40,880 nucleotides of DNA, taken from Lysobacteraceae bacterium. Lineage in GTDB: Bacteria; Pseudomonadota; Gammaproteobacteria; Xanthomonadales; Xanthomonadaceae. Below the pieces are notes generated by a model. The model made no database searches. It was not told the origin of the DNA and saw only the letters and a list, made by a program, of their open reading frames with translations. Both the position numbers and the translations under genes were made by a program. The stretch covers positions 1-40,880 of the forward strand of contig JANINR010000059.1 in NCBI GenBank assembly GCA_024508915.1. Direction: 5' to 3'. This document shows positions 1 through 40,880 of this stretch, piece after piece; the stretch's first letter is position 1, and each line of letters begins with the position of its first letter.

Positions 1-57
1 ATCCGCGAGGGCGGCCGGACCGTCGGCGCCGGCGTGGTGGCCAAGATCATCAAGTGA
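1..57 (+). CDS. tuf: Elongation factor Tu, C-terminal end (partial)
   Basis: The first 18 codons read IREGGRTVGAGVVAKIIK and end in TGA, which matches the very C-terminus of bacterial EF-Tu (beta-barrel domain 3). EF-Tu is the GTPase that carries aminoacyl-tRNA to the ribosome. The rest of the gene lies upstream of the window. A tuf gene directly before the S10 operon is the normal proteobacterial order (str operon, then S10). The identification rests on a short but highly conserved tail. Confidence 0.93.
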   Translation: MREGGRTVGAGVVAKIIK

Positions 58-132
58 TTTTTGGCCCCGCTTGCGGAATGCGTTGAAGCGCATTCCGCGG
101 GGCCAAAAATCGGTCCGGGCGCAAGCCCGGAC
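58..132. repeat. Two adjacent stem-loops directly after tuf
   Basis: Immediately after the tuf stop, TTTTTGGCCCCGC (58-70) pairs exactly with 97-109. Inside it GGAATGCG (75-82) pairs with 89-96, with TTGC (71-74) bulged and a six-base loop. The U-run lies on the 5' side and the A-run on the 3' side, so this is not a canonical intrinsic terminator on either strand. A second stem, GTCCGGGC (113-120) with 125-132, is closed by a GCAA tetraloop. The pair could stabilise or process the 3' end of the tuf message, or be a dispersed REP-like unit; function is unproven. Confidence 0.7.
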
Positions 133-159
133 GTTGCCCTTGGCGGGTCAGTGAAGGGC

Positions 160-188
160 TTGCGAAGCCAGCCTTCGCCCCCTATAAT
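160..188 (+). promoter_or_regulatory. Sigma70 promoter of the S10 operon
   Basis: The -35 element is TTGCGA (160-165) and the -10 element a perfect TATAAT (183-188), separated by 17 bp, the optimal spacing. Transcription should start near 194-197, giving a leader of about 300 nt before rpsJ. It is the best consensus promoter in the window, as expected for a ribosomal protein operon. Confidence 0.85.
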
Positions 189-198
189 GTTCGACTCA

Positions 199-260
199 CC
201 GCGGCCCTGCCTCTCCGGAAGGCCGCGGACCAGCGAAATGAGGTCCAGGAGGGACCTCGT
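199..260 (+). promoter_or_regulatory. 5' hairpins of the S10 leader RNA
   Basis: Two stems open the leader. CCGCGGCC (199-206) pairs with GGCCGCGG (221-228), and 238-246 pairs with 252-260 around an AGGAG loop (one G-U pair). In E. coli, hairpins in the 5' half of the S10 leader form the target of ribosomal protein L4, which represses its own operon. Whether these hairpins bind L4 cannot be told from sequence alone. Confidence 0.5.
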
Positions 261-292
261 TTTCGCCAGGCATGGAAATGCCGCGCGGCAGC

Positions 293-343
293 GCTCCGTC
301 CGTCCCGAAAGATAGTTCGGGCACCAGTGACGGGGCTCTTTTT
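293..343 (+). terminator. First candidate attenuator in the S10 leader
   Basis: GCTCCGTC (293-300) pairs with GACGGGGC (329-336) with one G-U pair. An inner stem of CCCGAA (304-309) with TTCGGG (316-321) sits inside. TCTTTTT (337-343) follows directly. The U-run lies about 145 nt after the predicted start, close to where the L4-dependent attenuator of the E. coli S10 leader terminates. Assigning it to L4 control is inference. Confidence 0.55.
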
Positions 344-377
344 GCGCTTGCCCGCTCCGGCGGGCCATTCCAGACCT

Positions 378-409
378 GGCGGGCCGGGAAACCGGCCTGC
401 CTTGTTTTT
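378..409 (+). terminator. Second, very strong intrinsic terminator in the S10 leader
   Basis: A ten-base-pair stem (378-387 with 392-401, one G-U pair) is capped by a GAAA tetraloop and followed by TTGTTTTT (402-409). This is a textbook intrinsic terminator, yet it lies about 90 bp upstream of rpsJ and inside its leader. It must therefore be conditional (an attenuator), or the operon accepts partial termination. Confidence 0.7.
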
Positions 410-498
410 CGCCCGGGACGGGCGGCTCCACAAGCTCCATAAGGGGGTTCGGCGCACCCAGCCGCCGGCCCGTCGCTCTTTACTCCGAGGAACTCCTC

Positions 499-810
<312 letters not shown>

Positions 811-821
811 GGACTGGCACG

Positions 822-1475
822 ATGAGCGCGAAGAAGCATTCGCTGGGCATCGTCGGCCGCAAGGCCGGCATGAGCCGCCTGTTCACCGAGGACGGCAAGT
901 CCATCCCGGTGACCCTGATCGAGGCGACCCCGAACCGCATCACCCAGATCAAGACGGTCGAGACCGACGGCTACAGCGCCGTGCAGGTCGCGGTCGGCGG
1001 CAAGCGCGCCGCGCTGGTCAACAAGCCGGAAGCCGGCCACCTCGCCAAGGCGAAGGTGGAAGCGGGCCGCGGCCTGTGGGAACTGCGCGTGGAGGCCGAC
1101 CAGATCGGCGGTTTCGAGATCGGCGGCGAGATCAAGGCCGACATCTTCGAGGCCGGCCAGATCGTCGACGTCCAGGGCGTGACCAAGGGCAAGGGCTTCC
1201 AGGGCACGATCAAGCGCTGGAACTTCCGCATGGGCGACGCCACCCACGGCAACTCGCTGTCGCATCGCGCCCCGGGCTCGATCGGCCAGCGCCAGACGCC
1301 GGGCCGCGTGTTCCCGGGCAAGAAGATGTCCGGCCACATGGGCGCCGAGCAGCAGACCACGCAGCGCCTGCAGGTCGTGAAGGTCGACGCCGAGCGCGGC
1401 CTGATCGCGGTCCGCGGCGCGGTGCCGGGTGCGCCGGGCGGCGACGTGATCGTGCGTCCGTCGAGCAAGGCATAA
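822..1475 (+). CDS. rplC: 50S ribosomal protein L3
   Basis: This 217-residue L3 protein nucleates early 50S assembly and reaches towards the peptidyl-transferase centre with its central extension. The sequence shows the N-terminal [13 protein letters not shown] block and the loop [18 protein letters not shown], whose GQ-Q-TPG segment carries the glutamine methylated by PrmB in E. coli. The open frame runs back over rpsJ in another phase, but only the ATG at 822, behind GAGGACTGG, gives a normal L3 N-terminus. rplD follows after 12 bp. Confidence 0.97.
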
Positions 1476-1487
1476 GGAGAGATGACG

Positions 1488-2090
1488 ATGGAACTCGCCA
1501 TCAACAACGGCAAGTCGCTGTCGGTCTCCGACGCGGTCTTCGGCCGTGAATTCAGCGAAGACCTGGTCCACCAGGTCGTCGTTGCCTACCGCAACGCGGG
1601 CCGCGCCGGCACCAAGGCGCAGAAGACGCGTTCGGAAGTCAACGGCACCACCAAGAAGTCGAAGAAGCAGAAGGGCGGCGGCGCCCGCCACGGCGCGCTG
1701 ACCGCGCCGATCTTCGTCGGCGGCGGCGTGACCTTCGCGGCCAAGCCGCGCAGCTTCGCCCAGAAGGTGAACCGGAAGATGTACCGCGCGGCGATGGCCG
1801 CGATCCTGTCCGAGCTCAACCGCCAGGGCCGGATCACCGTGGTCGAGTCCTTCGACCTGGATGCGCCGAAGACCTCCGGCATGGTCGCGAAGCTGAAGGA
1901 CCTCAAGGTCGGCCAGCGCCCGCTGATCGTCACCGAGGACGCCAGCGAGCACCTGTTCCTGTCCGCGCGCAACCTGCCGTACGTGCAGGTCCGCGACGTG
2001 CAGGGCCTGGATCCGGTCGCGCTCGTCGGCGCCGATTCGGTGGTCCTGACCTCCGACGCCGTGAAGAAGATCGAGGAGTGGCTGGCATGA
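1488..2090 (+). CDS. rplD: 50S ribosomal protein L4
   Basis: This 200-residue L4 protein lines the peptide exit tunnel and in gammaproteobacteria is also the autogenous repressor of the S10 operon. The core [20 protein letters not shown] and the tunnel loop rich in Lys/Gly/Gln ([14 protein letters not shown]) are clear. I choose the ATG at 1488 (MELAIN, like E. coli MELVL) because AAGGAG at 1474-1479 is 8 nt away. An in-frame ATG at 1482 is only 2 nt from it. The stop overlaps the rplW start (ATGA). Confidence 0.96.
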
Positions 2091-2383
2091 ACGACGCCAA
2101 GCTCTATGAAGTGATCCGCGCCCCGCGCGTGTCCGAGAAGACGGCGCGCCTGCAGGAGGTTTCGAACCAGTACGTGTTCGAGGTCGCCGGCACCGCCACC
2201 AAGGCGGACATCAAGGTCGCGGTCGAGAAGCTCTTCGACGTCAAGGTCGAGGCGGTGAACGTGGTGAACGTGAAGGGCAAGGGCAAGGCCTTCAAGAACC
2301 GCATGGGCCGCCGCGGCGACTGGCGCAAGGCATACGTGAAGCTGGCCGACGGCCAGTCGATCGACGTGATGGCCACGGCCTGA
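2087..2383 (+). CDS. rplW: 50S ribosomal protein L23
   Basis: This 98-residue L23 protein, beginning [20 protein letters not shown], sits at the exit of the peptide tunnel and docks trigger factor and the signal recognition particle. The ATG overlaps the rplD stop in an ATGA, and GAGGAG lies at 2072-2077. An in-frame ATG at 2078 would add three residues that L23 does not normally have. Length is typical (E. coli 100). Confidence 0.97.
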
Positions 2384-2393
2384 GGAAAGATCC

Positions 2394-3221
<828 letters not shown>

Positions 3222-3227
3222 TCGGCC

Positions 3228-3497
3228 ATGGCACGTTCACTCAAGAAGGGCCCGTTCGTCGACCACCACCTCATCAAGAAGGTGGAAGCCGCGGGCAGCA
3301 GCAAGAAGCCGATCAAGACCTGGTCGCGCCGTTCCATGGTGATGCCGGAGATGGTGGGTTTCACCATCGCCGTGCACAACGGCAAGAACCACATCCCGGT
3401 GCTGGTCAACGAGAACATGGTCGGCCACAAGCTGGGCGAGTTCGCCATGACCCGCACGTTCAAGGGCCATGGCGGCGACAAGAAGGCCGGGAAGTAA
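3228..3497 (+). CDS. rpsS: 30S ribosomal protein S19
   Basis: This 89-residue S19 protein starts [15 protein letters not shown], the conserved N-terminus, and contains [20 protein letters not shown] and the [16 protein letters not shown] block. S19 forms a complex with S13 in the 30S head and touches the A-site finger bridge. AGGAG at about 3213 provides the ribosome site. Length is close to the 92 residues of E. coli. rplV starts 4 bp after the stop. Confidence 0.98.
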
Positions 3498-3501
3498 GGA
3501 G

Positions 3502-3843
3502 ATGACCGTGGAAGCCAAGGCAATCCTGCGCACCGCGCGCATCTCCCCCCAGAAGGCCCGCCTGGTCGCCGACCAGGTGCGCGGGCTGTCGGCCGAGCGT
3601 GCCGTCAACCTGCTGAAGTTCTCCGACAAGAAGGCCGCCCACATGATCCGCAAGGTCGTCGAATCGGCGATCGCGAACGCGGAGAACAACCAGGGCGCCG
3701 ACGTCGACGAGCTGAAGGTCACCACCATCATGGTCGACGAAGGTCCGTCGCTGAAGCGCTTCATGGCGCGTGCGAAGGGCCGTGGCACGCGCATCCTGAA
3801 GCGCACCAGCCACATCACCGTCGTCGTCGGCGAGGGCAAGTAA
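3502..3843 (+). CDS. rplV: 50S ribosomal protein L22
   Basis: This 113-residue L22 protein has a long beta-hairpin ([20 protein letters not shown]) that lines the exit tunnel opposite L4. It starts [21 protein letters not shown]. The frame is open back to 3469 inside rpsS, but the ATG at 3502 directly follows AAGGAG and gives the normal L22 length (E. coli 110). The conserved RAKGRG tip of the tunnel loop, where macrolide resistance changes arise in other bacteria, looks normal. Confidence 0.97.
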
Positions 3844-3845
3844 CC

Positions 3846-4607
3846 ATGGGTCACAAAGTTCATCCCACCGGTATCCGCCTTGGCATCTCCAAGGACTGGA
3901 ACTCCAAGTGGTACGCCGGCAAGAAGGAATACGCCGGTTACCTGGCCGCCGACCTCAAGGTCCGCGACATGCTGCGCAAGAAGCTGGCCGCGGCCGGGAT
4001 CTCGAAGATCCTGATCGAGCGCCCGGCGAAGACCGCGCGCGTGACGATCCACACCGCTCGCCCGGGCGTGGTGATCGGCAAGCGCGGCGAGGACATCGAG
4101 AAGCTGCGCAAGGACGTCAGCGACCTGATGGGCGTCCCGGCGCACATCAACGTCACCGAGGTCCGCAAGCCGGAGCTCGACGCGCAGCTGGTGGCCGAGT
4201 CGATCGCGCAGCAGCTCGAGCGCCGCATCATGTTCCGCCGCGCGATGAAGCGCGCCGTCGGCAACGCGATGCGCCTCGGCGCCCTGGGCATCAAGGTCAA
4301 CGTGGCCGGCCGCCTGAACGGCGCCGAGATCGCGCGTTCCGAGTGGTACCGCGAAGGCCGCGTCCCGCTGCACACCCTGCGCGCGGACGTGGACTACGGC
4401 TTCGCCGAGGCGAAGACGACCTACGGGATCATCGGCATCAAGGTCTGGGTCTACAAGGGCGAGATCTTCGACTTCGCCCAGGTCGGCCAGGAGAAGCAGG
4501 ACGATTCGCCGCGCGCCGAGCGCGGTGATCGCGAGCGCACCGAGCGTCCCCGCGGCCCGCGCCGCGAGCGTGGCGACCGTGGCGAGCGCGGCGAGGCGAG
4601 GGAATAA
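3846..4607 (+). CDS. rpsC: 30S ribosomal protein S3 with charged C-terminal tail
   Basis: This 253-residue S3 protein is part of the mRNA entry helicase of the 30S subunit. It begins [20 protein letters not shown] and has a type II KH domain with [10 protein letters not shown] near residues 75-84, followed by the S3 C-terminal domain ([22 protein letters not shown]). It is about 20 residues longer than E. coli S3. The extra length is an Arg/Glu/Asp/Gly tail of roughly 35 residues with RGDRE-type repeats. The start follows the rplV stop by 2 bp, so translation is probably coupled. Confidence 0.97.
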
Positions 4608-4610
4608 ACC

Positions 4611-5024
4611 ATGCTGCAACCCAAGCGAACCAAGTTCCGCAAGATGCACAAGGGCCGCAACGACGGCCTGTCCTGGAACGGCAATGCCGTCAGCTTCGGC
4701 GAGTACGGCCTGAAGGCGACGGCGACCGGCCAGCTCACCTCGCGCCAGATCGAGGCCGCGCGTCGTTCCATCAGCCGCTACGTCAAGCGCGGCGGCAAGA
4801 TGTGGATCCGCGTGTTCCCCGACAAGCCGATCACCAAGAAGCCGATCGAAGTGCGAATGGGCTCGGGCAAGGGCAACGTCGAGTTCTGGGTCGCGCAGAT
4901 CCAGCCGGGCCGCATGATCTACGAGATCGAGGGCGTGGACGAGGCGACCGCGCGCGAGGCGTTCCGCCTGGCCGCCGCCAAGCTCTCGGTGACCACCACT
5001 TTCGTGACCCGGACGGTGCGCTGA
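4611..5024 (+). CDS. rplP: 50S ribosomal protein L16
   Basis: This 137-residue L16 protein starts [17 protein letters not shown] and helps position the A-site tRNA on the 50S subunit. The arginine target of the YcfD-type hydroxylase lies in the GSGKGN region in E. coli, and that region is conserved here ([15 protein letters not shown]). Length is that of the family (136). The stop overlaps the rpmC start by one base (TGATG), so the two are translationally coupled. Confidence 0.98.
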
Positions 5025-5209
5025 TGGACCTCAAGCAGATGCGTCAGAAGTCGGCCGCCGAGCTCCAGGCCCACCTGGTCGAGCTGCGCAAGGAGCAGTT
5101 CTCCCTGCGCATGCAGAAGGCCACCGGCCAGCTCGCCAAGACCCACGAAGCCCGCCGGGTGCGCCGCGAGATCGCGCGCGTGAACACCCTGCTCGGCGCG
5201 CAGAAGTAA
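5024..5209 (+). CDS. rpmC: 50S ribosomal protein L29
   Basis: This 61-residue L29 protein is a two-helix hairpin next to L23 at the tunnel exit. It begins [20 protein letters not shown] and contains the family [15 protein letters not shown] motif. The ATG at 5024 shares a base with the rplP stop. Longer readings of this frame run back through rplP and are not real. Length matches the family (63 in E. coli). Confidence 0.97.
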
Positions 5210-5220
5210 GGACGGCAGAG

Positions 5221-5487
5221 ATGACCGACAACAACACCAAGAAGCTGCACACGGTCGAAGGCCGCGTCGTCAGCAACAAGATGGACAAGACGGTGACGGT
5301 GCTCGTCGAGCGCCAGGTCAAGCACGCGCTGTACGGCAAGTACATCCGCCGCTCGACCAAGCTGCACGCCCACGACGCGGACAACGCCTGCAACACCGGC
5401 GACATGGTCCGCGTGGCGGAGTGCGCCCCGATGTCCAAGACCAAGAACTGGCGCGTGGTCGAGATCCTCGCCCGCGCGGCCGAATAA
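5221..5487 (+). CDS. rpsQ: 30S ribosomal protein S17
   Basis: This 88-residue S17 protein is an OB-fold primary binder of 16S rRNA. It contains [40 protein letters not shown], which carries the S17 signature, and [15 protein letters not shown] near the end. AAGGA precedes the ATG by 8 nt. It is the last gene of the S10 operon by the E. coli definition, but rplN follows after only 13 bp with no terminator, so S10 and spc are probably co-transcribed. Confidence 0.98.
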
Positions 5488-5500
5488 GGGAGGCCTTGCA

Positions 5501-5869
5501 ATGATCCAGATGCAGAGCCACCTCGACGTGGCCGACAACTCCGGCGCCAAGGAAGTGATGTGCATCAAGGTGCTGGGCGGCTCCAAGCGCCGCTACGCCG
5601 GCATCGGCGACATCATCAAGGTGTCCATCAAGGACGCCATCCCGCGCGGCAAGGTCAAGAAGGGCGAGGTCTACGACGCCGTCGTGGTCCGCACCCGCAA
5701 GGGCGTGCGCCGTCCCGACGGCTCGCTGATCCGCTTCGACGGCAACGCCGCGGTGCTGCTGAACAACAAGCACGAGCCGATCGGCACGCGCATCTTCGGG
5801 CCAGTGACCCGCGAGCTGCGCTCCGAGAAGTTCATGAAGATCGTCTCGCTCGCGCCCGAAGTGCTCTGA
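5501..5869 (+). CDS. rplN: 50S ribosomal protein L14
   Basis: This 122-residue L14 protein has the family's usual length of 122-123. It starts [27 protein letters not shown] and binds 23S rRNA, forms a bridge to the 30S subunit and is the docking site of the silencing factor RsfS. The signature around [21 protein letters not shown] is intact. GGGAGG lies 9 nt before the ATG. In E. coli this is the first gene of the spc operon. Confidence 0.98.
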
Positions 5870-5882
5870 GCGGAGGAAGCAT

Positions 5883-6197
5883 ATGAACCGTATCAAGAAG
5901 GGCGACCACGTGGTGGTCACCGCCGGCAAGGACAAGGGCAAGCGCGGCGACGTGGTGAGCGTCGCCGGCGACAAGGTCGTCGTCTCGAACGTCAACCTGG
6001 TCAAGCGCCACACCAAGCCGAACCCGCAGGCCAACCAGCCGGGCGGCGTGATCGAGCGCGAGTCGCCGATCCATGTTTCGAACGTGATGCTGTTCAACCC
6101 GGCCTCCGGCAAGGGCGAGCGCATCGGTACCAAGGTGCTGGAGGATGGACGCAAGCTGCGCGTGTTCCGCTCCAGCGGTGAGGCGATCGACGCCTGA
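5883..6197 (+). CDS. rplX: 50S ribosomal protein L24
   Basis: This 104-residue L24 protein is an assembly initiator of the 50S subunit. A KOW motif opens the protein ([20 protein letters not shown], residues about 5-24), followed by [19 protein letters not shown] precedes the ATG. Length equals E. coli L24 (104). The gene is tightly spaced, with 13 bp before and 11 bp after. Confidence 0.98.
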
Positions 6198-6208
6198 GGA
6201 ATGCCGAG

Positions 6209-6751
6209 ATGACGACCCGACTGGAAGAGTTCTACAAGACCGAGGTGGTTCCGAAGCTGATGGAACGCTTCGGCTACACCAACCCGATGCAGGTGCCGCG
6301 CCTGTCCAAGATCACGCTCAACATGGGCGTGGGCGAGGCGGCGGCCAACAAGAAGGTGCTCGAGAACGCGGTGGCCGACATGGCCAAGATCGCCGGCCAG
6401 AAGCCGGTGGTCACGAAGTCGCGCGTCTCCGTGGCCTCCTTCAAGATCCGCGACGGCTGGCCGATCGGCTGCAAGGTCACCCTGCGCCGCAACCACATGT
6501 TCGAGTTCCTGGACCGCCTGATCAACGTCTCGCTGCCGCGCGTCCGCGACTTCCGCGGCGTGTCCGGCCGCTCGTTCGACGGCCGCGGCAACTACAACAT
6601 GGGCGTGAAGGAGCAGATCATCTTCCCGGAGATCGACTTCGACCAGGTCGACGCGCTGCGCGGCATGGACATCGCGATCACCACGACCGCCCGCACCAAC
6701 GAAGAAGCCAAGGCGCTGCTCGAGGCCTTCCGCTTCCCGTTCCGCAACTGA
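6209..6751 (+). CDS. rplE: 50S ribosomal protein L5
   Basis: This 180-residue L5 protein binds 5S rRNA in the central protuberance and contacts the P-site tRNA. It shows [13 protein letters not shown] (signature region), [29 protein letters not shown] and the C-terminal [33 protein letters not shown] precedes the ATG. Length matches the family (179 in E. coli). Confidence 0.98.
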
Positions 6752-6770
6752 CCGGCAGAGGACGACACAC

Positions 6771-7076
6771 ATGGCCAAGACCTCCATGGTCAACCGCGAA
6801 GCGAAGCGCGCGAAGCTGGCGAAGCAGCACGGCGCCAAGCGCGAGGCGCTGAAGAAGATCATCTCCAGCACCACCGCCAGCTACGAAGAGAAGATGGAAG
6901 CGTCGGTGAAGCTGCAGAAGCTGCCGCGCGATTCCTCCGAGAGCCGCCAGCGCAACCGTTGCGCGCTGACCGGCCGCCCGCGCGGCGTGTACAGCAAGTT
7001 CGGCCTCGGCCGCAACATGCTGCGCCAGGCCACCATGCGCGGCGACGTCCCCGGCGTCCGCAAGGCCAGCTGGTAA
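6771..7076 (+). CDS. rpsN: 30S ribosomal protein S14 (long, zinc-independent form)
   Basis: This 101-residue S14 protein is of the long 'C-minus' type, which lacks the two CxxC pairs of the short zinc-binding form. A single Cys lies in [21 protein letters not shown]14 is a late-assembling protein of the 30S head. AGAGGA lies 8-9 nt before the ATG. After the stop, 50 bp separate it from rpsH, the first widened spacer in this part of the operon. Confidence 0.97.
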
Positions 7077-7126
7077 CCCCCCACTTCCGTATCCACGGAT
7101 ATCGGTGCACTCAAAGGTAATCGTCA

Positions 7127-7522
7127 ATGAGCATGACTGATCCCATCGCCGACATGCTGGTCCGCATCCGCAATGCGGCGGCCGTCGGCAAGCAGACGGT
7201 GAAGATGCCGTCTTCCAAGACCAAGGTGGCGATCGCCAACGTCCTGAAGGGCGAGGGCTACATCGCCGACGCCCGCGTGACCGAGAACGGCGCCAAGGCC
7301 GAGCTCGAGATCGTGCTGAAGTACTTCGAGGGCAAGCCGGTGATCGAGCGCCTGCATCGCGTCTCGCGTTCGGGCCTGCGCCAGTACCGCGGCAAGGACG
7401 CGCTGCCGAAGGTCCTCGGCGGGCTCGGCGTCGCCATCATTTCCACCTCGAAGGGCATCATGACCGACGCGCAGGCGCGCCAGCAGGGCGTCGGCGGCGA
7501 AGTCCTGTGCTTCGTGGCCTAA
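7127..7522 (+). CDS. rpsH: 30S ribosomal protein S8
   Basis: This 131-residue S8 protein is a primary binder of 16S rRNA helix 21 and in E. coli the translational repressor of the spc operon. It begins [25 protein letters not shown] and ends with the [10 protein letters not shown] family signature. AAAGGT lies 9 nt before the ATG. E. coli S8 is 130 residues. Confidence 0.98.
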
Positions 7523-7535
7523 GGGAGCAGCAAGC

Positions 7536-8063
7536 ATGTCTCGTGTAGCCAAGAAGCCGATCGCCCTGCCGAAGGGCGTCGAAGTCAGCACCCAGGGCGG
7601 CAACGTCGTCGCCAAGGGCCCCAAGGGCAGCCTGTCGATCGCGAAGCCCGAGGGCGTCGAGGTCAAGGTCGAGGACGGCAACGCGCTGCTCTCGGCGGCC
7701 GACCCGATGCACGTCCCGATGGCCGGTACCCTGCGCGCGATCCTCGCCAACATGGTGAAGGGCGTGTCCGAGGGCTTCGAGCGCAAGCTCGAGCTCGTGG
7801 GCGTCGGTTACCGCGCGGCGATGCAGGGCAAGGACCTGAACCTGTCGCTCGGGTTCTCGCACCCGGTGCTGTTCCCGGCGCCCGAGGGCATCACCATCGC
7901 CACCCCGACCCAGACCGAGATCGTGGTCAGCGGCGCCGACAAGCAGCGCGTCGGCGAAGTCGCCGCCAAGATCCGCGGCTTCCGCCCGCCGGAGCCGTAC
8001 AAGGGCAAGGGCGTCAAGTACGCCGGCGAAAACATCATCCGCAAGGAAGCCAAGAAGGCATAA
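7536..8063 (+). CDS. rplF: 50S ribosomal protein L6
   Basis: This 175-residue L6 protein begins [17 protein letters not shown] and has two related alpha/beta domains. It ends in the conserved [17 protein letters not shown] motif near the C-terminus. L6 binds 23S rRNA close to the factor-binding site. GGGAGC precedes the ATG. The following gap to rplR (89 bp) is much larger than in E. coli and holds a small hairpin (8085-8102). Confidence 0.98.
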
Positions 8064-8084
8064 CGCGGGTCCCTCCGCAAGAGC

Positions 8085-8102
8085 CCGCACATCCATGTGC
8101 GG
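8085..8102 (+). repeat. Small hairpin in the rplF-rplR spacer
   Basis: CCGCAC (8085-8090) pairs with GTGCGG (8097-8102) around the loop ATCCAT. It is followed by ACTTTCC rather than a U-run, so it is not a convincing terminator. It may be a processing or stability element. Confidence 0.45.
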
Positions 8103-8152
8103 ACTTTCCAATGCAAACCCCGCTTCATTGCAGTTCCAAAGAGATTGCAACC

Positions 8153-8506
8153 ATGGAAAAGAAGATCGCCCGCCTGCGCCGCGCCAAGTCCACCCGCGCG
8201 CACATCCGCGAACTCGGCGTGCCGCGCCTGTCGGTGCTGCGCACCGGCCAGCACCTCTACGCCCAGGTGTTCAGCGCCGACGGCTCGAAGGTGCTGGCCG
8301 CGGCCAGCACCACCCAGTCCGACGTGCGCGAGGGCCTGAAGAACGGCAAGAACGCCGACGCCGCCGCGAAGGTCGGCCGCGCGATCGCCGAGAAGGCGCG
8401 CGCCGCCGGCATCGAGAAGGTCGCGTTCGACCGCTCGGGCTACCGTTACCACGGCCGCATCAAGGCGCTGGCCGACGCCGCGCGCGAGGGCGGCCTGCAG
8501 TTCTGA
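8153..8506 (+). CDS. rplR: 50S ribosomal protein L18
   Basis: This 117-residue L18 protein has exactly the E. coli length. It binds 5S rRNA with L5 and L25. The sequence starts [22 protein letters not shown] and contains [29 protein letters not shown]. The frame is open upstream to 8111, but that would add residues without family similarity. The ATG at 8153 has AGAGA at about 8140. A 134-bp spacer with two strong hairpins separates it from rpsE. Confidence 0.97.
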
Positions 8507-8520
8507 TGTCGCGTCGCCTG

Positions 8521-8564
8521 CCGGTGCGGGTCGCACCGGACGGCATGGCCAGTTGTGGCCATGC
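8521..8564 (+). repeat. Twin stem-loops in the rplR-rpsE spacer
   Basis: CCGGTGCG (8521-8528) pairs perfectly with CGCACCGG (8532-8539) over a three-base loop. Three bases on, GCATGGCCA (8543-8551) pairs perfectly with TGGCCATGC (8556-8564) over GTTG. No U-run follows. They lie inside a co-transcribed operon, so mRNA processing, stability or control of rpsE are possible roles. Confidence 0.65.
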
Positions 8565-8640
8565 ACGGAACACCCGGAACACGACACAACCATAAGCGGC
8601 CAAGCCGCAAGCAAACCCCTAAACAGACGGAATCAAGAAG

Positions 8641-9180
8641 ATGGCAGACGAACGAGCACCGCGGGGCCGCGACCGCGATCGCAACCGCGAGGAAATCGAC
8701 GACGGCATGATCGAGAAGCTGATCGCGGTCAACCGCGTCAGCAAGACGGTCAAGGGCGGCCGCCAGTTCACCTTCACCGCGCTGACCGTGGTCGGCGACG
8801 GCGACGGCAAGATCGGCTTCGGCTACGGCAAGGCGCGCGAAGTGCCGGTCGCGATCCAGAAGTCGATGGAGCAGGCGCGCCGCGGCATGTCCCGGGTCGA
8901 GCTGAACAACGGCACCCTGTGGCACGCGGTCAAGTCCAACCACGGCGCGGCGAAGGTCTACATGCAGCCCGCGTCCGAAGGTACCGGCGTGATCGCCGGC
9001 GGCGCGATGCGCGCCGTGCTCGAGGCGGTGGGCGTGAAGAACGTGCTGGCCAAGGCCACCGGTTCGCGCAACCCGATCAACCTCGTGCGCGCCACGATCC
9101 GCGGCCTGAACGAGATGCACTCGCCGAGCCGCATCGCGGCCAAGCGCGGCAAGAAGGTGGAGGAGCTGCAGCATGGCTAA
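8641..9180 (+). CDS. rpsE: 30S ribosomal protein S5
   Basis: This 179-residue S5 protein is a fidelity protein of the 30S body and, with S3 and S4, of the mRNA entry site. The double-stranded RNA-binding-like domain spans [22 protein letters not shown] through [20 protein letters not shown]. The C-terminal domain carries [21 protein letters not shown]. The N-terminus has an acidic/basic extension ([20 protein letters not shown]). It overlaps rpmD by 8 bp. E. coli S5 is 167 residues. Confidence 0.98.
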
Positions 9181-9376
9181 GAAGAACGAAGCCGCCACGG
9201 CCGGCACCGTCAAGGTGCGCCTGGTGAAGGGCCTGCGGGGAACCCAGGCGCGCCACCGGTTGTCTGTGAAGGCCCTGGGCCTGAACAAGCTCAACGACGT
9301 GCGCGAACTCAAGGACAGCCCGCAGGTTCGCGGCCTGATCAACACGGTCCATTACCTGGTCCGGGTCGAGGAATAA
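9173..9376 (+). CDS. rpmD: 50S ribosomal protein L30
   Basis: This 67-residue L30 protein contains [20 protein letters not shown] and [20 protein letters not shown], the family pattern. The ATG lies inside the end of rpsE, with GGAGG at about 9160 as ribosome site, so translation is coupled. E. coli L30 is 59 residues; the extra residues are N-terminal. Confidence 0.97.
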
Positions 9377-9380
9377 TCCG

Positions 9381-9827
9381 ATGAAGCTCAATTCGCTCAA
9401 GCCCGCCGACGGCGCCCGCCAGGAACGCAAGCGCGTCGGCCGCGGCATCGGCTCCGGCCTCGGCAAGACCGCCGGCCGCGGCCACAAGGGTTCGTTCGCC
9501 CGTTCCGGCAAGGGCAAGATCAAGGCCGGTTTCGAAGGCGGCCAGATGCCCATGCAGCGTCGCCTGCCGAAGATCGGCTTCGCCTCGCTGAAGAAGAAGG
9601 ACACCGCCGAAGTGCTGCTGTACCAGCTGGACAAGCTGGACGCCGGCACGATCGACTTCGCCGCGCTGCGCGCCGCGAAGCTGGTGCCGTCGACGGCGAA
9701 GTACGCCAAGATCGTCAAGAAGGGCGAGATCGGCAAGAAGTTCGTGCTGAAGGGCCTGCTGGCCACGGCCGGCGCGAAGGCGGCGATCGAGGCCGCCGGC
9801 GGCCAGGTCGTCGAGGCCGCGGAGTAA
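9381..9827 (+). CDS. rplO: 50S ribosomal protein L15
   Basis: This 148-residue L15 protein is an assembly hub of the 50S subunit. It begins [26 protein letters not shown], followed by the glycine-rich [15 protein letters not shown] extension that threads into rRNA, and then a globular domain. GAGGAA precedes the start, 4 bp after the rpmD stop. E. coli L15 is 144 residues. Confidence 0.98.
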
Positions 9828-9834
9828 TCCCGGG

Positions 9835-11175
9835 ATGGCGCGCAGCGCATCCGCGATGGCCGGCCTGGCCGGCGCCGGCAAGTTCACCGAGCTGCGGCAG
9901 CGCCTGCTGTTCGTGCTCGGTGCGCTGCTGGTCTACCGCATCGGCTGCTACATCCCGGTGCCGGGCGTCAACCCGGAGGCGATGCTGCAGCTGATGCAGG
10001 CGCAGGAAGGCACGATCGTGGACATGTTCAACATGTTCTCGGGCGGCGCCCTGTCGCGCTTCAGCCTGTTCGCGCTGAACGTGATCCCGTACATCTCCGC
10101 CTCGATCGTCATGCAGCTGATGGTGCAGATCCTGCCCAGCCTGAAGGCGATCCAGAAGGAAGGCGAGTCCGGCCGCCGCAAGATCACCCAGTGGTCGCGC
10201 CTCGGCGCGATCCCGCTGGCGATCTTCCAGTCCGCCGGCATCGCCATCGCGCTGCAGACCTCTGGCGCCAGCAACGGCATCCCGGTGGTCTACGCCCCGG
10301 GCCCGGGCTTCGTGCTGACGGCGGTGGTCGCGCTGACCGCGGGCACGATGTTCCTGATGTGGATCGGCGAGCAGGTGACCGAGCGCGGCGTCGGCAACGG
10401 CGTGTCGCTGATCATCTTCGCCGGCATCGTGGCGGGGCTGCCCGCGGCGGTGCTGGGCACGCTCGAGAGCGTGCGCAACGGGCAGATGAGCTCGCTGGCG
10501 GTGATCGCCATCGCCGCGATCGTGCTGCTGTTCACCTGGTTCGTGGTGTTCGTCGAGAGCGGCCAGCGCCGCATCACGGTGAACTACGCGCGCCGCCAGG
10601 GCGGCCGCAACGCGTACATGAACCAGTCGTCGTTCCTGCCGCTGAAGCTCAACATGTCGGGCGTGATCCCGCCGATCTTCGCGTCGTCGATCATCATGTT
10701 CCCGGCCACCGCCTCGACCTGGTTCGGCCAGGCCGGCGCCGGCAACTGGGTGCAGCGCGCGGCGCAGGCGCTGGGCCCGGGCGAGCCGCTGCACATGATC
10801 CTGTACGCGACCCTGATCGCCGGCTTCACCTTCTTCTACACGGCGCTGGTCTTCAACTCGCAGGAGACCGCGGACAACCTGAAGAAGTCGGGCGCGCTGA
10901 TCCCGGGCATCCGGCCGGGCAAGGCGACGGCGGACTACATCGACGGCGTGCTGACCCGGCTCACGGCCGCGGGCGCCGCCTACCTGGTGCTGGTCTGCCT
11001 GCTGCCCGAGTTCATGCGGACCGAGCTGGGCGCCTCCTTCTACTTCGGCGGCACCTCGCTGCTGATCGTGGTGGTGGTGGTGATGGACTTCATCGCGCAG
11101 ATCCAGGCGCACCTGATGTCCCACCAGTACGACAGCCTGCTCAAGAAGGCCAACCTGAAGGGCGGCAAGCGGTAA
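9835..11175 (+). CDS. secY: Protein translocase subunit SecY
   Basis: This 446-residue integral membrane protein forms the channel of the SecYEG translocon. Hydrophobic segments alternate with short loops in the ten-helix SecY pattern. Recognisable blocks include [38 protein letters not shown] (plug region), ITEYGKR-like [10 protein letters not shown], and the end SYDSLLKK-like [16 protein letters not shown]. It closes the spc operon 8 bp after rplO. rpmJ, which follows secY in E. coli, is not found in the next 423 bp. Confidence 0.98.
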
Positions 11176-11208
11176 GATAGTCAGGACAAAGCTGAGGGTG
11201 GAACTGAG

Positions 11209-11336
11209 GGGCGGCTGCGCCGCCCTGTGAGGGGGAAGTCCCTCGCAAGGGCGCGAAGCGCCCGCTCACCAGGCGGCGAAAGCCGCCGCCCACCAGGCCG
11301 CGCAGCGGCCGAACTCACAGCCCGCTGGCAGCGGGC
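11209..11336 (+). repeat. Array of six small GC hairpins after secY
   Basis: Six perfect stems follow one another in 128 bp: 11209-11215 with 11219-11225; 11229-11233 with 11240-11244; 11249-11254 with 11258-11263 (loop GAA); 11272-11277 with 11282-11287 (loop GAAA); 11296-11301 with 11305-11310 (loop GCA); 11320-11326 with 11330-11336 (loop GGC). The sequence CACCAGGC recurs at 11267 and 11291, so part of the array has a 24-bp period. None has a U-run. It lies between the spc and alpha operons; function unknown. Confidence 0.75.
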
Positions 11337-11386
11337 AGATGGGCGACCCGGGCGGCGGTTCCGCGCACGGGTGGCCCGGGGCGGAT

Positions 11387-11484
11387 CCGCGCGCCGGAGT
11401 AGCGCGCGGGCCGGGCAGGGCGGGGAACCGCCGGGCCGCGGCCAGCCCCGGGCCTTCGCCGGAGCATGGGCACACTCCCCATGC
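11387..11484 (+). repeat. Further inverted repeats upstream of the alpha promoter
   Basis: More stems continue the array: CCGCGC (11387-11392) with GCGCGG (11404-11409), GGCGG (11419-11423) with CCGCC (11428-11432) over GGAA, the palindrome GGCCGCGGCC at 11435-11444, and GCATGGG (11464-11470) with CCCATGC (11478-11484). The stretch is extremely GC-rich and has no convincing coding signal. Confidence 0.55.
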
Positions 11485-11486
11485 CG

Positions 11487-11514
11487 GGTCCCGGGGCTTC
11501 GGTCCCGGGGCTTC
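11487..11514 (+). repeat. Exact tandem 14-bp repeat
   Basis: GGTCCCGGGGCTTC occurs twice head to tail (11487-11500 and 11501-11514) without a mismatch. The second copy covers the place where a -35 element of the alpha-operon promoter would lie. It may be a protein-binding site or only a small duplication. Confidence 0.8.
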
Positions 11515-11531
11515 CAGTGCTCACGGAACCT

Positions 11532-11540
11532 TGATAAAAT
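11532..11540 (+). promoter_or_regulatory. Extended -10 promoter of the alpha operon
   Basis: TGATAAAAT is a TGn extended -10 with hexamer TAAAAT (11535-11540), in an AT-rich island within very GC-rich DNA. No good -35 is seen 16-18 bp upstream, as is usual for extended -10 promoters. It would start transcription near 11547, about 50 nt before rpsM. Confidence 0.6.
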
Positions 11541-11598
11541 TTCCGATTCACTCGCCGGGCTCGCGTGCCTGGCCGCCAACCGTTTGGAGATCCGCCAC

Positions 11599-11955
11599 AT
11601 GGCGCGTATTGCCGGCGTCAACCTGCCTGCCCAGAAGCACGTCTGGGTCGGCCTGCAGAGCATCTACGGCATCGGCCGTACCCGTTCCCGCCAGGTCTGC
11701 GAATCGGCCGGGGTCGCCCCGTCGACGAAGATCCGCGACCTGTCCGAGCCCGAAGTCGAGCGCCTCCGCGCCGAAATCGGCAAGTTCGCGGTCGAAGGCG
11801 ACCTGCGCCGCGAAATCGGCGTGGCGATCAAGCGCCTCATGGACCTGGCCTGCTACCGCGGCCTGCGCCATCGTCGCGGCCTGCCCCTGCGCGGCCAGCG
11901 CACCCGGACCAATGCCCGCACCCGCAAGGGTCCGCGCAAGGCCATCAAGAAGTAA
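11599..11955 (+). CDS. rpsM: 30S ribosomal protein S13
   Basis: This 118-residue S13 protein (E. coli 118) is at the top of the 30S head and contacts L5 and the P-site tRNA. It begins [20 protein letters not shown], with the helix-two-turn-helix [13 protein letters not shown] and the basic tail [20 protein letters not shown]. The frame stays open upstream through the hairpin array, but TTTGGAGA at about 11583-11590 fixes the ATG at 11599. It is the first gene of the alpha operon. Confidence 0.98.
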
Positions 11956-11964
11956 GGAACAGAC

Positions 11965-12357
11965 ATGGCCAAGCCAGCTGCCGCGAAAGTCAAGAAGAAG
12001 ATCAAGCGCGTCGTCACCGACGGCATCGCGCATGTGCACGCTTCTTTCAACAACACCATCGTGACCATCACCGACCGCCAGGGCAACGCGCTGTCGTGGG
12101 CGACCTCGGGCGGCGCGGGCTTCCGCGGCTCGCGCAAGTCGACCCCGTTCGCCGCGCAGGTCGCCGCCGAGAAGGCCGGCAAGGCCGCGCTCGACTACGG
12201 CGTGAAGTCGCTGGAAGTGCGCATCAAGGGCCCGGGTCCGGGCCGCGAGTCGGCCGTGCGTTCGCTCAACAACGTCGGCTACAAGATCACCAACATCATC
12301 GACGTGACGCCGATCCCGCATAACGGGTGCCGTCCGCCGAAGAAGCGTCGCGTCTAA
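11965..12357 (+). CDS. rpsK: 30S ribosomal protein S11
   Basis: This 130-residue S11 protein is part of the 30S platform next to the mRNA exit. It contains [46 protein letters not shown] and the conserved C-terminal [19 protein letters not shown], including the basic tail. AAGGAA precedes the ATG by 6-8 nt. Length matches E. coli (129). Confidence 0.98.
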
Positions 12358-12372
12358 GGGGGCGATAGAAAA

Positions 12373-13008
12373 ATGGCTCGTTATATCGGACCCACCTGCA
12401 AGCTCGCCCGCCGCGAAGGCACCGACCTCGGCCTGAAGTCGCCGGCGCGCGCGCTCGACTCCAAGTGCAAGCTGGAGCAGAAGCCCGGCCAGCACGGCGC
12501 CGGCACCGGCGCCCGCCGCAGCAAGCTTTCGGACTACGCCACCCAGCTGCGCGAGAAGCAGAAGGTGAAGCGCATCTACGGCCTGCTGGAGCGCCAGTTC
12601 CGCAACTACTACAAGAAGGCCTCGACGAAGAAGGGCAACACCGGCGAGAACCTCCTGCAGATGCTCGAGACCCGCCTCGACAACGTCGTCTATCGCATGG
12701 GCTTCGCCGTCACCCGCCCGGCCGCGCGCCAGCTGGTCAGCCACCGCGGCGTCACCGTGAACGGCAAGCCGGTCAACCTGCCGTCGTACGCGGTCAAGGC
12801 CGGCGACGCGATCGCGCTCTCCGAGCGCGCGCAGAAGCAGCTCCGCGTGCAGGAGTCGCTGACCGTCTCCGGCCAGATGGACCTGTCGCCGTCGTGGATC
12901 GAGGTCGACGCGAAGAAGTTCGCCGGCGTGTTCAAGGCGGTCCCGGACCGCGCGGACCTGCCCGCCGACATCAACGAAGCGCTGATCGTCGAGCTGTATT
13001 CGAAGTAA
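12373..13008 (+). CDS. rpsD: 30S ribosomal protein S4
   Basis: This 211-residue S4 protein is a primary assembly protein and in E. coli the translational repressor of the alpha operon. It starts [21 protein letters not shown]. The zinc-type four-Cys cluster is absent. The S4 RNA-binding domain is visible at [29 protein letters not shown]. The open spacer of 156 bp to rpoA contains a strong hairpin. Confidence 0.98.
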
Positions 13009-13069
13009 CGGACGCAGCGAGCTTCATGATCCGGTCTCCGGAGACATGAGCGAATGCCTCCACAACCCT

Positions 13070-13112
13070 GGCCAATCCGCGCTGCGGATTGGCCGCTCCC
13101 TTAACTTAAGGG
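13070..13112 (+). repeat. Stem-loop and palindrome in the rpsD-rpoA spacer
   Basis: GGCCAATCCGC (13070-13080) pairs perfectly over 11 bp with GCGGATTGGCC (13084-13094), loop GCT. Just after it, CCCTTAA (13098-13104) and TTAAGGG (13106-13112) form an AT-centred dyad around a single C. No U-run follows the first stem. It may be an mRNA processing or S4-control element, or a repeat unit; unproven. Confidence 0.65.
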
Positions 13113-13164
13113 GGCTCCAAAGGCAAAAGCAGCGCCATACGCATTTGCAGGAGAAGCTACACAC

Positions 13165-14163
13165 ATGACGGTTACCGCCAACCAAGTCCTGCGTCCCCGC
13201 GGCCCCCAGATCGAACGCCTCGCTGGCAACCGCGCGAAGGTCGTGATCGAGCCGCTCGAGCGCGGCTACGGCCACACCCTGGGCAACGCCCTGCGCCGCG
13301 TGCTGCTGTCCTCGATCCCCGGCTTCGCCATCACCGAGGTCGAGATCGACGGCGTGCTGCACGAGTACAGCACCATCGAGGGCCTGCAGGAAGACGTGCT
13401 CGAAGTCCTGCTGAACCTCAAGGACATCGCCATCCGCATGGGCACCGGCGACAGCTCCACGCTGACGCTGTCCCGGCAGGGCCCGGGCGTCGTCACCGCG
13501 GGCGACATCAAGACCGACCACAACGTCGAGATCCTCAACCCCGAGCACGTGATCGCGCACCTGACCAAGGACACCGCGCTGAACATGCGCCTGCGCATCG
13601 AGCGCGGCTTCGGCTACCAGCCGGCCGCCGCCCGCCGCAAGCCGGACGAGGAAACCCGCGCGATCGGCCGCCTGATGCTGGACGCCTCGTTCTCGCCGGT
13701 CCGCCGCGTCGCGTACGCCGTCGAGGCCGCGCGCGTCGAGCAGCGCACCGACCTGGACAAGCTGGTCATCGACATCGAGACCAACGGCACCATCGACGCC
13801 GAGGAAGCCGTGCGCACCGCCGCCGACATCCTCAGCGACCAGCTGTCGGTGTTCGGCGACTTCACCCACCGCGACCGCGGCGCGTCGAAGCCGGTCGCCA
13901 CCGGCGTGGATCCGGTGCTGCTGCGCCCGATCGACGACCTGGAGCTGACCGTGCGTTCGGCCAACTGCCTCAAGGCCGAGAGCATCTACTACATCGGCGA
14001 CCTCATCCAGAAGACCGAGGTCGAGCTGCTGAAGACGCCGAACCTGGGCAAGAAGTCGCTCACGGAGATCAAGGAAGTGCTCGCGCAGCGGGGCCTTTCG
14101 CTCGGCATGAAGCTCGAGAACTGGCCGCCGGCGGGCGTCGCGTCCCACGGGATGATGGGCTGA
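13165..14163 (+). CDS. rpoA: DNA-directed RNA polymerase subunit alpha
   Basis: This 332-residue alpha subunit nucleates RNA polymerase assembly and contacts UP elements and activators. The N-terminal dimerisation domain includes [19 protein letters not shown] near residues 32-50. The C-terminal domain (from about residue 245) has the helix-hairpin-helix motif [23 protein letters not shown]. Length matches E. coli (329). GGAGAAG precedes the ATG. The spacers on both sides are unusually long for this operon (156 and 173 bp). Confidence 0.98.
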
Positions 14164-14231
14164 TCGCCCCGCGACGGTCGATGTAGCGACAACGGGAACC
14201 AACACGCCGACGGGCACGAGCCCGCGGCATC

Positions 14232-14252
14232 GCCGGGAACGGAATTCCCGGC
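14232..14252 (+). repeat. Stem-loop in the rpoA-rplQ spacer
   Basis: GCCGGGAA (14232-14239) pairs perfectly with TTCCCGGC (14245-14252) over the loop CGGAA. No U-run follows. The rest of the 173-bp spacer shows no ORF and no clear promoter. Confidence 0.5.
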
Positions 14253-14336
14253 CAGGGCCAGCGCAGTCCGAAGCTCCAACGCCATGACGGCGACAGCGAT
14301 GTCCAACGCCTCCAACCTTCGACAAGGATCCAACCC

Positions 14337-14705
14337 ATGCGCCACCAGAAATCCGGCCGCAAGTTCAGCCGCACCAGCGCCCATCGCCAGGCGATGTTCG
14401 AGAACATGGCCGCGTCGCTGATCAAGCACGAGCTGATCAAGACCACCCTGCCCAAGGCCAAGGAACTGCGCCGCGTCGCCGAGCCGCTGATCACGCTCGC
14501 CAAGACCGACGGCGTCGCCAACCGCCGCCTCGCCTTCGCGCGCCTGCGCGACAAGGAAGCCGTCGGCACGCTGTTCACCGTGCTCGGCCCGCGCTACGCG
14601 AACCGCCCGGGCGGCTACCTGCGCATCCTCAAGTGCGGCTTCCGCGCCGGCGACAACGCGCCGATGGCCTACGTCGAGCTCGTCGACCGCCCGCAGTCCG
14701 CCTGA
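14337..14705 (+). CDS. rplQ: 50S ribosomal protein L17
   Basis: This 122-residue L17 protein is near the tunnel exit of the 50S subunit. It begins [25 protein letters not shown] and contains [23 protein letters not shown], the family signature. It ends in [15 protein letters not shown]. coli L17 is 127 residues. It is the last gene of the alpha operon; a dispersed repeat and then a strong terminator follow its stop. Confidence 0.98.
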
Positions 14706-14713
14706 GCGCCCAT

Positions 14714-14738
14714 GTAGCGCCGACCCATGGTCGGCTCC
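14714..14738 (+). repeat. Dispersed 25-bp repeat, copy 1
   Basis: A 25-bp unit with core GCCGACCCATGGTC lies 8 bp after the rplQ stop. A second copy at 31909-31933 differs at two positions only (14718 and 14734 in this copy). The unit can fold, since GCCGAC (14719-14724) pairs with GTCGGC (14730-14735). This looks like a family of short dispersed elements placed at gene ends. Confidence 0.7.
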
Positions 14739-14746
14739 GCATCCCA

Positions 14747-14780
14747 GGAAGCCCCGGCCCGTGCCGGGGCTTCCTTTTTT
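14747..14780 (+). terminator. Intrinsic terminator of the alpha operon
   Basis: GGAAGCCCCGGC (14747-14758) pairs perfectly with GCCGGGGCTTCC (14763-14774) over the loop CCGT, followed directly by six Ts (14775-14780). It ends the whole ribosomal superoperon. The dsbB start lies 16 bp beyond the T-run, so dsbB needs its own promoter or read-through. Confidence 0.95.
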
Positions 14781-14795
14781 GCGTATCGTGAACGC

Positions 14796-15323
14796 ATGAC
14801 TGCCAATCCTCTCCGCTGGTCCTTCCGCGCCCGCTGCCTGGCCGGCTTCGCCGCCTGCGCGCTGCTCATCGGCTACGCCCTGTTCCTGCAGTTCCACGAC
14901 TACCTGGAGCCGTGCCCGCTGTGCATCTTCCAGCGCGTCGCGTTCGCGGCGCTGGGCCTGGTCTTCCTGCTGGCCGGGCTGCACGCGCCGCGCGGCGCCG
15001 GCGGCCGCCGTGCCTGGGGCGTGCTCGGGCTGCTGGCCGCGGCGGCGGGCATCGGCGTGGCCGGGCGGCACGTCTGGCTGCAGCACCTGCCGGCCGACCA
15101 GGTGCCGATGTGCGGGCCGGGCCTGAACTTCCTGATGGAGGCTTTTCCGCTGAGCAGCGTGATCCGGACCGTGCTCACGGGCTCGGGCGAGTGCGCGAAG
15201 GTCGACTGGACGTTCCTCGGCCTGTCGATGCCGGAGTGGAGCCTGTTCTGGTTCGTGGCGCTGGCCGCGTGGGTCGTGTTCGCGATGCTGTGGCCGGGGA
15301 GGGCGCGCGATGGCCAGCCCTGA
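14796..15323 (+). CDS. dsbB: Disulfide bond formation protein DsbB
   Basis: This 175-residue inner-membrane quinone reductase reoxidises periplasmic DsbA. Four hydrophobic segments are visible (about 14-33, 46-63, 73-91, 145-164). The first redox pair is Cys40-Pro-Leu-Cys43, with the quinone-contacting Arg47. The second pair is Cys106 and Cys133 in the second periplasmic loop. This is the E. coli DsbB layout. The frame is open further upstream, but only through the terminator. It overlaps aroG by 14 bp. Confidence 0.95.
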   Translation: MTANPLRWSFRARCLAGFAACALLIGYALFLQFHDYLEPCPLCIFQRVAFAALGLVFLLAGLHAPRGAGGRRAWGVLGLLAAAAGIGVAGRHVWLQHLPADQVPMCGPGLNFLMEAFPLSSVIRTVLTGSGECAKVDWTFLGLSMPEWSLFWFVALAAWVVFAMLWPGRARDGQP

Positions 15324-16698
15324 GCGCCCGCAGCCCGTCAACCTGGCCGAGGGCTGGTCGCCGGCGTCCTGGCGCGATCGCCCGGCCGCGCAGTTGCCTG
15401 CGTACCCCGATCCGGTCGCGCTCGCGCAGGCGATGGACGAACTGCGCGCGCTGCCGCCGCTGGTGACCTCGTGGGAGATCCTGGCGCTGAAGCAGCAGCT
15501 GGCCGAGGCGCAGGAAGGCCGCCGCTTCCTGCTGCAGGCCGGGGACTGCGCGGAGAACTTCGGCGAATGCACGTCGGCGGTGATCTCCAACCGCCTCAAG
15601 GTGCTGCTGCAGATGAGCCTCGTGCTGGTGCACGGTCTGCGCCTGCCGGTGCTGCGGGTCGGCCGTTTCGCCGGCCAGTACGCCAAGCCGCGCTCGGCGG
15701 ACACGGAAACGCGCGACGGCACGACGCTGCCGTCGTACCGCGGCGACATCGTCAACGCGCCGGACTTCACCGCCGAAGCGCGCACGCCCGATCCGCGACG
15801 CATGATCAAGGCGCACGCGCGCTCGGCGATGACGATGAACTTCGTGCGCGCGCTGATCGACGGCGGCTTCGCCGACCTGCACCACCCCGAATACTGGAAC
15901 CTCGAGTGGGTCGGCCATTCCCCGCTCGCCGAGGACTACCGGCGCATGGTGTCCGGCATCGGCGACGCGGTGCGCTTCATGGAGACGCTGTCCGGCAGCG
16001 AGGTGCACAACCTCAACCGCGTCGACTTCTACACCTCGCACGAAGCCCTGCTGCTGCCGTACGAAGAGGCGCAGACGCGGCAGGTGCCGCGGCAGTGGGG
16101 CTGGTTCAACCTCAGCACGCATTTCCCGTGGATCGGCATGCGCACCGCCGCGCTGGACGGCGCGCACGCGGAGTACTTCCGCGGCATCCGCAACCCGGTC
16201 GCGGTGAAGGTCGGGCCCTCGGCCACGCCGGACGCGCTGCTGCGGCTGATCGACCTGCTCAACCCCGGCGACGAGCCCGGCCGGCTGACCTTCATCCATC
16301 GCATGGGCGCGGCGCAGGTTGCGGAGAAGCTGCCGGCGCTGCTCGACGCGGTGCGCCGCGACGGTCGCCGAGTGCTGTGGGTGTGCGACCCGATGCACGG
16401 CAATACCGAGAATTCGAGCAACGGCTACAAGACGCGGCGCTTCGCGAACATCCGCAGCGAACTGGAGCAGTCGTTCGACCTGCACGCGGCCGCGGGCACG
16501 CGCCTGGGCGGCGTGCACCTCGAACTGACCGGGGAGGACGTCACCGAGTGCACCGGCGGCGCGCGCGACCTCACCGACGCGGACCTGGCGCGGGCCTACC
16601 GTTCGACGGTGGATCCGCGCCTGAACTACGAGCAGGGGCTGGAGGTCGCGATGCTCGTCGTGCGCAAGCAGGCGCAACTCGCGGCGCCGCGGCGATGA
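15310..16698 (+). CDS. aroG: Class II 3-deoxy-7-phosphoheptulonate (DAHP) synthase
   Basis: This 462-residue enzyme condenses phosphoenolpyruvate with erythrose 4-phosphate in the first step of the shikimate pathway. It is of the plant-like class II type. QAGDCAENFGE carries the metal-binding Cys80, followed by VGRFAGQYAKPRS, HFPWIGMRT, VAVKVGPSATPD, VCDPMHGNT and GGVHLELTGEDVTECTGG. The class I AroF/G/H pattern is absent. The ATG lies within the last codons of dsbB, and the stop overlaps the next start (ATGA), so the three genes form one translational unit. The symbol varies among genomes. Confidence 0.94.
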   Translation: MASPERPQPVNLAEGWSPASWRDRPAAQLPAYPDPVALAQAMDELRALPPLVTSWEILALKQQLAEAQEGRRFLLQAGDCAENFGECTSAVISNRLKVLLQMSLVLVHGLRLPVLRVGRFAGQYAKPRSADTETRDGTTLPSYRGDIVNAPDFTAEARTPDPRRMIKAHARSAMTMNFVRALIDGGFADLHHPEYWNLEWVGHSPLAEDYRRMVSGIGDAVRFMETLSGSEVHNLNRVDFYTSHEALLLPYEEAQTRQVPRQWGWFNLSTHFPWIGMRTAALDGAHAEYFRGIRNPVAVKVGPSATPDALLRLIDLLNPGDEPGRLTFIHRMGAAQVAEKLPALLDAVRRDGRRVLWVCDPMHGNTENSSNGYKTRRFANIRSELEQSFDLHAAAGTRLGGVHLELTGEDVTECTGGARDLTDADLARAYRSTVDPRLNYEQGLEVAMLVVRKQAQLAAPRR

Positions 16699-17780
16699 AC
16701 CGCGCGATCGGCTGGTCCTCCGTGCTGCTGGCGGTCGCATGCGCCGCCACGGTTGCGGGCGCGGCCCACGCTTCGCCCGGCACGGGCGCGGATGCGGGCG
16801 CGGCGCCGGTCGCCGCGATCGATGCGCAGGCCTCCGGCGTCGCGGTACGCCTGCGCGGCATTTCCGCGGTGGACGCGAACGTCGCGTGGGCCAGCGGCCG
16901 CGAAGGCACCGTGCTGCGGACCGTGGACGGCGGCGCGCACTGGCAGGCGATCCGCGTGCCCGGCGCGGAGAAGCTCGACTTCCGCGACGTCGAAGGTTTC
17001 GACGCCGATCGCGCGGTGGTGCTGTCGATCGGCCCCGGCGCCGACTCGCGCGTGTACCGCACCGATGATGGCGGGCGCAGCTGGCAGCTCGCGCTGCAGA
17101 ATGCCGATCCGCGTGCGTTCTTCGATTGCATGGCGTTCGACGGCGAGCGCGGCTGGATGCTCGGCGACCCGGTGGACGGCGCCTTCCAGGTCTATGCGAG
17201 CGCCGACGGCGGCCGGACCTGGACGCTGCAGGCCGGTGCGATGCCGCCCGCGGAACAGGACGAGGCGGCATTCGCCGCCAGCGGCACCTGCATCGCCACC
17301 ACGCCCTGGGCCGGACGCATGGCGGTGGGCGGCGGCGGCGCGTCGCGCGCCTTCGTGGACGATGGCGCCTCGCGCTGGACCGCGCATTCGGTCCCGATGC
17401 CCGCGCGCGTGCCCGCGGCCGGCATCTTCTCCGCAGCGCCCGCCGGCACCGACATGCTGCTGGTCGGCGGCGATTTCGAGCACGAGGCCGCGCCGGGCAG
17501 CGCCGCGCTGGCGCAACGCCGGGACGACGGCACGCTCGCGGTGTCGGCGCTGCCGGATCCGCGCGGCTACCGCTCCGGCGTGGCTTGCGCCGGGCGCGCG
17601 CGGCCGCGATGCGTCGCGGTCGGGCCGAGCGGCGTCGACGTCCTCGTCGATGGCCGCTGGCAGCCGCTCTCGGACGTCGGCTACGACGCCGTGGACCTGG
17701 CGGCGGACGGCAGCGGCCGCGGCTGGGCGAGCGGCGACAAGGGTCGCATCGCCCGCATCCGGCTGGCGCCGGCGGACTAG
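16695..17780 (+). CDS. Secreted YCF48/BNR-type beta-propeller protein
   Basis: This 361-residue protein has a signal peptide (residues about 1-26, ending AGAAHA-SP). Repeated Asp-box-like strands follow: TVDGGAHWQ, TDDGGRSWQ and SADGGRTWT, each of the S/T-x-D-x-G-x-x-W type found in sialidases and in YCF48-like photosystem assembly factors. No catalytic set can be assigned; database names such as 'oxidoreductase' or 'glycosyl hydrolase' for this family are weakly founded. It probably acts in the periplasm. Its stop shares CTAG with the stop of the convergent amidase gene. Confidence 0.8.
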   Translation: MNRAIGWSSVLLAVACAATVAGAAHASPGTGADAGAAPVAAIDAQASGVAVRLRGISAVDANVAWASGREGTVLRTVDGGAHWQAIRVPGAEKLDFRDVEGFDADRAVVLSIGPGADSRVYRTDDGGRSWQLALQNADPRAFFDCMAFDGERGWMLGDPVDGAFQVYASADGGRTWTLQAGAMPPAEQDEAAFAASGTCIATTPWAGRMAVGGGGASRAFVDDGASRWTAHSVPMPARVPAAGIFSAAPAGTDMLLVGGDFEHEAAPGSAALAQRRDDGTLAVSALPDPRGYRSGVACAGRARPRCVAVGPSGVDVLVDGRWQPLSDVGYDAVDLAADGSGRGWASGDKGRIARIRLAPAD

Positions 17781-19372
17781 TACGGCAGCGTCGGCAGGAA
17801 CTTCGGCGGCCGGCGCGCCTGCGTCGCCTGTTCGTAGCCGTAGGCGATGCCGATCAGCGTCGGCTCGCTCCAGGCCGCCCCCATGAACACGATGCCCACC
17901 GGCAACTCGTGCGCGAAGCCGGCGGGCACGGTGATCGACGGATAGCCCGCGACCGAAGTGATCTGCGACACGCCGCCGACCGTGGGGTCGCCGCTCACCA
18001 CATGGTCGCCGAGCACGAGGTCGGTCGGGAACGCGGGCCCCCACGACGGCGCGAGCAGCGCGTCGAGCCGGTTCGCCTCCAGCGCGGCGTCGATGCCCTC
18101 CGGCCCGGCGCGCCGCTTCGCCCGCGCAAGCGCATCGATGTACGCCTGGTCGGCCAGCGGCCCCTTGGCCTGCGCCTGCAGGAACAGTTCCTGCCCGAAC
18201 CACGGCATCTCCGCGTCCGCGTGCGCCTCGTTGAACGCGACCAGGTCCGCCAGCGTCTTCGGCGCGACGCCCGCGCCGGCGAGGTAGGCCGCGATGTCGT
18301 GCTTGAACTCGTACAGCAGCACCGTGAATTCGTCGTCGCCCAGCGCGTCGATGTTCGGCACCTCGACCGGATCGACGATCGTCGCGCCCTGCGCGCGCAG
18401 CACGGCGATGGCCTGCTCGAGCGCGCGGTCGGCATTGGGCTCCATGCCCGCGAGCTTGCGCACCACGCCGATGCGCTTGCCCTCCAGCGCGCCGGCCTGC
18501 AGGAATCGGGTGTAGTCGGTCGCGTGCGCGGCGGCGTCCGCGGTGGCGGCGTCGCCGGGGTCGCTGCCCGCCATCGCCGTGAGCAGCGCGGCCGCATCGG
18601 CGACGGTGCGCGTCATCGGCCCGGCGGTGTCCTGCGAGTGGGCGAGGGGGATCACGCCGCCGCGGCTGACCAGTCCCAGCGTCGGCTTGATGCCGACCAG
18701 CCCGGTCATCGCGGCGGGGCAGATCACGCTGCCGTCGGTTTCCGTGCCGACGCCGACCGTCGCCAGGTTCGCGGCGATGGCGCTGCCGGTGCCCGAACTC
18801 GAGCCGCAGGGGTTGCGGTCCAGCACGTAGGGATTGCGCGTCTGTCCGCCGCGCCCGCTCCAGCCGGAGCTGGCATGCGAGGACCGGAAGTTCGCCCACT
18901 CGCTGAGGTTGGTCTTGCCGAGGACGACGGCGCCGGCCTCGCGCAGCCGCCGCACCAGGAATGCGTCCCGCGCCGGGCGGTTGTCCGCGAGCGCGAGCGA
19001 GCCGGCCGAGTTGACCATCGGCGTGGCGTCGATGTTGTCCTTCAGCAGCACCGGGATCCCGTGCATCGGGCCGCGCAGCTTGCCCGCGGCGCGTTCGGCG
19101 TCGCGGGCGGCGGCCTCGGCCATCGCATCGGGATTGAGTTCGATCACCGCGTTGATCGCGGGCCCCGCGCGGTCGATCGCGGCGATGCGGTCGAGATAGG
19201 CGCGGGTCAGCGTGCGGCTGTCGAGCGAGCCGTCGCGCATGCGTGCCTGCAGCCCGGCGACGGTGGCTTCGTCGAACGCGAACGCGCCGGCCCCCGGCGC
19301 CACCTGGCCGGCGGCAGCGAACGGACTGGCACAGAGCAGCGCCGCCAGCGGCAGCGCACGACGGAACGACAT
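17777..19372 (-). CDS. Exported amidase-signature family hydrolase
   Basis: This 531-residue enzyme begins with a signal peptide (MSFRRALPLAALLCASPFAAA). The amidase-signature fold is clear. The catalytic Lys111 lies in GIPVLLKDNID, the serine cluster is Ser191-193 in CGSSSGTGSA, and the likely nucleophile is Ser215 in GTETDGSV. Such enzymes hydrolyse C-N bonds of amides. Free-standing export argues against a GatA role in tRNA charging; peptide amidase or lipid/aryl amide hydrolase are options. The substrate cannot be read from sequence. Confidence 0.9.
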   Translation of the reverse strand: MSFRRALPLAALLCASPFAAAGQVAPGAGAFAFDEATVAGLQARMRDGSLDSRTLTRAYLDRIAAIDRAGPAINAVIELNPDAMAEAAARDAERAAGKLRGPMHGIPVLLKDNIDATPMVNSAGSLALADNRPARDAFLVRRLREAGAVVLGKTNLSEWANFRSSHASSGWSGRGGQTRNPYVLDRNPCGSSSGTGSAIAANLATVGVGTETDGSVICPAAMTGLVGIKPTLGLVSRGGVIPLAHSQDTAGPMTRTVADAAALLTAMAGSDPGDAATADAAAHATDYTRFLQAGALEGKRIGVVRKLAGMEPNADRALEQAIAVLRAQGATIVDPVEVPNIDALGDDEFTVLLYEFKHDIAAYLAGAGVAPKTLADLVAFNEAHADAEMPWFGQELFLQAQAKGPLADQAYIDALARAKRRAGPEGIDAALEANRLDALLAPSWGPAFPTDLVLGDHVVSGDPTVGGVSQITSVAGYPSITVPAGFAHELPVGIVFMGAAWSEPTLIGIAYGYEQATQARRPPKFLPTLPY

Positions 19373-19403
19373 GGCGGACCCCCTTGCCTGGAGCAGCGCG
19401 CGT

Positions 19404-19889
19404 CTAGTAGCGCCGACGCAGGATATCCCGGGCCAGCACCCAGACCACGACCAGGTTGATCGCCAGCACCAGCACGGCCGCCCAGCCGGGATGCCGCCAC
19501 AGGGCGTAGAGGTCGAGCGGGAGGTAGAGCGAGGCGGTCACGCAGCCCAGCCAGGAGGCCCAGCCCCTGGCCCGCCACAGGCCCCAGGCCTCCAGCAGGT
19601 GCAGCAGGCCGTAGGCCATCACCGCGGCCGCGGCCAGGTGCACGGCGTCCGGGTTGATCTGGTTCGCGAACAGCGCCAGCGCGCCGTGCTCGGGGTCGAG
19701 CTGGAAGCGCGCGATGAGCTCGTGGACCCAGCGCCGCAGCGGCGCCGGCCCCAGCAACTCCAGCCCGCTGGCGGCGAGCACCGCCAGCGCGCCCTTGACG
19801 CCCTCGACCAGGGCGATGACGTGCAGGCCCGGATGCGCATGCGGATCCGGGTTGTAGTGCGGATGCCCGGGATCGTCGCTGGGACGCAT
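19404..19889 (-). CDS. DUF2127 family membrane protein
   Basis: This 161-residue protein has a His/Pro-rich N-terminus (GHPHYNPDPHAHPGLHVIALVEG) and then three to four hydrophobic segments (about 30-45, 75-95, 103-120, 130-150). The pattern GLHVIALVEGVKGALAVLAASGLELLG resembles the DUF2127 family, whose function is unknown. The gene lies 20 bp after typA on the same strand and is probably co-transcribed with it. The start is the ATG at 19887-19889. Confidence 0.75.
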   Translation of the reverse strand: MRPSDDPGHPHYNPDPHAHPGLHVIALVEGVKGALAVLAASGLELLGPAPLRRWVHELIARFQLDPEHGALALFANQINPDAVHLAAAAVMAYGLLHLLEAWGLWRARGWASWLGCVTASLYLPLDLYALWRHPGWAAVLVLAINLVVVWVLARDILRRRY

Positions 19890-19909
19890 GGACGCGGGCC
19901 GGGCGGGCG

Positions 19910-21739
19910 TCAGGCGGCGCGCGAGGCGCGCTTGCGGTCGGTCTCGGTGAGGAACTTCTTGCGCAGTCGGATTTCCTTCGGCGTCACTTCCACCAGCTCG
20001 TCGTCCTCGATGAAATCGAGCGCCTGCTCCAGCGAGTACTTGAGCGCCGGCGTCAGCTTGATCGCGTCGTCCTTGCCGGAGGCGCGCATGTTGGTCAGCG
20101 GCTTGGGCTTGATGACGTTGACCGTGAGGTCGTTGTCCTTCGAATGGATGCCGACCAGCTGCCCCTCGTACACGTTGTCGCCCTCGGCGGCGAACAGGCG
20201 GCCGCGCTCCTCGAGCGGGCCGAGCGAGTAGGCGGGCGTCACGCCGGGCGCGTTGGCGATCATCACGCCGTTGATGCGCTTGGCGATCGTGCCGGTTTCC
20301 TTCGGGCCGTAGTGGTCGAACACGTGGAAGAGCAGGCCCGAGCCCTGGGTGAGGGTCTTGAACTCGTTCTGGAAGCCGATCAGGCCGCGCGCCGGGATCA
20401 TGTAGTCCAGGCGCACGCGGCCCTTGCCGTCGGATTCCATGTTCTTGAGCTGCGCCTTGCGCGTGCCGAGCTTCTCCATCACGCCGCCCTGGTGCTGGTC
20501 CTCGATGTCGACCACCAGCTGCTCGATCGGTTCCATCGGCTGGCCGTCGATCTCCTTGATGATCACCTCGGGGCGCGACACGGCCAGCTCGAAGCCCTCG
20601 CGGCGCATCGTCTCGATGAGCACCGACAGGTGCAGCTCGCCGCGGCCCGAGACCAGGAACTTGTCGGCGTCGGCGGTCTCCTCGACCTTCAGCGCGACGT
20701 TGTGCAGCGTCTCGCGCATCAGGCGCTCGCGCAGCTGGCGGCTGGTGATGAACTTGCCGCCGGAGAAGTCCTTGTGGCCGGCGAACGGCGAGTTGTTGAC
20801 CTGGAAGGTCATGCTGATCGTCGGCTCGTCCACCGTCAGCGCCGGCAGCGCCTCGGGCATGTCGAGCGCGCACACGGTGTCGGAGATGCCCAGGTCCTGG
20901 ATGCCGGCGATCGCGACGATGTCGCCCGCTTCGGCTTCCTCGACCTCGATGCGCTCCAGGCCCATGAAGCCGAGCACCTGCACGACCTTGCCCTGGCGCT
21001 TCTTCCCCTCGCGGTCGATCACCGCGACCGGCTGGTTCTTGCGGACCTTGCCGCGCTGGATGCGGCCGATGCCGATCAGCCCGACGAAGTTGTTGTAGTC
21101 GAGCTGGCTGATGCGCATCTGGAACGGGCCGTCCGGGTCGACGCTCGGCGCGGGGACGTGCTGCATGATCGCCTCGTACAGCGGCGTCATGTCGCCGTCG
21201 CGCGCGCTGTCGTCCAGGCTCGCGTAGCCGTGCAGCGCCGACGCGTACACGATCGGGAAGTCGAGCTGCTCGTTGGTCGCACCGAGCTTGTCGAACAGGT
21301 CGAACACCTGGTCGATCACCCAGTCCGGGCGCGCGCCGGGGCGGTCGATCTTGTTGACGACCACGATCGGCTTGAAGCCCATCGCGAATGCCTTCTGGGT
21401 CACGAAGCGCGTCTGCGGCATCGGCCCGTCCATCGCGTCGACCAGGATCAGCACCGAATCCACCATCGACAGCACGCGCTCGACTTCGCCGCCGAAGTCG
21501 GCGTGCCCGGGCGTGTCGACGATGTTGATGCGGTTGCCCTGCCAGGTGATGGCGGTGTTCTTGGCCAGGATGGTGATGCCGCGTTCCTTTTCCTGGTCGT
21601 TGCTGTCCATCACGCGCTCGGCGAGGACGGTGCGCTCGTTGAGCGTGCCCGACTGCTTCAGCAGGCAGTCGACGAGGGTGGTCTTGCCATGGTCGACGTG
21701 GGCGACGATGGCGATGTTGCGGAGGCGTTCGATGGACAT
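19910..21739 (-). CDS. typA: Translational GTPase TypA/BipA
   Basis: This 609-residue ribosome-associated GTPase has a role in 50S assembly, especially at low temperature. The GTPase motifs are AHVDHGKT (G1), ERGITI (G2), DTPGHADF (G3) and NKIDRPGA (G4). EF-G-like domains and the BipA C-terminal domain follow. Length matches E. coli (607). The frame is open 10 codons further upstream, but [18 protein letters not shown] is the family N-terminus. It is divergent from ppiB. Confidence 0.97.
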
Positions 21740-21828
21740 TGTCTTGTGCGGAAGCGGAAGGGACGCCATCGGCCCCGCAAGACGCCCTCGGGGGAGGGCG
21801 CCAGGACGGGTTTCGCGGGCAGCCGGTT

Positions 21829-21834
21829 ATTATA
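21829..21834 (-). promoter_or_regulatory. Possible -10 element for typA
   Basis: On the minus strand this reads TATAAT, a perfect -10 hexamer in very GC-rich DNA, 90 bp upstream of the typA start. No TTGACA-like -35 lies 16-18 bp further up. The plus-strand reading (TATTAT, 21828-21833) could equally serve ppiB, so direction is uncertain. Confidence 0.4.
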
Positions 21835-21917
21835 GCGGGCAAGCCGGGCCGCCCGCCGGACCCGCGGTTCATCTTTCCCACGGCCGTTCCCCGGCCGGCC
21901 ATCCCGAGGAGTCCCCC

Positions 21918-22412
21918 ATGTCCCTGTTCGCCACCTTCGACACCGACCGCGGCCCGATCAAGGTCGAGCTCTACCCCGACAAGGCCCCGCTGACGGTGGC
22001 CAATTTCGTCAACCTGGCGAAGCGCGGCTTCTACGACGGCCTGAACTTCCACCGGGTCATCGCCGATTTCATGATCCAGGGCGGCTGCCCCGAGGGTTCC
22101 GGCCGCGGCGGCCCGGGCTACCGCTTCGAGGACGAGGCGAACAACGGCGTCGGCCACGAGCGCGGCGTGCTCTCCATGGCCAATGCGGGCCCGAACACCA
22201 ACGGCAGCCAGTTCTTCATCACCCATGTGGCCACGCCGTGGCTGGACGGCAAGCACACCGTGTTCGGCAAGGTCGTCTCCGGCCTGGACGCGGTGGACGC
22301 GGTGCGCCAGGGCGACCAGATCCGCAAGGTGACGATCGAGGGCGACGCCGACGCCGTGCTGGCCGCGAAGGCCGACCGCGTGGCGGAGTGGAACCGGCAC
22401 CTCTCGGCCTGA
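21918..22412 (+). CDS. ppiB: Cytoplasmic peptidyl-prolyl cis-trans isomerase (cyclophilin)
   Basis: This 164-residue cyclophilin has no signal peptide, which fits PpiB rather than the periplasmic PpiA. The active-site blocks are [14 protein letters not shown] (Arg and Phe), [16 protein letters not shown] (Gln and Phe) and [12 protein letters not shown] (His). GAGGAG precedes the ATG. The frame reads far upstream against typA but without family similarity. It is probably monocistronic: a new promoter lies before the next gene. Confidence 0.96.
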
Positions 22413-22426
22413 CCATGGCGGTCTGA

Positions 22427-22435
22427 TGCTAAAAT
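22427..22435 (+). promoter_or_regulatory. Extended -10 promoter of the aminotransferase gene
   Basis: TGCTAAAAT is a TGn extended -10 with hexamer TAAAAT (22430-22435), the same pattern as before rpsM. It is an AT island between ppiB and the aminotransferase gene. It predicts a start near 22442 and a leader of about 32 nt before the ATG at 22474. Confidence 0.55.
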
Positions 22436-22473
22436 ACCGGGCTGCGCCAGCGTCCTTTCCCACGAGGTCCCGC

Positions 22474-23679
22474 ATGCCCGGTTTCGCAAGTCGCATCGGT
22501 CGCGCCAAGCCCAGCGCGATCATGCTGGTCGCCGACAAGGCCAAGCGCCTGAAGGCCGAAGGCCGCGACATCATCAGCTTCTCGATCGGCGTCCCCAATT
22601 TCCTGCCCGGCGAGAACGTCTACGACGCCGCCCGCGAGGCGCTGTCGCACGACTCCGGCCAGTACGGCAGCAACCGCGGCAGCGACGCGCTGCTCGACGC
22701 GTTCCTCGCGCACATGGCGGAAATCGGCCTCACCGGCTACACCCGCGCCAACCTCGCGACCGGCATCGGCGCCAAGCACGTGCTCTACAACCTCGCCGAG
22801 GCGCTGCTCGACGAGGGCGACACGATCGCCTTCGCGGTGCCGTACTGGACCAGCTACCTCGACATCGCCGAGATCGTCAACGCGAAGATCGACCTGCTGC
22901 CGTGCCCGGCCTCGCAGGACTACAAGCTCACCCCGGCGCAGCTCGACGCGGCGCTGGCGAAGACGCCCAAGGTGTTCCTGTTCAACAACCCGTCCAACCC
23001 GACGGGCATGGTGTACACGAAGGACGAGATCGCGGCGCTTGCCGACGTCATCGCCAGGCACCCCGACACCTGGGTCATCACCGACGACATCTACAACCGC
23101 ATGGTCTTCGACGGCGTCGGCTACCACAACTTCGTGATGGCGCGGCCCGAGCTGCGCGAGCGGGTGGTGTTCGTCGATTCGCTGTCCAAGACCTACGGCA
23201 TGCCCGGCTGGCGCGTCGGCTTCATGGCCGGCCCCGAGTCGGTGGCCAAGGCCGTGGTGACGATGAACTCGAACCACATCACCAACCTGCCGGAAGTGAC
23301 CACGGCCGCCGCCGTTGCCGCGATGACCGGTCCGCAGGACATCCCGCGCGCCAAGTGCGCCGAGTTCGCGGCCAAGCGCGACCAGGTGATGGCGATGTTC
23401 GACCGCGTGCCGGGCGTCACCTGCCCGCGGCCGCAGGGCGCGTTCTACGTGTTCCCGGACGTCAGCGCGTACTTCGGCAAGACCCACGGCCCGACCGGGC
23501 TGAAGGTCGACGACGACGTGTCGTTCTGCAACGCGCTGCTCGAAGCCAAGGGCGTGGCCTGCGTGCCGGGCTCGGCCTTCGGCGAGCCGCGCGCGCTGCG
23601 CATCAGCTACACCTGCCCGACGCCGCAGCTGGCGCCCGGCCTGGAGCGCATCCGCGAGTTCTTCGCCGAGCTCGCCTGA
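22474..23679 (+). CDS. Class I pyridoxal-phosphate aminotransferase (aspartate aminotransferase type)
   Basis: This 401-residue fold type I transaminase has the PLP-binding Lys239 in [16 protein letters not shown]. Other cofactor contacts are NNPSNPTG (Asn/Pro), TDDIYNRM (Asp and Tyr) and the substrate Arg in RISYTCP. The pattern matches the Ib subgroup of aspartate aminotransferases, which use aspartate or aromatic amino acids and 2-oxoglutarate. Substrate choice is not certain. I prefer the ATG at 22474 ([15 protein letters not shown]) over an in-frame ATG at 22426, which would lie across the predicted -10. Confidence 0.92.
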
Positions 23680-23734
23680 CCCCGACCGACCTTCCGACGC
23701 ATCGCACCTTCCAACGAATTCCCACGGAGTCCCC

Positions 23735-24718
23735 ATGAAGTCCCCCGTTCGAGTCGCCGTCACCGGCGCCGCCGGCCAGATCGGCTACGCGCTGCTGTTC
23801 CGCATCGCCTCCGGCGAAATGCTGGGCAAGGACCAGCCGGTCGTCCTGCAGATGCTGGAGCTGCCGATGGAGAAGGCGCAGGCCGCGCTCCGCGGCGTGA
23901 TGATGGAGCTCGAGGACTGCGCCTTCCCGCTGCTCGCGGGCATGGTCGGCACCGATGATCCGAAAGTCGCGTTCAAGGACGCCGACTACGCGCTGCTGGT
24001 CGGCGCGATGCCGCGCGGCCCGGGCATGGAGCGCAAGGACCTGCTGCTGAAGAACGCCGAGATCTTCACCGCGCAGGGCAAGGCGCTCGACGCCGTCGCC
24101 TCGCGCAACGTCAAGGTGCTCGTGGTCGGCAACCCGGCCAACACCAACGCCTACATCGCGATGAAGTCGGCGCCGTCGCTGCCGGCGAAGAACTTCACCG
24201 CGATGCTCCGCCTCGACCACAACCGCGCGCTGTCGCAGCTGGCCGCCAAGGCCGGCGTGGCGGTCGGCGACATCGAGAAGATGGCGGTGTGGGGCAACCA
24301 CAGCCCGACCATGTATCCGGATTACCGCTTCGCGACGGTCAACGGCAAGTCGCTGAAGGACATGATCGGCGACGAGGCCTGGAACGCCGACACCTTCATC
24401 CCGGTGGTCGGCAAGCGCGGCGCCGCGATCATCGAGGCGCGCGGCCTGTCGTCGGCGGCGTCGGCGGCCAATGCGGCGATCGACCACATGCGCGACTGGG
24501 CGCTGGGCACCGGCGGCAAGTGGGTCACCATGGGCGTGCCGTCCGACGGCAGCTACGGCATCCCGGAGGGCGTGATGTACGGCGTGCCCGTGACCTGCGC
24601 GAACGGCGAGTACACGCGCGTCGAAGGCCTGCCGATCGACGAATTCAGCCGCGCGCGCATGGACAAGACCCTGGCCGAGCTCGAGGAAGAGCGCGCCGGC
24701 GTGGCGCACCTGCTCTGA
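23735..24718 (+). CDS. mdh: Malate dehydrogenase
   Basis: This 327-residue NAD-dependent enzyme interconverts malate and oxaloacetate in the TCA cycle. The Rossmann glycine motif [15 protein letters not shown] lies at the N-terminus, [12 protein letters not shown] follows, and the catalytic pair includes His in [11 protein letters not shown] and Asp in LDHNRA. It belongs to the cytosolic-type 327-residue family rather than the 312-residue E. coli type. CACGGAG precedes the ATG. prpB begins 1 bp after its stop, so oxaloacetate supply and the methylcitrate cycle are joined in one operon. Confidence 0.96.
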
Positions 24719-24719
24719 C

Positions 24720-25607
24720 ATGGCGCGCACGGACTCCGCCGGGGCCGCCTTCCGCGCCGCGCTCGCGGCGGAGTCGCCGCTGCAGGTGATGGGCGCCATC
24801 ACCGCGTACGCGGGATTGATGGCGAAGCGCACCGGCTACAAGGCGCTGTACCTCTCCGGCGGCGGCGTCGCCGCCAATTCGCTGGGCATGCCGGACCTCG
24901 GCATCTCGACGATGGAGGACGTGCTCACCGACGCGCGCCGGATCGTGGATGCGACCGGGATGCCGCTGCTGGTGGACATCGACACCGGCTGGGGCGGGGC
25001 GTTCAACATCGGCCGCACCATCCGCAGCTTCGAGCGCACCGGCGTCGCCGCCGTGCACATGGAGGACCAGGTCGGCCAGAAGCGTTGCGGCCATCGTCCG
25101 GGCAAGGAAGTCGTGCCGCGCGACGAGATGGTCGACCGGGTGAAGGCCGCGGTCGACGCGCGCGTCGATCCCGGCTTCGTGGTCATGGCGCGCACCGATG
25201 CCGCCGCCGTCGAGGGCATCGACAGCGCCATCGAGCGCGCGGTGGCCTATGTCGAGGCGGGCGCGGACATGATCTTCCCCGAGGCGATGAAGACGCTCGA
25301 CGACTACCGCCGCTTCAAGGCCGCGGTGAAGGTGCCGATCCTGGCCAACCTCACCGAGTTCGGCAGCACGCCGTTCTTCACTACGGACGAGCTGCGCGAC
25401 GCCGGCGTCGACATCGCCCTGTACTGCTGCGGCGCCTACCGCGCGATGAACAAGGCGGCGCTGCACTTCTACGAGACGGTGCGCCGCGAGGGCACGCAGA
25501 AGCGCATCGTCGACACGCTGCAGACCCGCGACGAGCTGTACGACTTCCTCGGCTACCACGCCTACGAGGACAAGCTCGACGCGCTTTTCCAGAAGGATCC
25601 GAAATGA
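24720..25607 (+). CDS. prpB: 2-methylisocitrate lyase
   Basis: This 295-residue PEP mutase/ICL superfamily enzyme splits 2-methylisocitrate into pyruvate and succinate, the last step of the methylcitrate cycle for propionyl-CoA. The metal-binding DIDTGWGG and the catalytic KRCGH loop (Cys in [13 protein letters not shown]) are present, as is [12 protein letters not shown]. Length matches PrpB (296 in E. coli); isocitrate lyase is much longer. The start is 1 bp after mdh and the stop overlaps prpC (ATGA). Confidence 0.95.
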
Positions 25608-26752
25608 GCGAGCAAGCCACGGCCCCGAAGGCCAAGAAATCCGTCGCGTTGAGCGGCACGCCCGCCGGCAACACCGCGCTGTGCACCGTCGGCCGGAGCG
25701 GCAACGACCTGCATTACCGCGGCTACGACATCAAGGACCTGGCCACGCAGTCCACCTTCGAGGAAGTCGCGCACCTGCTGGTGCACGGCGCGCTGCCGAC
25801 GGCGTCGCAGCTCAAGGCGTACAAGGCGAAGCTGCAGCGCCTGCGCGGCCTGCCCGCGATCGTCGCCGAGGCGCTCGAGCTGGTCCCGGCCAACGCGCAC
25901 CCGATGGACGTGCTGCGCACCGGTTGCTCGGTCCTGGGCACGGTGCTGCCCGAGCGCGAGGCGCATCCCGCGAGCGAGGCGCGCGACATCGCCGACCGCC
26001 TGATGGCCAGTTTCGGCTCGATGCTCCTGTACTGGTGGCACTTCACCCGCAACGGCCGCCGCATCGACTGCGAGACCGACGACGACTCGATCGCCGCGCA
26101 CTTCCTGCACCTGCTGCACGGCGAGCCGCCGTCGGCGCTGCACGCGGAATCGCTGGACAAGTCGCTGGTGCTGTACGCCGAACACGAGTTCAACGCCTCC
26201 ACGTTCACCGCGCGCGTCATCGCCGGCACGGGAAGCGACCTGCATTCCTGCATCACCGGCGCGATCGGCGCGCTGCGCGGCCCGAAGCACGGCGGCGCGA
26301 ACGAGGTCGCGATGGACATCATCAGCCGCTATGCGACGCCGGACGAGGCCGAAGCAGACATCCGCGCGCGCATGGAGCGCAAGGAGATCGTGATCGGCTT
26401 CGGCCACCCGGTCTACACCGTCGGCGACCCGCGCAACCCGATCATCAAGGAAATCTCGCGCAAGCTGTGCGCGGACGGCGGCAACCAGGCCCTGTTCGAC
26501 ATCAGCGAGCGCATCGAGGCGCTGATGTGGGACACGAAGAAGATGTTCCCGAACCTCGACTGGTACAGCGCCAGCGCGTACCACATGATGGGCATCCCGA
26601 CGCCGATGTTCACGCCCCTGTTCGTGGTGGCGCGCACTTCCGGCTGGAGCGCGCACGTGATCGAGCAGCGGGAGGACGGCAAGATCATCCGCCCCAGCGC
26701 CAACTACGTCGGCCCCGACGACCGCCCCTACGTTCCCCTCGCCAAACGCTGA
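25604..26752 (+). CDS. prpC: 2-methylcitrate synthase
   Basis: This 382-residue short-type citrate synthase condenses propionyl-CoA with oxaloacetate. Blocks seen are [10 protein letters not shown] near the N-terminus, the His in GPKHGGANE, the His in [13 protein letters not shown] and Asp in the [12 protein letters not shown] region. Position directly behind prpB favours PrpC over GltA. The methylaconitase/dehydratase genes (acnD-prpF or prpD) that complete the cycle are not in this window, because a terminator and a minus-strand gene follow. Confidence 0.94.
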
Positions 26753-26767
26753 CCGAAAGCGTTTTTG

Positions 26768-26873
26768 CCACAGATTCCACAGATCGCACAGATAAAAAAT
26801 CGGGCCGCGCCAGCTCATGCTCGCGCGGCCCGTTTCTTTGCTTTTTGATCCGTGTGATCCGTGAAATCTGTGG
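26768..26873. repeat. Composite intergenic repeat with 26-bp imperfect terminal inverted repeats
   Basis: The left arm (26768-26793) is three tandem 9-mers of the type CCACAGATT. The right arm (26848-26873) is its imperfect inverted copy (22 of 26 positions), again built of 9-mers (ATCCGTGTG, ATCCGTGAA, ATCTGTGGC). Between them lies a perfect 10-bp terminator stem. The element sits between the convergent genes prpC and suhB. Similar CACAGAT-rich intergenic repeats are common in my memory of xanthomonad genomes, but I could not check this. Confidence 0.75.
26794..26846. terminator. Bidirectional intrinsic terminator between prpC and suhB
   Basis: CGGGCCGCGC (26801-26810) pairs perfectly with GCGCGGCCCG (26823-26832). 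On the plus strand TTTCTTTGCTTTTT (26833-26846) follows. On the minus strand the A-run at 26794-26799 gives a U-run. It can thus end both prpC and suhB transcripts. Confidence 0.9.
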
Positions 26874-26883
26874 CTAAAGGCTC

Positions 26884-27720
26884 TTAGGGGGTGGTGGCGG
26901 CGTAGCCGGAGGCCTGGATGGCCTTCTGGAGCTCGGTGGTGACCTTGAGGTTGCCGGCGATGACGTGGCGGCCGCGCGACTCGGCGACGTCCATGCGCGC
27001 GAGCGAGGCGCCGCGGTAGTCGGTGACGCGCCCGCCGGCTTCGCGCACGAGCAGCACGCCCGCCGCGATGTCCCACGGCTGCAGGCCGGCCTCGAAGTAC
27101 GCGTCGGCGCGCCCGCAGGCGACGTACGCGAGGTCGAGCGCCGCCGAGCCGGTACGGCGCACGTCCTCGGCGCCGGCGCCGTCGAGCAGGCCGCGCAGCG
27201 TGTCGAGCTGCGGGCCGATGCGCGCGCGGTCGCGCGGCGGGAAGCCGGTGACCAGCATCGCCCCGGCCAGGTCCTTGCGCTCGCCGATGCGGAAGCGGCG
27301 CTCGTTGAGCTGCGCGCCGGCGCCGCGCGTGGCGGTGAACAGCTCGTTGCGCAGCGGGTCGAAGATCACCCCGTGGGTCGGCTCGCCGTTCTCGACCAGC
27401 GCGATCGACACGCACCAGTGCGGCCAGCCGTGCAGGTAGTTGCTGGTGCCGTCGAGCGGGTCGATGACCCATGTGGCGCGGCCGCCGGGCCCGCGACCGG
27501 CCTGCAGGCCGCCTTCCTCGCCGAGCACCGCGTACTCGGGGTAGGCGCGGCGAAGTTCCTTGACGATTTCCGCCTCGGCGAGGCCGTCGACCTCGCTGGC
27601 GTAGTCCATGCGCGCCTTCTCGACGATGTTCAGCGCGTCGAGCTTGTTCATGTGCCGCAGCAGCACGTTGCCCCCGGCGCGGGCCGCCTTGATCATGACG
27701 TTGACGGCGGGCTTGAGCAT
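26884..27720 (-). CDS. suhB: Inositol monophosphatase family protein SuhB
   Basis: This 278-residue Mg-dependent phosphatase also acts in E. coli as an rRNA transcription antitermination factor with Nus proteins. Metal-binding motifs are GEEGG (Glu) and [18 protein letters not shown], and near the C-terminus [19 protein letters not shown]. It begins [21 protein letters not shown], typical for SuhB. The frame is open upstream but without similarity. It is divergent from trmJ, with 90 bp between starts. Confidence 0.95.
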
Positions 27721-27810
27721 GGCGGAGCGACCTCGGGGAGGGACGGGGGACGGCGGCGGGAAAGAACGGCGCCGGCGCGGGGGCCGGGGCGCGGAGTTTA
27801 ACATTGCCGC

Positions 27811-28665
27811 ATGGACACTCCCTCGACGCCGCCGTGGCAGCCGCCCGCGCTGCCGTCCTTCGACGCCGCCGCGCGGCTCCGCATCGTCCTGGTCGGCACG
27901 CAGCACCCGGGCAACATCGGTTCCGCGGCGCGGGCGATCAAGACGATGGGGCTGTCGCGGCTGGTCCTCGTCGCCCCGGAACGCTTCCCGGACCGCGAAG
28001 CGGATGCGCTCGCCGCCGGCGCGCGCGATCTCCTGGACACCGCCGCCGTCCACGCCACCCTCGCCGAGGCCGTCGCCGACTGCCGGCTGGTGCTGGGCTG
28101 CACCGCCCGCAGCCGCCGCGTGCCCCTCCCGGAGCAACTCCCGCGCGAGGCCGCCGCGACGGCCCTCGCGGAAGCGGAGCGCGGCGCCGAAGTGGCGCTG
28201 GTGTTCGGCCGGGAGCGGACGGGGCTCGAGAACGAGGAATTGCAGCTGTGCCACGGCGCGGTGCACATCCCGTCCAATCCCGACTACGGCTCGCTGAACC
28301 TCGCGGCCGCGGTCCAGGTGCTGGCCTACGAGCTGCGCATGGCCTGGCTCGGCGGCACGCCGGCGCCGGGTGGCGCCCCGGCCCGCGACCCGGCGCCCGT
28401 GCCCGCGGCCGGCGGGGACGAGCGCGCCGAGCCGGCCTCGCACGCGCAGATGGAAGGCTTCTTCGCCCAGCTCGCCGAGACCCTGGACGCCATCGACTTC
28501 CACAAGGGCCGCGCCCCGGCGTCGGCGATGCGGAAGCTGCGGCGGCTGTTCCTTCGCGCCCGGCCGGACGTGCGCGAGGTCCGGTTGCTGCGCGGCGTCC
28601 TCGCCGACGCCCAGCGCATGGCCCGGCTGGCGGCCGGTGGACAGGGGCAGGGTGACCCCGGCTAG
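27811..28665 (+). CDS. trmJ: tRNA (cytidine/uridine-2'-O-)-methyltransferase TrmJ
   Basis: This 284-residue SPOUT methyltransferase modifies the 2'-O of position 32 in tRNA anticodon loops. It shows [41 protein letters not shown] and the knot region [18 protein letters not shown], the TrmH/SpoU motifs 1-3. A C-terminal helical domain (about 210-284) follows an Ala/Pro/Gly-rich linker with [17 protein letters not shown]. Neighbourhood with suhB is the common proteobacterial arrangement. The start has no strong ribosome site; the AT patch GTTTAACATT lies just upstream. Confidence 0.94.
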
Positions 28666-28739
28666 CGGCCCCGGCCCGGTGTCGGCGCAACGGTATTTCC
28701 AGTAGGCTGCCGGCTGCAGTTACAGGGGAAACTCCAGCC

Positions 28740-29762
28740 TTGCGCCCGTCGCCGCGCCAGCCCTCGCCGCGCACGCCTTTGCCGCGCCTGCCGCAGTCGC
28801 GGCTGTCGCCGGCGCGGCTGCAGCCCACGCGCATGCGCATGCGCTGGTTGCGCGCGCTGCTGCCGTGCCTGGCCGGCCTCGCCGCGGCGCTGCTGCCGGC
28901 ATCCCCGCTGCGCGCGGGCGAGCCGCACGTGCTGGTGCTGGGGCGCATCAGCGACGACCCCAAGGCCCACTACGAGCAACTGCGTCCGCTGCTGGACTAC
29001 GTGGTGCCGCGCATGGCGGACGTCGGCATCACCGAAGGCCGCATCCTGATGGCGCGCGACACCCAGCAGATGGCGAGCTACCTGCGCCGCGGCCGCGTCG
29101 ATTGGGTCACCGAGACCTCCGCCAACGCGATGCGCCTGCAGGATCGCGCCGGCGCGCAGCCGCTGCTGCTCACCGAGCGCAACGGGGCCGGCACGTATCG
29201 CAGCCTGGTGTTCGTGCGCCGGGACAGCGGCATCGCCTCGCTCGACGACCTGCGCGGACGCAGCGTCGCGTTCCAGAACACCTCGTCCACCAGCGCCTAC
29301 ATCCTGCCGGCGGTGCAGCTGCTCCAGCACGGCCTGCCGCTGCAGATCCTGCTGTCGCCCCGCGACCGGCCCGTGCCGGGCTCGGTGGGCTACCTGTTCG
29401 CGCGCTCCGAGCTGAACATTGCGACCTGGGTGCACAAGCGGCTCGTGGACGCCGGCACGATCAGCAACCTCGACTGGGACAACCCGCGCCGGATCCCGCC
29501 GAGCTACCGCGAGGACTTCCGCGTGATCGCCGAGAGCGCCGACTACCCGCGCGCGCTCGAGGTGGTGCGCGGCGACCTCGATCCGCGCGTGCGCGAGCGC
29601 CTGCGGCAGGTTCTGCAGGAAGCCGGCAACGATCCCGACGCCCGCGAGGCGCTGCTGCAGTTCTTCGGCACCACCCGTTTCCTGCCCATCGACGCCGCCA
29701 CCGACGCGTCGCTGCGGGAACTGCGCGGCGACGTCATCCGCGTGCGCTCGGAGGTCGAATGA
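28740..29762 (+). CDS. PhnD-like periplasmic substrate-binding protein
   Basis: This protein of up to 340 residues belongs to the phosphate/phosphonate (PhnD) type of periplasmic binding proteins. LGRISDDPKAHYEQLRPLLDYV, YLRRGRVDWVTET, SLDDLRGRSVAFQNTSSTSAYILP and ALLQFFGTTRFLPID follow the family pattern. A signal peptide lies at about residues 32-58. The TTG start at 28740 has AGGGG upstream, and the Pro/Arg-rich stretch before the signal peptide keeps near-total G/C in third positions. An ATG at 28833 is the alternative start. There is no ABC permease or ATPase nearby; it is coupled to the c-di-GMP gene by ATGA. Confidence 0.82.
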   Translation: MRPSPRQPSPRTPLPRLPQSRLSPARLQPTRMRMRWLRALLPCLAGLAAALLPASPLRAGEPHVLVLGRISDDPKAHYEQLRPLLDYVVPRMADVGITEGRILMARDTQQMASYLRRGRVDWVTETSANAMRLQDRAGAQPLLLTERNGAGTYRSLVFVRRDSGIASLDDLRGRSVAFQNTSSTSAYILPAVQLLQHGLPLQILLSPRDRPVPGSVGYLFARSELNIATWVHKRLVDAGTISNLDWDNPRRIPPSYREDFRVIAESADYPRALEVVRGDLDPRVRERLRQVLQEAGNDPDAREALLQFFGTTRFLPIDAATDASLRELRGDVIRVRSEVE

Positions 29763-31912
29763 ACCTGCGCTGGCGTCCGCGCGGCCTGCACGCGAAGTTC
29801 GCGGTGCTGGCCGCGGGCCTGCTGGTACTGATGCTGGCGGTGGTCGCGCTGCTGCTGCAGCGCCAGGGCGCGATGCAGGCCGACGTGGCGCGGCAGAGCC
29901 GCGACGCCATGCACACGCTGCTGTTCCAGCGCCTGCGCGAACACGGCCAGGCGCAGGCGACCCAGGTCGCGGATGCGCTGGTCAATCCGCTCTACTACTT
30001 CGACCTCGACGCGATCGGCGTGGTGGCGCGCGAGGTGCTGCGACAGCCGGACGTCAGCTACGTGCTGGTCTACGACGACGACGGCGACGTCATCCACGAC
30101 GGGTCGGGCGACATCCCCACCTACGGCCAGGCGATGCGCGACCCGCTCGCATACGAGGCGGTCTCTGCGCCCGGCGTGCATGCGCAGTGGACCGACCGCG
30201 TGCTGGACGTCTCCAGCCCGATCAAGGTCGGCGACGATCGCCTGGGTGGGGTGCGCATCGGCTATTCGCTCGACGGCGTCCGTGCCGACGAGACGCGCGC
30301 GTCGACCGAGCTCGGCGCGCGCATCGGCGCGATCGGCGCGCGCCACCTGTGGTGGATCGGGCTGGCGCTGCTCGGCCTGGTCGCGCTGGGCGCGGCCGCG
30401 AGTTTCGCCCTGCAGCGCGTGCTGGTGCGGCCGATCCGCGAACTGGCGGACGCCGCGCGCGAGATCGAGTCCGGCAACTTCGGCGCTTCGATCGCGCCGA
30501 CGCCGCGCAACGACGAGGTCGGCGACCTGATGCGGGCGTTCGGGCGGATGGGCGACAGCATCGCGCGCCACGACCGCGAAATCCGGCGCATGGCCTACAC
30601 CGACGCGCTCACCGGACTGGCGAACCGGCTCGCGTTCCGCGAGAGCCTGGACCAGCGCCTGATGCAGGCGCGCGGCGCGGGCCGCGAGATGGCGCTGCTG
30701 TTCGCCGACATCGACGACTTCAAGCGCGTCAACGACACCCTCGGCCACGACGCCGGCGACGAGGTGCTGGTGCAGTTCTCCAACCGCATCCGCCTCGCGC
30801 TCGAGCGCCACTGCGACGCCGACGCCTCGCTGCTGGCGCGCTTCGGCGGCGACGAGTTCGTGATCCTGCTGGAGAGCCCGCCCGGCGGCACCGGCGACGC
30901 CCGCGACGTGCGCATCCCGGCCGCCGCGCTGGCGGAGACGCTGGTCGCGGAACTCGCGCGCCCGATCGTGGTGGAGGGGCGCCAGGTGTTCCTCGGCACG
31001 TCGATCGGCATCACCCTGTTCCCGGAGGACGCCGCCGGCGCCACCGCGCTGATGAAGAACGGCGACATCGCGATGTACCAGGCGAAGGTCGCCGGCAAGA
31101 ACTGCTACCGCTTCTACAGCCGCGCGATGGACCAGGCGGTGGAGCGCCGCGTGCGGCTGGAACAGGACCTGCGCGGCGCGTGGGGCCGCGGCGAGCTGAG
31201 CCTCGCTTACCAGCCGATCTACCGGCTCGGCGATGGTGTCCTCGTCGGCGCCGAGGCGCTGCTGCGCTGGGACCACCCTGAGCAGGGCAGCATCGCGCCG
31301 TCGGTGTTCATCGACGTCGCCGAGCAGAGCGGCCTGATCGAGAGCATCGGTCCCGAGGTGCTGCGCACCGCCTGCGCGGACGCGGTGCGCTGGCACCGCA
31401 ACCACGCGCGCGGCGAGGGGCTGTTCGTCTCGGTGAACGTGTCGCCGCGCCAGCTGCGCAGCGGCGAACTGCCGCAGCAGGTCGCCACCACGCTGCGCGA
31501 GACCGGCCTGCCGCCCGCGCAGCTGCACCTGGAACTCACGGAGACCGCGGTGCTCGGCGACGAGCAGCATGCCGGCGCGCTGCTGCAGCGCCTGCGCAAC
31601 ACCGGGGTGAAGGTGTGGCTGGACGATTTCGGCACCGGCTTCTCCGGGCTCAGCCACCTGCGCCGCGTGCCCGCCGACGGCGTGAAGATCGACCGCAGCT
31701 TCATTTCCGACGTGCTGCGCGACCCCGACGACCTGGCGCTGACGACCGCGATCATCGCGATGGCGCATTCCCTCGGGATCACGGTCGTCGCCGAGGGCGT
31801 CGAGAAGGAAGGCCAGTACGAGATCCTGCGCGAGCGCGGCTGCGACCTCGCGCAGGGCTTCTGGATCGGCCGCCCCATGGACGCCCAGGCCTTCGAGGCC
31901 CTCCTGGCGTAG
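29759..31912 (+). CDS. Membrane-bound GGDEF-EAL c-di-GMP enzyme with HAMP domain
   Basis: This 717-residue protein has one transmembrane helix at about 11-32, a periplasmic sensor region of about 165 residues, a second helix near 197-221, HAMP (about 221-273), GGDEF (about 280-450) and EAL (about 465-717). The cyclase motif G363-G-D-E-F367 is intact, as are the EAL residues 499-501 (AEALLRW) and DDFGTG at 622-627, so both activities are possible. I see no RxxD inhibitory site five residues before GGDEF. The start overlaps the stop of the PhnD-like gene, which suggests that protein is its periplasmic partner. Confidence 0.93.
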   Translation: MNLRWRPRGLHAKFAVLAAGLLVLMLAVVALLLQRQGAMQADVARQSRDAMHTLLFQRLREHGQAQATQVADALVNPLYYFDLDAIGVVAREVLRQPDVSYVLVYDDDGDVIHDGSGDIPTYGQAMRDPLAYEAVSAPGVHAQWTDRVLDVSSPIKVGDDRLGGVRIGYSLDGVRADETRASTELGARIGAIGARHLWWIGLALLGLVALGAAASFALQRVLVRPIRELADAAREIESGNFGASIAPTPRNDEVGDLMRAFGRMGDSIARHDREIRRMAYTDALTGLANRLAFRESLDQRLMQARGAGREMALLFADIDDFKRVNDTLGHDAGDEVLVQFSNRIRLALERHCDADASLLARFGGDEFVILLESPPGGTGDARDVRIPAAALAETLVAELARPIVVEGRQVFLGTSIGITLFPEDAAGATALMKNGDIAMYQAKVAGKNCYRFYSRAMDQAVERRVRLEQDLRGAWGRGELSLAYQPIYRLGDGVLVGAEALLRWDHPEQGSIAPSVFIDVAEQSGLIESIGPEVLRTACADAVRWHRNHARGEGLFVSVNVSPRQLRSGELPQQVATTLRETGLPPAQLHLELTETAVLGDEQHAGALLQRLRNTGVKVWLDDFGTGFSGLSHLRRVPADGVKIDRSFISDVLRDPDDLALTTAIIAMAHSLGITVVAEGVEKEGQYEILRERGCDLAQGFWIGRPMDAQAFEALLA

Positions 31913-31933
31913 TGCCGACCCATGGTCCGCTCC
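31909..31933 (+). repeat. Dispersed 25-bp repeat, copy 2
   Basis: This copy matches the unit after rplQ (14714-14738) at 23 of 25 positions, including the core GCCGACCCATGGTC. Here the TAG inside the repeat is the stop codon of the GGDEF-EAL gene, so insertion or conservation of the repeat fixes the end of that gene. Confidence 0.7.
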
Positions 31934-32192
31934 CGGGCACCAGAAGTCGCCCGTTCAGGCGGTTTCGCGTAGACTGCGCCGGTCCTGTGCACGGCTGATC
32001 CGTTTTCCTGGTAAGCCTGCCGCCCCCCCGGAGCCCGCTCCGGCGGTCGCGGCCTTCTCCCGCACGCCTTTCGTCGCGCAGGCACGGCCCGGAGCATCCG
32101 GCGCCGTCCAACCAGATCGCTCGCAGCGCGGTTCAAGGAACGCTCCGGGTCAGGCTCGCCATCGCGCGGGCCCAGTACGGAGTTCCATTGCC
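31934..32192. other. Intergenic region before the RhlE-type gene
   Basis: No ORF with family similarity is seen. A weak -10-like TAGACT lies at 31970-31975, which would give a leader of over 200 nt. The sequence has GC-rich dyads around CCGGAGCCCGCTCCGG (32026-32042 area). Long leaders are known for cold-regulated DEAD-box helicase genes, but nothing decisive is visible here. Confidence 0.35.
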
Positions 32193-33551
32193 ATGACGTT
32201 CGAAATGCTCGGGCTTTCGCCCGCGTTGCTGCGCGCGCTCGCCGAAAACAAGTACAGCGCGCCCACCCCGATCCAGGCGCAGGCCATCCCGCTCGCCCTG
32301 GCCGGCCACGACCTGCTCGGCGGCGCCCAGACCGGCACCGGCAAGACCGCCGCGTTCGGCCTGCCGCTGCTGCAGCGCCTGTCGAAGCTGACGCCCGCGA
32401 AGGGTCCGCGCAAGCCGCGCGCCCTCGTCCTGGTGCCGACCCGCGAGCTCGCGGTGCAGGTCGCCGACAGCCTCAAGGCCTTCAACCGCCACCTGCACCT
32501 CAACGTGACCACGATCTACGGCGGCGCCGGCATGGGCCCGCAGGTCGACAACCTGCGCCGCGGCGCCGACATCCTCGTCGCCACGCCCGGCCGCCTGATC
32601 GACCACATGGAGCGCGGCAGCGCCAAGCTCGACGCGGTCGAAGTGCTGGTGCTGGACGAGGCCGACCGGATGCTCGACATGGGCTTCCTCCCAGCGATAA
32701 AGCGCGTACTGCAGCGCTTGCCGGCGCAGCGCCAGACGCTGCTGTTCTCGGCCACGTTCGAGCCGCGGATCAAGGCGCTGGCGCTCGAGTTCATGCGCGA
32801 GCCGAAGCAGGTGCAGGTCGCGGCGCAGAACACCATCGCCGAGACCATCGTGCACCGCGTGCACCCGGTCGACAACGCGCGCAAGCGCGACCTGCTGGTG
32901 GACATCCTGGCCAGGCGCCACACCGACCAGGTGCTGGTGTTCGGCAAGACCAAGCACGGCTGCAACCGGCTCGCCGAGCAGCTCGAGAAGTCCGGGCTGA
33001 AGGCCGTCGCCATCCACGGCAACAAGAGCCAGGCGCAGCGCCAGAAGGCGCTCGACCAGTTCAAGGCCGGCCGCGCGCGCGTGCTCGTCGCCACCGACGT
33101 CGCCGCGCGCGGGCTCGACATCCCCGACCTGCCGCTGGTGATCAACCACGACCTGCCGATGGTCGCGGAGGACTACATCCACCGCATCGGCCGCACCGGC
33201 CGCAACGGCGCGCAGGGCGAAGCGCTGTCGCTGGTGTCGCCGGAGGAGGGCGGGTTGCTGAACCAGATCCAGCGCCTGCTGAAGGTCGACCTGCAGATGG
33301 ACCTGGTCGACGGCTACGCGCCGGCGCGGCCGATCCGCCTGGACACGCCGATCCCGAAGAACGGCGGCGGCCAGCGCCAGCCGCGCGCCGGGCAGCCGCG
33401 CGCCGGCCAGAAGTCGCAGGGCCGCCCTGCCGGCGCCAAGCCGGCCCATCGCCCGCACGGGAAGCCGGCGGCCCGCAGCGGACACGCGGGCCCGAAGCAG
33501 CGCTCGAACGGGCAGGGCGCCCGCGGCGGTCGCCGCGACAGCCGCGCCTGA
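32193..33551 (+). CDS. rhlE: DEAD-box ATP-dependent RNA helicase, RhlE type
   Basis: This 452-residue helicase shows all core motifs: Q-motif YSAPTPIQAQAIP, I AQTGTGKT, Ia PTRELA, II DEAD in VLVLDEADRMLDMGF, III SAT in LLFSATF, V ATDVAARGLDIP and VI HRIGRTGR. The tail from about residue 385 is basic and rich in Gly/Gln/Pro, like RhlE, and probably binds RNA. RhlE works in ribosome assembly and RNA turnover. A terminator follows the stop by 15 bp. RhlE rather than DbpA or SrmB is inferred from the domain pattern. Confidence 0.93.
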   Translation: MTFEMLGLSPALLRALAENKYSAPTPIQAQAIPLALAGHDLLGGAQTGTGKTAAFGLPLLQRLSKLTPAKGPRKPRALVLVPTRELAVQVADSLKAFNRHLHLNVTTIYGGAGMGPQVDNLRRGADILVATPGRLIDHMERGSAKLDAVEVLVLDEADRMLDMGFLPAIKRVLQRLPAQRQTLLFSATFEPRIKALALEFMREPKQVQVAAQNTIAETIVHRVHPVDNARKRDLLVDILARRHTDQVLVFGKTKHGCNRLAEQLEKSGLKAVAIHGNKSQAQRQKALDQFKAGRARVLVATDVAARGLDIPDLPLVINHDLPMVAEDYIHRIGRTGRNGAQGEALSLVSPEEGGLLNQIQRLLKVDLQMDLVDGYAPARPIRLDTPIPKNGGGQRQPRAGQPRAGQKSQGRPAGAKPAHRPHGKPAARSGHAGPKQRSNGQGARGGRRDSRA

Positions 33552-33566
33552 GCGCTTCGTTGCACG

Positions 33567-33595
33567 AAAAAAGGCCGGCATTGCCGGCCTTTTTT
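33567..33595. terminator. Bidirectional terminator between rhlE and yhhQ
   Basis: AAAAAAGGCCGGC (33567-33579) is a perfect inverted repeat of GCCGGCCTTTTTT (33583-33595) over the loop ATT. The A-run and T-run give a U-run on either strand, so it serves both the helicase gene and the convergent minus-strand genes. Confidence 0.95.
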
Positions 33596-33604
33596 CTTGG
33601 GCCG

Positions 33605-34423
33605 CTATTGCATCGCCGCGGCGTGCTCGCGCATCGCGTGCGCGCGATCGTGGCCGAGGTATCGATGGATCCAGGCGCGCGCCAGGTAGAGCAGCGGGAT
33701 CAGCGCGATCGCGGCACCCATCTTGTACAGGTAGTTGAGCGTGCCGACCGCCAGGAACAGCGACATCGACCAGTGCTGCGGCCCGATCACGAAGGCGATG
33801 TACAGCACCACGAAGCTGTCGATGACCTGCGAGATCGCGGTCGAGCCGGTGGCGCGCAGCCACGCGTGGCGTTCGCCCGTGCGCTTGCGGATCCGGTGGA
33901 ACACGCTCACGTCCACCAGCTGGCCGATGATGAAGGCCACCAGCGAACCCCAGATGATCCACATGCCCTGGCCGAAGATCGCCGCGAAGGCGGCCTGGTA
34001 GTCGGGCACGCCCTGGTCCTTGCCGACGCCGACCCACCACGACGCCGGGGCCAGGTGGATGGCCGCGTAGGCGAACGCGAACGCGTACAGGATCAGCCCC
34101 GCCGCGAGCCAGCTGATGAAGCGCACGCCGCGCTTGCCGTAATACTCGTTCACCGTGTCGGTCATGATGAACACGATCGGCCACAACAGCGTGCCGGCGG
34201 TGAAGTTGAGCGAGCCGGTCTGGCCGAACAGGTTCCACTCCAGCGGCCGGATCCCGAGCGTGTCCTCCAGCGCGAAGATCTTGACGCCGATGAACTCCGC
34301 CAGCACCGCGTTGACGCAGAAGAACGCGGCGAGCAGGACGAACAGGCTGGCGGAACGGTCGGCGAGCGGGCTGGCGGGCGCCGCGCCGGCGGCGGCGTCG
34401 CCTTCGCCGGCCACGGCGCTCAC
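33605..34423 (-). CDS. yhhQ: Queuosine precursor transporter (YhhQ family)
   Basis: This 272-residue protein has about six hydrophobic segments and the family pattern FFCVNAVLAEFIGVKIF, TAGTLLWPIVFIMTDTVNEYYGKRG and GSTAISQVIDSFVVLYIAF. E. coli YhhQ imports preQ0/preQ1 for queuosine synthesis. The N-terminus is rich in Ala/Gly/Pro. The start GTG (34421-34423) overlaps the upstream stop as GTGA. This protein is longer than E. coli YhhQ (221). Confidence 0.9.
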   Translation of the reverse strand: MSAVAGEGDAAAGAAPASPLADRSASLFVLLAAFFCVNAVLAEFIGVKIFALEDTLGIRPLEWNLFGQTGSLNFTAGTLLWPIVFIMTDTVNEYYGKRGVRFISWLAAGLILYAFAFAYAAIHLAPASWWVGVGKDQGVPDYQAAFAAIFGQGMWIIWGSLVAFIIGQLVDVSVFHRIRKRTGERHAWLRATGSTAISQVIDSFVVLYIAFVIGPQHWSMSLFLAVGTLNYLYKMGAAIALIPLLYLARAWIHRYLGHDRAHAMREHAAAMQ

Positions 34424-35103
34424 GCGCGCGGCGCCTGCGCGCCGCCGGGCGGCGCGAACGGGATGGTGTCGGGCGAGACCGCGCCGCCGCTGATGATGAA
34501 GCTCATCGCCTGGTCCACGGTCCAGTCGGTGGGCGTCACCTTTTCGACCGGCACGATTTCCAGGTAGCCCGAGGTCGGGTTCGGCGTCGTCGGCACGTAC
34601 ACCGCCGCCAGCTCGCGGCCGCTGTCCTGGTCGCGGATGACCCGGGTGACGAAGCCGACCGATTTCATCTGGTCGTGCGGGAAGTCGATGAGCACGACGC
34701 GCTGCGTGCCGTCGGGCTGCGTCTGCAGGATGTCGAGCAGCTTGCGCGCGCTGCCGTAGATGGTGCTCGCCAGGGGCACGCGCGCGACCAGCGCCTCGAA
34801 CCAGCGCAGCAGCCGCTGCCCGAAGACGCGCCGGGCGAGCCAGCCGGACAGCAGGATCACCGCCACCGTCGCCACCAGCGCGAGGGCGGTCGCCACCCAG
34901 GGATCCTGCAGCCACGACAGCGAGCGCGGATTGGCGGCGGCCAGCGAGGCGAGCGCCGGGTCGACGAGCGGCCGGCTCAGGTCCGAGAGCAGCGCGAACA
35001 CGAACTTGACCACCACCCAGGTCAGCCAGATCGGCAGCAGGGTCAGCAGTCCGGTGAGGAACAGGCGCTGCAGGCGCTGTCCGAGGCTGGGCGGGGTCGG
35101 CAT
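34420..35103 (-). CDS. DUF502 family membrane protein
   Basis: This 227-residue protein begins MPTPPSLGQRLQRLFLTGLLTLLPIWLTWVVVKFVF. It has two N-terminal transmembrane helices (about 14-40 and 70-95) and then a soluble domain with VPLASTIYGSARKLLDIL, FPHDQMKSVGFVT and VYVPTTPNPTSGYLEIVP, the DUF502 signature. The biochemical function is unknown. Its stop overlaps the yhhQ start. The ATG is at 35101-35103. Confidence 0.88.
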   Translation of the reverse strand: MPTPPSLGQRLQRLFLTGLLTLLPIWLTWVVVKFVFALLSDLSRPLVDPALASLAAANPRSLSWLQDPWVATALALVATVAVILLSGWLARRVFGQRLLRWFEALVARVPLASTIYGSARKLLDILQTQPDGTQRVVLIDFPHDQMKSVGFVTRVIRDQDSGRELAAVYVPTTPNPTSGYLEIVPVEKVTPTDWTVDQAMSFIISGGAVSPDTIPFAPPGGAQAPRA

Positions 35104-35174
35104 GTCGCGATTGTAGGGGAGCGGTGCAGGCACGTGGGAAGCAACGGCGGAAAGGCCGGCGACCGGCCGCCGGC

Positions 35175-35636
35175 TCAGCCTTTCGGCCGCTTGCGGCGCA
35201 CGTAGAGCTGCTTGCGGACCATCGCGACGACGTCGCCGGACGCGTCGCGCACCGGCGCGTCGAACCAGCGCAGCACCTTGCCGCCGTCCGCGGCCGCGGC
35301 GCGCAGCTCGTCCAGCATCGCGTCGTCGAGCACGAACTCGGCGCGCACCGTGCCGCGGCCGGGCTTCTGGAACTCGATCGTGGCGGCCTTGTCCCAGACG
35401 ATGTAGCCGTCGCCGAGGGCATGCAGCACCAGCAGCATCCAGAACGGATCGGTCATCGCGAACAGCGAGCCGCCGAAGTGCGTGCCGACGTAGTTGCGGT
35501 TCCACGGGCGCATGCGCAGCTCGACGCGCGCGCTGCGGAAGTCGTCGCCGATCTCCGCCACGTGGATGCCCGCGAACAGGAACGGCGGCCACAGGTTGAG
35601 CCCGTGGCGCAGCCAGCGGGCGGGAAAGGTGCGCAT
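35175..35636 (-). CDS. DUF4442 hotdog-fold protein (putative acyl-CoA thioesterase)
   Basis: This 153-residue single-domain protein contains NYVGTHFGGSLFAMTDPFWMLLVLHAL, which matches the central helix region of hotdog thioesterase-like DUF4442 proteins. FQKPGRGTVRAEFVLDDA follows, and a basic end. The PaaI-type catalytic Asp/Gly pattern is not exact, so activity is a guess. It lies 25 bp after the thioredoxin-like gene on the same strand and may be co-transcribed. Confidence 0.8.
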   Translation of the reverse strand: MRTFPARWLRHGLNLWPPFLFAGIHVAEIGDDFRSARVELRMRPWNRNYVGTHFGGSLFAMTDPFWMLLVLHALGDGYIVWDKAATIEFQKPGRGTVRAEFVLDDAMLDELRAAAADGGKVLRWFDAPVRDASGDVVAMVRKQLYVRRKRPKG

Positions 35637-35661
35637 GCGGGCGTCCCTGCGGCGGCGGACG

Positions 35662-36540
35662 TCAGGCCAGCAGCAGCGACGACATGCGGCGGCGGTAGCG
35701 GCCGACGAGATCCTCGTCGTCGACCACGCGGAAGGCGTCGATCAACGCCTTGCGCGGCAGTCCGCCGTCGAAGTCGCGGTCGCGGCGCAGCATCTCCAGG
35801 AACTGCTCCAGCCCCGCTTCGGCATCGCCGGAGACGATGCCGCGCACGCCGAGCAGGTGGCGCGCGCGCAGGTCGCCGGGGTTCGACGCGATGGCGGCTT
35901 CCAGCACTTCGCGCGGCGGCGCGTCCTGCAGCAGCGCGGCGAAGCCGAGGCGCGCGCGGGCGCGCACCGCGCGGTCGTCGGTGGCGAGGTTCGCCGGCAG
36001 CGCGTCGAGCAGCTTCTCCGCTTCGTGCGCGCCGCCGGTGGCGAGCAGGGCCAGCGCGAGGTCGAGCTTCAGCGCGTCGTCTTCCGGTGCGGCTTCGACC
36101 GCCTTGCGCAGGCGCATGACTTCGGCGTGCGGATCGACCGGCGCCGCGGGCGCCGCCGCCTCCGCGTCGTCCGCCGGCGCGGCGGCCGGCTCGATGCCGT
36201 GGTGCTTGAGGAATTCGCGCAGCTGGCCTTCGGGGAGCGCACCGGGGAAGCCGTCGACCAGCTGCCCGTCCCTGGCGAGGATCACCGTCGGCACCGAGCG
36301 GATCTGGAAGGCGGCCGCCAGCTGCTGTTCCTTGTCCACGTCGACCTTGGCCAGCTCGAACGCGCCGTGGTACTCGGCCGCGAGCTTCTCGAGGATGGGC
36401 CCGAGGCTCTTGCACGGGCCGCACCAGGTCGCCCAGAAGTCGATCAGCACCGGCACCTGCAGCGAGCGCTGGATGACGTCCGCCTCGAAGCTGTCGGTGG
36501 TGGCGTCGAAGACGTGCGGCCTGGCGGTGTCGGCGGTCAT
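35662..36540 (-). CDS. cnoX: Thioredoxin-TPR chaperone/redox protein (CnoX/YbbN type)
   Basis: This 292-residue protein has an N-terminal thioredoxin domain with the complete active site Trp39-Cys40-Gly-Pro-Cys43 and the cis-proline loop RSVPTVIL. A linker rich in Ala/Pro/Asp (about 118-137) and a TPR-like helical domain follow. CnoX protects unfolding proteins from over-oxidation. E. coli CnoX has lost the first Cys; here CxxC is intact, so the protein may also reduce disulfides. It is divergent from the Xre-family operon. Confidence 0.88.
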   Translation of the reverse strand: MTADTARPHVFDATTDSFEADVIQRSLQVPVLIDFWATWCGPCKSLGPILEKLAAEYHGAFELAKVDVDKEQQLAAAFQIRSVPTVILARDGQLVDGFPGALPEGQLREFLKHHGIEPAAAPADDAEAAAPAAPVDPHAEVMRLRKAVEAAPEDDALKLDLALALLATGGAHEAEKLLDALPANLATDDRAVRARARLGFAALLQDAPPREVLEAAIASNPGDLRARHLLGVRGIVSGDAEAGLEQFLEMLRRDRDFDGGLPRKALIDAFRVVDDEDLVGRYRRRMSSLLLA

Positions 36541-36610
36541 GGCGGGGTCCGGGGGAGGGAGCGTGGTAGATGGTGGCTCGGGCGGGGCAATGCAACGGCC
36601 TCGGGCGAGC

Positions 36611-36632
36611 GATGTAAAAAATACTTGACATC
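36611..36632. promoter_or_regulatory. Dyad operator 1 over the -35 element
   Basis: This imperfect 22-bp inverted repeat begins GATGTAA and ends TGACATC. It overlaps the TTGACA box at 36625-36630. It shares its length and outer half-sites with operator 2; the dyad centres are 32 bp apart, about three helical turns, so two dimers could bind the same DNA face. Confidence 0.6.
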
Positions 36633-36652
36633 GCCACGGACCGATGTAAAGT
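36625..36652 (+). promoter_or_regulatory. Promoter of the Xre-family operon
   Basis: A perfect TTGACA (36625-36630) stands 16 bp before TAAAGT (36647-36652). Both elements lie within the two dyad operators, so a bound repressor would block RNA polymerase. Transcription would begin near 36659, about 27 nt before the upstream ORF. Confidence 0.75.
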
Positions 36653-36664
36653 CTACATTACATC
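36643..36664. promoter_or_regulatory. Dyad operator 2 over the -10 element
   Basis: GATGTAA (36643-36649) and TTACATC (36658-36664) form a perfect inverted pair around 8 bp, and part of the centre is symmetric too (GT and AC). It covers the -10 hexamer and the presumed start point. This is the expected place for an autorepressor site of the small helix-turn-helix protein encoded downstream. Confidence 0.7.
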
Positions 36665-36685
36665 AAGTCCGCTACAGGTGACACC

Positions 36686-36748
36686 ATGCTCGCCCTCTCC
36701 CCACGCAACCGTGTCGCGATCGTGACGGGCGCGGAACGCGTGGCGTAG
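36686..36748 (+). CDS. 20-residue upstream ORF (leader peptide or gene remnant)
   Basis: ATG at 36686 is preceded by AGGTG (36676-36680) at good distance. The ORF encodes 20 residues including [13 protein letters not shown] and stops at 36748, 4 bp before the regulator ATG. The regulator has no ribosome site of its own apart from this ORF, so its translation may depend on it. VAIVTGA resembles the start of the nucleotide-binding motif of short-chain dehydrogenases, so a decayed gene start is also possible. Too short to test by similarity alone. Confidence 0.5.
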
Positions 36749-36752
36749 CCGC

Positions 36753-36971
36753 ATGGCCGCGACCGCCGTCACCAACGAGATCCGCCGCCTGCGCTTCGAG
36801 CGCGGCGAAATGACGCAGCAGGCGCTCGCCGATGCCTGCGGCGTGACCCGGCAGACCATCATCGCGCTCGAGGCGGGTCGGTACGCGCCTTCGCTGGAAC
36901 TCGCGTTCCGCATCGCCGACGCCCTGGGCGCGCGCATCGAAGAAGTCTTTCAGTGGAGCAGGAAACAATGA
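36753..36971 (+). CDS. Xre/Cro-CI family transcriptional regulator
   Basis: This 72-residue protein is nearly all one helix-turn-helix domain: [51 protein letters not shown], with the recognition helix around [10 protein letters not shown] (residues about 31-40). It resembles the small regulators found before DUF2178-like membrane genes in many bacteria. It is probably a dimer that represses its own promoter at the twin GATGTAA dyads. Its stop overlaps the next start (ATGA). Confidence 0.92.
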
Positions 36972-37423
36972 ACGCCAATGTGGGCATGAACATCGGAAGG
37001 CGCGAGCTGGTGGCCTGGCTGGGCTTCCTCGGCTCGATCGCAGGAAGCGCGTACCTGGCCTGGCTGCTGTTCTGGCACTGGCCCGCCAATGCCGCCGCCC
37101 TCGGCAGCGACCCGTCGGTCGGTGCACCGGTGTCGACCGGGCTCACCGTGTACGTGCTCGTCGTCGCCGCGCTGCAGAACTGGCGGCGCCGGAGCGAGCC
37201 GATGGAGGACGAACGCGACCGCGCCATCGACGGCGTCGCGGCGAAGCACGCGTTCATCGCGCTGGCGCTGCTCAACGTGGTCGCCGGCGTCGGCATGCAT
37301 TCGGAATCCGCCCGGCTGGCCGCGTTCGGCGGCGAATGGCTGCGACTGTTCCTGCTGTGGATGGTGCTGGCCTCGGTCGCCGTGTTCGCCGGCTCGCAGC
37401 TCTACCGGTACCGGCGCGGATGA
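36968..37423 (+). CDS. Four-helix membrane protein with DERD motif (DUF2178-like)
   Basis: This 151-residue protein has hydrophobic segments at about 15-36, 56-72, 93-112 and 125-146. Between helices 2 and 3 lies [20 protein letters not shown], the acidic DERD...A..AF pattern of DUF2178-type proteins that accompany Xre regulators. The function is unknown. The ATG at 36968 overlaps the regulator stop and is preceded by AGCAGGAA. A GTG at 36953 in frame would overlap more and is less likely. It is coupled to the next gene by ATGA. Confidence 0.8.
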
Positions 37424-38028
37424 ACCGGCTCGCGCTGCACGCGGGCTGGGTCGCGGGGGCCGTGTTCTTCCTTGCGCTGGCGGGATTCGGCGCGGCGCTC
37501 GCGGGTGGATCGCAGGCATCGTTGCCGGTGGACCTGCTGGGCGCCGGAGGCGTGCCGAACGCGCCGGGCTGGAACGTGCTGGGCTACGCCTTGCCTGGCC
37601 TGCTCGTCGCCGCATTCGCGATCGCGCTGCAACGGCCGCTCGCGACCGCCGGCGTTGGTGTGGCGGGCCGGATCGGCGGCTGGCTGCTGATGTTGTCGGG
37701 CCTCGCGTTCGCGGCGCAGGCGTTCCTGCCGCTCGACCTGCGGCTCCTGGACGGCGCCGCGTCGAAAGCGCACGTCGCGTCGGCCGTGCTGTCGCTGGTG
37801 GCCTGGTTGCCGTCGGCGCTGCTCCTGCCGCTGGCCCTGCGCGGACGGGCGCCGTGGCGCGCGGCCGTCGTGGCCGGCCCCTTGCTCGCCGCCGTGGGCA
37901 TCGCCTGCCTGGCGCTGCCGCCGCACGCCTGGGAGGCCGCGGGCGCGGGCCCCGGCATCGCCCAGCGGCTGGGCCTCGGCGCCCAGTTCGCCTGGCCCGC
38001 GTTGGCGGCTTTTTGTGCGCTGCGGTAG
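37420..38028 (+). CDS. DUF998-like integral membrane protein
   Basis: This 202-residue protein has about six hydrophobic segments (8-28, 48-66, 80-97, 115-135, 141-160, 178-196). PNAPGWNVLGYALPGLLVA near residue 45 and AHVASAVLSLVAWLPSALLLPLAL fit the DUF998 family. No catalytic motif is seen. It is the third gene of the Xre-regulated operon, its start overlapping the previous stop. Its own TAG forms part of a weak -10-like TAGGCT that could serve leuS. Confidence 0.75.
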   Translation: MNRLALHAGWVAGAVFFLALAGFGAALAGGSQASLPVDLLGAGGVPNAPGWNVLGYALPGLLVAAFAIALQRPLATAGVGVAGRIGGWLLMLSGLAFAAQAFLPLDLRLLDGAASKAHVASAVLSLVAWLPSALLLPLALRGRAPWRAAVVAGPLLAAVGIACLALPPHAWEAAGAGPGIAQRLGLGAQFAWPALAAFCALR

Positions 38029-38061
38029 GCTTCCGGGTCCGCTCCCATCCGCAAGCGCATC

Positions 38062-40833
38062 GTGTCCGAAAACACCGCCAGCCCCGTAGTTCCCAACGAG
38101 CCCGCCGCGGGTTACGACCCGGCAACCGTCGAGGCGGCCGCGCAGGGCTACTGGCGCGACACGCGCGCCTACGAGGTGGTCGAGGATCCGTCGCGGCCGA
38201 AGTTCTACTGCCTGTCGATGCTGCCGTACCCGTCCGGCGCGCTGCACGTCGGCCACGTCCGCAACTACACCATCGGCGACGTCATCAGCCGCTACCAGCG
38301 CATGACCGGCAAGAACGTGCTGCAGCCGATGGGCTGGGACGCGTTCGGCCTGCCGGCCGAGAACGCGGCGATCAAGCACCGGACCGCGCCGGCGAAGTGG
38401 ACCTACGCCAACATCGAGCACATGCGCGCGCAGCTGCAGGCGATGGGCTACGCGATCGACTGGACGCGCGAGTTCGCGACCTGCAGCCCCGACTACTACG
38501 TGCACGAGCAGCGCATGTTCGTGCGCCTGATGAAGCAGGGCCTGGCGTACCGCCGCAACGCCGTCGTGAACTGGGACCCGGTCGACCAGACGGTGCTCGC
38601 CAACGAGCAGGTGGTCGACGGCCGCGGCTGGCGCACCGGCGCGATCGTGGAGAAGCGCGAGATCCCGCAGTGGTTCCTGAAGATCACGGACTACGCGCAG
38701 GAACTGCTCAACGGGCTCGACACGCTCGATGGCTGGCCCGAGCCGGTCAAGACGATGCAGCGCAACTGGATCGGGCGCAGCGAGGGCCTGGAGATCGCCT
38801 TCGAGGTCGCCGACGCGCACTTCAACCCCACCGGCGAGCGCGTGACCGTGTTCACCACGCGCCCCGACACGCTGATGGGCGCGACCTTCGTCAGCATCGC
38901 CGGCGAGCACCCGCTCGCGCTGCGCGCTGCGCGGGACAACCCCGCGCTGGCGGCGTTCATCGAGGAGCTGCGCCACGGCGGCGTCTCCGAAGCCGAGCTC
39001 GAAACGCAGGAAAAGCGCGGCATGGACACCGGCGTGCGCGTGCTGCACCCGGTCACCGGCGACGCGATGCCGGTCTACGTCGCGAATTTCGTGCTGATGG
39101 GCTACGGCACCGGCGCAGTCATGGCCGTGCCGGCGCACGACCAGCGCGACTGGGAGTTCGCGCAGGCCTACGGCTTGCCGGTGCGGATGGTGGTGGTGCC
39201 GGGCGAGGTGCGCGATGCGCTCGCCGAACTCGCGCGGCACGTCGGCTCGCACGAGGATGCGATGGCTGCCGCCCTCGGCGAATCCGCGGCGATCGACGCC
39301 TACGACGTGGGGGCCGCCGTGCAGGTGGTGCGCGAATACCAGCGCCGCGTCGAAGAGGAATCGGCGTACACCGGGCGCGGCTGGCTGGTGAATTCCGGCG
39401 AGTTCGACGGGCTCGATTTCGACGCGGCCTTCGCGGCGGTCGCCACCGCGCTGGAAACCTCCGGTGCCGGCAGCCGCAAGGTCAACTTCCGCCTGCGCGA
39501 CTGGGGCGTGAGCCGCCAGCGCTACTGGGGCTGCCCGATCCCGGTCGTGTACTGCGCGCAATGCGGGGCGGTGCCGGTGCCGGAGGACCAGCTGCCGGTG
39601 GTGTTGCCGGAGGACGTGGAGTTCTCCGGCGTGAAGTCGCCGATCAAGGCCGATCCGGAGTGGCGCAAGACCGCGTGCCCGGAATGCGGCGGCGCGGCCG
39701 AGCGCGAGACCGACACCTTCGACACGTTCATGGAGTCGAGCTGGTACTACGCGCGCTACACCTCGCCGGGCGCCTCCACGCAGGTGGACCAGCGCGCCGA
39801 CCACTGGCTGCCGGTCGACCAGTACATCGGCGGCATCGAGCACGCGATCCTGCACCTGCTGTACTTCCGCTTCTACCACAAGCTCATGCGCGACCAGGGG
39901 CTGGTGAAGAGCGACGAGCCGGCCACGCGCCTGCTCACCCAGGGCATGGTCGTGGCCGAGACCTTCTACCGCGAAGGCGAGGGCGGCCGGCGCGAATGGA
40001 TCAACCCGGCCGACGTCGAGGTGCGCCGCGACCCCCATGGCCACGTGTCCGGCGCGGTCCTGAAGGCCGACGGCAAGCCCGTGGGCATCGGCGGCATCGA
40101 GAAGATGTCGAAGTCCAAGAACAACGGCGTCGACCCGCAGGCGATGGTGTCGCGCTACGGCGCCGACACCGTGCGCCTGTTCTCGATGTTCGCCGCGCCG
40201 CCCGAACAGTCGCTCGAGTGGAGCGAGGCCGGCGTCGAGGGCATGGCGCGCTTCCTGCGCCGCTTCTGGCGCGAAGTCGCGACGCATGCGGCGCAGCCCG
40301 ACCATCCCGCGGTCGATCCGGCGTCGCTGGACGCGGCGCAGAAGACGCTGCGCCGCCAGCTGCACGAGACGATCCAGAAGGTGGGCGACGATTACGGCCG
40401 CCGCCACAGCTTCAACACCGCGATCGCGGCGCTGATGGAACTGCTCAACCACGTGTCGCGCTTCGCCGACCCGTCCGACCAGGGGCGCGCGGTGCGGCAC
40501 GAGGCGCTGGAGGCGATGGTGCTGCTGCTGAACCCGGTCACGCCGCACGTGTCGCATGCGCTGTGGCAGGTGCTGGGCCATCCGGAGACGCTGCTGGAGG
40601 ACGTGCCGTTCCCGCGCGCGGACCCGGCGGCGCTGGCGCGCGACAGCGTCACCATCGCGGTGCAGGTCAACGGCAAGCTGCGCGGCACCATCGAGGCGGC
40701 GCCCGGCGCGGCGCGCGAGGCGGTGGAAGCCGCGGCGCTGTCGGAACCCGGCGTGGCCCGGTTCCTGGAGGGCCAGTCGGTGCGCAAGGTGATCGTCGTC
40801 CCCGGCAAGATCGTCAACATCGTGGCGGGGTGA
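38062..40833 (+). CDS. leuS: Leucyl-tRNA synthetase
   Basis: This 923-residue class Ia synthetase charges tRNA-Leu. It has the HIGH-type motif in [15 protein letters not shown], the CP1 editing domain with [12 protein letters not shown] and its catalytic Asp in [19 protein letters not shown], and KMSKS in [16 protein letters not shown]. Compared from memory with E. coli LeuRS (860 residues) there is extra sequence at about 379-432. A C4 zinc-type site, Cys498-x-x-Cys501 and Cys539-x-x-Cys542, is absent in E. coli but known in other LeuRS. The GTG start gives MSENTAS; no strong ribosome site is seen. Confidence 0.97.
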
Positions 40834-40880
40834 GCGCGCCGCGGCCGCCGCCGCGCCGGCGGGCATCCGCCGCGCCCGGC

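Follow-up and report, generated by a model that had tools for sequence, protein, structure and literature searches.

According to one account (PMC3709268), CylR1 of Enterococcus faecalis is a small suspected membrane protein that is encoded beside the regulator CylR2, is needed for induction, and has no phosphorelay elements. How CylR1 signals to CylR2 was stated as not understood in that account and in a second one (PMC5454873). In Bacillus subtilis, SdpI sequesters the autorepressor SdpR, which is encoded in the same operon, at the membrane, as described in PMC1626106.

The operon described here lies in a window of 40,880 nucleotides (the whole stretch of DNA that was analysed) from a Lysobacteraceae bacterium, and the draft genome carrying it is 2.39 Mb in size and 99.8% complete. 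The locus consists of predicted operators, a promoter, a 20-codon ORF, an Xre regulator and the genes of two membrane proteins, one with a DERD motif (DUF2178) and one DUF998-like (Table 1). Taken as a whole, it can be read with moderate confidence as an autorepressed CylR2-type operon with the DERD protein as sensor, the DUF998-like protein as output, and the 20-codon ORF as a stub. The first-pass annotation had described the dyads, the promoter, the ORF and the three genes, and its coordinates and description held, apart from the detail that all genes were joined by ATGA. This overlap was present at the Xre-DUF2178 and DUF2178-DUF998 junctions; between the TAG of the 20-codon ORF and the ATG of Xre there were four bases, and therefore no ATGA junction.

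Table 1. Positions of the operon features and neighbouring genes in the 40,880-nucleotide window.
Feature	Position	Strand	Remarks
Thioredoxin-TPR gene, divergent	35662-36540	-	Upstream neighbour of the operon
Predicted operator O1, 22-bp dyad GATGTAA-N8-TTGACATC	36611-36632	+	1 mismatch to the symmetric consensus; right arm holds the -35 box
-35 box TTGACA	36625-36630	+	Same hexamer in 100/104 twin-dyad loci
Predicted operator O2, 22-bp dyad GATGTAA-N8-TTACATC	36643-36664	+	0 mismatches; holds the -10 box
-10 box TAAAGT	36647-36652	+	TA[AT]NNT in 96/104 twin-dyad loci
Proposed degenerate operator O3, core GT-N12-AC	36664-36685	+	Spans the ribosome site; ends just before the first start codon
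20-codon ORF	36686-36748	+	Probable stub of a lost first gene; TAG stop
Xre regulator, 72 residues, CylR2-type	36753-36971	+	HTH_3 (Pfam) 1e-13; CylR2 (1utx) 1e-9
DUF2178 (DERD) membrane protein, four helices	36968-37423	+	DERD at residues 81-84; Pfam, model, likeness to L118
DUF998-like membrane protein	37420-38028	+	27.7 bits; full-length alignment with relatives; AlphaFold2 pLDDT 95.6
leuS, GTG start	38062-40833		Downstream neighbour; motifs read by eye

Residues 8-69 of the Xre protein aligned to residues 4-64 of CylR2 (PDB 1utx, E = 1e-9), and its match to PDB 9k3w had a value of 2.8e-13. As a 72-aa HTH_3 protein homologous to CylR2, it belongs to the CylR2 type. Its scores against the NCBIfam Y4mF antitoxin (41.8 bits) and the PADLOC Control_protein model (35.8 bits) could suggest a regulator akin to antitoxins or to restriction control proteins, belonging to a mobile or defence unit. 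However, the Y4mF score was far under the cut-off of 71.65, the PADLOC matches were all generic HTH matches, of which Control_protein was the best, the operon has no toxin, nuclease or methylase gene, and the same divergent thioredoxin-TPR gene adjoins xre in most of 80 relatives. This origin was thus considered highly improbable.

The two GATGTAA-type dyads reported over a TTGACA-16-TAAAGT promoter were both present, with their starts 32 bp apart. A scan of the window allowing 3 mismatches gave 3 dyad matches against 0.12 expected; across the whole draft genome, O1 and O2 alone had 0-1 mismatch, and the next best site had 2. TTGACA and TAAAGT formed the only promoter-like pair in 36400-38200 (shuffles: mean 0.0, sd 0.2). 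The T at position 10 of the O2 dyad was 94% conserved and its mirror position was not, as expected if it belongs to the -10 box and not to the dyad. A repressor bound at O1 and O2 would cover both promoter boxes, and the conserved dyads over -35 and -10 would, if Xre does bind them, match the CylR2 type, in which the site lies over the repressed promoter.

Relatives were sampled with Xre as the query, and 80 named loci were chosen among the best of 172. A spacing test was made on 86 sequences (the 80 loci, five loci of the genus and the window) with spacings of 20-44 bp allowed, and the best dyad pair stood at exactly 32 bp in 74 of them. The operator profile contained 72 segments, after removal of too-short and identical ones and of L115 and L116, whose operator segments equalled those of L011 and L015; it reached up to 2 bits per base in the dyad arms and 0.02-0.31 in the 10-bp O1-O2 spacer. 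Covariation of the arms was rejected as added evidence of binding, since their complementarity equalled the expectation from column composition.

An enlarged set of 221 loci gave 153 distinct loci after 68 with identical Xre DNA had been dropped. A 32-bp pair with at most 8 mismatches in 28 positions was present in 104 of these 153 loci, which share kinship and are not independent events; none of 387 shuffled regions reached 8 mismatches, and the best shuffle had 11. The first-pass annotation had named a lack of such conservation upstream of orthologous regulators as grounds for refutation, and the dyads passed this test. By Xre identity, twin dyads were found in 51/54 loci at 80% or more, 50/75 at 70-80%, 3/15 at 60-70%, and 0/9 below 60%. 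Among the 129 loci with an identity of at least 70%, 101 had no more than 8 mismatches and 93 no more than 6; five loci in this range had dyads spaced by 34 bp. In L031, both arms of O2 (2805-2826) were changed (AAAGTAA..TTACTTT), with the dyad retained.

Self-repression had been proposed by the first-pass annotation and is supported by the conserved 32-bp dyad pair over -35 and -10 and by the lack of any other strong site in the genome. Judged from these sequence patterns, autorepression of the operon by Xre is very likely.

The third dyad, O3, had been overlooked in the earlier reading. Its core stood exactly 21 bp beyond O2 in 94 of the 104 twin-dyad loci, against a mean of 0.06 at each of 47 other offsets, and its outer positions showed poor symmetry. 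O3 is thus a proposed element: a weak operator, or a leader sequence that serves some other function. Since 21 bp corresponds to two helical turns and 32 bp to three, we infer an arrangement that would fit dimers on one face of the DNA. Dyad pairs 21 bp apart were also found in some distant loci, for example L095 and L106, where two full dyads stand at the O2-O3 distance, as if O3 were a decayed copy. A conserved three-site operator was not described in the literature that could be searched, where no paper treating CylR2 together with homologues, operators or membrane proteins was found.

The region had been called AT-rich at the promoter and unlike its surroundings. The first part was confirmed (48% G+C over 36600-36690), and the second did not extend to the three genes, with 68-76% G+C in a window of 70%. 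The low G+C is confined to the promoter, and therefore nothing marks the operon genes as foreign. Downstream, leuS is often 1-3 kb away from xre in relatives. In the window, no plus-strand terminator was found in the 33 bases between the DUF998 stop and the leuS GTG (38029-38061), and the operon might therefore read into leuS, an essential gene. Upstream (36535-36610 in the window), relatives share two blocks, ACAAG at 3-7 bases ahead of O1 and another around -31 to -24; on the minus strand they resemble -35 and -10 boxes with a 17-bp spacing that could serve the divergent thioredoxin-TPR gene. The window has CGAG where relatives have CAAG in the block before O1. Xre on O1 might touch the thioredoxin-TPR promoter as well.

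The DUF2178 protein of the window passed the curated cut-off of PF09946 (23.7 against 22.8 bits). Most DERD relatives tested were below this cut-off or had no match, so that PF09946 covers the DERD group poorly; in 14 control genomes it matched in two archaea only. DUF2178 was not mentioned in the literature searched. The model of the protein showed four helices (pLDDT 85) and had no Foldseek match in the PDB at E ≤ 0.001; the best VIA hit, a designed protein, had a Z of 8.5, a value that for helical bundles may reflect a common arrangement only, and the lack of a match does not mean a new fold. The DERD motif was invariant in 29/29 aligned proteins. In the window it lies between helices 2 and 3 with arginines adjacent, and by the positive-inside rule this loop is therefore probably cytoplasmic.

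The first-pass annotation had stated that Xre occurs beside DUF2178-like membrane proteins in other bacteria, and the survey bore this out as a pattern. In 131 of 152 loci (L212, which has no start, was left out), a DERD ORF ended close to the start of Xre (-30 to +11 bases), with a four-base ATGA-type overlap in 86, and such ORFs extended to distant loci with 55-65% Xre identity. L112-L114 and a few other loci had a hydrophobic ORF without DERD at this place, and L046 and L121 had three DERD genes in tandem before Xre. When ORFs were filtered by length (110-240 residues), hydrophobicity and presence of ERD, 128 loci had a DERD gene before Xre, and of the 153 loci the window was the only one found with it after Xre. 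The closest relative of its DUF2178 protein (48% identical) lies directly before Xre in the congener L118. The full arrangement of the operon had been regarded as poorly described; the order DERD, Xre, DUF998 is a common layout of the family, from which the window departs by the place of DUF2178 after Xre.

The DUF998-like protein gave a weak full-length match to PF06197 (27.7 bits, below the curated cut-off of 30), and its orthologue in L036 scored 42.9 bits, above the cut-off; the window protein is therefore related to DUF998 without being a formal member. Its relatives, the closest of which is in L118, align over the full length. A homologue was present in at least 89 of 153 loci, in most cases overlapping the 3' end of xre; the true count may be higher, since the loci extend over only about 1.5 kb of flank and many are short. 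The AlphaFold2 model was that of a confident helical membrane protein (pLDDT 95.6), and it had no Foldseek match in the PDB at E ≤ 0.001; the best VIA hit was LYCHOS (Z 7.9), and here too a missing match does not mean a new fold. Structure clustering linked DUF998 to Frag1/DRAM/Sfk1-like six-helix proteins (PMC10584675), and PMC9018018 implicates yeast Sfk1 in the asymmetry of phospholipids at the plasma membrane. By analogy with Sfk1, a role of the DUF998 protein in membrane lipid order may be guessed. None of the literature found that mentions DUF998 appears to concern an Xre-DUF2178-DUF998 operon. In L015 (3215-4105), L005 and L042, a protein of about 300 residues directly follows Xre; a GxSxG serine-hydrolase-like motif was read by eye in that of L015/L116.

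The 20-codon ORF had been taken as a leader, a view that needed revision after comparison with the relatives, in which the same start opens a membrane gene. In 63 loci, the first gene (gene 1) starts -5 to +4 bases from the O3 end (30 of the 63 at +1, as the ORF of the window does). Its product is a hydrophobic, DERD-bearing protein of about 210 residues, and an ATGA overlap generally couples the gene to Xre. The first 13 residues of the ORF are like gene-1 N-termini. Over residues 2-13, the best match was L005; 27 of 20,000 shuffles, and none of 86 control ORFs, scored as high. When the score was averaged over all 63 gene-1 starts, the signal was weaker, with 692 of 20,000 shuffles doing as well. 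The likeness of the ORF's tail to gene-1 tails was not above chance (240 of 300 shuffles as good), and a retained gene-1 tail in the window was rejected. From its start position and N-terminal likeness, the tail being silent, the ORF is most likely the stub of a lost membrane gene of about 210 residues.

Gene 1 was reduced or gone in eight loci besides the window, giving nine reduced loci in all. Reduced ORFs that end by ATGA or GTGA at the Xre start had 7 codons in L148, 36 in L031, 45 in L076, 80 in L073, and, from an ATG near O3, 36 in L081. L154 has a short ORF with a GTG or TTG start only and is ambiguous; in L055 and L074, Xre occupies the place of gene 1. The ORF ends of L148 and L031 resemble gene-1 ends (WRDxR, by eye). 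In a tree of the thioredoxin-TPR protein, made by a quick method, the reduced state required 8 changes, of which at least 6 fell on well supported branches, and such counts do not separate gain from loss; the reduced label was no more clustered than in shuffles, 125 of 500 of which gave as low a count.

A true regulatory leader peptide, acting by attenuation or peptide sensing, would account for the ribosome site of the 20-codon ORF, for its end four bases before Xre, and for the ORFs of L031, L073, L076, L081 and L148 that overlap the Xre start. It was nevertheless regarded as improbable: a full membrane gene occupies the same position in 63 loci, the N-terminal likeness to gene 1 argues against it, and the reduced ORFs vary in length and sequence, so that there is no conserved peptide. 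To return to the stub reading, the median ribosome-site energy was -2.7 kcal/mol for Xre against -6.0 kcal/mol for gene 1, and in the window it was -3.3 kcal/mol for Xre and -3.8 kcal/mol for the stub. Because the Xre sites are weak, the short ORF was likely kept for translational coupling, which we infer to be the reason for its retention; L154, L055 and L081 differ in that Xre has a good ribosome site of its own. A tandem duplication followed by two deletions could, as a speculation, explain both the stub and the changed place of the DERD gene.

A profile search (A1) for a DERD protein, with L073 and L076 outside the whole-genome search, found one in 0 of 6 genomes with a lost gene 1 and in 6 of 6 other genomes. 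The genomes without a detectable DERD protein keep Xre, DUF998 and recognisable dyads; the DERD protein is therefore not indispensable, and its role as sensor is the weakest step of the proposed mechanism. Either DUF998 can take over in these genomes or the DERD protein modulates rather than enables the response. In eight reduced loci, 29 of 32 highly conserved Xre positions were intact in all, and the other three were changed in one locus each, so that Xre is still constrained there.

These loci are also what a plain autorepressor of a membrane-stress operon would predict, with the signal received by Xre or by DUF998 and the DERD protein as one regulated product among others instead of the sensor. 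All nine reduced loci keep a DUF998 homologue, six of their genomes show no DERD protein, and the Xre positions are largely unchanged. On the other hand, the DERD gene before Xre (131/152) is far commoner than DUF998 (at least 89/153) and extends to distant loci, and CylR2, the nearest solved relative but one, works with a membrane partner. A plain autorepressor was thus held possible but doubtful. The steady presence of a DERD protein beside Xre is explained most economically by an action on Xre in the manner of CylR1 on CylR2 or of SdpI on SdpR; the chances that the DERD protein is the sensor were considered evenly balanced.

In the proposed mechanism, Xre dimers would bind O1 and O2, three helical turns apart, cover -35 and -10, and keep RNA polymerase off; Xre would probably also sit on O3, two turns further on. 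The repressed operon would make only little Xre of its own. The DERD (DUF2178) protein, normally made just before Xre and here just after, would sense a change of the membrane, and its cytoplasmic DERD loop would loosen Xre from the DNA. Derepression would then yield more membrane protein, above all the DUF998 protein of the Frag1/Sfk1 type, plausibly adjusting the membrane; that DUF998 is the main output was given an equal chance of being right or wrong. The 20-codon ORF would be a stub that may still serve to deliver ribosomes to Xre, whose own start is weak. An immunity function of the SdpR/SdpI kind, in which the two membrane proteins would shield the cell from a membrane-active peptide coming from outside and, in its presence, tether the repressor to the membrane, has the same elements, since an autorepressor and a polytopic membrane protein with membrane sequestration make up the SdpRI scheme of PMC1626106. 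However, the PADLOC scan of the two membrane proteins gave no match, and the neighbours are housekeeping genes; such a function was considered unlikely. Envelope stress or defence, roles raised by the first-pass annotation, found neither support nor contradiction, the PADLOC scan of all three proteins giving generic HTH matches for Xre alone.

The family gives more than 100 natural variants of a pair comparable to CylR1/CylR2, with conserved operators and including partner-less genomes, so that the relay becomes open to direct test in harmless bacteria, and the operon is a testable setting for the barely described DUF2178 and DUF998. The stub would illustrate, in concrete detail, how a membrane gene can shrink to a short coupling ORF. 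In a wider reading, offered tentatively and with some doubt, the ends of a lost sensor gene would repeatedly have been kept as short coupling ORFs, membrane genes becoming translational leaders in independent lineages, and the DERD/DUF2178 protein and CylR2-type Xre would be a widespread non-phosphorelay pair controlling a Frag1/Sfk1-like membrane protein, with the membrane partner signalling directly to a repressor on a fixed 32 + 21 bp three-site operator.

Compared with known systems, the locus is closest to CylR1/CylR2 of the E. faecalis cytolysin operon, whose CylR2 is homologous to Xre, and here too the operon encodes a membrane partner, the four-helix DUF2178 protein, joined to the regulator by ATGA. 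CylR1/CylR2 control a divergent toxin operon, whereas the predicted targets here are the membrane proteins and Xre themselves, and the operon is found in Gammaproteobacteria, beside thioredoxin-TPR and leuS genes. Restriction-modification control proteins have a linked nuclease or methylase, in contrast to the two membrane proteins that are the operon partners here, and the regulator is not of that class. SdpR is an ArsR-type regulator, whereas that of the window belongs to HTH_3 and so is not SdpR-type; the likeness to SdpI/SdpR, a system with another gene order and another signal peptide, is one of working only. A repressor with a membrane partner is a known kind of system, and the Xre-DUF2178-DUF998 arrangement is a variant of it.
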